Shown: positions 1 through 64,000 of the stretch, in pieces | How positions within the stretch are numbered: position 1 is the stretch's first letter | How the letters are laid out: each line of letters starts with the position of its first letter | From: Cerasicoccus sp. TK19100 | Lineage (GTDB): Bacteria; Verrucomicrobiota; Verrucomicrobiia; Opitutales; Cerasicoccaceae | NCBI RefSeq assembly: GCF_027257155.1 | Contig: NZ_JAPWDU010000006.1 | Location: 62,001 to 126,000, forward strand | Direction of reading: 5' to 3' | Length of the DNA stretch: 64,000 nucleotides | Notes under the pieces: model-generated | The model's database searches: none | The model's input: the letters and a program-made list of their open reading frames with translations, nothing else | What the model was told of the DNA's origin: nothing | Translations under genes and position numbers: made by a program

Positions 1-16
1 GTCGTGAGGGTTTAGC

Positions 17-778
17 GTGCGTGTTATGAAATCCCACGTTGTCTTGTTTGCTTGGTTCTTTGCGGTAACGCTGTCCCACGGGCAGCTGGAGAAATACTTC
101 CCGACGGACGAGGGTGTTGTCTGGGAATATGACGTCACCAAAACGCGCACCTATGTGACGCCGCAGGGCGAACAGCAGGACTCCCTTACCGGCACGACGA
201 CGGAGTCCTACCAGCCTAATGCCTACCCGGAACTTGGCATTGAGGGAGCGCGCATGCTTCAGCAAAATATTTCGCAAAAAAGTCAGCTGTCCGGCGGTGA
301 ATCCCACGACACGCTTAATACGGTCTTTACCGTAGACGGCGGTAAGGTGCTCATGCATGCGCAGTTGCAAGATGGCGCGGAGCTCACGGAGGCAAACAAG
401 ATCACTCCGGCGGCGTTGATGATCGATTTCGACAAGGTTGCTGCTGGTGAGTTATACACTACCAATGTGTCGATGCAGGGCATGAGCATGGAGGTCTCGG
501 TGTCGGACTATGAATACGTCACGCTAGACACAGCGCTGGGTGAGCTCGAAGACGTGCTGCTGGTAAAAACGGTTGGCAGCATCACGGGCGCTATCGAAGC
601 GGCTGGTCAGAAAATGGATATCAGCAATGGCAAGATTACCGAGCAAATCTGGTGGGCACCGGGCGTCGGATTGGTCAAGCAGGAGCAGCACATGGAGATG
701 TCTCTCGGGATGAACGGTCAAGTCGTCGTGACGACGATCGAGGACAAGACAAAGACGCTGAGCGCGATGAAAAAGTGA
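17..778 (+). CDS. hypothetical exported protein
   Basis: A 253-residue protein with an N-terminal hydrophobic segment (about residues 6-20) ending in SHGQ, which reads as a signal peptide. The mature part begins with a YFPTDEGVVWEYD stretch and ends with an IWWAPGVGLVKQE motif, a pattern I associate with uncharacterised secreted bacterial proteins built from one beta-rich domain. No catalytic motif is visible. The GTG at 17 has GAGGG six bases upstream; an ATG at 26 is the alternative start. It converges on the MarC-family gene. Function unknown. Confidence 0.75.
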   Translation: MRVMKSHVVLFAWFFAVTLSHGQLEKYFPTDEGVVWEYDVTKTRTYVTPQGEQQDSLTGTTTESYQPNAYPELGIEGARMLQQNISQKSQLSGGESHDTLNTVFTVDGGKVLMHAQLQDGAELTEANKITPAALMIDFDKVAAGELYTTNVSMQGMSMEVSVSDYEYVTLDTALGELEDVLLVKTVGSITGAIEAAGQKMDISNGKITEQIWWAPGVGLVKQEQHMEMSLGMNGQVVVTTIEDKTKTLSAMKK

Positions 779-784
779 TGGCTT

Positions 785-1435
785 TTAGGGGGCGACGATA
801 TTTCCCAGCAGCCCCGAGTTGCGGATGCCGTTGAAGATAAATTGCACGGAGACCGCCGCGAGCAGTAGGCCCATCAGCCGTTTTGTGATGCGCAGAATCA
901 GCGGGCTGAGCCACTTGCCGCCAATCGCGGCAAAGCGGAATATCGCGTAGCTGGCCCCGGCCACGCTGACAATTGCCAGCCCAAGCATTGCGTATTGCAT
1001 CCAGCCAGCTGCCTTGCTCTGCAACAGCACCGCGGTGGAGATCGAGCCCGGGCCGGAGATCATCGGTATCGCCAGTGGGGTGATCGCAATGTCGTCCTTG
1101 CGCATCCCGGCAGCCTTGTCTTCGGGGGTGATCACGGCAACGGGCGCGGGATCTTTTCCCAGAACCATTTCGATTGAGATAAGTAAAATTAGCAGACCGC
1201 CCGCTGTTTGGAATGCGGCCGAGGTGATGCCCAGCGCATTAAAAAGTAATTGCCCCATGACGGCGAAAAACAGCAGCACGCCGCCCGCCAGCGTGCAGGC
1301 CAGTTTGGCCATGGCAATGCGTTCCTCGGCCGTGTTGTCCGGGGTCATCCCCAGAAACAGCGGCACTGTCGAGATCGGCGAGATAATCACGAAGAGCGAT
1401 ACGAAGGCGAAAAGGAAATATTCTATGGCGGCCAC
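785..1435 (-). CDS. MarC family integral membrane protein (UPF0056)
   Basis: About six hydrophobic segments and the family signatures FVIISPISTVPLFLGMT near the N-terminus and AIPMISGPGSISTAVLL in the middle identify a MarC/UPF0056 inner-membrane protein. Its transported substrate is not established for the family. The frame stays open upstream to 1522, with an ATG at 1468, but the GTG at 1435 gives a start directly before the first membrane segment (AAIEYFLFAF), a typical family length near 216 residues, and room for promoters between this gene and the divergent apaG. The exact start is uncertain. Confidence 0.85.
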   Translation of the reverse strand: MAAIEYFLFAFVSLFVIISPISTVPLFLGMTPDNTAEERIAMAKLACTLAGGVLLFFAVMGQLLFNALGITSAAFQTAGGLLILLISIEMVLGKDPAPVAVITPEDKAAGMRKDDIAITPLAIPMISGPGSISTAVLLQSKAAGWMQYAMLGLAIVSVAGASYAIFRFAAIGGKWLSPLILRITKRLMGLLLAAVSVQFIFNGIRNSGLLGNIVAP

Positions 1436-1536
1436 GTTTACATATAAACACACTGCCTCGCCCGGCATCAAGGGTAAGCCGAAAAACCGTAAGCATGCTG
1501 CATTGCAACTGACCGGAGGCATGCTACAGTAATCTC

Positions 1537-1941
1537 ATGACAGACGCCCATGGGGATAGCCAAGCCGTTGAATTACCTGGCCTGCGCGTGGTGATCGACC
1601 GCGTGGTTTACCAGACGATCGAAGAGCCTAGCGACGGCCGTGAGCACGCATTTATTTACTTCATTACGATTGAAAATCTGTCGGATCGCGCTGTTACCCT
1701 GTTGGGGCGAAAGTGGGTGATTGATCACGCCGATGGCACCAAGCTGGTTGTGGAGGGCGATAAAATCGTCCAGCAAACGCCGCACCTTGCGCCGGGCGAA
1801 AGCTTCTCCTACAACAGCTACCATGTGAGCGATCAGAGCGCCGCCGCCGAGGGTGCCTTCCACGGGCTCGACGAAATGGGCGGGCCGATTTTTACGCGAA
1901 TTCCGCGCTTTGAGATGAACATTCCTCTGGGATTAAATTGA
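1537..1941 (+). CDS. apaG: ApaG domain protein
   Basis: This 134-residue protein is nearly all ApaG domain, a fibronectin-III-like beta sandwich. Diagnostic stretches are YFITIENLSDRAVTLLGRKW and the LAPGESFSYNSYH turn. ApaG proteins were linked genetically to cobalt and magnesium homeostasis in enterobacteria, but the biochemical role is unclear. The stop codon overlaps a TTG start of the following beta-CASP gene, which suggests translational coupling. It is transcribed away from the MarC-family gene. Confidence 0.93.
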   Translation: MTDAHGDSQAVELPGLRVVIDRVVYQTIEEPSDGREHAFIYFITIENLSDRAVTLLGRKWVIDHADGTKLVVEGDKIVQQTPHLAPGESFSYNSYHVSDQSAAAEGAFHGLDEMGGPIFTRIPRFEMNIPLGLN

Positions 1942-3356
1942 GCACAACATCACAGAATCCGCCATCGACTCCGACGGCAAACGGGCCACAATCGGCCCAC
2001 ATGCAATTAACTGATTTAGGCCGGCATCGGCGCATCGGGGCGAACTCCCTGCTCGTGGAGATCGGGCCGTTTCGTGTGTTGATCGACGCCGGGCTGGACC
2101 CCAAAAGCGTTGGCCGCGAATCGACGCCCAATTTCGAGCTGCTTGGTGATGGCCCGCTGGACCTGGTTATCCTGACGCATTGCCACCTGGATCACCTCGG
2201 TTCGCTGCCGATTGTCTGCCGCGAGCACCCCGAGGCGCTCTATGTGTGCAGCCGCGCCTCTCAAATGCTGGCCCAGCGGATGCTGCGCAACTCGGTCAAC
2301 GTGATGAAGCGCCAGCGCGACGAGCTGGGCAACGTAGACCTGCCGCTCTATACTTTTGCTGAAGTCGACGCTGTGGATCACGCCCTGATGGGCCTGACAT
2401 TTGGCCAACCGCGCAGCATCGAGCGTGGTGGCGAGGAGCTGACCTTCACCCTGCACCGCGCCGGCCACATTGCCGGAGCGGCTGGCGTGAGCATGGTCTA
2501 TAAGCATCGCCGGATCTTCTTTACGGGGGATGTGATGTTTGGCGCGCAGGCTACACTGGACGGCGCGGATTTCCCGGTTGAGCCGACGGATACGCTCGTC
2601 ATGGAAACGACCCGTGGTGCCCAGGGGCGTGTTCCCGAGCGCACGCGCCAGAGCGAGGTCGAGAGGCTGGTGGCTACCATTGCCCACACGCTGGACCGCG
2701 CGGGGTGTGTGTTGATCCCGGTATTTGCTCTTGGGCGCATGCAAGAGGTGTTGCAGCTGCTGCACGATGCGCGGCAGCGCGGCGAGCTGCCCGAATGCCC
2801 GATCTTCTGCGCTGGCTTGGGCATGGACATCGTTGACTATTTTGACGCGATTTCGCGCAAGGTCGGTGGGGTGCATTTCCGCCGCTCGGTGCTCAAGGCA
2901 CTCAAGGTTCAGCCGCCACCGCCCTTTAAGCCCGGCAACAGCCCGGGACAGAAGGGGATTTATGTGCTCTCCAGCGGGATGCTGGTGGAGCATACGCCGT
3001 CCTACCACGCGGCTGCCGCCATGCTGGATGACCACGCCAATACGATCTGCTTCGTTGGCTATTGCGATCCGGAAACGCCCGGTGGCGAGCTGCTAGCCAC
3101 CGCCCAGGGAGACAGCTTTTTGTTTTCGGTGATCGACCACGCGGCACCGGTTCGCGCGCACATTGAGCAATTCGACTTGAGTGGGCACGCCGATCGCGAC
3201 GAGTTGTTGCAGTTCGCGCATGCGCTGGACCCGCGGGCCGTGGCGCTGACGCATGGAGACCCCGAGGCGCGCGCCTGGTTTTTTGACGAGTTGATGGATT
3301 TTAACCCAAAATTACAAATTCATGACCTCATGCCCAATGAGGCAGTGCCGGTGTGA
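1938..3356 (+). CDS. beta-CASP metallo-beta-lactamase-fold nuclease
   Basis: The HCHLDHLG motif (about residues 80-87) is the HxHxDH zinc signature of metallo-beta-lactamase hydrolases. Later motifs (FFTGDVMFG, LVMETTRG, VLIPVFALGRMQE, LSGHADRDEL, ALTHGDPEA) match the beta-CASP subfamily of RNA-processing nucleases related to CPSF-73. The likely role is RNA cleavage or decay in the cytoplasm. The TTG at 1938 overlaps the apaG stop; an ATG at 2001 begins MQLTDLGRH, where many homologues begin, so the first 21 residues may not be translated. A 339-residue antisense frame is a composition shadow. Confidence 0.9.
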   Translation: MSTTSQNPPSTPTANGPQSAHMQLTDLGRHRRIGANSLLVEIGPFRVLIDAGLDPKSVGRESTPNFELLGDGPLDLVILTHCHLDHLGSLPIVCREHPEALYVCSRASQMLAQRMLRNSVNVMKRQRDELGNVDLPLYTFAEVDAVDHALMGLTFGQPRSIERGGEELTFTLHRAGHIAGAAGVSMVYKHRRIFFTGDVMFGAQATLDGADFPVEPTDTLVMETTRGAQGRVPERTRQSEVERLVATIAHTLDRAGCVLIPVFALGRMQEVLQLLHDARQRGELPECPIFCAGLGMDIVDYFDAISRKVGGVHFRRSVLKALKVQPPPPFKPGNSPGQKGIYVLSSGMLVEHTPSYHAAAAMLDDHANTICFVGYCDPETPGGELLATAQGDSFLFSVIDHAAPVRAHIEQFDLSGHADRDELLQFAHALDPRAVALTHGDPEARAWFFDELMDFNPKLQIHDLMPNEAVPV

Positions 3357-3375
3357 ATTTAATTGGAATAAAAGT

Positions 3376-3403
3376 TTGAACCAAGGGTTAGTCTCTATAT
3401 TTT
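3376..3403 (+). promoter_or_regulatory. candidate promoter of the small exported-protein gene
   Basis: TTGAAC at 3376-3381 and TATTTT at 3398-3403 are separated by 16 bases, a sigma70-like arrangement. Transcription would begin near 3410, so the ATG at 3445 fits better than the ATG at 3418. Assigned by eye only. Confidence 0.45.
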
Positions 3404-3444
3404 GATCCATACTGGGTATGGGTATCAAAATTGGCAGTCGAATA

Positions 3445-4035
3445 ATGCGTAAGTCCATGATGGCGATGGTCGTGGCGTCGTTTGCGGTCGTTTCGGCTTA
3501 CGCGGTCAATCTGCCACTGGCGTTCTTCTTCGACGATCCGGAAGATGATCGTCAGGATGCCATCGAAGAAGCCGGCTCCTGGTCTCCCTCGGACATGGCG
3601 TCCATCGACCGTCCGACTTTCTCTTTAAAATACCCGAAAAATTGGGTTATTGCCACGCATCAGCCCGATTACGATCCCGACCGCCTTTTCACGATCGAGA
3701 CTGATGGCTCCAGCCACATTAACATCGAAATTTTCCAGGCCTCGCCGGGTATGGACGTTGAAAAGACGATGGAAGATGTCCTGCAGGCGCTTGATGGCCC
3801 AGCGGTTAATACCTATTCCTACGGAGACTTCGACACCTGGGGCCCATACTCGGGCGTTGGTAAGCACTTGAAGGGCAAGATCATGAACATCCTGCCGGGT
3901 GGCTGTCGTGTGTTCGCTGCGGTCGTTCCCGGCACGAATAGGGGGATTCTGATCACTGAGTTTTACATGTCTGATGATTTGCCCAGTGCGATGCCCGGCT
4001 TTGAACTCATCAGCCAGACCCTCACGTTTAAGTGA
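3445..4035 (+). CDS. hypothetical exported protein
   Basis: The protein starts MRKSMMAMVVASFAVVSAYA, a textbook signal peptide with cleavage after AYA. The mature domain of about 175 residues contains FSLKYPKNWVI and ends GFELISQTLTF, resembling small secreted domains of the PsbP/Mog1-like type. That similarity is only a guess. An in-frame ATG at 3418 would add nine residues. The TGA stop shares its last base with the left arm of a heptamer inverted repeat. Confidence 0.75.
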   Translation: MRKSMMAMVVASFAVVSAYAVNLPLAFFFDDPEDDRQDAIEEAGSWSPSDMASIDRPTFSLKYPKNWVIATHQPDYDPDRLFTIETDGSSHINIEIFQASPGMDVEKTMEDVLQALDGPAVNTYSYGDFDTWGPYSGVGKHLKGKIMNILPGGCRVFAAVVPGTNRGILITEFYMSDDLPSAMPGFELISQTLTFK

Positions 4036-4180
4036 GGAAAAAGGAAAAAGATTAAAGGAAAAAGGTGCCTCTTGTCGTTGGCCAATTTTTCATCCATCGC
4101 AAGCAGCGTGAGATCAATCGCGTAGAGCACAGCTCATGGCGAATTATGACCTTTTTCCTTTAATCTTTTTCCTTTTTCCT
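4035..4180. repeat. heptamer hairpin element, AAAAAGG type
   Basis: Perfect 32-base inverted repeat: left arm 4035-4066, right arm 4149-4180. Each arm is a tandem heptamer array (GGAAAAA, GGAAAAA, GATTAAA, GGAAAAA). It lies between convergent genes. The left arm shares the last base of one stop codon; the right arm covers the last codons and stop of the other gene, encoding its KKEKD tail. The 82-base loop shows no gene. Confidence 0.92.
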
Positions 4181-5005
4181 ACCAATATCCAGCTTTGCCG
4201 CTGCCTCGACAAAGGCGGTGGAGCCCGCCGCGAAGCGCAGCTTCGGCTGATCGACTTTGAAATCCGTCATCGGAAACGCCGGCTCATCGAACCAATGAAA
4301 ATCGCCGCCCGCACCCTTGATCAGTGCATAAGCCGCGGCAATGTCCCAGACTTTGACGCGTGTATCCAGGCAGCCATCGAGCTTACCCAGCGCGGTATAG
4401 GTCAGCGCCAGGGTGCTGCTGCCAAACGAGCGCACCCGGTAATTTTCCAGCCACTCGCGCAGGGCAGTGGTTTCCGCTGGCTTCATGGGAAAGTGCAGGG
4501 CGAGGATACTGTGTTTGTCCAGCGGGCTCGTTTTCGCACTTGCTTTGGTGGAACCATCGATGACGCCAAACTCTGGCCCGCCTTCCACGAGTTTGCCACG
4601 GGCGAGGTCGTAAACGAAGCCGTAAATTGGTTCGCCGCGACGCAGCAGCGCCAGTGAAATCGCGCACATCGGCACGCCGAAAAAGTAATTGTTGGTCCCG
4701 TCGATGGGATCAAGCACCCAGCAGAACTCAGCCTCCAGCGCGAGCAGCTCATCTTCCGGGCTCGATTCCTCACTGCAGAAATCGTCCTGGGGAAAGGTTC
4801 CCCGTAGCTCGGCGAAGAGTTTTTCCGAGATCGCAAAGTCGGCGAAGGTCACGCGGGTCTCGTCGGCCTTCCAATCGCTGGCGACCACGCCGAACTGACG
4901 GCGAAAGAAATCCACCTGTTGCTGGACGGCGACGCGGCCCGCATTGATGCGGTGACGAACGCTGGTCTGCGGATCGCGCCGTAATTTGGTGGAAAGTTTG
5001 CCCAT
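4160..5005 (-). CDS. inositol monophosphatase family protein
   Basis: The metal-binding signature WVLDPIDGTNNYFFG (about residues 92-106), the upstream SEES acidic pair, and the C-terminal VWDIAAAYALIKGAGG identify the Mg-dependent inositol monophosphatase/FBPase superfamily. The substrate could be inositol phosphate, 3'-phosphoadenosine phosphate or histidinol phosphate and cannot be assigned. The ATG at 5005 overlaps the lysA stop, so the two are translationally coupled. The last residues (RKKEKD) are encoded by a heptamer repeat arm, so the natural C-terminus was probably replaced. Confidence 0.92.
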   Translation of the reverse strand: MGKLSTKLRRDPQTSVRHRINAGRVAVQQQVDFFRRQFGVVASDWKADETRVTFADFAISEKLFAELRGTFPQDDFCSEESSPEDELLALEAEFCWVLDPIDGTNNYFFGVPMCAISLALLRRGEPIYGFVYDLARGKLVEGGPEFGVIDGSTKASAKTSPLDKHSILALHFPMKPAETTALREWLENYRVRSFGSSTLALTYTALGKLDGCLDTRVKVWDIAAAYALIKGAGGDFHWFDEPAFPMTDFKVDQPKLRFAAGSTAFVEAAAKLDIGRKKEKD

Positions 5006-6264
5006 CAACTATCGCAGACTTCGTTTTGCAGGATCTGTTCCAAAGTCTGGCGACGGCGAATCAGGCGCAGGCTTCCATCCTTTTCCAGCAGGGCCTCGGC
5101 GGCCTCGGGGAAGCTGTTGTAGTTCTTCGCACTCATGGAGGAGCAATAGGCACCGGCTCCTTCGATTACGATCAAATCACCCACGGCGGCCTTGGCCAAC
5201 TCGCGCGGTTGCAGTGACTCCGGGTCGTCCGCGCCGACGGTCAACACGTCGCCGGATTCACAGCAGTGGCCAACGACGAGGTATTCGGCGGTTTCGCCCG
5301 TGTCTTGCTCGGGCACGACGACGATCGGGTGCTGCGCGGCATAGAGCGATGGGCGGAGAATCTCCGTCATCCCGCCATCGAGCTTGAGAAATTCGCGGCC
5401 ATCGGGCCCGCCGGTCGAGACAACGTCCTGCACCGAGCAAATCAGCGAGCAGGCATTGGCGAGCAGGAAGGTGCCCGGTTCGATCTCCAGCTTGATCTCG
5501 CGTCCGGTCTCAGCGGCCAGCTTGGCAAAGGCTTCCTTAACGGGTTGGCCGACCACTTGCAGGTCGGTCGACTTCTCATGCGCCATGCGGCCGACCTTGT
5601 AGCCGCCGCCGAGATTGAGCGTCTTTACATCGCCAAAACGGCGCACGAGGTCGAGGCTCAGGTGGCTGACGCGCTCCCAGACGGCGGGGTCGCTGCCCGA
5701 GCCGATGTGCGTATGAATGCGCTCGATAGTCAGGCGGTGCTTGGCCGCGATGGCCTCCACTTGGTCAGCCCATTCGTGCCAGATGCCGAAGCTGGAGTGC
5801 GGGCCGCCGACGTTGGTCTTGCCGGTGCCGCCGGAGCCGAGGCCCGGGTTGAAGCGCACGCCGCAGCTTTGCCCGGGGAAGAGTTCGCCGAAGCGCTCGA
5901 GCTGAGCCAGCGAGCAGGCGTTAAACTTGATGCCAGCCTCATGTAGCTCGGCAAAGTCGTCGGGCATTTGCTGGGTGCTCAGGGAAATGTTGCCAGCGGG
6001 CACACCAGCCTTGATCGCGCGGCGGACTTCCCAGCCGGACGAAGCGTCGATGTGGAGGCCCAGCGTAGTGAATAGCTTGAGAATGGCGGCGTTGGGCGCG
6101 GCCTTCATGGCGTAGCGAACCGTCAACCCAAAGGCATTGGGAAAGGCGAGCGCGCGCTGCGCCTGTGTCTCCAGCGCTTCGGCGGAGTAAACGTACAAGG
6201 GGGATCCGTGAGCGGCGCGGGCATCGCGTGCTTGTTGGGCGGTAAGGTTGCGCAAGGTTTCCAT
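5005..6264 (-). CDS. lysA: diaminopimelate decarboxylase
   Basis: Fold-type III PLP decarboxylase making L-lysine from meso-diaminopimelate. Visible motifs: the PLP lysine in RYAMKA (Lys54 from this start), HTHIGSGSD, the phosphate-binding LNLGGGY, the EPGTFLLAN strand, the active-site CESGD, and the C-terminal [16 protein letters not shown]. Length (419 residues) is normal. The ATG at 6264 is preferred to an upstream TTG at 6285. Its stop overlaps the IMPase start. No lysine riboswitch was recognised upstream. Confidence 0.95.
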
Positions 6265-6285
6265 GACGAAAAAGCTAACCAACAA

Positions 6286-6635
6286 GAACTATTTTCGCGG
6301 GCTTTTCCAGCTTGTTTTGGTCTTTGCGGATTTGCTGTGGATGCGTTGGGGGGTGGCGGTTTGGGCTTTTGGGGCATTTTTTGCCAGGTTATCGACGGGG
6401 TGTGGGTGAGCTGTAATAATTTTTACCAGTTTTTTCGAAGTGTATAAATAGCTGGTTTTAAAGGAATTACTGAGAGGCTTGGTGTCACTTACGTAACCGG
6501 ATCGGGGGCTGTTTCGGTTGTCGCTTGTGGTGTATTCTTAGCGCGACTAAGTTGTGAGCCCTATATTATACCAGCCTTATTTAGCCCTAACCGGCTTATT
6601 ATGGATATCATAACTATCATCAAACTGTTCCTCAC
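6286..6635. other. intergenic region between lysA and first pseudopilin
   Basis: About 350 bases without a convincing gene. It must hold the divergent promoters of lysA and the first pseudopilin. An AT-rich block with TATATTATA lies near 6562-6572. Short frames here lack family resemblance. I saw no RNA gene or repeat array. Confidence 0.5.
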
Positions 6636-7166
6636 ATGTGTATCAAAAATCAAGCCGGTGCTCAGCGCAGCGCCGAGGCTAGCTTACCCCATGCGCTAAC
6701 CGATCATGTGTGCCCTGCACCAAAGCGGGGCTTCACGCTGGTCGAGATCATGATTGTGATCGTTATTGTCGGTCTGCTGGCTACTATCGCCATGCCGGCC
6801 TTTCAACGCGCCCGCATGCTCACCCAAAATACGCGATTGGCCAATGACCTGCGCCAGTTCAGCGGCGCTTTCGAGAGCTATAGCCTCGAATTTGGCGCTT
6901 GGCCAGCTGACGTCAACGAGGGCGTTTTGCCCCCCGGGATGGAAGGCTACATTACCGATGGCAAGTTCACCGAACGCACCGTTTACGGCGGTAACTATGA
7001 CTGGGAGGGCCCGGACGCGCACCCATACGCTGGCGTCAGTATCCGCAGCTCCAATCTGGAGGATCTGCAAGCGATCGGGATCGACGAGATCCTGGACAAT
7101 GGCGATCTGGGCAGCGGTCGTTTCCGCAGCACCGGGGATTCCTACGTGCTTATTCTAGAAGAATAG
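6636..7166 (+). CDS. type II secretion GspG-like pseudopilin
   Basis: The type III signal KRG|FTLVEIMIVIVIVGLLA has Glu at mature position +5 and a following hydrophobic helix, so the product is an inner-membrane pseudopilin cleaved by a prepilin peptidase. The mature protein is about 145 residues. The ATG at 6636 implies an unusually long 32-residue leader; an in-frame GTG at 6708 would give a more usual leader of nine residues. It is paralogous to the next gene, sharing TQNTRLANDLR and GAWP motifs. No other secretion genes are nearby. Confidence 0.88.
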   Translation: MCIKNQAGAQRSAEASLPHALTDHVCPAPKRGFTLVEIMIVIVIVGLLATIAMPAFQRARMLTQNTRLANDLRQFSGAFESYSLEFGAWPADVNEGVLPPGMEGYITDGKFTERTVYGGNYDWEGPDAHPYAGVSIRSSNLEDLQAIGIDEILDNGDLGSGRFRSTGDSYVLILEE

Positions 7167-7189
7167 CGGACGACTACATCGAAGACTTC

Positions 7190-7224
7190 ACGCGGGCGGC
7201 TTGATGGTCGCCCGTGTTTTATTT
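7190..7224 (+). terminator. candidate intrinsic terminator between the pseudopilin genes
   Basis: A GC-rich hairpin (CACGCGGGCG pairing with CGCCCGTG across an 8-10 base loop) is followed by TTTTATTT. It suggests the two pseudopilin genes are separate transcription units. Confidence 0.6.
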
Positions 7225-7291
7225 ACCCGGTTGATAAACAGCTTGTGAGCTGGGCCAGACGGCTCTATTATTTTCGACACTACTGCAAGCC

Positions 7292-7765
7292 ATGAAAAAC
7301 TCGACAGCTGCATCTGAGCGCCGTGCCGCCTTTACTCTGGTGGAGATAATGACCGTTATTGTGATTATTGGTCTGCTGGCGATCATGGGCATGCCGGCGT
7401 TCCAAAAGGCGCGCATTACTGCGCAAAATACCCGCCTCGCCAATGACTTGCGGGTGTTCGCTGGTGCCTTCGATAACTACTCGGCCGAGCATGGGGCTTG
7501 GCCGCCCGACTATGCCGCTGGCGTGGTCCCGACAGAAATGCAGGGCTACCTCGACCCAAGTGAGTTTACGATCCGAACCGTGGTCGGCGGTCGCTACGAT
7601 TGGAATTATAATAACGGCACCTACCAGGCCGGTATCGCGATTACGGGCTCTCATATGGATGAAGAGCAGGCGACCGAGGTGGACGAGATGCTCGACGATG
7701 GTAACCTGAGCACCGGCAAATTCCAAATGGACGGCGCGAACTATGTTTACATCCTCGAGCCCTAG
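7292..7765 (+). CDS. type II secretion GspG-like pseudopilin (tandem paralogue)
   Basis: A 157-residue pseudopilin whose signal reads RRAA|FTLVEIMTVIVIIGLLA. The residue before the cleavage site is Ala where Gly is usual. The body matches the upstream gene (AQNTRLANDLRVFAGAFDNYS, GAWPPDY, GGRYDWN, NYVYILEP), so the pair arose by duplication. It may be part of the trans-periplasmic pseudopilus or a minor surface pilin; the window has no ATPase or secretin to decide. Start at the ATG after an ACTACTGCAAGCC stretch. Confidence 0.88.
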   Translation: MKNSTAASERRAAFTLVEIMTVIVIIGLLAIMGMPAFQKARITAQNTRLANDLRVFAGAFDNYSAEHGAWPPDYAAGVVPTEMQGYLDPSEFTIRTVVGGRYDWNYNNGTYQAGIAITGSHMDEEQATEVDEMLDDGNLSTGKFQMDGANYVYILEP

Positions 7766-7789
7766 GGGGTGGCTTTTTCTAGCGGGGCC

Positions 7790-8040
7790 TTAGCAACTGA
7801 CGTCTTTGCCCTCGCTGCCAAAGTGCTTGAGGCGGTCTTCTATCGGTGTCGCAGATTTGCCAATCGCGCCGCTTGAAGTGGATGACCGGCCCTTGCTGAT
7901 GCCCTTGTGGTTGCGGTGCATGCAGCCGTTGGCTACGGTGGCTTCACCGAGTGCGATCCACACGCCAACGACGCGATCGTTGAGCGGAAAGTCGAAGTAG
8001 GCTTTGTCCTGATGCCAGGGCTTTTCGCGGCCCAGTTGCG
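7790..8040 (-). pseudogene. phytanoyl-CoA dioxygenase (PhyH) fragment, frameshifted
   Basis: Reading the minus strand from about 8038 gives a PhyH-type core: PWHQDKAYF with the HxD iron ligands, then VVGVWIALGEATVANGCMH. After that the expected continuation, GPVIHFKRRDWQICDTD, appears only in another frame, so a frameshift lies near 7907-7925. The first frame then runs to a TAA at 7790. The N-terminal half and the distal iron-binding His region are missing. It abuts the stop of the next gene, pointing to deletion and decay. Iron/2-oxoglutarate oxygenase ancestry is clear; a working product is unlikely. Confidence 0.8.
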
Positions 8041-8050
8041 GCGGCGTTGA

Positions 8051-8851
8051 TCACTGCGGGTTATTGCGGGTGATAACGATCGGGTTGCTCGGGTAGGGAT
8101 TGCAGTAGCGTGAACCGACGCTGCTGTAGTTGACGCTGAAATTGCCCGAACTGTAGCTGGCCGACAGGCCTGGTTGCTTCGGCTGGGCTTGTGGCGGGCA
8201 GTACGCGCCGCCATTGCCGATGACCACCACCGTGCGTGGCTGCGGATAATAATACGCCGGGTAGGTGTAAGTATAACGCTGAAAATTGGATGCCTGCTCT
8301 TCGGCGGCCGCAGCGCGTTGCTCGGCGGCGGCGACCCGGCGCTCCAGTGCGGCCAAGCGCTGCTCTTCGCGGCGCTGCTTGATCTCGGCGGCGCGGGCTT
8401 CGGCGAGGGCGAGGGTGGCGTCATATTCTGCCACGATATCCGCCTCCGGGTGGTCCTTGCGCAGTTGGTTCCAGTGTCCCATGATCGCCTTGACGTCGTT
8501 TTCGGTGATCGGCGTGGACTCTAGCTCCAGGTAATCCAGCCACATGCGGCCATGGTCGAGGCGCTCGGCAAGGTCCTCCGCCCGGCGCTCAGCCCAGTAG
8601 GCGGCCATGTTTTCCTTGGCCTCGGCATCACGCTTTAGCTGGGCGGTTGATTTTAAATTAACCACGGTCACGACTCCGTCCACGAGGGTGATGTCGCCGG
8701 CGTCAAACATCAGGCGCTGGCGGTCCCCCAGGTCGAGCTGGCCAATGGGAAACCCCAGTTCCTCGATGACGGCGGCGCGGGTGTCACCGACTTCCACCGC
8801 TTGAGCGGCGCTACCGAGTAGGGCTAGAGCCATGATCGCTAAAGAACGCAT
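8051..8851 (-). CDS. hypothetical exported coiled-coil protein
   Basis: A 266-residue protein with signal peptide MRSLAIMALALLGSAAQA. Residues 19-70 form a small domain (GDTRAAVIEELGFPIG) like outer-membrane assembly or SmpA-type repeats. Residues about 145-190 form a charged Ala/Glu/Arg heptad coiled coil. The C-terminal 75 residues are low complexity, rich in Tyr, Pro, Asn and Ser. A periplasmic or envelope scaffold seems plausible but no family is recognised. It is divergent from the RadC-family gene. Confidence 0.75.
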   Translation of the reverse strand: MRSLAIMALALLGSAAQAVEVGDTRAAVIEELGFPIGQLDLGDRQRLMFDAGDITLVDGVVTVVNLKSTAQLKRDAEAKENMAAYWAERRAEDLAERLDHGRMWLDYLELESTPITENDVKAIMGHWNQLRKDHPEADIVAEYDATLALAEARAAEIKQRREEQRLAALERRVAAAEQRAAAAEEQASNFQRYTYTYPAYYYPQPRTVVVIGNGGAYCPPQAQPKQPGLSASYSSGNFSVNYSSVGSRYCNPYPSNPIVITRNNPQ

Positions 8852-8940
8852 AATGAAATAATCTAGCAGATTTGGCTAATTTTGCAATTACCGATATTGG
8901 CGCTTGTCCAGCGGCGCAGGCTCGGCAAAAGTCCGCCGCG

Positions 8941-9630
8941 ATGAGCGAAGAACCGGCGCACCACCACGGCCACCGCGCCCGCCTGCGCGAGCGATTTATG
9001 CGGGGCGGTTTGGACAACTTTGCCGACCATGAGGCGGTGGAGCTGCTACTCACGCTCTGCATCCCGCGGCGCGACGTAAAGCCGCTGGCCAAAAAGCTCT
9101 TAGCGCATTTTGGCTCGCTGAAGGGAATCCTGGATGCGCCGATGGACGAGCTGCAGCAGCTCGATGGCATGGGGCAGGTAACGCCCGTTGCGCTGCGCAT
9201 TATTAAGGAAACCATGGTGCTCTACCTGCGCCAACAGGCTGAGCAATTGCCGATGCTCGACAGCGTGGACGCGCTGATTGATCTTTTCCGTGCACGTCTG
9301 GGCGAGCTGAAGCACGAGGTTTTTGAGGTGGCTTATTTAAACCACAGCTACCAACTGATGAAAAACGGCGTGGAGCGCCTGGAAGAAGGCCTCGCCAACC
9401 GCGCCACGGTTTACCCGCAAAAGGTGGCCCGCGCCGCGCTGCAGCGCCACGCGGTGTATGTCGTCATCGCGCACAACCACCCCACCGGCGAGCTGGAGCC
9501 CTCCCAGCAAGACCTTCGCCTGACGACCGCCATCAAAGCCGCCTGCGACGCCGTGGGCATCAATTTACTCGATCACATCATCGCGACCTCCGACGGCGCG
9601 ACGTCCTTCCTCGACCGCGAACTGCTCTAG
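8941..9630 (+). CDS. radC: RadC family JAB-domain protein
   Basis: The N-terminal helix-hairpin-helix-like region (about residues 10-75) is followed by the JAB/MPN metal motif AHNHPTGELEPSQQD, placing this 229-residue protein in the RadC family. Despite its name, a DNA repair role is doubtful; the domain is a putative metal-dependent deubiquitinase-like fold. The ATG at 8941 gives the usual RadC beginning; a TTG at 8872 would add 23 residues overlapping the divergent promoter region. Confidence 0.93.
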   Translation: MSEEPAHHHGHRARLRERFMRGGLDNFADHEAVELLLTLCIPRRDVKPLAKKLLAHFGSLKGILDAPMDELQQLDGMGQVTPVALRIIKETMVLYLRQQAEQLPMLDSVDALIDLFRARLGELKHEVFEVAYLNHSYQLMKNGVERLEEGLANRATVYPQKVARAALQRHAVYVVIAHNHPTGELEPSQQDLRLTTAIKAACDAVGINLLDHIIATSDGATSFLDRELL

Positions 9631-9963
9631 GGCAGCGTCCCGCTGCACCGGTTGATTTGCCCATTGGGCAAATGGGATTTTACGGTTATATCGATTGCCG
9701 TGAAAGCTGTAGCGATAGCTTACTCCTCGCGCTGCCTAGCATGCTGAAGGCGTGCGCGGTTGGCTTTAGCCATCCGCATGTTGGCGATGCATTGCCTTTC
9801 GGCCTTAAATACATGTCGGCCACTAAAGTGACCGACCTACGCCACTCTGATGCTGTGCGGCGCGAGCTCATCGCTTAGCGGGGCAGGCGCGCCTGCGCTA
9901 CCTAAATATTAAGAAGCCATCCGCGTTTAATCCGCGTTCATCCGCGGCTAAACCCCTGCTGCC
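9631..9963. other. repeat-rich intergenic region without a supported gene
   Basis: Contains a GCAGCG/CGCTGC hairpin just after the radC stop, a 10-base-arm hairpin at 9815-9836 (GTCGGCCACT against AGTGACCGAC), a perfect 14-base palindrome GCAGGCGCGCCTGC at 9883-9896, and a degenerate tandem repeat at 9919-9949. A 73-codon frame at 9657-9878 has no family resemblance and spans the hairpin, so I treat it as noncoding. Confidence 0.6.
9919..9949. repeat. short tandem repeat, ATCCGCG units
   Basis: Three units of 10-11 bases: ATCCGCGTTTA, ATCCGCGTTC, ATCCGCGGCT. The period differs from that of the heptamer elements elsewhere. Confidence 0.75.
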
Positions 9964-10911
9964 TTAGGCGAAGCGCAGCTTGGGATTCATCGCGGCCTGG
10001 ACGATTTCAGCGAGCATGTTGAGCACGACGAGTAGCGTCGCGTAAAAAAGCGCGCAGCCGATCACGAGCATCGCGTCGCGGTTGATCGCTGCCTCGACAA
10101 AGAACCGGCCCAGGCCCGGAATGCGGAAAATCGTTTCCACGACGAAGGAGCCGCTGATCAGGCCTGCCGCGGCCGGCCCGAGAAAGGAAATTACGGGCAG
10201 GATGCCGTTGCGCAAACCATGCACGCCATAGACGCGCCAACCGCTGACGCCCTTGGCCAGCGCAGTGCGCATATAGTCCATGTTGCGCACCTCCAGCATG
10301 CTGCCGCGCGTTAGCCGTGCGAGGTAGGCCGCGTAAAACAAGCCCAGTGTCAGCGAGGGCAGCACCCGGTCACTGGCGAAGGTCCACCCGGACACGTTAA
10401 ACCACTGCAGATCGAGCGCGAAATAGAGAATGAGCAGCGGTCCGATGACAAACGTGGGCAGGCAAATGCCGAGCATCGCGAGGCTCATGGGCAGGTGGTC
10501 GGTCAGTGTGTGTGGTCGCCAGGCTGCGAGCACACCAGCGCTGACGCCGATCAGCATCGCAATGACCAGCGAGTAAAAGCCGAGCTCCAGCGAGATGGGA
10601 ATTTTCTGCGCCATGAGCTCGTCGACATCCCAGCCGGTGTAGGTCGTGGAAACGCCAAGGTCGCCATGCAGCAGGCCGCGGTATTCGCCGTTGGGGCGCG
10701 GCGACACACCCAGGAACTGCCCGTATTGCACGAGCATGGGCTGGTCGAGGCCGTATTGTTTTTCCCAGGCTTCGCGAATGTGGGGGGCCACTTCCTTCTC
10801 CTTGTCAAACGGGGTGCCGGGCGCAGCGCGCATCATAAAGAACGCCATCGTCGCCAGGATAAAAAGCACCGGGATTGTCTCGAGTAGGCGTCTGAGAAGT
10901 AGCTTGGTCAT
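9964..10911 (-). CDS. OppB/DppB-type ABC transporter permease
   Basis: About six membrane segments. The N-terminal MTKLLLRRLLETIPVLFILA, the periplasmic APGTPFDKE region, and the cytoplasmic EAA loop (DYMRTALAKGVSGWRVYGVHG) identify a binding-protein-dependent permease of the peptide/nickel class. It normally pairs with an OppC-type permease, two ATPases and a solute-binding protein; none is adjacent, because a repeat-rich gap follows. The ATG at 10911 is chosen over one at 10926. Confidence 0.92.
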   Translation of the reverse strand: MTKLLLRRLLETIPVLFILATMAFFMMRAAPGTPFDKEKEVAPHIREAWEKQYGLDQPMLVQYGQFLGVSPRPNGEYRGLLHGDLGVSTTYTGWDVDELMAQKIPISLELGFYSLVIAMLIGVSAGVLAAWRPHTLTDHLPMSLAMLGICLPTFVIGPLLILYFALDLQWFNVSGWTFASDRVLPSLTLGLFYAAYLARLTRGSMLEVRNMDYMRTALAKGVSGWRVYGVHGLRNGILPVISFLGPAAAGLISGSFVVETIFRIPGLGRFFVEAAINRDAMLVIGCALFYATLLVVLNMLAEIVQAAMNPKLRFA

Positions 10912-10997
10912 GCGCAGGGACAACATGGCAAACGCCGAGCCGGCATCCAAGCGGATTTTTTGGAAGTGATGACGCGGAAAGGGCGGGCGAATTAAAA

Positions 10998-11013
10998 TTA
11001 ACCGATTGGTTAA
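10998..11013. promoter_or_regulatory. palindromic operator 1 of the arsR-type regulator
   Basis: TTAACC-GATT-GGTTAA, a perfect 6-4-6 dyad. An identical-arm copy lies exactly 52 bases downstream, about five helical turns. Likely a binding site of the encoded ArsR-family regulator. Confidence 0.65.
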
Positions 11014-11049
11014 TTATTTTCTTGCGCGAAGGTGTGTCCCTATAGATAT

Positions 11050-11065
11050 TTAACCACATGGTTAA
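11050..11065. promoter_or_regulatory. palindromic operator 2 spanning the arsR start codon
   Basis: TTAACC-ACAT-GGTTAA, with the same arms and spacing as operator 1. The ATG start at 11058-11060 lies across the dyad centre and right arm. Possible promoter elements (TTGCGC at 11022 and GATATT at 11045) lie between the two operators, so occupancy of both could silence the operon. Confidence 0.65.
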
Positions 11066-11432
11066 TAGTTCTATCGACCTCAACCTGATTTTCTCGGCGC
11101 TGGCCGATCCGACCCGGCGCGAAATTTTGACTGTGTTGCGCGCCGGGCAACAAGCGGTGTCGGACTTGGCGTCGCGTTTTTCGATGTCAGCCCCCGCTGT
11201 GAGCAAGCACCTCCGCGTTTTGGAGCGGGCGGGTTTGCTTAGTCGCGAAAAGGCCGGTCGCACGCATTGGATATCACTCGACGCCGAGCCACTGGCCGAG
11301 GCCAACGAGTGGATCGAGCGTTACCGCATTTTCTGGGAAAGCAATTTCGACGCTTTGGATCGCTACTTGGAAGAGACCGATCCGGGCAATGAATCATTCA
11401 ACAAAGAATCCACATCCAACCAACACAAATAA
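11058..11432 (+). CDS. ArsR family winged-helix regulator
   Basis: A 124-residue ArsR/SmtB-type repressor. Residues 8-90 form the winged helix, with LADPTRREILTVL and the recognition helix MSAPAVSKHLRVLERAGLL. No Cys-based metal site is visible, so it probably belongs to the metal-independent group that pairs with an AHSA1/SRPBCC gene. Its stop overlaps the start of that gene by one base. Two identical-arm palindromes flank the promoter, one over its own start codon, suggesting autoregulation. Confidence 0.93.
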   Translation: MVNSSIDLNLIFSALADPTRREILTVLRAGQQAVSDLASRFSMSAPAVSKHLRVLERAGLLSREKAGRTHWISLDAEPLAEANEWIERYRIFWESNFDALDRYLEETDPGNESFNKESTSNQHK

Positions 11433-12307
11433 TGACCACCATACTCGAAGCCACTGATAACACCCTCCAACTTCAACGCACGTTTAAGGCGTCCATCGAT
11501 CGCGTCTGGGCGGCATGGACCGACCAAAACCAGGTTTACCGCTGGTTCGGCTGCCCCGATTCCAAGGGCCTGCGCGCCACGGTCGATCTGCAAGTCGGCG
11601 GCGTTTATTCCGTGACGCTGTTCACCCACGGCAAAGAGATGACCATGGATGGCAAGATCACCGAGCTGGCTGCGCCGAACCGCCTGAAGCTTAGCTGGCG
11701 CTGGGTGGGCGATGCGGAAATGGAGCAGCTGCCCGTGACCGAAATTTTAATTGAAATGTCGAGCGTTGCCGAGGGCACGCAGGTTAAGCTGACCCATACC
11801 GGCTTCCCCAATGCCGACGTTTGCAACGAGCACCAGAAGGGCTGGACTGCGAGCCTCGAACGCGTGGGCGATTTCGTGGACAGTGCCGAGGCGGAAATTT
11901 TCGCCGCGATCGAGCAGTGGGATGCCGCGGTGGCCAAGAAGGACGGGGCCGAAATTATCAAGGACTACGTTGCCGACGCCTCGTTGTTCGACATCGGCAG
12001 CCAGGTCGACAGCGCGCAGGGCATCAAGGAACTCTGGGAGCATTGCTTCCCGTTTTTCGGCGACACGATCACCGTGCACCGCAAGGACGTGAAGATAAAA
12101 GTCATGGGCGAGTCGGCCTTGCTCACCTGCTTATCGCGCTGCACCGGTATGCAGATCCCCGAGGGGCAGGAGACGGACATGATGAAGTCTTGGTTCCGCA
12201 CCAGCGTGGTTTACCAAAAGATCGACGGTCAGTGGAAAGTCATCCACGAACACATTTCCATGCCGATCGACTGCATGCAGGAAAAGCCCGCCTACATCCT
12301 CGACTAA
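11432..12307 (+). CDS. AHSA1/SRPBCC domain fused to NTF2-like (SnoaL) domain
   Basis: Residues about 10-140 are an AHSA1-type SRPBCC domain (LQRTFKASIDRVWAAWTD, FGCPDSKGLRATVDLQVGG, WTASLERV). Residues about 150-285 form an NTF2/SnoaL-like cone domain (AIEQWDAAVAKKDGAEI, YQKIDGQWKVIHEHIS). AHSA1-type partners of ArsR regulators usually have one domain, so the fusion is notable. Both folds bind small hydrophobic ligands; the ligand is unknown. Translationally coupled to the ArsR gene. Confidence 0.9.
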   Translation: MTTILEATDNTLQLQRTFKASIDRVWAAWTDQNQVYRWFGCPDSKGLRATVDLQVGGVYSVTLFTHGKEMTMDGKITELAAPNRLKLSWRWVGDAEMEQLPVTEILIEMSSVAEGTQVKLTHTGFPNADVCNEHQKGWTASLERVGDFVDSAEAEIFAAIEQWDAAVAKKDGAEIIKDYVADASLFDIGSQVDSAQGIKELWEHCFPFFGDTITVHRKDVKIKVMGESALLTCLSRCTGMQIPEGQETDMMKSWFRTSVVYQKIDGQWKVIHEHISMPIDCMQEKPAYILD

Positions 12308-12337
12308 GCCAATTACTCTGCATCGCAAAGTTCAACG

Positions 12338-12367
12338 AAAAGGCGGGGCGCTATGCTCCGCCTTTTT
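12338..12367. terminator. bidirectional intrinsic terminator
   Basis: AAAAGGCGG at 12338-12346 pairs with CCGCCTTTT at 12358-12366, with further pairing toward the loop. The A and T runs on either side let it act for both convergent genes. It overlaps the stop codon of the histidine kinase. Confidence 0.75.
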
Positions 12368-13586
12368 ACTGCTGCGGTAAGCTGATGTAAAACGTGCTGC
12401 CTTTGCCGAGTTCGCTTTCGACGCTGATCTGGCCGCCATGTTGCTCCACGGCTGCCTTACAGAAAGTCAGGCCCAGGCCGATGATTTCGTTCTTCGATTT
12501 TTTGCCGGAATCACCCACCGAATATTTTTCAAAAATCGACTTTCGCTCCTTCTCGCTGATGCCGGGCCCGGTGTCGCTAACGGCGAAGACCACGTGGCCA
12601 TTCTCACTGTAGGCGCTCAGAGAAACCTTGCCACCCTTTGGCGTGTATTTAAACGCGTTGACGAGGATGTTTTGCATGGTGCGGCGAAGGATGCCCTCGT
12701 CGGCCTGGATAGTATTTAGCTTGTCTGAGACATCCGCGGTGAAGGTGATTGAACTGGCCTTGGCGGTCATCTCCTCGCGTTCGATGATCGGAGTCAGGAA
12801 CTCAACGGCGTTCAGCGACTTTTTTTCCACATTGAGGTGCGTGAGCCGCATTTTGTTCGTTTCGAGAATCTCGCCGAGCAGGTAATTCATTTGGCGACAG
12901 CTGTCCTCGCAAATGCTGATGGCTTCGCGGTCGGTGTCGGTCAGTGCGCTCGAGTCCGCGAGCATTGAGAGGCCGCCGGTTATGCCAAAGAGCGGGTTGC
13001 GCAGGTCGTGCAGCATCATCTGGATTAGCTCGTCATTGCGGGCTTCAGCTTCCTTCAGTTGCTGGTTGGTTTGCTCGAGTTCACGGGTCTTACGGCGCAG
13101 GTCGATTTCGTGCCCGACGACGTGTGCGAGGTCGGCGATTTCGTTGATTTCCTCATCGGACCATTTGCGCGGCTTGGTGTCGATAACGCAAAATGAGCCC
13201 AGCACATTGAAGCGGCCTGAGCGAATCGGAACGCCCAAATAGGCGATCACGTTGAGGTCTTCGATGGCACCGTTGTCACACAGTCGCGGGTCCTTGCGGG
13301 CATCCTCCACGATCAGCGAACGGCCCTCGCACACGACATATTGGCAGAATGAGTGCGAGAGCGGCGTGCGCGCTTTTTCAGCAACATCGCCCGTGAGGCC
13401 CTCACATGCAACGAAGTGCTGGTGGTCGGTGGAAACGAGGCTGACGAGCGATACCGGCACATCGACCAGCGCTGCAGCAATGCGGGTAAATTTCTGGAAC
13501 GATTCTTCGTTCTTCAGTTTCAAGAGGCCGGTCTCTTCGAGGTCGGCAACTCTCTCGGGATCGTCTAAAGATTGTCCGGATGACAT
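12366..13586 (-). CDS. GAF-domain sensor histidine kinase
   Basis: Residues about 25-165 are a GAF domain (VSLVSTDHQHFVACEGL, FCQYVV, AYLGVPIRSG). A coiled coil follows (170-185), then HisKA with HDLRNPLFGITGG, where His is the phosphoacceptor, then HATPase_c with NAFKYTPKGG (N box), DTGPGISEKE (G1) and GLGLTFCKA (G2). No membrane segment, so a soluble cytoplasmic sensor. No response regulator is adjacent. Confidence 0.93.
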   Translation of the reverse strand: MSSGQSLDDPERVADLEETGLLKLKNEESFQKFTRIAAALVDVPVSLVSLVSTDHQHFVACEGLTGDVAEKARTPLSHSFCQYVVCEGRSLIVEDARKDPRLCDNGAIEDLNVIAYLGVPIRSGRFNVLGSFCVIDTKPRKWSDEEINEIADLAHVVGHEIDLRRKTRELEQTNQQLKEAEARNDELIQMMLHDLRNPLFGITGGLSMLADSSALTDTDREAISICEDSCRQMNYLLGEILETNKMRLTHLNVEKKSLNAVEFLTPIIEREEMTAKASSITFTADVSDKLNTIQADEGILRRTMQNILVNAFKYTPKGGKVSLSAYSENGHVVFAVSDTGPGISEKERKSIFEKYSVGDSGKKSKNEIIGLGLTFCKAAVEQHGGQISVESELGKGSTFYISLPQQ

Positions 13587-13632
13587 TTTCGCAAGTTAGT
13601 AGGTTTGCCAGTAAGGTCAAGCTGAGCCAACG

Positions 13633-14835
13633 CTATGGTGCCGTATAATAACGCATCAGGGCCAACTCGACGGCTGTGGCGTAGCGCTCTACCAGTAGGT
13701 CTGGTCCATTGGAAAACTGCGTATAAAAGTCCACCGTGTTCGCCACACTTGGCTCCAGGAAAACCGTGGGGCAGCGGAAAAGACGGTTGGCCATCAGGTT
13801 ACGAGCCCAGACATAGGGGTCTTCGTTGACGCGCACGGCGTTACTGCCGGAGTATGTGTAGGGCGGTTGCGGGTCGACTTCGGCAAAGGCAAGAGACATC
13901 GCGCTGGCCAGGCCGCGCTCTTCACGCCAGCTGCCGCTGAGCATTTTTTCGAGCATGCCGAGGCGTTGGTCGTCGTAGCTGAGCTCGTCCGCGCTGTAGG
14001 CACCGTTAATTAAATAATGCGCGTAGCCGGCGTCAGCCAGTTCCTTGCCCTTAGGGGCGGTGGTCCCGTCGACATGCAGGCACAGCATGATGTCGGGCTG
14101 GATGTCTTCATTGACGATTTTCGCGCGCGCCTTGATCTCACTCACTCGGTAAAAGAGCAGGCGGGCGAGGGCGTCGATCTTTCGTTCGCGGTCCTTGAGA
14201 TCGATCTCTAGACCGGGCGTCAGTTCGCGCTCAGCCACAAGTTGCGCGGCCAGGGGGCGGAGTGTTTCCGGCGTGTCCGAGGTGACGGGTTGGTCGCTGC
14301 TGCGGGTTAAGGTAACCGCCGCACCGAGCGCTTCGAGGCGTGGCTTTAAGACCCGTGCCACTTCTAAGACAAAGTCACCTTCGCGGAATAGTGGGCCCTC
14401 GCCAGCGCGCCAGCTGCGGTGCTCCATCGCGGCAAACTCCCCACCGATATGACCAGGATCGAGTGCGATCTTCAGCCCAGCAAGGGGGAGTGCGCTTTCG
14501 TCGCTTGGGCGTTCGTCGAGCCACTCGGATCGCGTCCGCCAGTAGCGGGGAGGGCGGGCCGGGGTGTCTTCAAATTTCCGAAATGCGATGGCCAGCCGCG
14601 CGGCGTCTTCTGCGCTGCGCTTGACGAGTACGCGTTCCTTTTCGATGACGATCCAGTCCTTGGCTGCCTCATTGGGCGCAAACTGGCTCTCCAGCAACCA
14701 GCGAAAATCGCTGGCTGTGACTTGGGCTTGATATTCATCGAGCCGCGACCACTCTGGGGCATCACCCATCGAGGTCAGCTTTTCCGCCATCAGGCTGACC
14801 GCCGAGCATAAAATCAAAATCGCCATCCACCGCAT
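13633..14835 (-). CDS. N-acetylmuramoyl-L-alanine amidase (Amidase_3)
   Basis: The zinc motif IALDPGHIGG, the downstream EGDFVLEVARVLKPRLEALG helix, and LCLHVDG (second His) define an AmiC-type amidase cleaving the lactyl-peptide bond of peptidoglycan. From the ATG at 14835 the product has a signal peptide (MRWMAILILCSAVSLMAEK) and 400 residues. The frame stays open to 15258, but that part is antisense to the DNA glycosylase gene and looks non-native. It is divergent from that gene. Confidence 0.88.
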   Translation of the reverse strand: MRWMAILILCSAVSLMAEKLTSMGDAPEWSRLDEYQAQVTASDFRWLLESQFAPNEAAKDWIVIEKERVLVKRSAEDAARLAIAFRKFEDTPARPPRYWRTRSEWLDERPSDESALPLAGLKIALDPGHIGGEFAAMEHRSWRAGEGPLFREGDFVLEVARVLKPRLEALGAAVTLTRSSDQPVTSDTPETLRPLAAQLVAERELTPGLEIDLKDRERKIDALARLLFYRVSEIKARAKIVNEDIQPDIMLCLHVDGTTAPKGKELADAGYAHYLINGAYSADELSYDDQRLGMLEKMLSGSWREERGLASAMSLAFAEVDPQPPYTYSGSNAVRVNEDPYVWARNLMANRLFRCPTVFLEPSVANTVDFYTQFSNGPDLLVERYATAVELALMRYYTAP

Positions 14836-14853
14836 CCCGAACACATTGCCCGC

Positions 14854-15582
14854 ATGATCATCGCCGAACAACTGGAAAATGCTGCCGCTCAACTTTCTGC
14901 CGCGGTCGATTCGCTCAGCTTCAGTGAGCCCGTCACACACGTGTATAATCCCTTGGCTTATGCCTGGGAATCGCACCGCCAATACATCCGCCGTTTTGGT
15001 AGCTCGAAGAAGAAAGTAGTCCTGCTGGGCATGAACCCGGGCCCGTTTGGCATGGCGCAAACCGGCGTGCCTTTTGGGGAGATCGCCGCCGTGCGCGACT
15101 GGATGGGCATTAACGAAGTCGTTGGCAAACCGCGGACGGAGCACCCGAAGCGCCCGGTGGACGGCTTTGAGTGCCCGAAGAGCGAGGTGAGCGGCCGTCG
15201 TCTCTGGGGCCTGATGCAGGAGCGTTTTGGTGCGCCGGAAAACTTTTTCGCCGACCACTATGTGATCAACTACTGCCCGCTGCTGTTTCTGGATGGAGCC
15301 GATGGCAAGTGCCGTAACTTAACCCCGGACAAGCTCAAGGCTGCCGACGTGAAGGACATGTATGCGGCTTGCGATGATCACTTGCGCGCGATTCTCGATG
15401 CGCTGCAGCCAGAGTGGCTGATCGGCGTGGGTGGCTTTGGAGAGCAAAAATTGAAAGACCTCAACTGGGAGCAACCGCATCAGGTTGGCCGTATCTTGCA
15501 CCCGAGCCCAGCGAGCCCGGCGGCGAACCGTGGCTGGTCCGAAGCTGCAACCAAGCAGATGGAAAAGCTCGGCGTTTGGTAG
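14854..15582 (+). CDS. SMUG1-type uracil-DNA glycosylase
   Basis: The signature LGMNPGPFGMAQTGVPFGE (about residues 58-76) is the SMUG1 active-site loop, and HPSPASPAANRGW near the C-terminus is the DNA-intercalating motif. The enzyme should excise uracil and oxidised pyrimidines in base excision repair. Its 242-residue length is normal for the family. The ATG lies 18 bases from the divergent amidase start, so the two share a very short promoter region. Confidence 0.93.
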   Translation: MIIAEQLENAAAQLSAAVDSLSFSEPVTHVYNPLAYAWESHRQYIRRFGSSKKKVVLLGMNPGPFGMAQTGVPFGEIAAVRDWMGINEVVGKPRTEHPKRPVDGFECPKSEVSGRRLWGLMQERFGAPENFFADHYVINYCPLLFLDGADGKCRNLTPDKLKAADVKDMYAACDDHLRAILDALQPEWLIGVGGFGEQKLKDLNWEQPHQVGRILHPSPASPAANRGWSEAATKQMEKLGVW

Positions 15583-15609
15583 GGCGTTTTTTCCTGTTTT
15601 AAAATCTCG

Positions 15610-16650
15610 TCAAGCATGCTTCTGCTCGTGCTTCAGCAGCCACTGTTTGCGGACGAGTCCACCGGCGTAGCCACCGAGTTCACCGCTGGCGTTGATCACG
15701 CGGTGGCAGGGGATGATGATGGCCAACTGATTGCAGCCATTGGCCGTGGCGACAGCGCGAAAGCCCGTGGGCTTGCCGATGTTTTGGGCGAGGTCGGCAT
15801 AGGCCCAGGTCGTGGCGTAGGGGATCGTCATTAGTGAGCGCCAGACCGTCTGCTGAAACTCTGTGCCGCAAAGTTTCAGTGGCGTTTGGAACGTCTGCAG
15901 CTTCCCTGCGAAATAGTCGCGTAGCTCTTGCTCGATTTGCGCAGTAATTGCGGTGCGGCCGGGAGTGATCGCCACCTTGCGCTTTTCGCGCAGGCGTTCG
16001 ACTTCGCGCTCCAGCCCGCGCCGGTCGGTAAATTCCAGCAGCCAGAGGGCCTGGTCATCGGCCATGGCGATCATCGGGCCCAGTGGCGTGTCGAGCCATT
16101 CGGCCTTCAGGTGGTGGCGCGTTGCGCCTTTGGGCGCTTCGCCCATGATGCGGGAAAAGGCGTCGCGAAAGCCGCTGCCCGACTCGTATCCGGCATTGAG
16201 CTGTGCGTCGATGACGGGCTTACCGCTGCGGATGTTTTGCAGCGCCAAACCCATGCGGCGGGAGCGCGCGTAGGCGACAAAGGTCATGCCAAAGCGCTTT
16301 TTAAACTGCCGCCTCACCGTGGACGAATCAATGCCCAGTGCGCGGAAGTCAGCGTCACTCCAGCGCTTTTCGGGATCGGCCTCCACGGCGTCAATGAGTT
16401 GACGAATCAGCGGCGACTCCTGCTGCGGAAACGCCATGGGGTGGCAGCGTTTGCAAGGGCGGTAACCGGCGAGCAGCGCGTCCTGTGGCGTGTCGAAAAA
16501 CTCGCAGTTCTCGCGTTTGGGTTTACGGGCGGGGCAGGTGGGCGCGCAGAAAATCCCCGTGCTCTTGATGCCGGCAAAGAACACGCCTTCGTAGTCCGGA
16601 TTTTTCTCAACGAGCGCGGTGTAGAATTCGTCTGCCTGTTGGGTGGTCAT
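15610..16650 (-). CDS. ada: bifunctional Ada regulator/O6-methylguanine-DNA methyltransferase
   Basis: Residues 1-75 form the Ada zinc domain with Cys35, Cys39, Cys66 and Cys69; Cys35 corresponds to the phosphotriester acceptor. An AraC-type helix-turn-helix region follows (about 85-175). The C-terminal methyltransferase domain carries the IIPCHRVI acceptor motif. All Ada parts are intact, so it should repair alkylated DNA and activate its own response. It converges on the SMUG gene. Confidence 0.95.
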   Translation of the reverse strand: MTTQQADEFYTALVEKNPDYEGVFFAGIKSTGIFCAPTCPARKPKRENCEFFDTPQDALLAGYRPCKRCHPMAFPQQESPLIRQLIDAVEADPEKRWSDADFRALGIDSSTVRRQFKKRFGMTFVAYARSRRMGLALQNIRSGKPVIDAQLNAGYESGSGFRDAFSRIMGEAPKGATRHHLKAEWLDTPLGPMIAMADDQALWLLEFTDRRGLEREVERLREKRKVAITPGRTAITAQIEQELRDYFAGKLQTFQTPLKLCGTEFQQTVWRSLMTIPYATTWAYADLAQNIGKPTGFRAVATANGCNQLAIIIPCHRVINASGELGGYAGGLVRKQWLLKHEQKHA

Positions 16651-16724
16651 TTACTTATGTTAGCACGCGCTGAAAAACTTGCCGCCGAAAAACAGGCACC
16701 GAATTACGATTTTGCGGTTGGGCG

Positions 16725-17621
16725 TTAGTTTACTTTGTCCGGCAAAGTATTTGTCTGCTTTGCTTTGCGTCGCAAAGTAATGATCGCCACCCCGGCAATG
16801 ATCATAAACAGCGAGTAAAAACTGCCACGGGACAAACCGAAAATCAGCGATGCGTCGGGTTCGCGGAAGACTTCGCCCAGGATGCGCAAGATGGCGTAGC
16901 CGATTAGAAACTCGCCCGCCAGTTGCCCCAGGGGGCGTCGCCCGGGAGTGCTGAGCCAGAAGCGTGCTTGCAGATAAATGGTGAGCAGCAGCCCCTCCAT
17001 ACCGGCTTGATAAAGCTGGGAGGGGTGGACGGGCGGCGTCCAGAACCACTCGCCATAGCCGGTCAGTGGGTCGACGCGATAGTCGAGGAAATGATAGGCC
17101 CAGGGGACGTCGGTCGGGCGGCCGTAGAGCTCGCCGTTGATGAAATTTGCCAGTCGGCCAAAGAACACTCCGGGCGGGCCGAGCGTGCAAATGATGTCGG
17201 CCACCTGCCAGAACGAGGTCTTCGATTTTCGGGCAAACCATGCCATGCCGAGCACGATGCCGACCATGCCGCCGTGGCTCGCCATGCCGCCCTCCCACAC
17301 GCGGAGAAATAGCAGCGGGTCCTGTATTATATCGTCAAAGCGGTAGAGCAGGAAATAGCCCAGGCGGCCGCCAAGCAGCGTGCCCAGGATGACGGCAAAG
17401 AGCAGGTCGGCTTGTTGCTCGGGGTTGTAGGGCGAGCGGCCGCGCTTGTAGTAAAGCCGCAGCAAACCAAAGGCCAGGGCGAAGGCCGCCACATAGGCCA
17501 GGCCATACCAGCGCAACCCGTCAATCGGCCAGCTCTCCGGAAAACGAAGCAGGAACGGATCGAAGTCGTGGACATGGTAGCCGGTGTCGGGAGCCGGCGG
17601 CAGTTGCGCGAGTGTCATCAC
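16725..17621 (-). CDS. lgt: prolipoprotein diacylglyceryl transferase
   Basis: A seven-segment membrane enzyme moving diacylglycerol from phosphatidylglycerol to the lipobox Cys. Visible: LLGGRLGYFLLYRFDD, HGGMVGIVLG, the Lgt signature GRLANFINGELYGR, and HPSQLYQAGMEG. The 298-residue length is typical. Upstream of its start lies a hairpin-rich stretch without a gene (17622-17777). Confidence 0.96.
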   Translation of the reverse strand: MMTLAQLPPAPDTGYHVHDFDPFLLRFPESWPIDGLRWYGLAYVAAFALAFGLLRLYYKRGRSPYNPEQQADLLFAVILGTLLGGRLGYFLLYRFDDIIQDPLLFLRVWEGGMASHGGMVGIVLGMAWFARKSKTSFWQVADIICTLGPPGVFFGRLANFINGELYGRPTDVPWAYHFLDYRVDPLTGYGEWFWTPPVHPSQLYQAGMEGLLLTIYLQARFWLSTPGRRPLGQLAGEFLIGYAILRILGEVFREPDASLIFGLSRGSFYSLFMIIAGVAIITLRRKAKQTNTLPDKVN

Positions 17622-17777
17622 GCGCTCATGGAGTCAGCCCGAAGCGCGTCAGTCAATCCAAGGCTGTGCGATTCTCCCGCGAGGATGCGGCGAGATTCGC
17701 ATGGTGTTCTACGACACAGTCGCCGTCCGGGCCTGCATCCTCAGTCGAGAAAGGGCCGGGGCGACGTGAGAGGCACG

Positions 17778-18014
17778 CTAGCTGCGGCCCTCCTCGATGA
17801 GCGAGTGAAGCTCCTCAGCGCGAAGCACGCCACGGGTGGTCTGGCGGAGCCGACGCGCCTGGTCGCGGAATCGCACCGGTCGGTCTTCCTGCTTTAAGCC
17901 AACACTCAGGCAATGCAGGATTTCGTTTTCCAGACTACGGTGATCGCGCTTGGCGCGGAACTTCAGGCGGCGCAACAACTCAGGTGGGATATCAATGCCG
18001 GTCGGGGTTGGCAT
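17778..18014 (-). CDS. FitA-like ribbon-helix-helix antitoxin (orphan)
   Basis: A 78-residue protein starting at the ATG at 18014: MPTPTGIDIPPELLRRLKFR followed by a helix with RSLENEILHCL, the ribbon-helix-helix pattern of FitA/VapB antitoxins. The C-terminal tail would bind a PIN toxin, but no PIN gene follows: 17622-17777 shows only hairpin sequence. It may be a solitary antitoxin or a relic. It sits 41 bases after the beta-helix gene on the same strand. Confidence 0.78.
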   Translation of the reverse strand: MPTPTGIDIPPELLRRLKFRAKRDHRSLENEILHCLSVGLKQEDRPVRFRDQARRLRQTTRGVLRAEELHSLIEEGRS

Positions 18015-18055
18015 AAGCAAAAATTTATCGCTGCCATTAGCAAAATGCAAGTCCG

Positions 18056-20065
18056 TTAGTGCAAATTCTCCGCCGAAAATGTCGCGCTAGGTGCCTTGTT
18101 TGACGGGGAGGGTTTGGTCACGGGTGAGCCGTAGAGCGGGATCACAAACTGCGGGCCCCGCTCGGGCTCCAGTCCCCGGTTGGGGAACTGGCTGGCGGCA
18201 ACGGTGGTCTGCTCGCCGTTGCACGATTCCATGATCGCCGTGTGGATGGTGTTGTGCGCCTGCCAGCCGTTGCTGGTCGTGGTCACGCGCAGTTGGGCGT
18301 CCTCGGTGAGGAACGACGGGTGCCTGGCCCCGCCGCAGTTGAGCACGCCGCCAAGCACTTCGGTGCGACCGCCATTGATCGTGTGAAACGCCGTGGCGTC
18401 GTCTTCGGTTTTATAGCCGAGCACCCACAGGTCGCCGCCGTCGTTGAGCACCATGGGTTCGCCGCGCTCGGGGTTTATTTGCCGAGCCCAGACCTGCTGG
18501 CCCCGGAAGGCCATGCAAACGCGGTCATGCCCCTTCGTGCCGGGGATGACCCCCGCCGTGCAAGCGATGTTGTCGAGGAATACTTTGCCGCCACTCACGC
18601 CGTTGCGATAGAGCGGCAGGGTCTGCGTATGCACGTCGCTGATGACGAGTGTGCGCTTGCTGGCGTGGTCGATTGTGTAGTGTTCGCCGCTCCACTGCTC
18701 CCAGGCAAAGAGGTCCTCGAACAGCAGTGGCGTGTCGGAATCGCCGCGAACGATGAATGCGCCCTGGTCTTTTAATTGACGCAGATTCGGGCCAGCAACG
18801 AGGTCCACAAAATGAAATGCCACGCGGTTGACCCCTGCCGGGATGACTACCGGGCTGTCGAGCAGGTATTTGCCAGGTGCAAACTCGACGACATCCGCGC
18901 CGGAGTTGAGCGCCTGTTGGATGGCTGGCGCGTCGTCGGTTTGGCCGTCGCCCAGCGCGCCAAAGTCATTGACGAGGCAGCGGTGGATCGTCTCCGGGGC
19001 CTCTGGCGTTTCTTCAACGTTCAGGCGCGGCATGATGTCGTCGGCGATCGCTTCGCCGGGTAGCACGATTTGGTCGATATCGCGGTCTCCCTCGAAGCCG
19101 CGCACTTGCACGTTTGCCGCGTAAATATAGCCGTCGCGCAGTTCGATGCTCTTGCCGCCGCGGCCTTGCAGCAGCGAGTCGATCAAAACCAGTAAGCCTC
19201 CGGCTCCGTCGGTGAGCACACCGGCGGAGCAATTTTCCACGCGGATGTTCCGCAAGCTCGCCGACGGGCGACCGGTGAAAACGCCCAACTGGCAATGGGT
19301 CACCGAAATATCTTCACCGGCCATATACATCGTGGCGGTGCTGGAATCGATGTGCAGGCCGGTTTGGAAGCCGTTGATCGTAATGTGCTTGAGTAGAATG
19401 CCCGAGTAATTGCAGTGACCGAGCATCAGGCCACGTGAGGCCGCGCCATCGGGGCAGGTGATCGCCACATTGCGCACGCAGCCGGTGTTGTTGGCATAAA
19501 AATCCAGGCCGACGGCGGCCGGGTTGCCCGCGCCGACGTCGATCGTCAAATCCTCGACGTAGTTCGACATCGCGACATTGGTGCGATGGCCGCGCATCAG
19601 CGAGACCACTGCCCGCGGCACCTCACCCTGAAATGCCTTGGCGTGATCAGCGAGGCGGATGACAGTCTTGCCCGGGCCATCGCCACGGAGGCGGATCTGT
19701 GCATTGAGCTCGGACTTGCTGGAGTTGGTTAGATTCGCGTGGTCGTAGAGAATGCGGTCGCTGATTTGGTAAATGCCTTCCGGCAGATAAATGGTCGGCA
19801 CGTAGGGCAGGTGGGCAGGAAAAATCCCCACGACTTTGCCGTTCTCCTTGCGGTTTTCGAAGCCGTCGGGGTGGTAGCCGTCGTTGAAGGGCAAGGCGGA
19901 AATCTCGTCCAGCGCGCGGCCAAAGGCACCCATGGTCAGGGCGGTGGCGGCGTTCATGGCAGCAATGAGGGCTTGGGTGCAATCGCGCTCGCCGGTGGGG
20001 TCCGCGTTAAAGGGGGCTTGGGTCACATCCCAGCGCCAGGAAATGGGGAGGAAATCAGAAATCAT
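18056..20065 (-). CDS. pectate-lyase-3-type beta-helix protein
   Basis: A 669-residue protein with two copies of the Pectate_lyase_3 entry motif: PTGERDCTQALIAAMNAA near the N-terminus and FGALGDGQTDDAPAIQQAL near residue 370. Repeating N/V/I-rich strands between them fit a right-handed parallel beta helix. It probably binds or cleaves an acidic polysaccharide. No signal peptide is visible at this start. It follows a sulfatase gene by 67 bases, and a LacI regulator is divergent from the pair. Confidence 0.85.
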   Translation of the reverse strand: MISDFLPISWRWDVTQAPFNADPTGERDCTQALIAAMNAATALTMGAFGRALDEISALPFNDGYHPDGFENRKENGKVVGIFPAHLPYVPTIYLPEGIYQISDRILYDHANLTNSSKSELNAQIRLRGDGPGKTVIRLADHAKAFQGEVPRAVVSLMRGHRTNVAMSNYVEDLTIDVGAGNPAAVGLDFYANNTGCVRNVAITCPDGAASRGLMLGHCNYSGILLKHITINGFQTGLHIDSSTATMYMAGEDISVTHCQLGVFTGRPSASLRNIRVENCSAGVLTDGAGGLLVLIDSLLQGRGGKSIELRDGYIYAANVQVRGFEGDRDIDQIVLPGEAIADDIMPRLNVEETPEAPETIHRCLVNDFGALGDGQTDDAPAIQQALNSGADVVEFAPGKYLLDSPVVIPAGVNRVAFHFVDLVAGPNLRQLKDQGAFIVRGDSDTPLLFEDLFAWEQWSGEHYTIDHASKRTLVISDVHTQTLPLYRNGVSGGKVFLDNIACTAGVIPGTKGHDRVCMAFRGQQVWARQINPERGEPMVLNDGGDLWVLGYKTEDDATAFHTINGGRTEVLGGVLNCGGARHPSFLTEDAQLRVTTTSNGWQAHNTIHTAIMESCNGEQTTVAASQFPNRGLEPERGPQFVIPLYGSPVTKPSPSNKAPSATFSAENLH

Positions 20066-20132
20066 GCTTGAAAATCAATGGGATGATTCTAGCGCGTTCG
20101 GTATTCCGGGCAAGTTAATTAATCGCTTGATT

Positions 20133-21470
20133 CTAGGTGAAAGAATACGGATCGGCGGTATCGGTAATCCACGACCGCAGTAGCTCGCGGTGATGCTCCA
20201 GGGCCTGCCGGTGCGCGGGGTCCAGGCAGAGGCTTTGTGTTTCGCCCGGATCGCTGGCCAAGTGGAACAGTTGTTCGCGGATATCACCGGAATCGAAGTG
20301 GACGTATTTGTAGTCGGCCGTGCACAGCATGCGGCCATTGGTTGGCCCTGGCTGACCGTAGGCCAGATGCAGATTCGTCTGCGAAACCACGTATTCGTGC
20401 GCAGTGCGCGCAGTGCCCTCGACCATCGGGCGAACACTCCGGCCGAGAAGATCGGCGGGAGCGGGCAGGCCCGCATAGTCCAGTAGAGTCGGGAACAGAT
20501 CCAGGCAGGCGTTGACCAGCGCGGTGTCGTTTTCCGCCGCTTCGCAGCCACCCGGCGGGACGACGATAAACGGCACACGCGCCGTCTCTTCGTAGAAGAT
20601 ATTCTTCTGATGCCAGCGGTGGGCGGCGTTGCCGTCGCCGTGATCACTGAAGAAAATGATCGCTGTGTTGTCGGCCTGGCCGGAATCATCCAGCGCATCC
20701 AGCAAGCGGCCAATGCGGGCGTCGACCAGCGACACGAGTTGCTGGTAGGCCCAGCGGTATTGGCGCCATTGGCCCTCGTCGAAGGTCGCGCCGATGTATC
20801 CTGGGGCTCCGTCACGGGCGGCCTTCAGGCCCAGTTGGTGCTCGCGGATTGCATCGGGCTCGTGGGCGGGTATCGCGAAGTTGGCCGGCAGGGGTGGGCA
20901 CTCGTGCGGAGGCGGGAAGGGCGGCAAATCGCCGTTTTTATAAGACTCCTCCTGCCCACTGATCATGCGAGCCACCTCGCAGATGTCATGCGGGTTTACA
21001 AACGATGCGAAGAGGAAAAAGGGCTGTTCGCGCTCCTTGAGCAGGAAGTCGCGGATGGGCTGCTCGATGTCGGCATCCAAGTGGTTGCCGCGCATGTGGG
21101 CAGTGGTGCGAAAGCCGTGCCAGTCGAGGTCTGCCGAGTCGTGTTCGATGTGCCACTTGCCGATGTAGGCGGTGTCGTAACCGGCCTCGTCGATGAGTCG
21201 GCTCAGCGGCTCGCCGTTCATCTGGCCTTGCGAGATGTTATACATCACGCCGGTCTCGTGTGGCATGAGCCCCGTCAGCATGCTGCATCGGGCGGGCACG
21301 CAAATCGGCTGGCTGGTGTAGGCCTTGTTAAAGCGAATGCCCCGTGCGGCCAGGCGATCCAGATTCGGCGTGTGGAAGTAGCCGCCGCTGGCACAGCCGA
21401 GCGCGTCGGCACTTTGCTGGTCCGTCATGATCACCAGCAGATTCGGGGGCGCGGGGATGGGGGGATACAT
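20133..21470 (-). CDS. type I sulfatase
   Basis: LLVIMTDQQSADALG at the N-terminus is the metal-binding strand, and CVPARCSMLTG contains the CxPxR formylglycine motif with Cys57 as the residue to be oxidised. Other core motifs are GKWHIEH and FFSDHGDGNA. It should remove sulfate esters from a polysaccharide or degradation product. No signal peptide is visible, so it may act on imported oligosaccharides in the cytoplasm. The C-terminal domain of the pseudokinase fusion in this window lacks the cysteines needed to activate it. Confidence 0.94.
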   Translation of the reverse strand: MYPPIPAPPNLLVIMTDQQSADALGCASGGYFHTPNLDRLAARGIRFNKAYTSQPICVPARCSMLTGLMPHETGVMYNISQGQMNGEPLSRLIDEAGYDTAYIGKWHIEHDSADLDWHGFRTTAHMRGNHLDADIEQPIRDFLLKEREQPFFLFASFVNPHDICEVARMISGQEESYKNGDLPPFPPPHECPPLPANFAIPAHEPDAIREHQLGLKAARDGAPGYIGATFDEGQWRQYRWAYQQLVSLVDARIGRLLDALDDSGQADNTAIIFFSDHGDGNAAHRWHQKNIFYEETARVPFIVVPPGGCEAAENDTALVNACLDLFPTLLDYAGLPAPADLLGRSVRPMVEGTARTAHEYVVSQTNLHLAYGQPGPTNGRMLCTADYKYVHFDSGDIREQLFHLASDPGETQSLCLDPAHRQALEHHRELLRSWITDTADPYSFT

Positions 21471-21507
21471 CGTTAGATTATGCTATTTTGGCAATGGAAA
21501 GGCTGAC

Positions 21508-21523
21508 AATCAATTTGTTGATT
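21508..21523. promoter_or_regulatory. candidate LacI-family operator
   Basis: AATCAA-TTTG-TTGATT, a perfect 6-4-6 dyad between the divergent sulfatase and LacI-type regulator genes. Position and symmetry suit a LacI-family operator, though the central CG usual for the family is absent. Confidence 0.45.
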
Positions 21524-21608
21524 TTTGTTGTATAAATCGGGTTTTCCGAAAATAACGCAGACTTACCCCCAAAACAACCTCCCACCTACTCCAGCGAACA
21601 TACGACCG

Positions 21609-22646
21609 ATGCAAAGATCGCGTAAGACCGTAAAAATCAAGGACATCGCCGCTGAGCTTGGCGTGTCTAATTCACTTGTATCCAAGGTAATCAGCGGGAA
21701 CCTCGGCACGACGAAAGTCCGCCCCGAGCTACAGGAAAAAATCCTCAAGCGAGCCAAGGAACTCGACTTCCGCCCCAATCCACTTTCCTCCGCGCTCAAG
21801 CGTGGGCGCTTTGGTGCCATTGGCCTGCTGATCCACCCGATCGGCGTGCCCGGCAGTGAGTTGCTCGACCGCCTGCTCATGGGCGTGACGAAGGAGCTGA
21901 ACAACCACGGCCTGCGCCTCTGGTTGCAATTTTTTGAAGACGATCAGGGCTTTTTCGACTTCTGCAATCAGGAGATTTACCGTTCGGTGGATGGCCTGAT
22001 CGTCGCCGGTGTTCCCCATCGCGAAACGTATTCGCTGATCGAAAATTTGAACAAAGACGGCCTGCCGGTGGTAACCAGCTTTCGCCGGCATTCGGTGCCC
22101 GGCGTGGCGAACATCACCTACAGCGACAAGTTGCAGGGCAAACTCGCGACGCAACACCTGATTCAAAAAGGCTGCCAACGCCCGGCGTTTCTATGCACCG
22201 ATGATCCGGAGGATCAGCGCGAGGTTGGCTATCGTGAAGCTATGGCGGAGGCGAAGCTCAGTGTCGATCAAGGCCTGCTCGTTTCCACGGAAAAGTTTCC
22301 GCAAATGCACATTTTCAGCTTTATGGCTGGCCGGGCCATGGCCGAGAAAATGGTGACCAGCGGCCTGAAGTTCGACGGCATTATTGCCCAGTCGGATCAG
22401 CAGGCCATTGGCGCGATCAACTACTTGCGCGAGCAGGGCATCAAGGTGCCCGAGCAAGTGCGCGTTATCGGGGTGGACGATTCGCCGATGTGCACGGCTT
22501 CCACGATTCCGCTCAGTTCGGTGTCGCCGGAGATGGCGACCATCGGACACGAGCTAATTAAAAACCTCGTCGGCTACATCGATGGCAAAAAGCCCGAAAG
22601 CATCGATATCACGCCCAAGCTGATTGAGCGCGAATCGACGCGTTGA
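21609..22646 (+). CDS. LacI family transcriptional regulator
   Basis: The N-terminal helix-turn-helix VKIKDIAAELGVSNSLVSKV (about residues 7-26) and hinge are followed by a periplasmic-binding-protein-like sensor domain (IGLLIHPIG, GVDDSPMCTASTIPLSSV). The 345-residue length from the ATG at 21609 is typical; the frame opens upstream at a TTG at 21525. It is divergent from the sulfatase/beta-helix operon and probably controls it in response to a sugar. Confidence 0.94.
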   Translation: MQRSRKTVKIKDIAAELGVSNSLVSKVISGNLGTTKVRPELQEKILKRAKELDFRPNPLSSALKRGRFGAIGLLIHPIGVPGSELLDRLLMGVTKELNNHGLRLWLQFFEDDQGFFDFCNQEIYRSVDGLIVAGVPHRETYSLIENLNKDGLPVVTSFRRHSVPGVANITYSDKLQGKLATQHLIQKGCQRPAFLCTDDPEDQREVGYREAMAEAKLSVDQGLLVSTEKFPQMHIFSFMAGRAMAEKMVTSGLKFDGIIAQSDQQAIGAINYLREQGIKVPEQVRVIGVDDSPMCTASTIPLSSVSPEMATIGHELIKNLVGYIDGKKPESIDITPKLIERESTR

Positions 22647-22689
22647 TTACCAGACCTCGCCGAAGTATGGTTCGAATGCCGGCTGGTGT

Positions 22690-23679
22690 TTAAGCCGTTA
22701 ACGCATCCAGCTCATCGAGCCAGGTTTGGCGTTTGGCTTCGTCGACGAGTGCGACTTCGAGGCCGTTGCGCACTAGCTGGACGAGCTCTTCGCGGGTGAA
22801 ATTACGGTAGTGGTGGAGTGCCTCGTAATCGTCGAGCAGATTGTTGCCGAAGCTGATCGGGTCGTCGGTGCTCACGGTTACTTTGACGCCGGCGTCGAAG
22901 AGTTCGCGAATCGGATGGTTCTCCAGCGTGACGCCTGGCGAGAGCTTGGCGTTGCTGATCGGGCAGATGTCGAGCGCGATGCCATTGGCTTTGATTTGGT
23001 CCAGCAGCATTGGGTCTTCAACCGAGCGAATGCCGTGCTGGATACGCTCGGCACCGATCTCCACCAGCATGCGGCGAACGAAATCCGGGCCGAGAAATTC
23101 TCCGGCATGCGCCTTGGTGAATTTATCCGCGACGCGAGCAGCGGCGTATATTTCGGCTGTCCACGGCTCGATGGGTAAGTCCTCCGGGCCATGCAAATCG
23201 ATGCCGGCGAGGCCGTCCCAAGTGAGCGCGTCTTCGATCACCGGACGCATTTTGGGGCCGCAGCCACTGTGGTGAATACCCATGAAAAGGCGCACTTCCA
23301 GATCCTTCGGCACGGCCTCTAAAACTGCCAGGTGAATCTCCTTGGCGTCCAGTCCACCAAACTCCGACACACCGCTGGCAAAGCTGCACTCCACGTATTT
23401 AACGCCGAGCTCCAGGTGCCGCTCGAACTGCATTTTCGCGGAGCGGTAATATTGCTCAGGTGAGGTGTGCCAAGCGAAGCCCCAGTCGAGCAGCTCCTGC
23501 TCGAAGTGCGTGAAGTCGCGGTATTTAAAACCGTCGGTCCAGGATTCCGGGGTCGGCTCGTCGGGGCGTATTTCACGGAGCAGCTCCAGTGGTAAGCCGC
23601 CTTCGAGGTGGAGGTGGGTTTCAGTTTTTGGTAGTTTGCGTAGAAACTCGCGCAGTTCTGGATCGGTCTTTCGTGGCAT
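22690..23679 (-). CDS. add: adenosine deaminase family protein
   Basis: KTETHLHLEGG (zinc ligands His22 and His24), the HAGE catalytic region, ERIQHGIRS, LDICPISNAKLS and VTVSTDDP cover the adenosine/adenine deaminase active site. The protein has 329 residues. Substrate could be adenosine, adenine or another purine; the short form cannot be separated by eye, so the symbol is tentative. It converges on the LacI gene. Confidence 0.9.
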   Translation of the reverse strand: MPRKTDPELREFLRKLPKTETHLHLEGGLPLELLREIRPDEPTPESWTDGFKYRDFTHFEQELLDWGFAWHTSPEQYYRSAKMQFERHLELGVKYVECSFASGVSEFGGLDAKEIHLAVLEAVPKDLEVRLFMGIHHSGCGPKMRPVIEDALTWDGLAGIDLHGPEDLPIEPWTAEIYAAARVADKFTKAHAGEFLGPDFVRRMLVEIGAERIQHGIRSVEDPMLLDQIKANGIALDICPISNAKLSPGVTLENHPIRELFDAGVKVTVSTDDPISFGNNLLDDYEALHHYRNFTREELVQLVRNGLEVALVDEAKRQTWLDELDALTA

Positions 23680-23777
23680 AGGTGCAGTCGTTTAAAATTC
23701 GACGCGAACATAGGCGATGCTTTGCGCGGACCGAAGGAAAAACTTCGCTTATTATGTTGATAGATCTTTCGAAGGTG

Positions 23778-23912
23778 GCGGCCGGTGTCCTCACCAGCCA
23801 GAGCATGCCACGATTAGATCGAATTGGTCCGCGCTAAACTATACCCACGAATTATTGTTCGCTGATAATTACATCAAGCGGCCTAGATTCTGGCCGGTGG
23901 TGACACCGGCCG
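23778..23912. repeat. imperfect inverted-repeat element
   Basis: The left arm 23778-23802 and right arm 23888-23912 are 25 bases each, complementary at 22 positions; both carry GGCCGGTG. An 85-base AT-rich loop lies between. No tandem heptamer is visible, so this seems a different class from the heptamer elements. It fills the gap between the adenosine deaminase and the hybrid kinase. Confidence 0.8.
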
Positions 23913-23944
23913 CTACCTCGGATACGGTTGAAAGCATTCCTCCG

Positions 23945-26900
23945 CTACACCGTGCGCTTTTGCGAGGCGAGGATGAGGGAGTCGGTCAGTTCTTCCAGGG
24001 CGAGTGGCTTGGAAAGGTAGTCATTGGCACCGGCGTCGAGGCACTTTTTGCGATCGCCGGGGAGGGCGTTCGCGGTAACGGCGATAATGTGCGCGCCCGC
24101 AATTTGTTCGCCGTGCTTGCCGTCGCGGATGTCGCGGGTGATGTCCAGGCCGCTCTTACCGGGGAGCTGGATATCCATCAGCACGCAGTTGAACTTGTGC
24201 TCGGCAATTAACTTAACGGCCTCGTCTTCGTCGGCGGCGATTTTAAACGTGTAGCCCATGCCGTTGAGAATGTCGCGCGTGAGCTGTTGGTTCACCGGTT
24301 CGTCTTCCACGACGAGAATGGTGAGCGGCGCCAGCACGGCCAGCGGCGTGTTTTTCTGATTGGGCAATAGGGTGGGCTTGGGGGATGCGGCACCGCGGTT
24401 GAGGAAGACGTGGAAGGAGAAGGTCGAGCCCTTGCCGTCTTCGCTTTCGACGACGATGTCGCCGCCCATTTTTTCGACGAGGCGCTTGCTGATCACGAGG
24501 CCCAGGCCGGTGCCGCCAAACCTGCGCGTCGTGGAAGAGTCGGCCTGCGAGAAGGGCTGGAAAAGATTTTGCACCTTGTCTTTGGGGATCCCGACGCCGG
24601 TATCTTTGACCGCCACATCGACGCGGCAGCGACCCAACTGCTCGGTATCTTTAACTGCGACAATCACGTCCACGGAACCTTTTTCGGTGAACTTCACGGC
24701 ATTGTTGACGAGGTTGAGCAAAATCTGGCGCAGACGGTGCGAGTCCCCCAGAAATAGGTCCTCTGACTCGCCCTTGAATTCGTAATTGATCTTCACGCCC
24801 TTCTGGTTGGCCTTCACGAGGATGAGCTCCAGCGCCTCCATGACGGTTTGTTCGAGCGAGAACTCCTGATACTCCAGCTCGACGCCGCGGGATTCGATCT
24901 TGGAGTAGTCGAGGATGTTGTTAATTAACTCCAGCAGTGCTTTGCCGCTTCGGTTGACGATGGCCAGCCACTCGCGCTGCTGGTCGTCCACCTGGGTCTG
25001 CGCGAGCAAGTCGGTGTAGCCGAGGACGGCGTTCATCGGCGTGCGGATCTCGTGGCTCATCATGGCGAGGAATTCGCCCTTGGCCATGTTCGCACGGTCG
25101 GCATCTTCCTTGGCCTTGCGGAGTTGCTCCTCGCCGCGTCGGCTTTGGATAAAGCTGCCGAGGCTGCCGGCGGCCACGCTGAGGGAGGCGATTTCGGAGT
25201 CGTTCCAAGCCCGTGGGTTGTCGTCGCAAAGTTCAAACGCGCCCCAGAACTCACCGTCGACAAAGACCGGTGCGAGCAGCACGGATTTTATTTTCCGCTC
25301 GTTCATGAGCTCGGACATCTTGCCGGGAGTTGCGGCGGAGTGCTGCACGACCTCGCCATTGGCCAATCGGGTGGTCCACTCATCCGGGAGCTCATTCCAG
25401 TTCAGTGACGGGTCATTGTTGCGGGTGAGCTTGGCGAAGGGGGCATTGGTCCAGCGCCAGGGCGTGGCGTCGGTGGAGCGGCGTTGCTCGCGCTCGGGAT
25501 CACTGGCTACCAGACGAATGGAGTCTACCTGCGCATAGCGGCCAATGCAGTCCAGCGCGCTGCCGACTCCTTCGTTGAGATCCTTGCTGGCGAGTAAGGC
25601 GTTGGTCGCCTCCGCGACGCCTTGCAGCACGCGGTCGCGCAGTTCCAGGTCTTCCTGGGCGCGCTTGCGGGCGGTTATTTCATAGGCTACCCAGATGATG
25701 CCATCCAGCGTTTCCATCTCGGTATTTTCGCGCATGGGCGCGAGGCGACCTTCAAACCAGAATTCCTCGTTGTCGTGGCGCAGGGGGTATTCGATGCTTT
25801 CGGCCTCGCCGGTGCGGAGCACTTTGCTGATGGCGTCATGGAAGGCGGCGGCAAGATCAGCTTCCCAGAAGTCGGCAATGTGCTTGCCCTGCCAGGATTT
25901 AATATCCTGATAGGCCCCACTGCGCTGGGCGGCGAAGACTTCGAGGAACTTGCCGTTGGCCGAGACGATGAACGCCGCGTCGGGCAGGGCGTCAATAAAG
26001 GCCTGTAGGTGCTGTTCGTTGGACGCCGCTTTTTCCTCACTGCGGAGGACTTCGGTGATGATCGCAGCCAGGAAGAAAGTCGTTGCGCTGAGAATGCCCA
26101 CGAAGACCCAGATAAACTCGGGCGGTGTGGAAATATACTTCTGCGTCGGCCCCAGAACCTGGAGGATTTCCCAGATCGCCATGATCGCGATGATGACGAC
26201 ACCGGCCGTCGCGCCGCGTTGGCCGAAGCGAATGCCACCCCAGAAGACCACGGGAAACATCGCGAGCTCCAGCGGGTATTTCAGCGTGTCCGTCGGTGCC
26301 CAGCTGTCGAAGACGGCAAAGGCCAGGCCGAGCAAGACAATCAGCCAAATGAAGACTTCAAATATCTGCCGGTTGCGCCAGTTGATCTTCGTCCGGCCGG
26401 TCCAAACGAGGGCAAAGGGCGCCAGCACGAGGATGCCCACGGCTTCGGCAAGCCACCACGGTGTGAGCAGGCGGTTGAACTCAAACCACGGAATCTCGTC
26501 GACGTGCGCACAGAGAATCACGGAGGTCAGCGCCGCCAATAGCAGGCCGCACATGATCGGCCCCAGCGCGAGAAACACAAAGACATCCCGGATCGCCTCC
26601 ATCGCGTAGTCCTTGAGGAAGCGCCGCAGCATGTACGAGGTAAATCCGACGGAAATAGCGATGGCTACGCCGCGCTCGACGGCGAACAACCAGCCAAAGG
26701 GCAGGTTAAGGCCATGCCAGGCAATGGCGGTGGCGACAAACGCGCCCAGGTAAGAATAGCCGCCGCGCACCGTGATCGCCAGAGCGAACCCCGTCGCTGG
26801 CCATAGCAGAAAGACGCTGCTTTCGTTGATGGAATGCCCGATCGGCATCCACGCGCCAATCTCCATGAACAAAAGATAGCCCAATACGGCCGCAATGTGA

Positions 26901-26992
26901 CGCAATATCTGCATCCACCAGCTAACTTTTCGACTCGGGGGGTCCTCGGTTTGCGTGGCGAGGTCTTTTACCGCTGATACGGCTGTATCCAT
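23945..26992 (-). CDS. MASE1 hybrid sensor histidine kinase/response regulator
   Basis: About 1015 residues from the ATG at 26992. Order: MASE1 membrane sensor (about eight segments, residues 25-305), PAS (about 330-450), GAF (about 470-620), coiled coil, HisKA with MSHEIRTPMNAVLGY, HATPase_c (NAVKFTEKG, DTGVGIPKDK, GTGLGLVISKRLV), and a C-terminal receiver (VVEDEPVNQ, LMDIQLPG with the phosphoacceptor Asp, and YLSKPL). The signal sensed by MASE1 is unknown. A phosphorelay partner is not adjacent. An upstream TTG at 27031 is less likely as start. Confidence 0.93.
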   Translation of the reverse strand: MDTAVSAVKDLATQTEDPPSRKVSWWMQILRHIAAVLGYLLFMEIGAWMPIGHSINESSVFLLWPATGFALAITVRGGYSYLGAFVATAIAWHGLNLPFGWLFAVERGVAIAISVGFTSYMLRRFLKDYAMEAIRDVFVFLALGPIMCGLLLAALTSVILCAHVDEIPWFEFNRLLTPWWLAEAVGILVLAPFALVWTGRTKINWRNRQIFEVFIWLIVLLGLAFAVFDSWAPTDTLKYPLELAMFPVVFWGGIRFGQRGATAGVVIIAIMAIWEILQVLGPTQKYISTPPEFIWVFVGILSATTFFLAAIITEVLRSEEKAASNEQHLQAFIDALPDAAFIVSANGKFLEVFAAQRSGAYQDIKSWQGKHIADFWEADLAAAFHDAISKVLRTGEAESIEYPLRHDNEEFWFEGRLAPMRENTEMETLDGIIWVAYEITARKRAQEDLELRDRVLQGVAEATNALLASKDLNEGVGSALDCIGRYAQVDSIRLVASDPEREQRRSTDATPWRWTNAPFAKLTRNNDPSLNWNELPDEWTTRLANGEVVQHSAATPGKMSELMNERKIKSVLLAPVFVDGEFWGAFELCDDNPRAWNDSEIASLSVAAGSLGSFIQSRRGEEQLRKAKEDADRANMAKGEFLAMMSHEIRTPMNAVLGYTDLLAQTQVDDQQREWLAIVNRSGKALLELINNILDYSKIESRGVELEYQEFSLEQTVMEALELILVKANQKGVKINYEFKGESEDLFLGDSHRLRQILLNLVNNAVKFTEKGSVDVIVAVKDTEQLGRCRVDVAVKDTGVGIPKDKVQNLFQPFSQADSSTTRRFGGTGLGLVISKRLVEKMGGDIVVESEDGKGSTFSFHVFLNRGAASPKPTLLPNQKNTPLAVLAPLTILVVEDEPVNQQLTRDILNGMGYTFKIAADEDEAVKLIAEHKFNCVLMDIQLPGKSGLDITRDIRDGKHGEQIAGAHIIAVTANALPGDRKKCLDAGANDYLSKPLALEELTDSLILASQKRTV

Positions 26993-27146
26993 GATCTGAG
27001 TTTCGATTTCTGGGGGAAAATTACAAGCCAAGCAGCTTACTTTTTTCCATCCTTGGTTAATCGGGAATAAATGTTATCTGTTTCCAAGGTATTCCGGCGC
27101 TATTCCTGCTTGCGCCAAGCGGCCAAATTAGCGAAATAGATGACCC

Positions 27147-27458
27147 ATGCCGATTTACGTTTACCAGGTGATTAACGCGGATGGCAGCGAAGGCGAGATG
27201 TTTGAAGTCGAGCAGTCCATGTCCGACGCTCCACTGAAGCAGCACCCCCGCTCGGGCGAGCCCGTCCGCCGTGTTTTTCAACCACCCAATCTCGCCACCA
27301 AATACACTCCCGGTGCCACCAAGAGCAAGCTGGAGAATAAAAACGTGGAGCGCGCCGGCTTTACCAAATACGAGCGCGACAAATTGACTGGCACTTATCA
27401 TCGCACGGCTGGCGCGGATAAGCGAGCACCGGACACCATCAACCCCAGCCAACTCTAA
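27147..27458 (+). CDS. FmdB-like small protein lacking zinc cysteines
   Basis: A 103-residue protein beginning MPIYVYQVINADGSEGE, with EQSMSDAPL, HPRSGEPVRRVFQPP: the FmdB/zinc-ribbon regulatory pattern. The CxxC pairs that bind zinc in typical FmdB proteins are absent, so it is a metal-free variant. It precedes the pseudokinase fusion by 26 bases and is probably cotranscribed with it. Function unknown. Confidence 0.8.
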   Translation: MPIYVYQVINADGSEGEMFEVEQSMSDAPLKQHPRSGEPVRRVFQPPNLATKYTPGATKSKLENKNVERAGFTKYERDKLTGTYHRTAGADKRAPDTINPSQL

Positions 27459-27484
27459 CTGACCTGTTTCCTTAAGCTGCTATC

Positions 27485-30400
27485 ATGAGTGATGAATCGA
27501 CCGCCCCCAAGATGACGGCCCCCCCCGGTCGCGCCTACGAAGTCCTGACGCCCGGTGAAAAATTCGGGGATTACCAGGTGCTCCGTTGCGTGTCCTACGA
27601 CTTGCTGGGCAGCCTGTATCGCGTCCGCAAACCGCGTTCCAAGGACGAGAAGACGGTGTTCGTCATGCCGCCGATTATCAAGTCGGACCAAGAGTTTCAT
27701 GAGCGCTTTGCGCAGATGGGGCCCAAGCTCTGCAAGCTCGAGCACCCGAATGTTTTTTCCTTTGAAGAGGCTGTGGTGGTCAAGGACCGCTTTACCTTTA
27801 TGGGAAAGGAGTTCGACGGGGAAAACCTCGCCGACTACCTGCAAAACTACGTCAACAAGCAGATCAAAGAGCGAAAAAGCAATCAGGACGAGCCCCGCGA
27901 ACTCGTGTCGGACTTGCCTATGGGCCTGCCGGCGGACGACGTTACCTCGATCCTTAGCCAGACGCTTGAGGGCCTGGCCTACCTGGCTGACAAGAAAATC
28001 CAGCACTACAATCTCAACCCGACCAACATCCTTCGTGCCAAAAATGGCTCCATCAAGGTGGCCGGTTTCGGCCTGCTCAGCCTGATCGGGCAAGAGCGCT
28101 TTGAGGCAGTTGTCTCTGCCGGGATTCCGCCGATCGCCCTCGGCGGTCGCGCGATTCGCATCAACACGGTGGACATCCTTTCGCCCGAGGTCCGCCAGGG
28201 TAAACCCGCTGACGCCCGCTCCGATGTTTACGCCCTTGGCATCACCGCCTACTGGCTGCTCACTGGCCGCAAGCCGACCGCGGATTACGTGCCACCGAGC
28301 GAGGTGGTGCACGGGCTTAGTGAGAAGTGGGACATCTTTATCGCCAACTGCCTGGACCGCGAACCGGAGAAGCGCTACCAGAGTGTTAACAAGGCCAAGG
28401 ACGACTTTGAGAATTTCGAGAACATCCGGCCGCTGCGCAACAAGTCGCAGAAGGCGTCGATCGGCACCACCGACACGAAGACGGTTTTCCGGCACTTGGA
28501 TTTTATTCCCGTGCCGAAGAAGCTCCAGGAAAAGGGCACCAAGACTGCCAGCGCATTCCGACTGGCTGTGGTGGGGGTGGTGCTGCTGATTTTTGGCTCG
28601 TTGATCTTTTCGGCGATCAATGTCATGCTGGATGATTCCTTTCCCGATGGGGTGGTGGCGATTAAGACGCCCGACGGCCAGGAGCCGCGGCTGAGCTTTG
28701 CGCTGGAGCCCGATAACGTCGGGGTGAAAATCTCTGGCACGACACACAACTTCATCGTTCGCGATGGAAAGCTGGATCTGAATATCTTGCCGGGCTCGTA
28801 TCGCTTTGCCTTTACGGCACCGGGATTTGATTCCCACTCGGAGCTGATTCAGATCGATAAAGAACCGCTCCAGAAAACCATCAAGCTCAGGCCTGCCCTG
28901 GTGGATGCCGTGTTCGTCAGTGAGCCCAGCGTGACGCTGACCGCCGTGGACGCTAGCGGTAAAGAATTTCCATTGGGAGAAACGGACGCCAGCGGTCAGT
29001 TGGTGGCCAACCAGGTGATCGTCGCCGGTGACTACACGATGATCGCGGATAAGGCCGGCTATTCGCCGACCAAGTCTGGCCCCTACACGCTCTCCTCGAG
29101 AGAGGCCAACACGGTGCAGGTGCCGATCGAGGCCATCCTCGGTGTGCTCCGCGTGAAGTCCGATCCGTCCGGCGCGGATGTTTTCTACGGCGACCGCCAG
29201 CTTGGCAAAACGAACGTCACCCTGCAGGATCTGCCCGTCAACGAGGAGTTCCTGCTCACGGTCAAGCTGGATGGCTACCGCGACAAAACGCTCGCCGTCA
29301 CCGTGTTGCCGCAGACCAAGGATATTCTCGATTTCGGGACGCTCACGCCGCTCTCCGGTGAGATCGCGCCCGTGATCCTCTTTGGCGGCAAGGAGCCGAC
29401 ACCTGAGCAGTTGAAAAGCGTTAAGATAACGGGCGTCAGTAGAAACAGCCAACTGGGCGAGCAGACTTTTTCCGCCGACGCCAGCAGCATTGCCAACGGC
29501 CAGTTCCGCATCCAGGGAGTCCGTGAGGGCGAGGTGGAGATGACCGTTTCGCACCCGGATTATTATGACGTCAGTAAGACCTTCTCGTTAGGCAACAATG
29601 TCCGCGTAAAAGTGCCGTATGACATGGAGCCGCTGCCCGCGATTTTGACCTTGGCCCCCAAGCCGGCCAACGAAGATTGGGTCATCACGCTGGATGGCAA
29701 AAAGGTAAAGCTTCCCGAGATGCAGGCTCCGCTCAAGCCAGGCGTAAAACACACCCTTTCGATTGGCAGCAAAGACTACTTTGCCCAGAGCAAGAGCTTC
29801 ACGCCCAAGCCCAATGAAAAGATGAGCTGGGCACCGGAGATGGTGTTGATCCCCAGCCCGGAAAGTGGGCAAAACTACGAAGTGCCGTTCATCGACATGT
29901 CGCTGGTTTGGATCGCGCCCGGGTCGTTCTCCATGGGCAGCCCGCCCACCGAGCCGTCTCGCTTGCCCGAGGAAGGCCCCGTCACGCAGGTCCGCCTTAC
30001 GCGCGGTTACTGGATCGGCGCTCACGAAGTCACCCAGCAGCAGTATACGGATGTCATCGGTTTCAACCCCTCGCGTTTGCAGGGTAAAACCCGGCCGGTA
30101 GAGTACGTGAGCTGGAATGAAGCCATGGCCTATTGCCGCAAGCTCAACGAGCGCGAGCAGGAGGCAGGCCGCTTGCCTGCTGGTTATGAATACCGCCTGC
30201 CGACCGAGGCCGAGTGGGAATATGCCGCGCGCGCCGGGTCCACGGCTCCGTTCCACTGGGGTAATACCGCCACGGCAGAGAATGCACATTTCCAAGGGAC
30301 CTATCCGCGCGATTTCGAGTCCAGCGATGTCGACGCCGAGGACGACTACGGTGCCAAAGAAGTTGGCCAATATCAGCCCAATGCCTGGGGACTATACGAC

Positions 30401-30637
30401 GTCCATGGCAACGTCCGCGAGTGGTGCTTCGACGACTACAACGCCCGCCTGCCGGGCGACGAGGTCACGGACTGGGTCCGCCTGCAGGACGGCAGCCGCC
30501 ACCCTGTTCGCGGCGGTGGCTGGGAAGACTTCGCCATCCGTTCCCGCGCCGCTTCCCGCAGCGAGGGCCTCAGCGAAAACTTCCGCAACGCCAGCACCGG
30601 CTTCCGCGTCGTCCTCGCCCCCGCGATCGCGGAGTAG
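27485..30637 (+). CDS. membrane pseudokinase-PEGA-FGE-fold fusion protein
   Basis: A 1050-residue protein. Residues about 22-310 have a Ser/Thr kinase fold, but the catalytic loop reads HYNLNPTNIL instead of HRDLKPxNIL, DFG reads GFG, and the beta-3 Lys position is Met, so phosphotransfer is not expected. A single membrane segment lies near residues 357-380. Extracytoplasmic PEGA-like beta repeats follow (clear at 552-600, LRVKSDPSGADVFYG). Residues about 800-1045 are a formylglycine-generating-enzyme (SUMF1) fold: WIAPGSFSMGS, EVTQQQY, YRLPTEAEWEYAARAG, NVREWCFDDY, GFRVVL. The two catalytic Cys of true FGEs are replaced (WEDFAIRSRAASR), so this domain is probably for binding. Confidence 0.9.
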   Translation: MSDESTAPKMTAPPGRAYEVLTPGEKFGDYQVLRCVSYDLLGSLYRVRKPRSKDEKTVFVMPPIIKSDQEFHERFAQMGPKLCKLEHPNVFSFEEAVVVKDRFTFMGKEFDGENLADYLQNYVNKQIKERKSNQDEPRELVSDLPMGLPADDVTSILSQTLEGLAYLADKKIQHYNLNPTNILRAKNGSIKVAGFGLLSLIGQERFEAVVSAGIPPIALGGRAIRINTVDILSPEVRQGKPADARSDVYALGITAYWLLTGRKPTADYVPPSEVVHGLSEKWDIFIANCLDREPEKRYQSVNKAKDDFENFENIRPLRNKSQKASIGTTDTKTVFRHLDFIPVPKKLQEKGTKTASAFRLAVVGVVLLIFGSLIFSAINVMLDDSFPDGVVAIKTPDGQEPRLSFALEPDNVGVKISGTTHNFIVRDGKLDLNILPGSYRFAFTAPGFDSHSELIQIDKEPLQKTIKLRPALVDAVFVSEPSVTLTAVDASGKEFPLGETDASGQLVANQVIVAGDYTMIADKAGYSPTKSGPYTLSSREANTVQVPIEAILGVLRVKSDPSGADVFYGDRQLGKTNVTLQDLPVNEEFLLTVKLDGYRDKTLAVTVLPQTKDILDFGTLTPLSGEIAPVILFGGKEPTPEQLKSVKITGVSRNSQLGEQTFSADASSIANGQFRIQGVREGEVEMTVSHPDYYDVSKTFSLGNNVRVKVPYDMEPLPAILTLAPKPANEDWVITLDGKKVKLPEMQAPLKPGVKHTLSIGSKDYFAQSKSFTPKPNEKMSWAPEMVLIPSPESGQNYEVPFIDMSLVWIAPGSFSMGSPPTEPSRLPEEGPVTQVRLTRGYWIGAHEVTQQQYTDVIGFNPSRLQGKTRPVEYVSWNEAMAYCRKLNEREQEAGRLPAGYEYRLPTEAEWEYAARAGSTAPFHWGNTATAENAHFQGTYPRDFESSDVDAEDDYGAKEVGQYQPNAWGLYDVHGNVREWCFDDYNARLPGDEVTDWVRLQDGSRHPVRGGGWEDFAIRSRAASRSEGLSENFRNASTGFRVVLAPAIAE

Positions 30638-30705
30638 GGGCGGGGGAGTTAGTCGCGTTTGCAGCGCAGCTACTTTACTGGCCTTCGTTTTTTCGGCTGG
30701 AAGCG

Positions 30706-30759
<54 letters not shown>

Positions 30760-30762
30760 TGC

Positions 30763-30795
30763 TTAGTTTAGTTCTTGGTTGTATGCTTGGTTGAG
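30763..30795. repeat. single-arm heptamer array, TTGGTTC type, at a gene 3' end
   Basis: TTAGTTC, TTGGTTG and a further TTGGTTG after a five-base break. The sequence resembles the arms found between rpmC/rpsQ and rplN/rplX. It overlaps the stop codon and last codons of the minus-strand gene, encoding the Asn/Gln-rich tail. No complementary partner arm was found nearby. Confidence 0.55.
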
Positions 30796-31404
30796 TTGGT
30801 CGATGTCGGATTCATCCATTTTCCATCTCTCCAAATATTCTTCAAATCGGTCCCGCGTGTTAAGGTAACGAATCATCCATCCTATTTCTTCTCTCCCCAT
30901 GCCCCAGGACGCAGCTACTGCAACCTTTCCTCTTAAATTTAGTTCTGGGCTAATACTCTTCAACTCTTGAGCTATTGGCTTGAGCAGGGAGTATTCGCCT
31001 TCTATCTCAGAAGTATAGAGTTCGATTTCGTCAGAGATATCGGGATTGAGTTCTTTCATCTCGTCGTAGTCAAATGCCCGAGGTATCACATCGCAGGTAT
31101 AAAAACGAGCGGCCTCAAATATAGGGTCGGCTATAGCTACAATGTGCTGGTTCGGATATTCTGTGATTAGCCTCTGAATCAATCGTTTAGTCAATTCTAT
31201 CGCGTGATCTAGAGGATTAATTCCTTCTTTAATTTGGCGCTTAACGTCCAGCTGGTCTGACGGGAGCTTAGCGCACTGGGCACACAATCCGCCGAACCTT
31301 TCTGCGGTTGCAGGGAGAATCATCGTGTCGCAAGCAATGCAGTTGACTCTGGTGGTGGTCATTTTCTTTTGCAGAACAGTATTTTTAAGCGACGAAATCG
31401 TCAC
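30763..31404 (-). CDS. hypothetical CxxC zinc-ribbon protein
   Basis: A 213-residue protein with CIACD and CAQC pairs near residues 22-44, a likely zinc ribbon, then an alpha-helical body rich in Glu and Ile (LTKRLIQRLITEYP, EYLERWKMDESDIDQL). No family recognised. The GTG at 31404 overlaps the stop of a 60-codon frame in a GTGA junction; an ATG at 31362 is the alternative. It is clearly more AT-rich than its neighbours, suggesting recent acquisition. Its Asn/Gln-rich tail comes from a heptamer array. Confidence 0.65.
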   Translation of the reverse strand: MTISSLKNTVLQKKMTTTRVNCIACDTMILPATAERFGGLCAQCAKLPSDQLDVKRQIKEGINPLDHAIELTKRLIQRLITEYPNQHIVAIADPIFEAARFYTCDVIPRAFDYDEMKELNPDISDEIELYTSEIEGEYSLLKPIAQELKSISPELNLRGKVAVAASWGMGREEIGWMIRYLNTRDRFEEYLERWKMDESDIDQLNQAYNQELN

Positions 31405-31583
31405 TCAACAGTTTGGATTGTAGCGCGCTTGGTATTGGGGAGTTTGTGGATGGTCAGCTCAGCAATAGTCAGGCGTTCTATGAATCCTAGGAGTATTGGT
31501 TGACCAGCAGGCAGTAAAGTACTTTTAAACGGAACCTGGCAAATGTGACGAGCACCAAGGCGTAAAAACTTGTTCATCGTCAC
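31401..31583 (-). CDS. possible small protein upstream of the zinc-ribbon gene
   Basis: A 60-codon frame starting MTMNKFLRLGARHI and ending TIQTVE. Its stop overlaps the next gene's GTG start (GTGA), an arrangement typical of coupled genes. No motif or family is recognised and composition is AT-rich. It may be a real small protein, a remnant, or chance. Confidence 0.35.
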   Translation of the reverse strand: MTMNKFLRLGARHICQVPFKSTLLPAGQPILLGFIERLTIAELTIHKLPNTKRATIQTVE

Positions 31584-31602
31584 ATTTCTGAAACCACGCC
31601 TT
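31541..31602. other. interleaved inverted repeats (possible pseudoknot)
   Basis: AAATGTGACGA at 31541-31551 pairs perfectly with 31577-31587. AAGGCGT at 31557-31563 pairs perfectly with 31596-31602. The order A-B-A'-B' is that of an H-type pseudoknot. It lies in an AT-rich gap of about 310 bases (31405-31715) whose only gene candidate is the 60-codon frame. Confidence 0.5.
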
Positions 31603-31677
31603 AGTAATCGAATTACCGAGCTGTGTGTTGGCTACACCGCGTCATGGCCAACCCAACGCAAGTGCGTCTTTAAAAAA

Positions 31678-31707
31678 ATCCGCACTCCGCAATCCGAAAT
31701 CCGCAAT
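31678..31707. repeat. single-arm heptamer array, CCGCAAT type
   Basis: Four tandem units: ATCCGCA, CTCCGCA, ATCCGAA, ATCCGCA. It lies eight bases beyond the stop codon of the minus-strand exported-protein gene. The same heptamer forms the array before rpsS at 43138. No inverted partner. Confidence 0.85.
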
Positions 31708-31715
31708 GGTCATGG

Positions 31716-33164
31716 CTACATCCGGTGCTGGGCCATTTGGTCGGCGGTCCAGACGGGGCCTTGGTCGGCGCGGTATTCGTTCCACATGGTTTCGACGTAG
31801 GGGCTGAGGGAATTGGTGCCGCGGGTGGGGCGCTCGGGGTGGTTGAAGTAGCGGTCACAGTAGTCGAAGAAGGCCTCGTGGTTCCACAGCTCGCGGCCGT
31901 CCATGATCAGCGCCGCCAGGGCGAAGCCAGGGGCGACGCCGCCATTGATGTCGCGGTAGACGGCACCCATGCTTTTGTTGTCGGATTGCGGTTTGTAGGC
32001 GTGGCGAATGCCCCACTCGGGCAGGCCAATGTCGGCCTCGGTGTAGGGGGCGGCCTGGCCGGCTTTGACGTTGCGGTGGTCGGGGGCCCAACGGGAGCTG
32101 TTGGTCAGCTCGACCTCGGCCTGAGAGACATAAAAGTAATTTTGGTCCTCCTGGAATTCGACGCCCAGCCCGAAGGTGCGGTCCCACTGACCAACGTTTT
32201 TCATGTGCTGGTTGTCGAGCATGATGCCGCTGAAAAGAATGGGCCACTTGCGGCCGAGGGCGTGCCCGCCGTTCGCGCGCCAGCCGCCGCCGTTGTCAGC
32301 GATTCCGGTGCAATCGATGCCATACTGGATGAGATACATGGCCAGCTCGCGCTTTTGTGCCTCGGGGATGCTGGTGTTAACGGCAAGGCTGGCGTCGACA
32401 ATGAGATTGCCCATGTCGCGCCCGTAGTTGGGCATGTGCTCGGAGGGGTGGACCATCGCGCCAAGGTATTCGAAGGCATGGTCGACCCAGGGGCGCTTGA
32501 TGCTGTCGATGAGCTGCGGCACGTTGGGGGTGTTCGACGGAGCGGGCAGGTTTTTAAGCGCGCTCCAGTTGACGTCGGCCAGCGTGAATTGAATGGCCTT
32601 GTCTGCTCCGGCATAGGCGGGGCGAAAGGCGTTGGCGGGCGGGGCAGCGGGCAAAACGGTCAGCAGTCCGGCGCTGCGCGTGACGGGGCGGGGTGCCTTG
32701 GTGCCGCCGTTAAAGCGCGGGGTGCCGGGCTCGGCGTCGTTTTTATCGTTGTAGAGCCAACTGGTCATCGAGATCAGCGTCGAGTTGACGGGCAGGAGCA
32801 GCGGGTTGTCTGCCGCGACAGGCATGCCGTTGGGCAGGCCAGCGTTGAGGGACTCATCGTAGTTGCCCAGGGCGTCGTCGTAGCCCTGCTTGTTGCGGTC
32901 GGCACCGCCAGCGAGCGGGTTGACCATGGAGCCGTTTTGACCGCGGCGAGGAGTGAAGTCAGGAGAGTTTTTATCGTTGGTGATGCTGATGACCTCCACG
33001 GGGCCGACAACCCACGGATCCCCCGTCACGAAGGTGCCCGACTCGGCGGGTGCGCGTAGTTTCCACGTGATGCCGTTCGAGGTAATCGTATCGGTAACGG
33101 CGGCGTTGGCGACGCTCACAAGCAGCGTGGCGAGGGTGACGAACAGGGGGAGTTGCTTCAACAT
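31716..33164 (-). CDS. hypothetical exported protein, 482 residues
   Basis: Signal peptide MLKQLPLFVTLATLLVSVANA with cleavage after ANA. The mature protein is rich in Trp, Asn and Gly, with stretches such as HPSEHMPNYGRDMGNLIVDA, GIDCTGIADNGGGWRANGGH and AYKPQSDNKSMGAVYRD, suggestive of an alpha-toroid or carbohydrate-active secreted protein. I do not recognise the family. It stands alone between unrelated genes. Confidence 0.85.
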   Translation of the reverse strand: MLKQLPLFVTLATLLVSVANAAVTDTITSNGITWKLRAPAESGTFVTGDPWVVGPVEVISITNDKNSPDFTPRRGQNGSMVNPLAGGADRNKQGYDDALGNYDESLNAGLPNGMPVAADNPLLLPVNSTLISMTSWLYNDKNDAEPGTPRFNGGTKAPRPVTRSAGLLTVLPAAPPANAFRPAYAGADKAIQFTLADVNWSALKNLPAPSNTPNVPQLIDSIKRPWVDHAFEYLGAMVHPSEHMPNYGRDMGNLIVDASLAVNTSIPEAQKRELAMYLIQYGIDCTGIADNGGGWRANGGHALGRKWPILFSGIMLDNQHMKNVGQWDRTFGLGVEFQEDQNYFYVSQAEVELTNSSRWAPDHRNVKAGQAAPYTEADIGLPEWGIRHAYKPQSDNKSMGAVYRDINGGVAPGFALAALIMDGRELWNHEAFFDYCDRYFNHPERPTRGTNSLSPYVETMWNEYRADQGPVWTADQMAQHRM

Positions 33165-33307
33165 TTCGCGTTATATATCACATGGTTGATGCCGGTTCTG
33201 CAATCATATTTGCGAAGATCAAGCATTTGACGAAGTCCGTAAATTTGGAATATTGTCGCGACTTCTTTGATTGCCAGCACGCGATAGAGCTTTTACTTCT
33301 ATTGGTC

Positions 33308-33796
33308 ATGGATATGCAGCTACTCCTAGATTTTATTCAGGAACACCAAACGGTCGATGAATGGTGGCTCGCGATTGACGGCAAAATCATGGATAATCCG
33401 GTGCCGAGCCATGAGGTGAAGCGTATCTGTGAAGAGCTGCCGCGCTCGCGTATTCACGTGATGCACGTCATGCACGAGGATTCTGAGGACGCCAGCTGGA
33501 TGGAGGTGCAGGCCAAGAGTGCCCCGCGCGAAGGGGGCTTCGAGGCCAGAGCACTGGCGGAAGCCAATGGCCGCATCGACAACCTGGAGGCAAAGGTCGA
33601 GCTGCTCCAACATACGCTCGATGCAATGATTGACATGCTGCGCGAGCTCGACAGCTTTGAGGACTTGCGCAAGCTCCTGGATGAACGCTCTGACTTCATT
33701 CACCAGTCTGAGGAGGCCCTGATCGCGCAGACCATGGCCTTCGAGGAACGTAACGCAGAGCTGGAGCAGAAACGCGAGGACATGGGCCTCGCCTAA
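33308..33796 (+). CDS. hypothetical coiled-coil protein
   Basis: From the ATG at 33308 the product has 162 residues: an N-terminal globular part (EWWLAIDGKIMDNPVPSHEV, reminiscent of GYF-like domains) and a C-terminal coiled coil from about residue 78 (NGRIDNLEAKVELLQHTLD). The frame opens at 33182, but the upstream part is AT-rich and unlike the rest. It precedes the STAS gene by 18 bases, suggesting a small signalling operon. Confidence 0.7.
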   Translation: MDMQLLLDFIQEHQTVDEWWLAIDGKIMDNPVPSHEVKRICEELPRSRIHVMHVMHEDSEDASWMEVQAKSAPREGGFEARALAEANGRIDNLEAKVELLQHTLDAMIDMLRELDSFEDLRKLLDERSDFIHQSEEALIAQTMAFEERNAELEQKREDMGLA

Positions 33797-33814
33797 AGTT
33801 GATTTTACTTCCCT

Positions 33815-34114
33815 ATGGTTAACGCCCAACAAAAAGATGATACGTTAGTGCTTACGATCGAGGCACCGGTGATTGATGCTAGTAATGCCGTGGCCGTTCG
33901 CCAGGCGCTGGAGGAGTCGATCAATAAGCCCGGTGGCAAGGTTGCCGTGGATTTGCATCAGGTTACCCTGATTGACAGTGCCGGTGTGGGCGTTTTGTTA
34001 GCCGTGTCGAAATACAACCAGGAGCGCATTGCCCTGACGAATGCGACGCCCTACGTGCACAGTGTGTTGAAGCTTCTGCGCCTGCAGAAGATGTTCAACA
34101 TGGCCGATCTCTAG
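33815..34114 (+). CDS. STAS domain anti-sigma factor antagonist
   Basis: A 99-residue STAS domain (SpoIIAA/RsbV-like). The motif TLIDSAGVGVLLAVSK carries the conserved phosphorylatable Ser. Such proteins bind an anti-sigma kinase when unphosphorylated and free a sigma factor. No anti-sigma kinase or sigma gene is adjacent, so its partner is elsewhere. It converges on rho. Confidence 0.93.
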   Translation: MVNAQQKDDTLVLTIEAPVIDASNAVAVRQALEESINKPGGKVAVDLHQVTLIDSAGVGVLLAVSKYNQERIALTNATPYVHSVLKLLRLQKMFNMADL

Positions 34115-34140
34115 GGCCAGCGGCCGAGCGGGCTGGCCCG

Positions 34141-35298
34141 CTACATGTCGAGCAAGCGCAGGAACTCGGCGTTGTTCTTGGTAGTGCCCATGCGCTCGAC
34201 GAGAGTCTCGGTGGCGTCGAGGGGCTTCATTGGCGAAAGTGCGCGGCGGAAGAAGCCGACCTTGTCCAGGACTTCCTTGTCTAGCAGGAGCTCTTCTTTG
34301 CGGGTGCCGGAGGCATTGATGTTGATCGCGGGCCAGAAGCGAAGCTCGGCGGCCTTGCGGTCGAGGACCATCTCCATGTTGCCCGTGCCCTTGAATTCCT
34401 GGAAAATCAGGTCGTCCATGCGGGAGCCGGTTTCGATCAGCGCGGAGGCAATGATTGTCAGGCTGCCGCCTTCTTCGGTGTTGCGGGCAGAGGAAAAGAG
34501 CTGGCGTGGCTTTTCGAGCGCGCGGATGTCGAGACCGCCAGTCATCGTACGGCCGCCGCCGCCCTTGGCGGAGTTGTGTGCGCGGGAGAGGCGGGTAATG
34601 CTATCGAGCAGCAGGATGACGTCCTTGCCGACTTCCACCTGGCGCTTGGCGCGCTCGATGGCGATCTCGGCCACGCGAATGTGGTTTTCGATATTTTCGT
34701 CGTTGGACGACGCGTAAATCTCGGCCCAGGGTAGATCGCGCTTAAAGTCGGTGACTTCCTCGGGGCGCTCGTCGACGAGGAGCACCATCACGAGCATCTC
34801 GGGGTGGTTTTCGTGCGCGCCTTCGGCGATGTCTTTTAAAAGGGTGGTCTTACCGGTGCGGGGCGGGGCGACGATCAGTCCGCGCTGGCCCTTGCCCACG
34901 GGGCAAAATAGGTCGAGCACGCGGGTGGTGAGGCGGCCGTCCTTGCACTCGAGCTTGATCTGGTTGTCGGGCGCAATGGTGGTCAGCTGCTGGAAGGGGT
35001 AGCAGTCCTTGCGCTTATCGACGGTGAGGCCGTCCACCTTTTCGATAAATTTGACCTTGGGGTTGGGGAAGCGGTCGTCGTGATGGGCGCTGGCGGTGAT
35101 CCAGTTGCCGCGCTTGAGCTTGAAGCGGCGGATCATCTCGCGCGGGACGAAGGGATCCGTCTTGCGCGTGCGCCCGTTCTTACTGGGGTCGAGGAGTTGT
35201 CCGGTCTTGTTGTTAGCCGGTTCGAAGACGCCCTCTACCGTCACGGTGTTTTCCGCGCGGCCGTTGGCTTCAGTGGTGTTCGCTTCAGTTTCGCTCAT
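34141..35298 (-). CDS. rho: transcription termination factor Rho
   Basis: A 385-residue RecA-type hexameric helicase. After about 30 low-complexity residues comes the RNA-binding cold-shock-like domain (GVFEPANNKTGQLLDP, FVPREMIRRFKLKRGNWI), then the ATPase with Walker A APPRTGKTTLL, Walker B VILLLDSITRLSRA, the GGGGRTMTGGLD loop, and RRALSPMKPLDATETL. The N-terminal helical Rho_N domain and long inserts of many Rho proteins are missing, so it is a minimal version. Confidence 0.96.
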   Translation of the reverse strand: MSETEANTTEANGRAENTVTVEGVFEPANNKTGQLLDPSKNGRTRKTDPFVPREMIRRFKLKRGNWITASAHHDDRFPNPKVKFIEKVDGLTVDKRKDCYPFQQLTTIAPDNQIKLECKDGRLTTRVLDLFCPVGKGQRGLIVAPPRTGKTTLLKDIAEGAHENHPEMLVMVLLVDERPEEVTDFKRDLPWAEIYASSNDENIENHIRVAEIAIERAKRQVEVGKDVILLLDSITRLSRAHNSAKGGGGRTMTGGLDIRALEKPRQLFSSARNTEEGGSLTIIASALIETGSRMDDLIFQEFKGTGNMEMVLDRKAAELRFWPAININASGTRKEELLLDKEVLDKVGFFRRALSPMKPLDATETLVERMGTTKNNAEFLRLLDM

Positions 35299-35813
35299 TG
35301 GTTGAGACTAGGCAATACGATAGGCGTAGCCCGGGAAGGGAGGTTTCTAGCAGAAGGACCCAATAAGTGGGTCGCGGAGTCGGTAACGGGCGAAGGTTGA
35401 TCGGGCAAACTAGGCCGTCGTGTCACACTGGGGCACCGCTTTCGCTATCGTAAGCAATTTCATGGCGTAGGCGCGTGGCGGGGGCAAGCTTTAATTTTTT
35501 GGGGTGGATTTTGGCCCTAGAGACGGAAAGGGGAGTTTAAACTGGAAGATCGGGAAGAACGAGAAGCATTGGCAAAGGGTTTTAATTCTAACAGAAGGCA
35601 GCAAAGGGAGCAAAGCCAACAGATACATACTTCTTTGCTAACTTTGCTGCCTTCTGTTAAAAAAATTGCGGTGCTACTACCCGATCTTCCTGTTTTATCA
35701 ATGCGATCTCCTAAGTTTTAGCTGGATTGATCACGCCGGACTTGTTGCCATATTGGCATTCCGGCCGCTGAAGCGACCGGAGCACGTTATTGCGCGGAGC
35801 ACATTTTTTAATT
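35299..35813. other. intergenic region between rho and DUF3859-like gene
   Basis: About 515 bases without a supported gene. It holds the rho promoter region, a small GACCCA/TGGGTC hairpin near 35347-35363, and a nested inverted-repeat element at 35544-35690. No RNA gene was recognised. Confidence 0.6.
35544..35690. repeat. nested inverted-repeat element
   Basis: Inner arms 35589-35615 and 35633-35659 are 27 bases, complementary at 25. Outer arms GGAAGATCGGG (35544-35554) and CCCGATCTTCC (35680-35690) are perfect. Inner arms contain AGCAAAG twice with a nine-base period, so this is a relative of, not identical to, the heptamer plan. Confidence 0.88.
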
Positions 35814-36314
35814 ATGCGAATTTATAGCCTAGCCGGTTTGGGAATCCTGTTACTTGCGGCGCTTTTGCACGAAAAGCCGTTTGAGGTCGTGCCGCTGTTT
35901 TATGGTCACGTGATGCGGACCGGTGAGGGGGAGACCTACGTTGCGCCGGACTCGCCCAATGGTCTGGCGATGGACTCTGACTGGATTGTCCTGGAGGCCG
36001 ACACTTGGACCGTGCCCAACTGCAAAGAGCATGGGCTGGGCATTGAGGTGGGCATTCTCAACGTGCCCGATGGCGTCGAGGAACTGCGGCTACTGGTGGA
36101 TTACCCGCCGATGACGCTCCCCTCGGGCGAGGTCAGCAGCAGCATGGACCGCGTCCAGCCCATTTACACCCAGGATGGCTTTGGTTGGTTCGATTTCTAT
36201 TACTTCTTTGACGAAGAATACGAGCGCGGCCTCGGTGAGTGGCGTTTCCGCCTGTATCACGGGGAAAAGCTGCTCTACGATCAGGCCTTTACGGTGATTA
36301 GCTGCGAGGAGTAG
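35814..36314 (+). CDS. hypothetical exported or membrane-anchored protein (DUF3859-like)
   Basis: From the ATG at 35814 a 166-residue protein with an N-terminal hydrophobic segment (IYSLAGLGILLLAALLH). The body (GLGIEVGILNVPDGVEELRL, YPPMTLPSGEVSS, WFDFYYFFDEE, YDQAFTVISCEE) resembles the uncharacterised DUF3859 family, with moderate confidence. An upstream TTG would add eight residues. It converges on the next small gene. Confidence 0.75.
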   Translation: MRIYSLAGLGILLLAALLHEKPFEVVPLFYGHVMRTGEGETYVAPDSPNGLAMDSDWIVLEADTWTVPNCKEHGLGIEVGILNVPDGVEELRLLVDYPPMTLPSGEVSSSMDRVQPIYTQDGFGWFDFYYFFDEEYERGLGEWRFRLYHGEKLLYDQAFTVISCEE

Positions 36315-36317
36315 GCT

Positions 36318-36554
36318 CTAGTCTTCGAAGCTGGCGGACTTCAGGCGGTCCTGCCATTCCCAGCGCTTGCGGTGAAACCAGGAGTGCAGCGCGGCGTGGA
36401 TATCGATTTCCTGTCCGATACGCGTGGACTCGCTCTCCTGGTGGCGTCGGATCTCCGCGCGTTCCTGCTCCAAAAACTGGAAAAAGCTGGATCGGCTGAT
36501 GTCAAAAGCGGCATCTCCGGGGGCGCTGGTTTGACTGTCGGGGCGGGGTGGCAT
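36318..36554 (-). CDS. hypothetical small helical protein
   Basis: A 78-residue, highly charged protein: FFQFLEQERAEIRRHQESES then IGQEIDIHAALHSWFHRKRW and EWQDRLKSASFED. GAGAG-like purines lie just before the ATG. It is separated by only three bases from the convergent upstream gene. No known domain; cytoplasmic by composition. Confidence 0.55.
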   Translation of the reverse strand: MPPRPDSQTSAPGDAAFDISRSSFFQFLEQERAEIRRHQESESTRIGQEIDIHAALHSWFHRKRWEWQDRLKSASFED

Positions 36555-36927
36555 GGGGAACTCTCTTTCTATATTTTCTATCGGCAGAATGTTTGATTAA
36601 CTAATGTTATATATCGTTTAAACGCTGCTGATGGACGGTTTATTCGTTAAATTTGCAAAATTCATTACTGGGGCTGGTATTCTTATTTTCAGGGGTAAAA
36701 AACGGATTCACGCTTGCCAGTCGCGCGTGGGTATATAGGATTCACTGCACATTTCGGGTGGCGAAGGAGAACCCCTGAAAAATCTATCATTTTTCGAAAA
36801 AAAGCGCTTGCATTGCAGCATGCGAAGCGTAGTCTCGCCCCCTTTCCCTGAAACCCCGCTGGTTCAGGCACATGTGTGTTTTGGCATCGGCGGGTCTTTT
36901 CTTTTCCTGGAAAACCCATCTATTTCA
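36555..36927 (+). promoter_or_regulatory. leader and promoter region of the ribosomal cluster
   Basis: About 370 bases upstream of rpsL. TTGCCA (36714) and TAGGAT (36736) with a 16-base spacer are a candidate promoter; TTGCAT near 36809 could be part of a second. An 11-base perfect inverted repeat (TTTTCAGGGGT 36686-36696 with 36771-36781) brackets the first promoter. The small hairpin AAAAAT/ATTTTT follows. A frame open from 36808 into rpsL is not used, since S12 begins at 36928. Confidence 0.5.
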
Positions 36928-37311
36928 ATGCCTACAATCAATCAGCTCGTCCGGAACCCTCGCGTTCTGCAGAAAGCCAAGTCGAAATCGCCGGCTATGG
37001 CCAGCAATCCGTTTCGTCGTGGTGTCTGCGTGCAGGTCATGACTCGCACCCCGAAGAAACCGAACTCCGCTATCCGTAAGGTGGCCAAGGTTCGCCTCAC
37101 CAATGGTTACGAAGTCATCGCCTACATCCCTGACGAAGGCCACAGCCTCCAGGAGCACAGTGTTGTGCTCGTGCGCGGCGGTCGTGTTAAGGACCTTCCG
37201 GGTGTTCGTTACCACATCGTCCGTGGCGCGCTTGACTGCCAAGGCGTTGAAAAGCGTCGTCGCAGCCGCTCCAAGTATGGTGTGAAGCGCCCCAAGGAAG
37301 CCAAAAAGTAA
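36928..37311 (+). CDS. rpsL: 30S ribosomal protein S12
   Basis: 127 residues starting [12 protein letters not shown], the standard S12 start, so the earlier in-frame start at 36808 is rejected. The decoding-centre loop [11 protein letters not shown] and the [14 protein letters not shown] loop are intact, with the lysines that usually confer streptomycin sensitivity. First gene of the str group; 12 bases before rpsG. Confidence 0.98.
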
Positions 37312-37323
37312 ACTTTAGATACC

Positions 37324-37797
37324 ATGTCACGTCGTCGTAGAGCCGTAAAGCGGGATGTCCCCGCCGATCCCCGTTATCAAAGCCAGCTGGTTGCTGGCTT
37401 GATTAACCTCGTCATGCAGCGCGGTAAGAAGTCCGTCGCTGAGCGCATCGTTTATAGCGCATTTGAGCGTGTCTCGGAAAAGCTCGAAAAGGGCGACCCG
37501 ATCGATCTCCTCCTCGGCGCATTGGAAAATGTCCGCCCGAAGCTTGAGGTGAAGTCCCGCCGTGTTGGTGGTGCTACATACCAAGTGCCGGTCGAGATCA
37601 CTTACGAGCGCCAGCAGTCCCTTGCTTTCCGTTGGATGGTTGATGCCGCCAAGAAACGCAAGGGTGTGCCGATGGGCGAAGCCCTCGCATCCGAAATCAT
37701 TGACGCCTACAATAACACCGGCGGCGTGGTGAAGAAGAAGGAAGAGACCCACAAGATGGCCCAGGCCAACCGTGCCTTTGCCCACCTTCGTTGGTGA
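37324..37797 (+). CDS. rpsG: 30S ribosomal protein S7
   Basis: 157 residues with the S7 core ([56 protein letters not shown]). S7 nucleates assembly of the 30S head. Between rpsL and fusA as in the classical str operon. Confidence 0.98.
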
Positions 37798-37850
37798 TCC
37801 GCCTTCGCGGCTTTCACTTTCAATTTCCTGTTCTTTGACCTTTCCCACCC

Positions 37851-40016
37851 ATGCCTTCCACGCTCCAGTTGTCTCCAGTGAATGCTTCCGATCGGAAGTA
37901 CCCGCTTGAGTATACCCGGAACATTGGCATTGCGGCGCACATTGATGCAGGGAAAACGACCACCACCGAGCGCATTTTGCTCTACTCGGGTGTGGTCCAC
38001 AAAGCAGGCGAAGTTCATGACGGCACAGCCGTAACTGACTGGATGGAGCAGGAGCGCGAGCGTGGCATCACGATCACCTCCGCCGCTATATCCTGTCATT
38101 GGACGACCAAGGACGGCGACTTCTCCGGCATTGAGCAGCAGATCAATATCATCGACACCCCCGGGCACGTCGATTTTACCGCCGAAGTTGAGCGATCCCT
38201 CCGCGTCCTCGATGGTGCCGTTGGCGTCTTCTGCGCAGTCGCAGGCGTGCAGCCACAGTCCGAGACCGTTTGGCGTCAGATGGACAAATACCACGTCCCC
38301 CGAATCGCGTTCATTAATAAGATGGACCGGACGGGGGCCGACTTTTTTGCGGCGGTTGACTCCATTCGCGAAAAACTGGGCGGCAACGCGCATCCGATCT
38401 GCCTGCCCATCGGCGCAGAGGACCAACTGCGCGGCTTGATCGATCTCGTCCGTATGAAAGCGGCCGTTTACGATCCGTCCGACGAAACTGGCATTACTTT
38501 TAACTGGGAAGAAATTCCCGGTGAAGAGCTTGAGCAAGCTGAAGCTCACCGCGAAAAGCTGATCGAAGCGCTGTGCGACTTCGACGACGAGCTCGCCGAG
38601 AAATACCTCGAAGGCGAAACCATTGAGGCCAACATGCTCCGCCGCGGTATCCGCAAGGCGACGATGAGCCTCGACTTCATGGCTGTCATCCCCGGTTCTG
38701 CGTTTAAGAACAAGGGCGTACAAATGCTCATGGACGCCGTAGTCGATTATCTGCCGAGCCCGGTCGACGTAAAGCCCATGCCGGCGCACGACGAAGACGG
38801 TGAGCGCGAAATCGAAGCCGTGAAGGCTGACGACGCTGGCAAGGTTGCCGGACTCGCCTTCAAGTTGATGAACGACAAGTTCACCGGCGGCAAATTGGTT
38901 TTCTTCCGCATGTATCGCGGCACCCTCCGCAAGGGCGACCAGCTTTACAATCCGCGCACTCGCCGTTCCGAGCGCATTTCCCGCCTCATGATTATGAAGG
39001 CGGACGCCCGCGAAGACATTGACGTGGCTTACTCCGGCGATATCTGCGCCCTGGTCGGTGTGAAGGACGTCAAGACTGGCGACACACTTTGCTCGAAGGA
39101 TGAGGCCCTCACGCTGGAGCCGCCATCGTTCCCGGATCCAGTGATCTCGATGTCGATCGAGCCGAACACCAAGGCGGACCAGGATAAGCTGTCCACCGGT
39201 CTGCAGCGCCTCGCTGATGAGGACCCAACCTTCAAGGTGACCACCAACGAAGAGACGGGCCAGACGATCATCATGGGCATGGGTGAGCTTCACCTCGAAA
39301 TTATTCGCGACCGTTTATTCCGCGAGTTCAAGGTCGAGGCCGAAGCCGGCAAACCGCAAATTTCCTACCGCGAAACGATCACCCAGGCAGCCGACGGCGA
39401 AGGCAAATTTGTCCGCCAGTCCGGTGGTAAGGGGCAGTATGGTCATGGCATCATCAAGCTTGAGCCCAACGAAGCGGGCAAGGGCGTTGAGGTCATCAAT
39501 GCGATCGTGGGCGGCACTATCCCGAAAGAGTTTATCAAGCCCTTCAGTGATGGTATCAAAGAAGCCGCGAATACTGGCACGATTGCCGGTTATCCGGTGG
39601 TGGACTGGAAGGCGACGATTGTGGACGGTTCGTTCCACGAAGTCGACTCGTCCGAAATGGCTTTTAAAATGGCGGGCATTTTTGCCTTCCGCGACGCGAT
39701 GGACAAAGCAGGACCTATCCTGATGGAGCCCATCATGGAAGTGGAAGTGAATGTGCCCGACGAATACCAGGGTGACATCGTGGGCGACATCAATCGCCGC
39801 CGCGGTCAAATCCAGGGCATTGAATCCAAAACGAATCTGGCCGTTATCAGCGCCAAGGTTCCACTGGAAACGATGTTCGGCTACGCTACCGACGTGCGTT
39901 CCCTCTCCAAGGGTCGCGCCGACTACAGCATGCAGCCACTCTGCTTTGAGCAGGTTCCCAACTCAGTCTTGAAAACGATCACCGAAGGCGCTGGCTACAT
40001 GCCCGCCCGCACCTAA
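37851..40016 (+). CDS. fusA: elongation factor G
   Basis: 721-residue GTPase driving translocation. G1 [17 protein letters not shown]2 with RGITI, G3 DTPGHVDF, G4 [10 protein letters not shown]. The domain IV loop region ([13 protein letters not shown]) and the C-terminal GRADYSM motif are present. A 14-residue leader precedes the usual start region. tuf, which often follows fusA, is absent here: rpsJ comes next. The antisense 528-codon frame is a shadow. Confidence 0.98.
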
Positions 40017-40055
40017 ATCCCTTTACCAAAAGAAATCCTCTAACCTTTCACTATC

Positions 40056-40364
40056 ATGGCAGGTCCTAAAATTCGCATCAAACTCCGCGGTTACGACTAT
40101 CGCATCATCGATCAGTCTGCAGCTGACATTGTGGACACCGCGAAGCGCTCCGGCGCCCGCGTCAGCGGTCCCGTTCCCATGCCCACGCGCATTGAGAAGG
40201 TAACGGTCAACCGTTCGCCGCACGTCGACAAGAAGTCGATGGATCAATTCGAGCTGCGCACGCACAAGCGCCTCATTGACATTATCGAGCCCACCGCCCA
40301 GACCGTGGACGAGCTGAAGAAGCTCAACCTGCCCGCTGGCGTGGACATTAACATCACCGTTTAA
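40056..40364 (+). CDS. rpsJ: 30S ribosomal protein S10
   Basis: 102 residues: [53 protein letters not shown]10 also serves transcription antitermination with NusB. It opens the S10 group and is followed by a structured 197-base gap. Confidence 0.98.
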
Positions 40365-40373
40365 GTCCGATTT

Positions 40374-40467
40374 AAGAAATTCAAAATTTTTGAAAAGAAT
40401 TCTTTTCAAATGCGAAAAAATCGCGATACTTCGCGGCTTGCATTTTTAAAATTTTGCACAATTTCTT
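40374..40467. repeat. inverted-repeat/dyad cluster in the rpsJ-rplC gap
   Basis: Outer arms 40374-40391 and 40440-40467 are imperfectly complementary (AAGAAATT and AAAATTTT blocks shared). Inside are a perfect 22-base palindrome at 40389-40410 and a CGCGA-TACT-TCGCG hairpin. TTGCAT near 40438 could begin a promoter for rplC onward. Probably a relative of the AATTCAA-type elements further on. Confidence 0.7.
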
Positions 40468-40561
40468 TCAAATTTAATTCACTGACAGTCTAAACCTTCA
40501 CGCAGGTCTCTCGAAAACGGAGAGGCGGCAATCAGCCAACTTTCCACCTGCCTCTGTAATT

Positions 40562-41203
<642 letters not shown>

Positions 41204-41231
41204 TATTTAACGTCTGAGAGGAATCATTATC

Positions 41232-41861
41232 ATGAAGCTCAAAGTATTTACTGCCGACGGCGCCTCCAGCACGGAAAAGGAGTTTGCCATCCCGACTTTC
41301 GAAGGCGACAAGGGCCTGCAAGCCCTGAAAGATGTCGTCGTCGCTTACCAGTCCAACCTGCGCCAGGGCAACGCCAAGGCCAAGACCCGCGCTGAAGTTT
41401 CCGGCTCCGGTAAGAAGGTTTACCGCCAAAAGGGCACCGGTAACGCTCGTCACGGTGACCGCCAAGCTCCGATCTACGTCGGTGGTGGTGTGGCCCACGG
41501 GCCAAAGCTCCGCGACTGGACCAAGCACGCCAACAAGAAGGTAAAGCAGCTGGCCATCCGCCGTGCGCTCTTCGACAAGGCTAACGACGGTGAAATCTCC
41601 GTGATCGAAAAGTTCGAAATGTCCGCGCCCAAGACCAAGGACTTCGACAAGATCATCAGCCAGATCAAGCCTGAGGGCAAGATCCTCATCGTTGATCAGC
41701 AGTTCGACGACAACACCGCACTTTCCGCGCGCAACATCGCCCGCGTTTACATTACCGACTCCGCCTCCCTCAATGCCTATGACCTCGTTCGTTTCGACAA
41801 CGTCGTCATCAGCGAGAAGGGCATCGAATCCGTTCTCGCCCGCACCGGCGAAGCCAAGTAA
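41232..41861 (+). CDS. rplD: 50S ribosomal protein L4
   Basis: 209 residues. The exit-tunnel loop is visible as RAEVSGSGKKVYRQKGTGNARHG split over residues 45-70, followed by HGPKLRDW. GAGAGGAATCATTATC before the ATG is one of the clearer Shine-Dalgarno regions in the cluster. Whether L4 represses its operon here is unknown. Confidence 0.98.
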   Translation: MKLKVFTADGASSTEKEFAIPTFEGDKGLQALKDVVVAYQSNLRQGNAKAKTRAEVSGSGKKVYRQKGTGNARHGDRQAPIYVGGGVAHGPKLRDWTKHANKKVKQLAIRRALFDKANDGEISVIEKFEMSAPKTKDFDKIISQIKPEGKILIVDQQFDDNTALSARNIARVYITDSASLNAYDLVRFDNVVISEKGIESVLARTGEAK

Positions 41862-41890
41862 CCGCAATCTTATATAGATAAGGCGAAATC

Positions 41891-42181
41891 ATGTTTTCAC
41901 CCAGCAACATCATCAAGGAATACCGCGTGACGGAAAAGGCGGCCGATCTGACCGCTAACACCAACAAGTACACGTTCGAGGTTTCCACCACCGCCAACCG
42001 CCGCCAAGTTGCCTCCGCCGTTGAAAAGCTTTTCGACGTGAAGGTCGTGCGCGTAAACATCATCAACCAGCGCAGCAAGTCCAAGCGTAATCGCATGGTC
42101 CGCGGCCGTTCCGGCAGCACCGCAGCGATGAAGAAGGCTATCGTTACTCTCGCAGAGGGCGAAAGCATCGAACTGGTCTAA
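41891..42181 (+). CDS. rplW: 50S ribosomal protein L23
   Basis: 96 residues: IIKEYRVTEKAADLTANTNK, YTFEVSTTANRRQVASAVEK, LFDVKVVRVN. L23 lines the tunnel exit and docks trigger factor and SRP. A heptamer hairpin element begins one base after the stop. Confidence 0.98.
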   Translation: MFSPSNIIKEYRVTEKAADLTANTNKYTFEVSTTANRRQVASAVEKLFDVKVVRVNIINQRSKSKRNRMVRGRSGSTAAMKKAIVTLAEGESIELV

Positions 42182-42182
42182 G

Positions 42183-42260
42183 AAATTCAAAATGCAGAAT
42201 TCAAAATTCAAAAACACGAATATAAGTTTTTTGCATTTATAATTTATAATTTTTAATTCC
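42183..42260. repeat. heptamer hairpin element, AATTCAA type (rplW-rplB)
   Basis: Left arm 42183-42213: AATTCAA, AATGCAG, AATTCAA, AATTCAA. Right arm 42227-42260: TTGCATT, TATAATT, TATAATT, TTTAATT, the approximate complement. The right arm runs to eight bases before the rplB ATG, leaving no Shine-Dalgarno sequence. Its last 18 bases match those before rplP. Confidence 0.9.
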
Positions 42261-42268
42261 ATACACCA

Positions 42269-43126
42269 ATGGCTTTAGTTAAAACCAAACCAGTCACTCC
42301 GTCTCAGCGCTTCCGCGTCCAGAACAAGCAGGACGTCGCGCCGAACAACCCGGAGAAGAGCCTCACGCAGTCCCGCCACGATAAGAAGGGCCGCAACTGC
42401 TATGGCCGCATCACTTCCCGTCACCGTGGTGGTGGCCACAAGCGCCTTTACCGCCTGATCGACTTCAAGCGCAACAAGCTGGAGCAGGAAGCCGAAGTGC
42501 TGACGATCGAATACGATCCGAACCGCACCTGCAACATCGCCCTGGTTCAATACGCCGACGGCGAGAAGCGCTACATCCTGGCTTACCGCGGTATCAAGGT
42601 CGGTGCCAAGATCATCAGCACCAACGAGAAGGTGGAAGAATTCACCCCCGGTCTCTGCACACGCCTTAAGGACATCCCGCCCGCAACCCTCATTCACGCG
42701 ATTGAGATGCTGCCAGGGCAGGGTGCCAAGATCGCTCGCAGCGCTGGCCAGTATGCCCAGTTGATCTCCATCGACAAGGAATACGCCACGCTGAAGATGC
42801 CTTCTGGTGAAATCCGCAAGGTCAACTCCAACTGCCGCGCCACCATTGGCCGCGTTGGCAATGAAGAGCACGGTGACGAAGTTATCGGTAAGGCCGGCCG
42901 CAATCGCTGGAAGGGCAAGCGCCCGAAGGTCCGCGGTATGGCGATGAACCCGGTCGACCACCCAAATGGTGGTGGTGAAGGCCGTTCCAAGTCCGGTGGT
43001 GGTCGCCAGCACCCATGCTCGCCATGGGGTCAGCTCGCCAAGGGCTTCCCGACCCGCAAGAAGTCCAAGACTTCCAATGCACTCATCGTTGTCCGTCGCA
43101 ACGGCCGCAAGGTCAAGAAGCGCTAA
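42269..43126 (+). CDS. rplB: 50S ribosomal protein L2
   Basis: 285 residues with [20 protein letters not shown], the [12 protein letters not shown] turn, and the C-terminal [18 protein letters not shown] containing the conserved His near the peptidyl transferase centre. Normal length. The translation start follows directly on a heptamer arm. Confidence 0.98.
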
Positions 43127-43137
43127 CTCACTTACCC

Positions 43138-43168
43138 AATCCGCATTCCGCAATCCGCAATCCGCATT
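43138..43168. repeat. heptamer direct array, CCGCAAT type, before rpsS
   Basis: AATCCGC, ATTCCGC, AATCCGC, AATCCGC, ATT. It fills the gap from the rplB 3' end to six bases before the rpsS ATG, so it occupies the whole ribosome-binding region. The same heptamer occurs at 31678-31707. No inverted partner. Confidence 0.9.
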
Positions 43169-43174
43169 TAAATT

Positions 43175-43444
43175 ATGGCACGTTCGATCAAAAAAGGCTT
43201 CTTCGTTGACCCGAAGCTGATGGACAAGATTGAGGCCGCGCAAGCAGCCGGCAGCAACAAGCCCATCAAGACCTGGTCGCGCCGTTCGACGATCACTCCT
43301 GAATTCGTTGGCCTCAACATGTCCGTTCACAATGGCAAGGGCTTCATGCCCGTCTACGTCACGGAAAACATGGTTGGCCACAAGCTCGGTGAGTTCGCTC
43401 CTACGCGCACCTTCAAGGGTCACCAAGGCGTCGGCAAGAAGTAA
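43175..43444 (+). CDS. rpsS: 30S ribosomal protein S19
   Basis: 89 residues: [51 protein letters not shown]. Start site lacks a purine-rich Shine-Dalgarno because the upstream DNA is heptamer repeat. Followed, unusually, not by rplV but by an exported-protein gene. Confidence 0.98.
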
Positions 43445-43474
43445 CCCGCTATTCATCCTTCCACTTTTCAACCT

Positions 43475-44032
43475 ATGATCCGCATTTTCCAGCAAGCGCT
43501 CCTCATCACCGGTCTCATGATCGGCGGGTTGGCGCATGCCAATGTGGATGAGGCTCCTTTTGACCTGCGCATGATCGCGCCGGACTTCGAGGGCAAATGG
43601 GCTGAGATCGAAGTGGAAGAAGAAAAGCCGGCAGCGCCGATCACCGTGCAATCAGTCGCCGCGGTGAAGGAAGAAGTCGTTGTTTATAACGACCTCACAC
43701 CAGCCGAAGCCGCCGCACTACGCTCCAAGGGCCGCGAAGAAGTTCCCGGTCCGGAGTTTGCCTCCAGCAGCATTTACCCCTCCGGCCAGGCGGTCGTGTT
43801 CGGGGTCACCGAAAATAAGGCCGCAGACATCGTCATCCTCGACGACGGCCTCGACCAAGGTTTCCGGGTCGGCATGCTTTGCGAAGTCATTCGCGGCGAC
43901 GCCGTCATCGGCACCATCATTCTAGTGGCAGTGGAAGCAGATCGCTCCGCCGGCCTCATTACCAATCTTCAACCGGGCCGCGCAATTGTTTTTGGCGACC
44001 TGGCCCGAATCAAGACCGTTCAATTTTCTTAA
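43475..44032 (+). CDS. exported protein encoded inside the S10 operon
   Basis: 185 residues with signal peptide MIRIFQQALLITGLMIGGLAHA. Residues 23-95 are acidic and Pro/Ala rich; residues about 95-183 form a beta-rich domain (SGQAVVFGVTENKAADIVIL, GFRVGMLCEVIRGDAVIGTI, LQPGRAIVFGDLARI) resembling an SH3-like barrel. No enzyme motif. It lies 30 bases after rpsS and 13 before rplV on the same strand, with codon use like its neighbours, so it must be cotranscribed with ribosomal genes. Function unknown. Confidence 0.88.
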   Translation: MIRIFQQALLITGLMIGGLAHANVDEAPFDLRMIAPDFEGKWAEIEVEEEKPAAPITVQSVAAVKEEVVVYNDLTPAEAAALRSKGREEVPGPEFASSSIYPSGQAVVFGVTENKAADIVILDDGLDQGFRVGMLCEVIRGDAVIGTIILVAVEADRSAGLITNLQPGRAIVFGDLARIKTVQFS

Positions 44033-44045
44033 CAGCATAGTCATC

Positions 44046-44399
44046 ATGGAAGTTTTGGCATTAACCAAATACGCGCGCATGTCGCCCAAGAAGGTTCGTG
44101 AAGTCGCCCGCGAAATCCAGGGCCTTCCCGCCAACGAGGCAATGGACCTTCTTAAGTTCATCCCGCGCAAGTCCGCACGCCTGCTCAGCAAGACACTGGC
44201 CAGCGCCATCGCCAACGCGGAAAACAACCACAACCTTTCGTCCGACGATCTCGTCATCAAGAGCGCGATCATTGAAGAAGGCCCCGCATTCCGCCGCTTC
44301 CAGCCGGTTGCCCGCGGTTCCGCTCATCCTATCCGTAAACGCACCTCGCACATCCGCATCATCCTCACTGACGAAGTGAAGGAAGCGGCCGCCAGCTAA
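44046..44399 (+). CDS. rplV: 50S ribosomal protein L22
   Basis: 117 residues from the ATG at 44046 (MEVLALTKYARMSPKKVREV); the frame is open to 43986 but that part overlaps the exported-protein gene. The tunnel loop RRFQPVARGSAHPIRKRTSH is complete, with residues that bind macrolides in its neighbourhood. Confidence 0.97.
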   Translation: MEVLALTKYARMSPKKVREVAREIQGLPANEAMDLLKFIPRKSARLLSKTLASAIANAENNHNLSSDDLVIKSAIIEEGPAFRRFQPVARGSAHPIRKRTSHIRIILTDEVKEAAAS

Positions 44400-44420
44400 A
44401 ACCTTTATCGCAATTCCATT

Positions 44421-45056
44421 ATGGGTCAGAAAGTAAATCCTATTGGCTTCCGCCTCGCCGTCCGTCGTAACTGGGACAGCCGTTGGTTCGCCGACAAGAA
44501 GCAGTTCCCCGAATTCATTTACGAGGACAACAAGATTCGCACGTTCCTCAACGAGCGCCTGCGCTTCGCCTCCGTGCCGAAGATTTACATCGAGCGCGCC
44601 GGCCAGCGTGTCCGCGTTAAGATCTACACCGCCCGCCCGGGTATTGTGATCGGCCGCAAGGGTGCCGAGCTGGACAAGCTCAAGGCTGACCTTTCCAAGC
44701 TGGTTGACCGCGACGTACTGCTCGACATCGCCGAAGTGAAGAAGCCCGACCTCGTGGCCCAACTCGTCGCCGAAAACGTTGCTTTGCAGCTTGAGCGCCG
44801 CATTTCCTTCCGTCGCGCCATGAAGAAGGCCGTGCAAACGACCATGCAAATGGGCGCTGACGGTATCCGCATCCAGTGCTCCGGTCGTCTCGGTGGCGCG
44901 GAAATCGCCCGCACCGAGCAACAGCGTCAAGGCCGCGTGCCTCTACACACCCTGCGTGAAAACATCGACTACGGCTTTGCCGAAGCACGCACGGTTTACG
45001 GCATCATCGGCATTAAGTGCTGGATCTGTAACCCCAGCCCCGAAGAAGGCCTCTAA
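44421..45056 (+). CDS. rpsC: 30S ribosomal protein S3
   Basis: 211 residues: [20 protein letters not shown], a KH domain with [13 protein letters not shown], and [21 protein letters not shown]3 lies at the mRNA entry channel. The C-terminus is short, ending SPEEGL, about 20 residues shorter than long S3 forms. A heptamer hairpin follows. Confidence 0.98.
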
Positions 45057-45063
45057 TTAAGGC

Positions 45064-45135
45064 AAAATTCAGAATTCAAAATTCAAAAACGGATTCCGAA
45101 TTTTTTATCATTTTGAATTTATAATTTTTAATTCC
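45064..45135. repeat. heptamer hairpin element, AATTCAA type (rpsC-rplP)
   Basis: Left arm 45064-45089: AATTCAG, AATTCAA, AATTCAA. Right arm 45101-45135 complements it (TTTTGAA, TTTATAA, TTTTTAA, TTCC). The segment before the rplP ATG matches that before rplB for 18 bases and ends in the same ACCAATG. Confidence 0.9.
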
Positions 45136-45143
45136 TTAGACCA

Positions 45144-45572
45144 ATGGCTAAACTCCTTCCAGCAAGAACCAAGTACCGCAAGGTGCACAAGGGCCGTATC
45201 CGCGGTCGCGCCAAGGGCGGCGACACGCTTGCCTTCGGCGAATATGGTCTCCAGGCCCTCGGCCGCGGTCGTTTGACTGCAGCCCAGCTCGAAGCCGCAC
45301 GTGTGGCGATCAACCGCTACCTCAAGCGTCGCGGTAAGGTCTGGATTCGCGTCTTCCCGCACAAGCCGGTTACCAAGAAGCCCCAGGAAACCCGTCAGGG
45401 TAAGGGTAAGGGACCGGTTGAATACTGGTGCGCCATCATTAAGCCCGGCACGATGATTTTCGAAGTGTCCGGATCTGGCTCCCAGGCTGCACGTGAAGCG
45501 ATGCGCCGCGCTGACGGCAAGCTGCCTTTCGCGTGCCGCTTTGTCAGCCGCGAAGAACTCGAAACTTTCTAA
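45144..45572 (+). CDS. rplP: 50S ribosomal protein L16
   Basis: 142 residues: [61 protein letters not shown]16 contacts the A-site tRNA elbow. Start codon preceded by a heptamer arm and TTAGACCA rather than a Shine-Dalgarno. Confidence 0.98.
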
Positions 45573-45608
45573 ACTCCGCATAAAAAGCGCCGACAATACA
45601 CGCTTGCC

Positions 45609-45806
45609 ATGAAAGCAAAAGATATCCGTGAACTTTCCCCCGAGGAACTCAACAAGAAGCTCCGCGAATCCCGCGACGAGCTCGTCAATCTCCGTGTGCG
45701 CAAGCAAGTTGGCCAAGTGGAAAACCCGGCCCAGCTGCGCATCATCCGCCGCGACATCGCCCGCATGGAAACCGTGCTGAAGCAAAAAGCCGCCGCGACC
45801 GCGTAA
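45609..45806 (+). CDS. rpmC: 50S ribosomal protein L29
   Basis: 65 residues: MKAKDIRELSPEELNKKLRE, LRVRKQVGQVENPAQLRIIR. Two-helix protein at the tunnel exit. Intact. Followed by a TTGGTTC-type heptamer element. Confidence 0.97.
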   Translation: MKAKDIRELSPEELNKKLRESRDELVNLRVRKQVGQVENPAQLRIIRRDIARMETVLKQKAAATA

Positions 45807-45816
45807 ATTCAAACAT

Positions 45817-45896
45817 GTGCTTTAGTTCTTAGTGCTTGGTTCTTGGTTATAGCCAACCGAGCCGAACCAAGAACGAAGAACCAAGAACCAGAACAC
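45817..45896. repeat. heptamer hairpin element, TTGGTTC type (rpmC-rpsQ)
   Basis: Left arm 45817-45849: TTAGTTC, TTAGTGC, TTGGTTC, TTGGTTA. Right arm 45864-45896: GAACCAA, GAACGAA, GAACCAA, GAACCAG. Arms pair over about 33 bases with several mismatches, many of them G-U compatible. Starts GTGCTTTAGTTC, close to the rplN-rplX element. Confidence 0.92.
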
Positions 45897-45907
45897 TTAC
45901 AAAGACA

Positions 45908-46198
45908 ATGTCCGAATCCGATACTCAGGCACAGGCTCGCAGCAGCCAACGCAAGGACCTCGTGGGCGTGGTCACCAGCCGCACTGGCGACAAGTCCATC
46001 AAGGTAACTTTCTTCTACAAGATTCCGCACCATCTCTATAAAAAGGAGATTAAGCGCAAGACGGTAGTCCACGCTCACGACGAAAGCAACGAATGCGCCG
46101 TCGGTGACAAAGTGGAAATTATGGAAACTCGCCCGCTCAGCAAGCTGAAGCGCTGGCGTGTCGTTAAGATTTTAGAAAAGGCCCCGATCGTCGGCTAA
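45908..46198 (+). CDS. rpsQ: 30S ribosomal protein S17
   Basis: 96 residues from the ATG at 45908 (MSESDTQAQARSSQRKDLVG). The frame is open to 45836, but those codons are heptamer repeat, so the downstream ATG is used. Core: GVVTSRTGDKSIKVTFF, HAHDESNECAVGDKVEIMET, RPLSKLKRWRVV. Confidence 0.97.
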   Translation: MSESDTQAQARSSQRKDLVGVVTSRTGDKSIKVTFFYKIPHHLYKKEIKRKTVVHAHDESNECAVGDKVEIMETRPLSKLKRWRVVKILEKAPIVG

Positions 46199-46242
46199 CG
46201 CCGAGCGGAAGCCGCTTTAACCATTAAAGGGAACCCGTTCCA

Positions 46243-46608
46243 ATGATTCAGCCGGAAAGCAGATTAGAAGTAGCCGACAACACGGGCGCTAAGGAAGTGC
46301 TCATGATTCGTCGTCTCGGCCAAGCAAAAGTGACCGCCTCCGTAGGCGACGTTATTGTTTGCACCGTTAAAGAAAGCAGCCCCGAGGCCTCCGTTAAAAA
46401 GGGCACCGTGGTCAAGGCAGTCGTCGTGCGCACCAAAGCGCCGATCCGCCGCGCCGATGGCAGCTACCTTCGTTTCGACAAGAACGCCTGTGTTGTCCTC
46501 GACAACAACAGCAACCCGCGCGGCACGCGCATCTTCGGGCCGGTGGCTCGTGAGCTTCGTTCCAAGAAGTTCATGAAGATCATCTCGCTCGCACCCGAGG
46601 TGCTGTAA
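46243..46608 (+). CDS. rplN: 50S ribosomal protein L14
   Basis: 121 residues: [61 protein letters not shown]14 forms an intersubunit bridge and binds the silencing factor RsfS. AAAGGGAACC precedes the start. Confidence 0.98.
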
Positions 46609-46612
46609 CGAA

Positions 46613-46694
46613 TGTGCTTTCGTGCTTAGTTCTTGGTTCTTAGTTGAACCATCTGAATGAAACCAAGCACCAAGAACCAAAACACCAAGAACAC
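46613..46694. repeat. heptamer hairpin element, TTGGTTC type (rplN-rplX)
   Basis: Left arm 46613-46645 carries TTAGTTC, TTGGTTC, TTAGTTG; right arm 46661-46694 carries ACCAAGC, ACCAAGA, ACCAAAA. Shares GTGCTTT and the heptamer with the rpmC-rpsQ element 0.8 kb upstream, but the intervals between units differ. Confidence 0.9.
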
Positions 46695-46705
46695 TTTAAA
46701 AAGTC

Positions 46706-46951
46706 ATGAAATTTAAAATCAAGGCAGGTGACGAAGTCGTCGTAATCGCCGGCGCTCACAAGGGCCAGCGCGGCAAGGTGCTGCAGGTCCTCCGTGAGAA
46801 CGAGCGCGTGATCGTCGAAGGCGTCAACATGATCAAGAAGCACCAAAAGGCGACCCAGGAAAACCCTGAGGGTGCCATCATCGAGCGCGAAGGCACCGTT
46901 CACTATTCGAACGTAATGCTCGCCGAGCGCTTCGACAAGAAGAGCGCTTAA
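46706..46951 (+). CDS. rplX: 50S ribosomal protein L24
   Basis: 81 residues with a KOW motif: [20 protein letters not shown]. Also [19 protein letters not shown]24 initiates 50S assembly. Slightly shorter than E. coli L24. Confidence 0.97.
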
Positions 46952-47013
46952 TTATTTAATTCTATCTTAGCCAAGACCTGAGGGGTCGGAAATCCCCAGG
47001 CCAAAAAAATCCA

Positions 47014-47598
47014 ATGAGCCAAGAACAACCATACCTGAAAAAGCACTACAGCGAAGTCGTCATCCCCGAGCTGAAAAAGACTCGTGGCTACGCCAATGCG
47101 CACATGGTGCCCAAGATCACCAAGATCGTCATCAACTCCGGTTTCAACGCGACCAAAGATAAGAACTGGGCCGCTGAAGTGCAGAAGGAAATTACTTCCG
47201 TCGCCGGTCAACACGCAGTCCTGACCAAGGCCTCCAAGAGCGTGTCGAACTTTAAGCTCCGTGAAGGCATGCCGATCGGCGTGAAGGTCACCCTGCGCGG
47301 CGCGCGCATGTATGACTTCCTGTTCCGCCTGATCGCAGTCGCTCTGCCGAACATTCGTGACTTCCGCGGTATCTCCCGCAAGCTCGATGGCCAGGGTAAC
47401 TACACCCTCGGCGTGACCGACAGCACCATTTTCCCGGAAATCTCCGCCGACACCGGTGGCCGCGAAGCCATTGGTATGGACATCACGATCGTTACCACCG
47501 CCGATTCTGACGACGAAGGCCGCGATCTGCTTCAGCTCATGGGCATGCCTTTCCGCAAGCCGACCACGCCGAAGCCCGAAGAAACCGCAGCCGCATAA
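47014..47598 (+). CDS. rplE: 50S ribosomal protein L5
   Basis: 194 residues: HMVPKITKIVINSGFNATKD, KASKSVSNFKLREGMPIGVK, VTLRGARMYDFLFRLIAVAL, RDFRGISRKLDGQGNYTLGV. Binds 5S rRNA. The preceding gap holds a CCTGAGGGG/CCCCAGG hairpin near 46979-47002. Confidence 0.98.
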   Translation: MSQEQPYLKKHYSEVVIPELKKTRGYANAHMVPKITKIVINSGFNATKDKNWAAEVQKEITSVAGQHAVLTKASKSVSNFKLREGMPIGVKVTLRGARMYDFLFRLIAVALPNIRDFRGISRKLDGQGNYTLGVTDSTIFPEISADTGGREAIGMDITIVTTADSDDEGRDLLQLMGMPFRKPTTPKPEETAAA

Positions 47599-47623
47599 AT
47601 TTTTAAATATACTTACCTAAGTT

Positions 47624-47929
47624 ATGGCCAAGAAAAGCGCAGTAGCCCGCAACAAGAAGCGTGAACGCATGGTGGAAAAATTCGCCGCCAAGCGTGCAGA
47701 GCTTAAGGCGATCATCAACAATCCGGAAAGCACCGACGAGGAGTTCTTCCAAGCGCAGCGTAAACTCACGCTGCTTCCCCGCAATTCAGCTCCGACCCGC
47801 TTGCGCAACCGTTGCTCGGTCACTGGTCGCCCCCGCGCCCACATCCGTAAGTACGGGCTGTCCCGCATCACTTTCCGCGAATTGGCGCTCAATGGCCACA
47901 TTCCTGGTGTAACCAAGTCGTCTTGGTAA
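47624..47929 (+). CDS. rpsN: 30S ribosomal protein S14 (zinc-independent type)
   Basis: 101 residues: [40 protein letters not shown]. This is the long form without the CxxC pairs of zinc-type S14. Normal genomic place between L5 and S8. Confidence 0.98.
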
Positions 47930-47933
47930 GAGA

Positions 47934-48024
47934 GTAAGCAAATTAAAGTGAGCAAATTAAAGGTATCCTTTAACTCTCACTTTAAGCACGTCCCTCACTT
48001 TAATTTTTAATTTGTTCACTTTAA
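47934..48024. repeat. heptamer hairpin element, AAATTAAAGTGAGC type (rpsN-rpsH)
   Basis: The left arm 47934-47963 is AGCAAAT, TAAAGTG, AGCAAAT, TAAAGG, a 14-base double unit. The right arm 47967-48024 holds the complement in heptamer register (CTCACTT, TAAGCAC, GTCCCTC, ACTTTAA, TTTTTAA, TTTGTTC). The right arm is about twice as long as the left, allowing alternative folds. Confidence 0.85.
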
Positions 48025-48047
48025 CCAATAACTAATACCTACAAGTC

Positions 48048-48446
48048 ATGGCATCCCACGATACTATAGGTGACTTCCTCACACTATTGCGCAACGCCAG
48101 CATCGCTGGTCAGGACTCTTGCTCCACGCGCTTCTCGAAGCTGAAGGCCGGCGTAGCCAGCATCCTCAAGGATGAAGGTTACGTTCAGGATTTCGGCATC
48201 CGCGAGGAAGGACCCGGACACAAATTCATCGACATCTCCCTGAAGTATGTCGATGGCCAACCCGCGATTGTCGGCATCGAGCGTTTCTCGAAGCCCGGTC
48301 GTCGCCTCTATTCCGGATACGAAGACATTCCGAAGGTACTCGGCGGTCTTGGCATCTCCATCCTCACCACTTCCAAGGGCATCCTGAAGGACCGTGACGC
48401 CCGTCGCCAGAAAGTTGGCGGCGAGGTGATCTGCAAGGTCTGGTAA
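48048..48446 (+). CDS. rpsH: 30S ribosomal protein S8
   Basis: 132 residues: DTIGDFLTLLRNASIAGQDS, IERFSKPGRRLYSGYEDIPK, ILTTSKGILKDRDARRQKVG. S8 binds helix 21 of 16S rRNA. Confidence 0.98.
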   Translation: MASHDTIGDFLTLLRNASIAGQDSCSTRFSKLKAGVASILKDEGYVQDFGIREEGPGHKFIDISLKYVDGQPAIVGIERFSKPGRRLYSGYEDIPKVLGGLGISILTTSKGILKDRDARRQKVGGEVICKVW

Positions 48447-48468
48447 GCCAAATAAGGAGATCATAAAG

Positions 48469-49008
48469 ATGAGCAGAATTGGTAAACTTCCCGTTCCGAT
48501 CGCCGACAAGGTCAAAGTTTCCGTTAGCGGCCAAACCGTTAACGTCGATGGCCCTAAGGGCAAACTGACCAAGACTTTCGACAGCGACGTCAAAGTCACC
48601 GTTGATGATAATCAAGTCGTTATCGAGCCGAGCAACAGCTCCCGCCAGGCCAAGGCCATGTGGGGCACCGCGCGCTCGATCATTAATGGCATGATCATCG
48701 GTGTCACCGAGCCTTACAAAAAGCAGCTCGAGATCGAAGGCGTTGGCTTCAAGGCCAACCTCCAGGGTAATATCCTGGACCTCGCACTTGGTTACTCTCA
48801 CGAGATCAAGTACCCGATCCCAGCCGGCGTCACCGTCACGGTTGACAAGAGTGGCACCAAGATCGACGTAGAAGGCGCAGACAAGCAGGCCGTTGGCCAA
48901 GTCGCTGCCGACATCTACGGCTACTACCCGGTTGAGCCTTACAAGGGCAAGGGTGTGAAGATCGTTGGTCGCTACGTCCGCCGCAAGGAAGGCAAGAAGA
49001 CCGGCTAA
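48469..49008 (+). CDS. rplF: 50S ribosomal protein L6
   Basis: 179 residues: MSRIGKLPVPIADKVKVSVS, YKKQLEIEGVGFKANLQGN, and the C-terminal YPVEPYKGKGVKIVGRYVRR. AAGGAGATCATAAAG before the ATG is a real Shine-Dalgarno, in contrast to repeat-flanked genes. Confidence 0.98.
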   Translation: MSRIGKLPVPIADKVKVSVSGQTVNVDGPKGKLTKTFDSDVKVTVDDNQVVIEPSNSSRQAKAMWGTARSIINGMIIGVTEPYKKQLEIEGVGFKANLQGNILDLALGYSHEIKYPIPAGVTVTVDKSGTKIDVEGADKQAVGQVAADIYGYYPVEPYKGKGVKIVGRYVRRKEGKKTG

Positions 49009-49071
49009 CGAACGTCCCGTTCGATTGGAGTCATTAATTAATCACTGAAAATTTGTAAGACTGGATAAGTC

Positions 49072-49437
49072 ATGAAACTTGCAGAAAAACTTCGTTTAAA
49101 CCGCCAAAAACGCCGCTGGCGCATTCGCAAGCGCGTGGTGGGAACGGCTGAGCGCCCCCGCCTGACGGTTACCTTCACCAACCAGCACATCCATGCCCAG
49201 TGCATCGACGACTATGAGCAAAAGACCATTGTTTCGGCTTCCACTTTGGCCAAGGATGTTCGCGACCAGAAACTCAAGCCCAACGTCGAAGGCGCTACCA
49301 CACTCGGTAAGCTAATCGGCGAAAAGGCCAAGGGTGCCGGCGTCGAGAAGGTTGTCTTCGACCGCGCAGGCCGCCGCTACCATGGCTGCCTGAAGGCTTT
49401 CGCTGACGCCGCTCGCGAAGCCGGCCTTAACTTCTAA
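49072..49437 (+). CDS. rplR: 50S ribosomal protein L18
   Basis: 121 residues: RKRVVGTAERPRLTVTFTNQ, HIHAQCIDDYEQKTIVSAST, FDRAGRRYHGCLKAFADAAR. Binds 5S rRNA with L5. Confidence 0.98.
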   Translation: MKLAEKLRLNRQKRRWRIRKRVVGTAERPRLTVTFTNQHIHAQCIDDYEQKTIVSASTLAKDVRDQKLKPNVEGATTLGKLIGEKAKGAGVEKVVFDRAGRRYHGCLKAFADAAREAGLNF

Positions 49438-49452
49438 ATTTATTCCGGAATC

Positions 49453-50085
49453 ATGAGCAACATGCCAAACACTCAGCAAGGTCGCCAAGGCGGCGGCAAT
49501 CGCCATGGCGGCGGCAATCGCCAGGGTGGCGAACGCGGCGGTAAGCGCCGTGACCGTAACGATCGCAACCGCGGTCAACAGCAAGAGCAAGAAGGTCCGG
49601 AACTGATCGAGAAGGTCGTCCACATCAACCGTTGCGCCAAGGTCGTAAAGGGTGGTCGTCGTTTCAGCTTTGCCGCACTCGTCGTCGTTGGTGACGGCAA
49701 GGGCAAGGTGGGCCTCGGCTATGGTAAGGCCAAGGAAGTGCCGGAAGCCATTCGCAAGGGCACCGAGCGCGCCCGCGCCAACATGGAAGAGATGCGCCTG
49801 AAGGGCACCACCATCCCGCACGAATGCCGTGGCATCAAGGACGGCGGCGAAGTGCTGCTTCGCCCGGCCACCGACGGTACTGGCGTTATTGCTGGTGGCG
49901 GCGTTCGCGCGGTCCTCGAAGCAGTTGGCGTCCACAACGTCCTCTCCAAGAACCTGGGCTCCAATACGCCCTTTGCCATGGTCAACGCGACCCTCGCCGC
50001 GCTGCGTAAGCTGCGTTCGGCCGAAGAAATCTCTCGCATCAAGGCCAAGGAGACGGAAATCGCTCCTGCATCGCCTCTCGTTTAA
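49453..50085 (+). CDS. rpsE: 30S ribosomal protein S5 with Gly/Arg-rich N-terminal extension
   Basis: 210 residues. The S5 core starts near residue 50 ([60 protein letters not shown]). Residues 1-48 form an added tail of Gly, Arg, Asn and Gln with repeated GGGNR units, likely a disordered RNA-binding segment. rpmD (L30), which usually follows, is missing: rplO comes next. Confidence 0.97.
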
Positions 50086-50136
50086 CACTTTGAACAACTG
50101 CTCATTTGGCAGGTCACACCTCCAGCAAGCAACGTC

Positions 50137-50613
50137 ATGAAACTTCATAATCTTAAGAATGTCCCGGGTGCCCGCAGCCGTCGCAAACGCGTCGGTATCG
50201 GTGAAGGCTCCGGTCGTGGTAAGACTTCGACCCACGGTCAAAAGGGTCAGAAGGCCCGCGCGGGCGGCAGCATCCGTATCGGCTTTGAGTCCGGTCACAT
50301 CCCGCTGTATCGCCGCATGCCGCACCGTGGTTTCAACAACCACAACTTCCGCACCGACTACGCAATCGTCAACCTCAGCGACCTCGAGCGCGTGGAAGGC
50401 GACACCGTAGATCGCAAGGCGCTGATCCAAGCCGGTCTTATCCGTGCCAAGTCCAAGCTGATCAAAATCCTCGGCGACGGCGAGATCTCCCGCGCACTGA
50501 CCGTTACCGCAGACAAGTTCTCCGGTTCGGCCCAGAGCAAGATCGAAGCCGCCGGCGGCAAGGTCATCGTTACCGGCGCAGCCGAAGCGGAATCCAAGGA
50601 ATCAGCCGAATAG
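50137..50613 (+). CDS. rplO: 50S ribosomal protein L15
   Basis: 158 residues: MKLHNLKNVPGARSRRKRVG, GRGKTSTHGQKGQKARAGGS, YRRMPHRGFNNHNFRTDYAI. Normal except for an Ala/Glu-rich last ten residues. Followed by a heptamer hairpin before secY. Confidence 0.98.
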   Translation: MKLHNLKNVPGARSRRKRVGIGEGSGRGKTSTHGQKGQKARAGGSIRIGFESGHIPLYRRMPHRGFNNHNFRTDYAIVNLSDLERVEGDTVDRKALIQAGLIRAKSKLIKILGDGEISRALTVTADKFSGSAQSKIEAAGGKVIVTGAAEAESKESAE

Positions 50614-50632
50614 TTCCAGGAAGCATTTTATC

Positions 50633-50748
50633 AAGGGAGAAGGCAGTAGGAAGAGGGCAGAAGGGGCGAAGCTGATTTTCAATTCCCCCAAGTTATCGAA
50701 GATTTATATCTCGACACGTCTGCCATCTGCCTTCTGCCTTCTCTCTTT
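50633..50748. repeat. heptamer hairpin element, AGGCAGA type (rplO-secY)
   Basis: Left arm 50633-50664: AGAAGGC, AGTAGGA, AGAGGGC, AGAAGGG. Right arm 50719-50748: TCTGCCA, TCTGCCT, TCTGCCT, TCTCTCT. Arms are complementary with few mismatches; the loop is 54 bases. T-rich sequence after the right arm would suit an attenuator. Confidence 0.92.
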
Positions 50749-50778
50749 TAAAAAACCCGACCCGACTCGCTGTCATCA

Positions 50779-52287
50779 ATGTCCAACGCTTTCGTCAACT
50801 GCTTTAAAATTCCCGAACTGAGGAGTAAGATCCTCTTTACGTTAGGGATGATCTTCATTGCCCGTGTTGGGGCGAATATTCCGTTGCCCGGCATCGACCC
50901 GCGACCGCTCCAGCGGTTCTTCGAGGAAGCTGCCGACGCCGGACTATTTGGCCTGTACAACATGTTTACCGGGGGCGCGCTGTTGAACGGTGCGGTCTTT
51001 GCGCTGGGCATCATGCCCTACATCAGCGCATCGATTATCCTGCAGCTGATGGGAGCCGTCGTGCCGACGCTCGCGCGCTTGCAGCAGGAGGGCGAGACCG
51101 GCCGGCAGAAGATCACGCAGTACACCCGTTACTTGACGATCGCCATTGCGCTCGTGCAGTCGATCCTGCTGAACCTGACCTTGCTCCGCAATCCGGGCGA
51201 GTTCTTCCAAGGGTTCTCAGTGGAGCAATACGGCAGCATTGTGTTGATCGACCCGACCTGGTTTTTGATTACGTCCACCATCTTCCTGACCGCGGGCACC
51301 GTCCTGCTCATGTGGATTGGTGAGCAGATCACGCAGCGCGGTATTGGTAACGGTATTTCTCTTTTGATCACGATCGGCATTTTGGCCGACTTGCCATCGG
51401 CAGTCATGTTCGCCTATGACGGCCTGACGGCTGGCGCGGGTGCTGCGGTGAAGATTTCCCTGGCGCAGTTTGCGGCCATGATGATCTTCCTGGTCGCGGT
51501 GATCGCGGGCATCGTTGCGGTGACGCAGGCGACGCGAAAAATCCCCGTCCAATACGCCAAGCGGATGGTCGGGCGACGCGTGATGGGCGGCCAGAGTTCA
51601 TTCCTGCCGCTCAAGGTGAACTACGCCGGTGTGATGCCGGTCATCTTCGCCAGTGCGATTCTGATGTTCCCGACCTACCTGCTCGGCGCACTTGCCGGGG
51701 CAACGGGGCAGGACTTCTTCCGCGACATTGGTGCCTGGCTCAGCCCGGATCACTGGTTCTACTATGTGTTCTACTCGATGCTGATCATGGGCTTCTCGTA
51801 TTTCTGGGTCTCCATCATGTTCAAGCCGATCCAGATTGCGGACGAGCTGAAGCGCAATGGCGGCTACATCCCTGGCGTTCGCCCGGGTGACCCCACCGCG
51901 AAGTTCCTCGACTTTGTGATGACGCGCCTCACCTTGGCGGGTGCCATCTTCCTGACGGTCATTGCGATCCTGCCACTTATCATCGGTGAATGGCTGAAAA
52001 TTCCGTGGAAGGTTACCCAATTCTTTGGTGGCACCGGCACGCTGATCGCCGTTGGTGTGACGCTCGACACGATGCGCCAGATTGAAACGCACCTGCTCAA
52101 CCGCCACTACGACGGCTTCCTGAAGAAGGGCAAGGCGCGCAACCGCTCCAAGTCCCGCACGCGTCAATTGGTGGACGTATCCGAAGTCAAGACGATGAAC
52201 GTCGGCTGGCTCTGGACCGCATGTGGCGTCCTATTGGTTGTCGGCATCGTATCGTGGGTGCTGCTCGAATTTGACATTGTAAAGTAA
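50779..52287 (+). CDS. secY: preprotein translocase subunit SecY
   Basis: 502 residues with ten predicted membrane segments. Plug and channel motifs include GMIFIARVGANIPLPGID, SASIILQLMGAVVPTLARLQ and EGETGRQKITQYTRYL; GEQITQRGIGNGISLLI and the RPGDPTAKFLDFVMTRLTLA loop follow. A cytoplasmic basic loop near residue 454 (KKGKARNRSKSRTRQ) is longer than usual. Forms the Sec channel with SecE and SecG. Confidence 0.97.
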   Translation: MSNAFVNCFKIPELRSKILFTLGMIFIARVGANIPLPGIDPRPLQRFFEEAADAGLFGLYNMFTGGALLNGAVFALGIMPYISASIILQLMGAVVPTLARLQQEGETGRQKITQYTRYLTIAIALVQSILLNLTLLRNPGEFFQGFSVEQYGSIVLIDPTWFLITSTIFLTAGTVLLMWIGEQITQRGIGNGISLLITIGILADLPSAVMFAYDGLTAGAGAAVKISLAQFAAMMIFLVAVIAGIVAVTQATRKIPVQYAKRMVGRRVMGGQSSFLPLKVNYAGVMPVIFASAILMFPTYLLGALAGATGQDFFRDIGAWLSPDHWFYYVFYSMLIMGFSYFWVSIMFKPIQIADELKRNGGYIPGVRPGDPTAKFLDFVMTRLTLAGAIFLTVIAILPLIIGEWLKIPWKVTQFFGGTGTLIAVGVTLDTMRQIETHLLNRHYDGFLKKGKARNRSKSRTRQLVDVSEVKTMNVGWLWTACGVLLVVGIVSWVLLEFDIVK

Positions 52288-52321
52288 GACCATTCCCGGT
52301 CGCTAATTTCGTAACCGTATC

Positions 52322-53107
52322 ATGCTCCGCAAACGCAGCTATCGATCCATCCGACCCGACGAAGAAGTCGAGGCCGTGCGTGAGTCGTGCATCATTGCGG
52401 CAACGGTGCTCGACGAGCTGTGCAAGCTGGTCAAGCCCGGCGTGACGACTTACGATCTCGATCAGGAAGGCAAGAAGCTGATTGCGGAGATGGGTGCCGA
52501 AAGCGCCTGCTATAATTACCGCGTCGGCGAAAAGATTTATCCGGGTCATACCTGCCTGTCGGTCAACGACGAGGTGGTGCATGGCATCGGCAAACTGAGC
52601 CGCGTGCTCAACGAAGGCGACAACATCACCGTCGATGTTTGCGTGTTTCACAACGGTTTCGTGGGCGACAACGCGCGCACGGTTCTCGTGGGAAATGCCA
52701 GCGACGAAATGAAGTTGCTCGTCGAGCGCACGCAAGAAGCGCTCAAGCTCGGCATCGCCCAGGCGCGGGCTGGCAATCGGGTGGGGGACATTTCCCACGC
52801 GGTCCAGACCTTCGTGGAAGGCTTTGGCTACAACGTGGTCCGCAACTTTGTCGGGCACGGTGTAGGCCGCACGATGCACGAGGACCCTCAGATCCCCAAC
52901 TTCGGACGCAAGAAGTCCGGCGCCAAACTTTATCCGGGCATGACGCTCGCGATTGAGCCCATGGTGGTCGCCGGTAGCTTCGATCTGGTGGAAGATGAGG
53001 ACCAATGGACCGCCCGCACCAAAGACGGCAAACCGGCGGCCCATTTTGAACACACCGTTCTGGTTACGGAGGACGAACCAGAAATTTTAACAATTCCGAA
53101 AAAATAA
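52322..53107 (+). CDS. map: type I methionine aminopeptidase
   Basis: 261 residues. Metal ligands lie in DVCVFHNGFVGDNART (two Asp), GHGVGRTMHEDP (His), AIEPM (Glu) and FEHTVLVTEDEPEIL (Glu). Follows secY by 34 bases, with adk missing from between them. The short protein lacks the N-terminal zinc finger of longer forms. Confidence 0.97.
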   Translation: MLRKRSYRSIRPDEEVEAVRESCIIAATVLDELCKLVKPGVTTYDLDQEGKKLIAEMGAESACYNYRVGEKIYPGHTCLSVNDEVVHGIGKLSRVLNEGDNITVDVCVFHNGFVGDNARTVLVGNASDEMKLLVERTQEALKLGIAQARAGNRVGDISHAVQTFVEGFGYNVVRNFVGHGVGRTMHEDPQIPNFGRKKSGAKLYPGMTLAIEPMVVAGSFDLVEDEDQWTARTKDGKPAAHFEHTVLVTEDEPEILTIPKK

Positions 53108-53114
53108 GCTTTCC

Positions 53115-53146
53115 AAAGCGGCTGAATTTGCTATTTTCTCCGCTTT
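53115..53146 (+). other. hairpin before rpsM
   Basis: AAAGCGG at 53115-53121 pairs with CCGCTTT at 53140-53146, followed by a short T/C run. Could be a partial terminator between map and the rpsM group or a leader structure. Confidence 0.45.
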
Positions 53147-53180
53147 TCCCTGTTTACACACCTAACACTTTTAACACGAA

Positions 53181-53552
53181 ATGCCACGTTTACTTGGAGT
53201 CGACATCCCCAGCGGTAAGAAGATCGAATACTCGCTGCAATACATCTATGGCGTAGGAGCGACCCGCGCCAAGAAGCTCTGCGAGCAGACCGGTATCGAT
53301 CCGAACCGTCGCGCCCACGAGCTCAGCGAAGAAGAGCTGAACAAGTTCGCCGTACAAATCCAGGAAGACGGCTACCCGGTCGAGGGTGACCTCCGCCGCG
53401 AAGTCATCGGCAACCTGAAGCGTTTGCAGGCAGTTCGTTGCTACCGTGGCCTCCGCCACCAGCGCGGTTTGCCGGTTCGTGGTCAGCGCACACAGACCAA
53501 CGCCCGCACCCGTAAGGGCGGTCGTCGCACCGTGGCTGCCAAGAAGAAGTAA
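53181..53552 (+). CDS. rpsM: 30S ribosomal protein S13
   Basis: 123 residues: MPRLLGVDIPSGKKIEYSLQ, YIYGVGATRAKKLCEQTGID, RGLRHQRGLPVRGQRTQTNA. Head protein contacting the P-site tRNA through its C-terminal tail. infA and rpmJ, usual upstream neighbours, are absent. Confidence 0.98.
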   Translation: MPRLLGVDIPSGKKIEYSLQYIYGVGATRAKKLCEQTGIDPNRRAHELSEEELNKFAVQIQEDGYPVEGDLRREVIGNLKRLQAVRCYRGLRHQRGLPVRGQRTQTNARTRKGGRRTVAAKKK

Positions 53553-53569
53553 CCTTTTAGTATAGATCC

Positions 53570-54124
53570 ATGAGCGAAGAAGAACAAAAGAAAGCGGCAG
53601 AAGCCGTCGCCGCGACCAAGGAGGTCAAGGACGAAGAAACCCCGGTAGCCACTGCCGAGGGCGATGCCCCCGCCGCTGAAGGCGAGGACGAAAAGAAGTC
53701 CGGCCAACCCTCTGCCAAGGACCTGCTGACCGAAGACCTCGGCATTGGCAAGATCCGTAAGGCTAAGGGTAGCAAGAACATCCACTCCGGCGTTGTTCAC
53801 ATCCTGGCGACTTTCAACAACACCAAGGTTACCTTCACGGACACCAACGGCAACGTCATCTCCTGGTCCAGTGCCGGTAAGATGAACTTCCGCGGTTCCC
53901 GTAAGTCCACCGCCTACGCCGCTCAAGTGGTGACTCAGGACGCTGGCAAGGTAGCCCTGTCCCACGGCATGAAGGAAGTTTCCGTCAAGGTCAAGGGCCC
54001 GGGCATGGGTCGTGACTCCGCTATCCGCGCGCTGCAAAGCCTCGGCCTGATCGTTACCGGTATCACCGACTCGACTCCGGTCCCGCACAATGGCTGCCGC
54101 CCGCCAAAGCGTCGCCGCGTTTAA
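53570..54124 (+). CDS. rpsK: 30S ribosomal protein S11 with acidic N-terminal extension
   Basis: 184 residues, about 55 more than a usual S11. The core begins near residue 65 ([58 protein letters not shown]). Residues 1-58 are rich in Glu, Ala, Lys and Asp, a likely disordered tail. The TAA is followed directly, with no spacer, by a heptamer array. Confidence 0.97.
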
Positions 54125-54228
54125 TCAATTTTCAACTATCTATTGTCTATTATCAATTGTCAGTGAGGCGCTATACAAGAGCGTTACTCATTGAAAACTG
54201 AAAATTGAAAATCGACTACTGATAATTC
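54125..54228. repeat. heptamer hairpin element, TCAATTN type (rpsK-rpsD)
   Basis: Left arm 54125-54167: TCAATTT, TCAACTA, TCTATTG, TCTATTA, TCAATTG, TCAGTGA. Right arm 54185-54228: TTGAAAA, CTGAAAA, TTGAAAA, TCGACTA, CTGATAA, the approximate complement. It begins on the base after the rpsK stop codon. Confidence 0.9.
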
Positions 54229-54242
54229 CATATTTTTTCTTT

Positions 54243-54270
54243 GCTTTCCGGTGATGGCAATCCGGAAAGC
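54243..54270 (+). promoter_or_regulatory. rpsD leader hairpin
   Basis: GCTTTCCGG at 54243-54251 pairs perfectly with CCGGAAAGC at 54262-54270 across a ten-base loop. It lies 37 bases before the rpsD start. A role in S4-mediated autoregulation or as an attenuator is possible but unproven. Confidence 0.55.
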
Positions 54271-54307
54271 GTTTAACACGAGACTGCCACCAAGATAAGA
54301 TAACATT

Positions 54308-54916
54308 ATGGCTCGTTATACCGGACCAACAACACGCATCAACCGCCGTTTTGGCCAGGCGATCTACGCCCCCAATAAGGCATTTGAGCGCAAGCCGTAC
54401 CTCCCTGGACAACACGGACCACGCCTGCGCCGCAAACAATCCGATTACGCAATCGGTCTGAACGAGAAGCAGAAGCTTCGCTACATGTTCGGCCTGACGG
54501 AAAAGCAATTCCGCCTTACCTTCGCCAAGGCGAAGAATCAAAAGGGTGTTACGGGTGAAATTTTCCTGAGCTTGCTCGAAACCCGCCTCGACAACGTGGT
54601 TTACCGCCTTGGTTTGGCGAAGACCCGTCGTGCAGCCCGTCAGTTTGTCAACCACGGCCACATCAAGGTGAACGGCCACAAGGTGGACATCCCCAGCTAC
54701 GCAACCAAGCCCGGTGACGTGATTGAAGTGCGCGAGCGCACCTCTTCCCGCCAGTTGGCCACCCGTTGCCTGGAGGAAACCCAGTTTCGCACGGTACCAG
54801 CCTGGATGACGATGGAGCGCGACGCGATTCGCGGCACCGTCAGCCGGGAACCGGCCGTCGACGAGATGGAGCAGGACATCAACCTGCAGATCATCGTCGA
54901 ATACTACAGCCGATAA
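54308..54916 (+). CDS. rpsD: 30S ribosomal protein S4 (Cys-free type)
   Basis: 202 residues: MARYTGPTTRINRRFGQAIY, YGLNEKQK-like core, ETRLDNVVYRLGLAKTRRAA in the S4 domain, and VNHGHIKVNGHKVDIPS. The N-terminal zinc cysteines of some S4 proteins are absent. Primary 16S binder; adjacent to rpoA as in alpha operons. Confidence 0.98.
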   Translation: MARYTGPTTRINRRFGQAIYAPNKAFERKPYLPGQHGPRLRRKQSDYAIGLNEKQKLRYMFGLTEKQFRLTFAKAKNQKGVTGEIFLSLLETRLDNVVYRLGLAKTRRAARQFVNHGHIKVNGHKVDIPSYATKPGDVIEVRERTSSRQLATRCLEETQFRTVPAWMTMERDAIRGTVSREPAVDEMEQDINLQIIVEYYSR

Positions 54917-54932
54917 AACCAACCAGTCACAG

Positions 54933-54955
54933 GGGGAACGTTTCGTTCCCCTTTT
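54933..54955 (+). terminator. intrinsic terminator-like hairpin between rpsD and rpoA
   Basis: GGGGAACG at 54933-54940 pairs perfectly with CGTTCCCC at 54944-54951 around TTT, followed by TTTTCCCCTTT. It could reduce read-through from rpsD so rpoA may have its own promoter. Confidence 0.7.
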
Positions 54956-55003
54956 CCCCTTTACTCGCCCGCGGCCACTATCACACAAATTAATCCGGAA
55001 ATA

Positions 55004-56050
55004 ATGAGCACTGTCGAAGAAGCACCAGCCACCGACACTAATTTCACCTCGCGCACCAAGCGCTTGGGCAAGTTCGAGCTGCCGAAACGTCTCGTTAAAG
55101 ACGAGTCGACGGCAACGGACACCTATGCGCAGTTTACCGCAGAGCCGTTTGAAACCGGCTATGGCCACACCATTGGCAACAGCCTGCGTCGCATCCTGCT
55201 GAGCTCCATCGAAGGCGCTGCCTTCAGCTCGGTCAAGATCGACAATGTCGACCACGAATTCCAAAGCCTTGAAGGCGTCGTTGAAGACATCACTGACATC
55301 GTCCTGAACCTCAAGAAGGTTCTCCTCGTTTCCCACAAGCGCGAGCCCGTGAAGCTCCTGCTCGACGTGAACAAGGAAGGTGCCGTTACCGCTGGTGACA
55401 TCAAGCCGGACAGCAATGTCGAAGTCCTCAACCCGGAACAGGTCATTTGCACGCTGGACAAGCCCATGCGTTTCCTGGCCGAGTTTGAAGTTCGCGTCGG
55501 TCGTGGTTATGCCACTGCCGAGCAGAACAAGCCGGAAGAGCAACTCATCGGCCTTATTCCGATTGATTCCCTTTTCAGCCCGGTTCGCCTCGTGAAGTAT
55601 CACGTGGAGCAGACCCGCGTTGGCCAAATGACCGACTATGACAAGCTGATCCTCGAGGTCACTACGGATGGTCGCGTCACTCCGGACGATGCACTGAAGG
55701 AATCCGCCGCGATCCTGCGTCACCACCTCGACGTGTTTGACCAGGTCAGCAAGGAAACCGTTGAGTTCGACCACGAGACCAAGGAGATCAGCGAAGAGCA
55801 GAACCGTCTGCGCAAGCTGCTCAACATGTCCGTGAACGAAATCGAGCTCTCCGTCCGCGCCGCAAACTGCCTCAACAACGCGAACATCACGACCGTTGGC
55901 GAGCTGGCGATGAAGTCCGAGCAAGAAATGCTCAAGTACCGCAACTTCGGTAAGAAGTCGCTTAACGAAATTAAGGCAAAGCTGGAGCAGCTCGGCCTGT
56001 CCCTGGGGATGAAGCTCGACGAGCGCCTGTTGGAAGGCATCGGCGAATAA
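55004..56050 (+). CDS. rpoA: RNA polymerase alpha subunit
   Basis: 348 residues. N-terminal dimerisation domain with EPFETGYGHTIGNSLRRILL and LIPIDSLFSPVRLVKY; C-terminal domain with EIELSVRAANCLNNANITTV and KSLNEIKAKLEQLGLSLGM for UP-element and activator contact. Twenty extra residues at the N-terminus (SHTD/E-rich leader) are modest. Confidence 0.98.
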   Translation: MSTVEEAPATDTNFTSRTKRLGKFELPKRLVKDESTATDTYAQFTAEPFETGYGHTIGNSLRRILLSSIEGAAFSSVKIDNVDHEFQSLEGVVEDITDIVLNLKKVLLVSHKREPVKLLLDVNKEGAVTAGDIKPDSNVEVLNPEQVICTLDKPMRFLAEFEVRVGRGYATAEQNKPEEQLIGLIPIDSLFSPVRLVKYHVEQTRVGQMTDYDKLILEVTTDGRVTPDDALKESAAILRHHLDVFDQVSKETVEFDHETKEISEEQNRLRKLLNMSVNEIELSVRAANCLNNANITTVGELAMKSEQEMLKYRNFGKKSLNEIKAKLEQLGLSLGMKLDERLLEGIGE

Positions 56051-56090
56051 GCGCCCCGCTGTTTTTAACCAATTATAATTCTTTAGACCA

Positions 56091-56636
56091 ATGCGTCACC
56101 GTTCACACCGTCACAGCCTCGGCGTCAAGAAGGAGCACCGTGAAGCTCTCATGGCCAACCTCGCCGCAGCGCTCTTCCGCCACGGCCGTATCGAGACCAC
56201 CCTGGCCAAGGCCAAGGCTCTCCGTCCGTTCGCCGAAAAGATCATCACCCTCGCCAAGAAGGCAGCCGCTACCGACGACGCCAGCCGCAAGCTGCACTAC
56301 CGTCGCCAGGCGATCGCCAAGGTGCGCGACAAGGCAGCCGTCAAGGCTCTCTTCGACGAGCGCGTTAACGAATTCGTTAACCGCAAGGGTGGTTACGTCC
56401 GCATTTACAAGCTGATCCAGCGCGAGAGCGATGGTGCCTCCATGGGCATCATTGAGCTGATCTCTGGCGATGACGAAGGCTACACCAAGTCCAAGCGCGC
56501 CAAGAAGCCAGCTGCCAAAAAGGAAAAGGCTGAAAAGCCCGCCGAGGAAGCTCCGGTTGCTGTCGAAGAAGCGCCTGCTGCTGAAGAAGCAGCCGCCGAA
56601 GGCGACGCGTCATCCGAAGAGGAAAAGAAGGACTAA
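56091..56636 (+). CDS. rplQ: 50S ribosomal protein L17 with Ala/Glu-rich C-terminal extension
   Basis: 181 residues. L17 core: MRHRSHRHSLGVKKEHREAL, ANLAAALFRHGRIETTLAKA, GGYVRIYKLIQRESDGASMG. After about residue 138 comes an Ala/Glu/Lys tail (PAAKKEKAEKPAEEAPV). The start is preceded by TTAGACCA, identical to the sequence before rplP. A strong terminator follows. Confidence 0.97.
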   Translation: MRHRSHRHSLGVKKEHREALMANLAAALFRHGRIETTLAKAKALRPFAEKIITLAKKAAATDDASRKLHYRRQAIAKVRDKAAVKALFDERVNEFVNRKGGYVRIYKLIQRESDGASMGIIELISGDDEGYTKSKRAKKPAAKKEKAEKPAEEAPVAVEEAPAAEEAAAEGDASSEEEKKD

Positions 56637-56670
56637 TTTCAACTCGCAAGAGACTCGAGTTTTACGGATC

Positions 56671-56697
56671 GGCGCGCACCTGCCAGCAGGGCGCGCC
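56671..56697 (+). terminator. intrinsic terminator of the ribosomal cluster
   Basis: GGCGCGC at 56671-56677 pairs with GCGCGCC at 56691-56697, with further CCTGC/GCAGG pairing inside. The T-tract is weak (ATCTTGTTT). Confidence 0.65.
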
Positions 56698-56734
56698 ATC
56701 TTGTTTGAATTTCCGTTGAAGCGCCGCGACACAG

Positions 56735-56968
56735 ATGATCGAAATTGGCTTTTCCTGGTTCACTTTGCTCTATGTGGCAGCGGGTTTGCTTACGGTATTC
56801 GGACTATGGCTTTACTATGATTGGCGAGACAAGCACCTCTACGAACGCGAACGCGCGCGAGTGGCCTTCCACTGTATCAAGTGTGGCCGGGTCTATTCCG
56901 CCCGCAAGCGTGCTGAAGTCGCCAACTGCCCCAACTGTGGTTTCGAAAACCAGAAACTGAAATTTTAA
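56735..56968 (+). CDS. small membrane protein with C-terminal zinc ribbon
   Basis: 77 residues: one membrane segment ([20 protein letters not shown]), then a basic linker and a zinc ribbon with [10 protein letters not shown] and CPNCGF. Probably anchored with the ribbon in the cytoplasm. It sits between rplQ and guaA, 37 bases before guaA. I recognise no functional family; it looks like a lineage-specific conserved protein. Confidence 0.8.
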
Positions 56969-57005
56969 TTCCCTGATTTTTAACTACCTTACTGTCCATA
57001 AAACT

Positions 57006-58547
57006 ATGTCACAGCAGACACTCGCCGTTCTCGATTTTGGTTCCCAATACACGCAGGTCATTGCCCGCCGCATTCGCGAGTGTAATGTGTACTCGCGTAT
57101 CTATCCGTATTCCGTCACTGCGGCGGAGCTGAAGAAAGACGGCGTTAGCGGCATCATCCTCTCCGGTGGCCCCAGCAGTGTGCTGGCCAAGGGTGCGCCT
57201 TTGCCCGATAAGAAGCTGTTCGACCTGGGTGTGCCGGTGCTCGGCATTTGCTACGGCGTCCAGTTGATGGGGAAGCTGCTCGGCGGCGAAGTCGCCCGCA
57301 GTGATCGTCGCGAGTATGGTCGCGGTGCCATGACGGTTAAGAAGAAGGGCAAGCTGCTCAAAGGCCTGCCCAAGACGCTCAAGGTCTGGAATTCCCACGG
57401 TGACAAACTGACCAAGATTCCGGATGGATTCGAGGTCATTGCCTACACCGAGAACAGCGAAAACTCCGTGATTGCCGACGAGAAGCGCAATTTCTACGGC
57501 ATTCAGTTCCACCCGGAAGTACACCACAGTGAACGCGGCGTGGAGATCCTGAAGAACTTCCTGCACGGCATTTGCAAGTTCAAGGGTGATTGGAAAATGG
57601 CCAACTACATCGAGATGGCCACCGAGGAAATTCGCAAGCAAGTCGGCGACAAGCGTGTGATCCTTGGCCTGTCCGGCGGCGTGGATTCATCCGTGGCTGC
57701 GGCATTGATTCACCGCGCGATTGGCGACCAGCTGACCTGTGTTTTCGTGGACAACGGCCTCCTGCGCAAGAATGAGCGCGAGAAGGTCGAAGACCTGTTC
57801 AAGGGCCACTTCCATATCGACTTGCGCACAGTCAAGGCGGGCAATCTTTTCCTCAAGGCGCTCAAGGGCGTCACCGATCCTGAGAAGAAGCGTAAGATTA
57901 TCGGCAAGGTCTTCATCGATGTCTTTGATGACGCCGTGAAAAAGATCGGCGACGTCGACTTCCTCGCTCAGGGCACGCTTTACCCGGACGTCATTGAATC
58001 CGTTGCGATCGATGGCAATCCGGCCGCGCTGATCAAGAGTCACCACAATGTGGGCGGCTTGCCCAAGCGCATGAAGCTCAAGCTGCTCGAACCGCTGCGC
58101 GAGCTGTTTAAGGACGAGGTCCGCAAGCTTGGCGAAGAGCTTGGCTTGCCGAAGGAAATGATCTGGCGCCATCCGTTCCCCGGTCCCGGCCTGGGCGTGC
58201 GTGTGATGGGCGAGATCAAGAAAAAGTATCTCACGATCCTCAAGGAGTCTGACGCCATCTTCCTCGAAGAGATGAAGCGCACCGGTTACTACGACAAGGT
58301 GTGGCAGGCGTTCTGCGTCTTCCTGCCGGTGCAAACGGTCGGTGTGATGGGTGACGAGCGCACCTACGACTACGTCGTTGCGCTGCGCGTGGTGGAATCC
58401 CAGGACGCGATGACCGCTGACTGGGCGCACATCCCGCATGACGTGCTCGGCCTGATCTCCAACCGCATTATTAATGAGGTGGAGGGCGTGAACCGCGTCG
58501 TGCTGGACATCAGCTCCAAGCCGCCCAGCACGATCGAGTGGGAATAA
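57006..58547 (+). CDS. guaA: GMP synthase (glutamine-hydrolysing)
   Basis: 513 residues. Class I amidotransferase domain with the nucleophile in [18 protein letters not shown] and [14 protein letters not shown] pyrophosphatase domain with [13 protein letters not shown]; dimerisation domain with [17 protein letters not shown] and the final KPPSTIEWE. Converts XMP to GMP. No purine riboswitch was seen in the short upstream gap. Confidence 0.98.
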
Positions 58548-58574
58548 TCCCAGCCGAATCTTAACGCGAGCTGT

Positions 58575-58593
58575 GATCGCCTATCAGGCGATC
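58575..58593. terminator. hairpin between convergent guaA and unknown gene
   Basis: GATCGCCT-ATC-AGGCGATC is a perfect eight-base stem. It includes the stop codon of the minus-strand gene. No T-run follows on either strand, so any terminator function would be weak or Rho-aided. Confidence 0.5.
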
Positions 58594-59051
58594 TTCAGCT
58601 GCTCGAGCCTCGGCTCTTTGCTCAGTGGTGTATCGGGCGCTTCAATGATGTGAGTCGCCCCGCTTTCTGCGCGTGGAATCAGGGATTCGGCAAGGCGTAG
58701 CTTGCGCGCCAGGCGTTGGTCGCCGAGAGCCTCACAATCTTTCAGCACTTCGCGGTAAACCAACTGGAAGCGGGCGATTGTCTTGGTGCGATCGGTGCTA
58801 AGGAATTTCTTTTCCGGGATGTGGCTGGCCACCGATTTCATTGCTTGGTCATCGAGTGACTCCTTGGCCTCGCGGATGGCGAAGTTCAGGATCTCGCGAC
58901 GGGCCCGACCATTGTCGATAAAGGTCTCCCATGCGTCGCGGTTGTGTATTTGGTCGTCAGTGAGTTCGTCGAGTTTTACCAAACTGCATTCGAGGGAATA
59001 CAGTGACATGATTTCGCTTAGGAGCGTTTGGATACTAATGATCGGTAGCAT
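58584..59051 (-). CDS. hypothetical helical protein
   Basis: From the ATG at 59051 a 155-residue, mainly helical protein (SIQTLLSEIMSLYSLECSLV, DAWETFIDNGRARREILNFA, RKLRLAESLIPRAESGATHI). The frame is open to 59189 but that part is AT-rich and Asn/Gln-rich, likely upstream DNA. A later ATG at 59009 is possible. No domain recognised. It is divergent from the heme oxygenase operon. Confidence 0.65.
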   Translation of the reverse strand: MLPIISIQTLLSEIMSLYSLECSLVKLDELTDDQIHNRDAWETFIDNGRARREILNFAIREAKESLDDQAMKSVASHIPEKKFLSTDRTKTIARFQLVYREVLKDCEALGDQRLARKLRLAESLIPRAESGATHIIEAPDTPLSKEPRLEQLKIA

Positions 59052-59287
59052 GACCTCAGTATTGCAAATTTCAGACCCTAGATTTTCGAGTTTTGTAAGC
59101 CGTTGATTGTGAATGCAATAAGGCTTTTGTTGGTTGTTGTTGTCGTGCGAAATGCAATATATTTTTCTTGACGAAGCGGCATATTGCACTTTGCAGGGGC
59201 AAATTTTCTACAATTTTTTCTTTCGGTATTGGTCAGAATAGCGATAATTCGCTTTGATCAAATATTCAGCATTTGCCTATTTCCTTA

Positions 59288-59887
59288 ATGCCAATAGCTC
59301 AGCCTGCCTCGATCCGATTCATCCAATTCGTCCGCCAGCAAACCCGTGAGTCTCATGATGAATTGGAGCAAATCATGTCTACCCAATTGGATTGTTCCGA
59401 GTTGAGGGGGTATCGTCGTTGGTTGCTGGAATTGTATTCTCTGTGGACTCCGATGGAGCAACGCTTGCTTGAATCGACTCTGTTTGCGGAGCAGCCGTCA
59501 CTGAGAAGCCTGCTGCGTACCGAGCGCATGCGTGGGGATTTGGCGCATCTATACGGGGAGGAATTTCAACCCGATGCGATGACCTTGGCGGATTTTACAT
59601 CGATTAGTGCCGCCGCGTCCTCGATTTACGGGTTGGCCTACGTGTGGGCGGGCTCGATTCACGGCGCGCAGGTGCTGGCCACACAGTTGCGCAATGGACT
59701 GGAGCTCACCCCTGAAACCGGTGGCGCGTTTTTCATGTTGGACGACCCCAAGGCGTGCCGCGGCGTGCTGATGGCGTTCTACGGTTGGCTCGACGAAAAC
59801 GTGGTCGATGGCGACGCGCAGACCGCAACTGCCGCCGCTCAGCAGGCGTACCGGATTTTCCTCGATTGGTATCAATTCGCGAAATGA
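59288..59887 (+). CDS. heme oxygenase (BphO type)
   Basis: 199 residues. TRESHDELEQ has the proximal heme ligand His23, and YGLAYVWAGSIHGAQVLA is the distal helix motif with the usual Gly residues. The enzyme opens heme to biliverdin, the chromophore of the phytochrome encoded next. ATG at 59288 chosen over a TTG at 59273. The stop overlaps the phytochrome start (ATGA). Confidence 0.9.
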   Translation: MPIAQPASIRFIQFVRQQTRESHDELEQIMSTQLDCSELRGYRRWLLELYSLWTPMEQRLLESTLFAEQPSLRSLLRTERMRGDLAHLYGEEFQPDAMTLADFTSISAAASSIYGLAYVWAGSIHGAQVLATQLRNGLELTPETGGAFFMLDDPKACRGVLMAFYGWLDENVVDGDAQTATAAAQQAYRIFLDWYQFAK

Positions 59888-62094
59888 TGGATACCAAGCT
59901 GGACCCCAATTTACTGACCGATTGCGATAAAGAGCCGATCCACCTCTTGGGCGGAGTGCAGCCCCACGGGGTGATGGTGGTGCTGGATGCCGGCGACTAC
60001 CGGATTTTGCGCGTGTCGGCGAGCGCGGCGACCGTGTTTGGCATCGAGCCAGAAACGTTGTTGGGCAAGTGCATGCTGCGCTACGTGGAAGACGCGAACC
60101 GCGACGACTTGGTTGATCGCCTGTCGAACGCGGCCCGCAATTACGCCAACCCAATGGGGGTGACGCTCAACCTGCCTTCGGGTAAAATGTCTTTCGACTG
60201 CATTGGTCACTTTGTCAATGGCGACATTGTGCTGGAGTTCGAGAACCCTGGTGAGCGCGCCCACTACTATGCGCAGGGCTTTTCCGAGCACTACGAGCTG
60301 ACGCAGAAATGCCTGTCTTACATCACGGGATGCGAAACGATGGTCGACGCCGCGCATTTCATTTGCAAGCAGGTTCGTGAGGCGACCGGCTTTGACCGCG
60401 TGATGTTCTACCGCTTTGAACCCGAGGGGCATGGCGAGGTCGTGGGTGAGGCCAAGCGTGATGATTTGGAGGCGTTTCTGGGCCTGCATTACCCAGCGAC
60501 CGACATCCCCAAGCAGGCCCGTAAACTTTATGAGCGCAATTGGATTCGGCTGATTATGGATATCGGTGCCGAGCCTGCGCCGCTGCTGCCAGCCGATATG
60601 CCGACGATGGATATGAGCGACTGCGTGCTGCGCTCGGTGTCGCCCGTGCACATCCAGTATTTGAAAAACATGGACGTGACCGCTTCGATGTCGGTCTCGC
60701 TGATGAACGGTCAAGAGTTGTGGGGGCTGATCGCTTGCCACCATTATTCGGGGCCGATGTTTGTGCCCTACACCACACGCTTATCGTGCGTATATTTGGG
60801 GCAGCTGGTGTCCGCGCAAATGGTGACCAAGCTGAAGCATGAGCAGTCCGAGCAAGTCGCACACCGCCGACATAGCCTGATCGCCCTGGGCAAATCCATC
60901 TCCGATAGCAGCTCGCTAACGGAGGCGCTACGGATGAATGCCGAGGCCCTGCTTAAGGCGGTCCGCGCGGACGGTTTTACGCTTATTGCCGAAGACGAAA
61001 CGCTCACCATCGGAACGTCGCCGCAAGCCGGATTTCTCGATGCGCTGGTGTGCCAGCCGGAGAAGGGTGCGGCCATATTTTCTCAGAGCATCGTGGCGGA
61101 TTTCCCCGGTGCGGCGGACCTGGCGGGTGACTGCGCGGGCCTGGCAATGCTGCCATTGGGCACGGACTGGAAGTTGGTCTTTTACCGGGTGGAGCGCGTG
61201 CAGGAAATTCGCTGGGCCGGGCGGCCGGACGAGTCTGGTGAAGCCAAGCCGCTGACCCCGCGCAACTCTTTCGAGGAATGGAAGGAAATGGTCCGAGGGC
61301 TGTCCGAGGCCTGGTCGTCGGCAGACGTTTCCATTGTCGAGGATTTGCAATCCTGGTTGATGACGTTTGTCATCAAGCGTAACGCTGACCTGAACCGCCT
61401 TAACGATCAACTGCATTCGAAAAACGAGGAGATCGAGCAGTTTACCTATTCGGTGTCGCACGATTTGAAATCTCCGCTGGTGACGATCAAGGCATTTTCT
61501 GGCGCGCTGATGGAAGACATTGGCAAGGGGCAGTTCGACAGCGCGCAGGACAACTTGCTGCGCATCCAGCGTGCCAGCGATCGTATGGCGGAATTCATCG
61601 AAGAGCTACTGGCCTTTTCGCGCATCGGCTCCAAGGGCAAGATGGTGGCGATTAATATGGATGAGCTCCTGGCAGGGATTCGGTTCGATCTTGAGGTGAT
61701 GACCCGCGAGGTGGGGGCCGAAATCGTCTGTCAGTCGGATTTGCCAAACTGCCAAGGCTGCCATGGCGAGGTGTCGCGTCTTTTCCAAAACCTCCTGGAC
61801 AATGCCTTGAAATACGGGTGCACGGCCGAGAAGCCCCGCATCGAAGTGACTGGCGCGGTCGATGGCGATTTCTGCATCTACCGCGTGCGCGACAACGGTG
61901 CCGGCATCAAGGAGAAATACCATAAGCGGATTTTCCGGCTGTTCCAGCGGCTGAGCTCGAAGACGCAAGGCTCGGGCGTCGGGCTGGCGTCGGTGTTGAA
62001 GATCGCCCAGCGCCATGGCGGCAACTGCGGCGTTTCCTCGGAGCCCGGGCAGGGCGCGGAGTTCTGGGTAAAACTACCATTGGGCGATGAATGA
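59884..62094 (+). CDS. bphP: bacteriophytochrome sensor histidine kinase
   Basis: 736 residues. The frame is open from 59755, but the ATG at 59884, overlapping the heme oxygenase stop, gives the proper start. Chromophore-binding Cys14 lies in TDCDKEPIHLLGGVQPHG. PAS (about 10-115), GAF (about 140-310; FDRVMFYRF and YPATDIPKQARKLY, Thr replacing the usual Ser in PASDIP), PHY (about 325-490), HisKA with SHDLKSPLVTIKAF, HATPase_c with NALKYG, DNGAGIKEKY and GSGVGLASVLK. Red/far-red light sensor using biliverdin. Confidence 0.95.
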   Translation: MMDTKLDPNLLTDCDKEPIHLLGGVQPHGVMVVLDAGDYRILRVSASAATVFGIEPETLLGKCMLRYVEDANRDDLVDRLSNAARNYANPMGVTLNLPSGKMSFDCIGHFVNGDIVLEFENPGERAHYYAQGFSEHYELTQKCLSYITGCETMVDAAHFICKQVREATGFDRVMFYRFEPEGHGEVVGEAKRDDLEAFLGLHYPATDIPKQARKLYERNWIRLIMDIGAEPAPLLPADMPTMDMSDCVLRSVSPVHIQYLKNMDVTASMSVSLMNGQELWGLIACHHYSGPMFVPYTTRLSCVYLGQLVSAQMVTKLKHEQSEQVAHRRHSLIALGKSISDSSSLTEALRMNAEALLKAVRADGFTLIAEDETLTIGTSPQAGFLDALVCQPEKGAAIFSQSIVADFPGAADLAGDCAGLAMLPLGTDWKLVFYRVERVQEIRWAGRPDESGEAKPLTPRNSFEEWKEMVRGLSEAWSSADVSIVEDLQSWLMTFVIKRNADLNRLNDQLHSKNEEIEQFTYSVSHDLKSPLVTIKAFSGALMEDIGKGQFDSAQDNLLRIQRASDRMAEFIEELLAFSRIGSKGKMVAINMDELLAGIRFDLEVMTREVGAEIVCQSDLPNCQGCHGEVSRLFQNLLDNALKYGCTAEKPRIEVTGAVDGDFCIYRVRDNGAGIKEKYHKRIFRLFQRLSSKTQGSGVGLASVLKIAQRHGGNCGVSSEPGQGAEFWVKLPLGDE

Positions 62095-62557
62095 CTTTGC
62101 GACAGATGGCCGCTGCTTCATGCTGCTGCTGGCGGAGGATGAGGACGACCATGCGTGCCTCGTCGAGCGTAGCTTGGCCTGTGCACCGATCCCCGTGGAG
62201 TTGACGCGTGTGCGCGATGGCGGCGAGGCGCTGGATTACCTGAACCGGCAGGGGGAATTCGCCCTGGCGGAACCGCCCGATCTGCTGTTGCTCGACCTGA
62301 AATTACCGGGTGTGAGTGGTCTGGAGCTGCTGGAGGAAATCAGCCAATTGCCGCGCTTTGCCGCGTTGCCCAAGGTGGTGTATTCCACCTCGGTCGCTCA
62401 CCGCGATGTGCAGCTTGCCTATGAGTTGGGCGCAAGCTCCTACCTGAAAAAGCCCATGGAGTTCACCGATTTTAAGCAAATGATTAGCGCCCTCTGTTTG
62501 TACTGGGGTGTCTGGAATCAAGTCCCACCGATTGATCAATCGAACTATGAGAAGTAA
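62087..62557 (+). CDS. Rcp-type single-domain response regulator
   Basis: 156 residues, receiver domain only: LLLAEDEDDHAC (acidic pocket), LLLLDLKLPG with Asp70 as phosphoacceptor, STS and YLKKPME. This is the pattern of Rcp1-type partners of phytochromes. Overlaps the phytochrome gene by eight bases and the next gene by eleven. Confidence 0.95.
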   Translation: MNDFATDGRCFMLLLAEDEDDHACLVERSLACAPIPVELTRVRDGGEALDYLNRQGEFALAEPPDLLLLDLKLPGVSGLELLEEISQLPRFAALPKVVYSTSVAHRDVQLAYELGASSYLKKPMEFTDFKQMISALCLYWGVWNQVPPIDQSNYEK

Positions 62558-63635
62558 ATACAACGTGTTCGTCGTCGAAGATAACGACGATCATTTCAAC
62601 ATCATTAAGGGGCTGCTTTCTGCGAACCAAATGAATGTGAATTCGCTAGTGCGCGCGCAGTCCTCCCATGAGGCCGAGCGGGTGCTTAAGGAGAACAATT
62701 TTGACGTAATCCTGCTGGACCTGAGCCTGCCGGACAGCTCGCCAGCGGAGACGATCGACTTGGCAACGGCCTTTGCGCCGAATACCGCCATCATCGTGTT
62801 GACCTCGCTTTCCGAGGACGACTTGATCGAGCGTGCGCTTTCCGCGGGTGCTCAGGACTACATCGACAAATATTCGCTGGACAGCAACACGCTGGAGAAA
62901 TCCATCACGCATGCCGTCGAACGAAAGCGGATCCTGTGTCAGCTCTCGCATAAAAACCAAGAGCTGGAGCGCTTTGGCAGTTTACTCGCGCACGAGATCG
63001 CCAATCCGGTGCAGACGATGGCCACCGCGCTTTGGCTGGCACAAGATGCTTTATCCCGCAGTGGCAACGAGGACGTGCTCGACGCCATCAACCTGGGTGT
63101 CAAATCCGGCGATCACCTGCGCCAGCTGATCAGTGATTTGCTCAAGCTGACTACGGAGGACAGCTTGGAGCGCGTTAGCTGGGTGGACCTCCACCACGTC
63201 GCCACAGAGGTGATTCAATACTGCCTGCTGCTGCACCCGACGAAGGATTATTCCATCGAAATCCTTGGCGATTTGCCGCGCGTGATGGCTTGCGAAACCA
63301 TTATCAAGCAGGTGTTGCAAAACCTGTTGGTTAACGCGATTCGCTACCGCCGTGAGGAATTTTTAAAGATTCAGATTTTCAGCAAATCCAACGACGACGA
63401 CCACCGTATTTGCGTGAGTGATAACGGGCAGGGCATCTCCAGCGAAGAGCGGGAGAAAATCTTCAGCATGTTTTACCGCCACCGTTCGAGCAAGGGGAAG
63501 GGCATCGGCCTCGGCTTTTGCCGGCGGGTGCTGGAGAAGCACGGCGGCAAACTATGGGTGGACTCAGAGGTCGGCGTGGGCAGCACGTTTTATTTTTCGC
63601 TTCCGCAGGTGCAGCCTGAGGCGGCGCTGGTGTAG
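62547..63635 (+). CDS. receiver-histidine kinase
   Basis: 362 residues from the ATG at 62547. N-terminal receiver with FVVEDNDDH and ILLDLSLPD (Asp58). A short coiled coil leads to a HisKA domain with LLAHEIANPVQTM (His149), then HATPase_c with NLLVNAIRYR, DNGQGISSEE and GKGIGLGFCRRVLE. Output of phosphorelay begins again in a kinase, so the Rcp and phytochrome signals may feed a branching relay. Overlaps the Rcp gene. Confidence 0.94.
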   Translation: MRSKYNVFVVEDNDDHFNIIKGLLSANQMNVNSLVRAQSSHEAERVLKENNFDVILLDLSLPDSSPAETIDLATAFAPNTAIIVLTSLSEDDLIERALSAGAQDYIDKYSLDSNTLEKSITHAVERKRILCQLSHKNQELERFGSLLAHEIANPVQTMATALWLAQDALSRSGNEDVLDAINLGVKSGDHLRQLISDLLKLTTEDSLERVSWVDLHHVATEVIQYCLLLHPTKDYSIEILGDLPRVMACETIIKQVLQNLLVNAIRYRREEFLKIQIFSKSNDDDHRICVSDNGQGISSEEREKIFSMFYRHRSSKGKGIGLGFCRRVLEKHGGKLWVDSEVGVGSTFYFSLPQVQPEAALV

Positions 63636-63711
63636 CAGGCGGGGCTAATTTTCCTCCATGTGGCAAAGTGATTGACGGCTTCCGCTCTTTGCGGCTTAAA
63701 CATGCCCTGCT

Positions 63712-64000
63712 ATGGCTGACGCAAACTCCGGAAACTCCTCCCCGAAATACAAGCGCATCGTGCTCAAGCTCAGTGGTGAAGCCTTGGGTGATCGTTCCTC
63801 TGGTGACGCTATCAGTGGCGAAATCCTCCAACGCATCGCGGTGGAGATAAAGAAAGTTCACGATCTCGGCGTGCAGGTGTGCCTCGTCGTCGGAGGTGGC
63901 AATATCTTCCGTGGTAAGCTGGGTGCCGCCAGCGACCAGAAGGTCGACCGCACCACGGGCGACTTCATGGGCATGATGGCCACGATGATCAATGGCCTGG
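63712..64000 (+). CDS. pyrH: uridylate kinase (partial, runs off the window)
   Basis: The first 96 codons of UMP kinase: [13 protein letters not shown], then [15 protein letters not shown] and [18 protein letters not shown], the amino-acid-kinase fold with its ATP and UMP sites. The 3' end lies beyond 64000. ATG at 63712 chosen. Confidence 0.93.

What the first reader, a model, noticed from the sequence alone, without database searches (positions are those of the whole stretch)
27485..30637. Membrane pseudokinase joined to PEGA repeats and a catalytically dead FGE fold
The kinase domain has HYN for HRD, Asn for the catalytic-loop Lys, GFG for DFG and no VAIK Lys, so all key catalytic residues are replaced. 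The C-terminal sulfatase-modifying-factor domain lacks both cysteines that true formylglycine-generating enzymes need. The protein thus links a cytoplasmic pseudokinase through a membrane segment to outside carbohydrate- or protein-binding domains: an apparently non-enzymatic transmembrane sensor or scaffold.
Basis: partly seen in the sequence, partly recalled or inferred. Interest (0 to 1): 0.75.

Follow-up and report, generated by a model that had tools for sequence, protein, structure and literature searches.

The report
Conserved dead-kinase membrane receptor family
A bacterial membrane protein keeps a protein-kinase shape that has lost its chemistry, joined through the membrane to outside domains, and among close relatives the dead kinase part is preserved about as strictly as a live one, so it probably works by binding partners rather than as an enzyme.

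Summary
The ORF at 27485-30637(+), 1050 aa, has a kinase fold, one membrane helix, about five PEGA/carboxypeptidase-regulatory-like domains and a C-terminal FGE-like domain. It is not a lone mutant: I found 23 proteins of this layout, the window's included, all in one order. Beta3 Lys, catalytic-loop Lys and DFG Asp are absent in 23 of 23, the HRD Asp in 19 of 23. Fold-holding residues are kept in 22-23 of 23, and the activation segment is exactly 42 residues long in 23 of 23. The kinase domains form one supported clade apart from canonical kinases. Within the genus the dead domain changes as slowly as a live paralogue's kinase domain; in the one wider pair compared for both it changes faster. 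Correction: 'dead FGE' is doubtful, since the best-scoring solved relatives are not FGEs and three intact-kinase relatives lack the cysteine segment too. Best reading: a receptor-type pseudokinase, derived from an active receptor kinase, that works by binding. Neither partner nor ligand was identified. Kinases with this outside domain are described in Planctomycetota, and membrane pseudokinases in other phyla, so I file it as a new variant of a known kind.

The parts
27485..30637 (+). gene for the 1050-aa receptor-type pseudokinase
   Evidence: ORF; Pfam; relatives
27542..28438 (+). cytoplasmic pseudokinase domain, residues 20-318
   Evidence: Pfam Pkinase; AlphaFold2 pLDDT 87.4, pTM 0.88; VIA-align Z 24.6 to PknA, rmsd 3.3 over 249 residues
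27659..27661 (+). F59 at the place of the ATP-binding beta3 Lys
   Evidence: alignment with 4 canonical rows
28004..28027 (+). HYNLNPTN in place of HRDxKPxN (residues 174-181)
28064..28072 (+). GFG in place of DFG (residues 194-196)
28064..28189 (+). altered activation segment, residues 194-235, 42 residues, with family-specific F206, E207, S211
   Evidence: F206 22, E207 20, S211 22 of 23 family rows and 0 of 4 canonical rows; length 42 in 23 of 23
28490..28552 (+). conserved juxtamembrane segment with FIPVPK-like motif (residues 336-356)
   Evidence: P342, P344 nearly invariant in 18 rows
28562..28618 (+). single membrane helix, residues 360-378
   Evidence: hydropathy and flanking charge
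28652..29869 (+). about five beta-sandwich domains (PEGA / CarboxypepD_reg-like), residues 390-795
   Evidence: Pfam PEGA and CarboxypepD_reg; strands of the model, block pLDDT 78-93; number and boundaries are my reading
29903..30613 (+). FGE-like (sulfatase-modifying-factor-like) domain without the cysteine pair, residues 807-1043
   Evidence: Pfam 161.6 bits; alignment with two Cys-bearing FGE proteins
27147..27458 (+). upstream FmdB-like small protein; the window's copy has no Cys; same strand, ends 26 nt before the ATG; perhaps the same transcript
   Evidence: TIGR02605/PF09723 matches below cut-off; adjacent in 10 of 10 f1 genomes, gaps 26-94 nt

Best explanation
It is a receptor-type pseudokinase. 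SHOWN: the kinase fold lacks the residues for ATP binding and phosphotransfer; the loss is shared by 23 proteins in one clade; the fold-holding residues and the length of the activation segment are kept; within the genus the domain changes about as slowly as a live kinase domain in the same genomes; a canonical-kinase relative with the same overall layout exists. INFERRED: the outside beta-sandwich stack and the FGE-like tip bind a ligand or an envelope partner; this state is passed through the single helix; and the kinase-fold domain, with its family-specific activation segment, docks a cytoplasmic partner or dimerises. It would signal or scaffold by binding, not by chemistry, much as the pseudokinase domains of MviN and EssB/YukC do.
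For: Beta3 Lys 0/23, catalytic-loop Lys 0/23, DFG Asp 0/23, alphaC Glu 1/23, HRD Asp 4/23, against APE Glu 22/23, alphaF Asp 22/23, alphaI Arg 23/23. DFG-to-APE segment 42 residues in 23 of 23, against 31-62 in the 7 canonical or stand-alone rows. Tree: pseudokinase rows on one side of a branch, support 100/99, in 100% of 200 bootstrap trees. dN of the dead domain over 6 pairs in the genus 0.071-0.146, against 0.092-0.146 for the live kinase domain of the 720-aa kinase-FGE paralogue. Pkinase, PEGA and FGE-sulfatase found in 18 of 18 aligned members at E 0.01. Canonical relatives: L166 with all the same domain kinds; L171 and L172 with a weaker middle part. Topology.
Against: No binding partner, ligand or phenotype is known. 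In the one wider pair compared for both (G000-G004) the dead domain changes faster than the live one (dN 0.413 against 0.241), and beyond family f1 it is less kept than the FGE-like domain. Neither neighbour gene is conserved across the family. The canonical kinase-FGE paralogue is full-length in only 6 of the 19 family-bearing genomes. The four f11 members keep the HRD Asp, so residual chemistry there is not excluded. Selection shows that something is needed, not what.
Confidence: 0.6

Rival explanations
1. The domain kept or gained a different nucleotide-dependent chemistry, as SelO (AMPylation) and SidJ (glutamylation) did.
For: Such cases are known among pseudokinases (PMC12599244, section 4). 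N181 is kept in 10 of 23 rows, the HRD Asp in 4 of 23.
Against: The review's table shows SelO and SidJ keeping the ATP-binding Lys and the Asp of the DFG-like motif; here both are absent in 23 of 23.
Confidence: 0.1
2. It is an allosteric partner of a live receptor kinase (a HER3-like heterodimer).
For: The window's genome carries a canonical kinase-FGE protein of 720 aa. The 6 genomes with a full-length orthologue of it all carry the pseudokinase.
Against: 13 of the 19 family-bearing genomes lack a full-length orthologue (in G017 only the kinase part matches, in a 671-aa frame that also holds an FGE-like match). The stand-alone f11 kinase was seen in G041, G366 and G221, and in the 54 genomes only G041 has it at orthologue level. 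A different kinase could serve in each lineage.
Confidence: 0.12
3. It is mainly an envelope tether or adhesin; the kinase fold is only a plug or anchor on the inside.
For: In the 8 rows beyond family f1 the FGE-like domain is the better kept part (46-55% identity to the window, against 29-42% for the kinase domain).
Against: The kinase domain has the lowest dN of the five parts in 6 of 6 pairs in the genus and in both wider pairs; residues and length of the activation segment are fixed. A mere plug would not need these.
Confidence: 0.15
4. A decaying kinase gene (pseudogene on the way).
For: Loss of catalytic residues; one member (G011) has an in-frame TAA.
Against: 22 of 23 members are open; low dN in the genus; loss shared across 8 families of the order.
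Confidence: 0.02

Closest known systems
PVC-superphylum membrane Ser/Thr kinases with a periplasmic sulfatase-modifying-factor domain (PMC11032199 section 20; Chlamydia Pkn1 as kinase + FGE-sulfatase, PMC3581485 passage)
   Same: kinase inside, single membrane span, FGE-like domain outside (for Pkn1 only the two end domains are named in the passage)
   Different: all catalytic residues lost here; PEGA/CarboxypepD stack; a conserved clade found, as far as searched, in one order
MviN pseudokinase (ActPs3 family), mycobacteria
   Same: membrane-linked pseudokinase that lost all three catalytic motifs and recruits a protein (PMC12599244 section 8)
   Different: ActPs3 has a deletion in the activation loop and, in MviN, a multi-pass membrane part (the latter recalled); here the loop has a fixed length of 42, with one helix and PEGA/FGE outside
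EssB/YukC of type VII secretion
   Same: membrane pseudokinase with scaffolding role (PMC12599244 section 4)
   Different: attenuated activation loop there; no PEGA/FGE (recalled)
Chlamydial pseudokinase Pkn5
   Same: a pseudokinase widespread in another PVC phylum (PMC8242063 passage)
   Different: described there among type III effector proteins, not as a membrane receptor
PASTA kinases PknB/StkP
   Same: among the closest solved sequences and structures of the kinase domain; receptor-like topology
   Different: catalytically intact; PASTA (recalled) instead of PEGA/FGE
PvdO, GldK/PorK, TvpA
   Same: best-scoring solved relatives of the FGE-like domain
   Different: no kinase domain in those entries, as far as recalled; PvdO is named as an enzyme

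Membership tests
Protein kinase fold (PF00069) | sequence above Pfam cut-off and kinase fold | tested here: met
   63.7 bits, cut-off 31.7; 18 of 18 members match at E 0.01; model matches PknA/PknB/PknI
Active Ser/Thr kinase | beta3 Lys, HRD Asp and DFG Asp present | tested here: not met
   0/23, 4/23, 0/23
Pseudokinase (motif definition of PMC12599244) | one or more of the three catalytic residues missing | tested here: met
   all three missing in 19 of 23, two of three in 4 of 23
[quoted passage not shown]
   DFG-to-APE segment 42 residues in 23 of 23; 31, 44, 44 and 62 in the 4 canonical rows. No ActPs3 profile was at hand
GLW | GLW in place of HRD | tested here: not met
   His is kept at the first place in 22 of 23
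DLHK and CP1 | no transmembrane region | tested here: not met
   a strong hydrophobic segment after the kinase domain in 23 of 23; 5 of 23 have further weaker peaks
DYD | beta3 Arg, DYD motif | tested here: not met
   no Arg at the beta3 place in 23 rows; G, E, A or L at the first DFG place
ActPs1, ActPs2 | ActPs1: close to Act1, often a PQQ-related domain; ActPs2: a 250-aa activation-loop extension in about 90% | tested here: inconclusive
   no such extension and no such Pfam domain listed, but no ActPs1/2 profile was at hand
Formylglycine-generating enzyme | active-site cysteine pair (which cysteines: recalled) | tested here: not met
   segment missing in 18 of 18 rows; present in L197 and L199
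FGE-sulfatase domain superfamily (PF03781) | Pfam match above cut-off | tested here: met
   161.6 bits, cut-off 23.3; 18 of 18 members at E 0.01
PASTA kinase | PASTA domains outside | tested here: not met
   no PASTA family among the 10 Pfam families listed up to E 10
SelO/SidJ-type catalytic pseudokinase | other ATP-dependent transfer reaction | not testable with these tools
   the Lys and Asp that they keep are absent here

The most novel reading that the evidence does not exclude
A bacterial counterpart of receptor pseudokinases such as HER3 or ROR (compared from memory): an order-wide receptor in which a periplasmic FGE-like/PEGA stack senses an envelope state and passes it through a permanently catalysis-free kinase fold whose fixed-length, altered activation segment is the docking surface. 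It would have arisen by stepwise loss in an active receptor kinase, with the HRD Asp still present in one early branch.
Probability: 0.3. Interest if true: 0.65.

Novelty: new variant of a known kind. Interest (0 to 1): 0.45.

Why it matters
Few bacterial pseudokinases have a known role, and the 2025 review that I read in part (PMC12599244) has no occurrence of Verrucomicro*, Planctomycet*, PEGA or FGE in its main text. This family offers a natural series: a canonical receptor kinase of the same layout, members that keep the HRD Asp, and fully degenerate members under selection. That makes it possible to ask what a kinase fold is kept for once the chemistry is gone, and what the kinase-linked FGE-like domains of these bacteria bind.

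Tried and rejected
Lone-mutant or pseudogene reading: rejected.

Dead-FGE reading: softened. L166, L171 and L172 (intact kinases) lack an LCHxSYC-like segment too, as does L174 (by eye). Against my softening: true FGEs do match the domain (5nxl 58.9 bits, 6s07 57.6, against PvdO 75.6 and TvpA 64.7). In one search an entry named spore coat protein CotH also ranks second and one named ToxD kinase sixth.

Conserved partner gene: an FmdB-like gene lies just upstream in 10 of 10 f1 genomes; in G203 one lies 3.2 kb away on the other strand. A CoaC-like (phosphopantothenoylcysteine decarboxylase; named from memory of the sequence, no family search run) gene lies within 116 nt upstream in 6 of the other 13 genomes (G041, G100, G366, G221, G039, G011); in G047 it is 1794 nt away. 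Neither is family-wide, so both look like local neighbours.

Heterodimer with the 720-aa canonical kinase-FGE protein: full-length orthologue in 6 of 54 genomes searched, all 6 among the 19 family-bearing ones. Stand-alone f11 kinase as partner: only its source G041 at orthologue level, weaker matches in G017, G020, G027, G045.

FHA protein as reader of a phosphorylated pseudokinase (MviN model): the genome has one FHA match, in a protein that also looks cyclic-nucleotide-binding (by eye), and three other proteins over the Pkinase cut-off. No link was shown.

Named-genome search: the first scan found no relative; the second, with A1, used two FGE-type patterns and returned 80 loci. I read L053 and L055, which were multi-FGE proteins, not family members; the other 78 were not read.

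Viral fold library and metagenomes were not searched. In some searches at most 2 candidates per genome were scored and lists were cut, so absence outside the order is not proved. The full-length model is poor at 917-1037, so the FGE-like fold rests on sequence. EssB and MviN chains do not appear in the rows shown; that excludes nothing. Synonymous sites are near saturation (pS 0.58-0.81 for the dead domain in the genus), so dN is given and no dN/dS.

Paper searches. In what they listed I saw no report of this family; most subscription journals are not held.
Full report
WHAT IS THERE. The ORF at 27485-30637(+) is 1050 aa with an ATG start. Pfam finds Pkinase (63.7 bits), CarboxypepD_reg (46.2), PEGA (40.3) and FGE-sulfatase (161.6), each above its cut-off. 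The only hydrophobic 19-mer above the script's threshold is at 360-378, with net charge +4 in the 15 residues before and -3 after, so the kinase side is probably cytoplasmic. Across the family the strongest such segment follows the kinase domain in 23 of 23; 5 of 23 have further weaker peaks, and in L021 the charge after the helix is +4. The full-length AlphaFold2 model (mean pLDDT 74, pTM 0.37) is good for most of the kinase and the beta-sandwich parts and poor at 917-1037. The kinase domain alone gives pLDDT 87.4 and pTM 0.88. Its closest solved structures are PknI, PknB and PknA (Foldseek; VIA-align Z 24.6, rmsd 3.3 over 249 residues to PknA).

THE KINASE IS DEGENERATE ACROSS THE FAMILY. 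A search of 54 related genomes, own included, gave 19 with this layout: 10 of 10 genomes of the window's family f1, and G026, G017, G039, G036, G041, G047, G029, G014 and G011 (the last with one in-frame TAA). The profile search of 384 genomes of the class added G100, G366, G221 and G203: 23 in all, from 8 families. Against 4 canonical rows: beta3 Lys 0/23; alphaC Glu 1/23; HRD Asp 4/23 (G041, G100, G366, G221, all of f11); catalytic-loop Lys 0/23; DFG Asp 0/23. Fold-holding residues stay: APE Glu 22/23, alphaF Asp 22/23, alphaI Arg 23/23. Family-specific residues lie in the activation segment: F206 22/23, E207 20/23, S211 22/23, each 0 of 4 in the canonical rows. The segment from the DFG place to the APE Glu is exactly 42 residues in 23 of 23, against 31, 44, 44 and 62 in the canonical rows and 52 in three stand-alone kinases. 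In the kinase-domain model residues 203-212 are helical, with confidence falling along the stretch (block means 80, then 53; residues 214-224 under 50).

WHERE IT COMES FROM. In a tree of 43 kinase domains the 23 pseudokinase rows lie on one side of a branch with support 100/99, in 100% of 200 bootstrap trees; 17 rows labelled canonical and 3 stand-alone f11 kinases lie on the other. Several branches are long, so the inner order is unsure. In the drawn tree the two first branches are (G011 + f11; 86/74) and the rest (91/81); with f11 keeping the HRD Asp this fits loss of Lys and DFG Asp first and of HRD Asp later (inference). A canonical relative with all the same domain kinds is L166 (G203). 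L171 (G164) and L172 (G113) have kinase, one hydrophobic segment and FGE-like domain, but between them only a CarboxypepD_reg match at the cut-off (L171) or matches below cut-off (L172). In the phylum sample (387 genomes) matches over most of the profile occur only in the same order; three genomes outside the class match only in the kinase part. At most 2 candidates per genome were scored there and.

IT IS UNDER SELECTION. Within the window's genus (6 pairs) dN of the pseudokinase domain is 0.071-0.146, lowest of the five parts in 6 of 6 pairs; the outside stack is 0.230-0.382 and the FGE-like domain 0.136-0.216. The live kinase domain of the 720-aa kinase-FGE paralogue in the same genomes has 0.092-0.146. 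Against this: in the wider pair G000-G004 the dead domain has 0.413 and the live one 0.241, so over longer times the dead domain changes more. In the 8 rows beyond f1 the FGE-like domain is better kept (46-55% identity) than the kinase domain (29-42%).

THE OUTSIDE PART. Strands of the model suggest about five beta-sandwich domains at 390-795 (number and boundaries are my reading). At E 0.01, Pkinase, PEGA and FGE-sulfatase match in 18 of 18 aligned members, CarboxypepD_reg in 17. The FGE-like domain lacks the segment with the two cysteines in 18 of 18 rows, against two Cys-bearing FGE proteins, L197 and L199. The best-scoring solved sequences are PvdO, GldK/PorK and TvpA, with true FGEs below them. 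Three intact-kinase relatives lack the segment as well, so loss of the cysteines goes with being kinase-linked rather than with this protein. That the domain binds rather than catalyses is inference; PvdO is named as a dehydrogenase.

SURROUNDINGS. Just upstream, on the same strand and ending 26 nt before the ATG, lies an FmdB-like protein of 103 aa (27147-27458) that scores below the cut-offs of both zinc-ribbon models and has no Cys. It is adjacent in 10 of 10 f1 genomes, with gaps of 26-94 nt. Outside f1 a CoaC-like gene takes that place in 6 of 13 genomes. Beyond it in the window, on the other strand, is a MASE1/PAS/GAF hybrid histidine kinase (23945-27031). The genome has three other proteins over the Pkinase cut-off and one FHA match. 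One promoter-like site overlaps the gap at 27459-27486 (expected 0.1 in shuffles), so a transcript of its own is possible.

HOW IT MOST LIKELY WORKS. Shown: no catalytic residues, intact fold residues, fixed activation-segment length, selection in the genus. Inferred: a receptor that binds something outside with the beta-sandwich stack and the FGE-like tip and acts inside by docking or dimerising through the kinase fold. I give 0.6 to this and list rivals with their tests.

WHAT IS KNOWN. Section 20 of PMC11032199 (read whole) reports the sulfatase-modifying-factor domain as the third most abundant domain with Ser/Thr kinases in its set (Planctomycetota with Verrucomicrobiota and Chlamydiota outgroups), mostly periplasmic in single-span proteins; so the architecture is not new. 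A passage of PMC3581485 describes Chlamydia trachomatis Pkn1 as kinase plus FGE-sulfatase. A passage of PMC8242063 names Pkn5 a pseudokinase of chlamydiae. The review PMC12599244 (section 4 part 1 and sections 6, 8, 12 read; other passages by term search) describes the families ActPs1-3, GLW, CP1, DYD and DLHK and the examples MviN, EssB/YukC, SidJ and SelO. In what I read none has this combination, and the terms Verrucomicro*, Planctomycet*, PEGA and FGE do not occur in its main text. By tested features the protein does not belong to ActPs3, GLW, DYD, DLHK or CP1; ActPs1 and ActPs2 stay open.

LIMITS. The tools can test neither ATP binding nor partners. The CoaC name and the identity of the FGE active-site cysteines are recalled.

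Noticed in passing
window 27147-27458(+): FmdB-like small protein without the zinc-ribbon cysteines; next to the pseudokinase in 10 of 10 f1 genomes.
   Followed up: partly
L163:1299-2276, L164, L165 (family f11): Stand-alone kinases of about 330 aa with beta3 Lys kept but HAD/HAN for HRD, Glu for the DFG Asp and Ala for the alphaC Glu, with a long activation segment (52 residues): perhaps a second, half-degenerate kinase family.
   Followed up: partly
L204:801-4022 (+): One 1074-aa ORF with two kinase domains in tandem, then a hydrophobic segment and an FGE-like domain; the second kinase has HCD for HRD (by eye).
   Followed up: no
L022 (G011): A family member with an in-frame TAA in the outside stack; assembly error or real break not resolved.
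   Followed up: no
L174:1453-3612 (window's genome, contig C5): Canonical kinase and FGE-like protein of 720 aa in the same genome; its kinase domain is well kept while the linker and FGE-like domain change fast.
   Followed up: yes
L178 (window's genome, contig C2): Only FHA match found in the genome, in a protein that also looks cyclic-nucleotide-binding (by eye).
   Followed up: no
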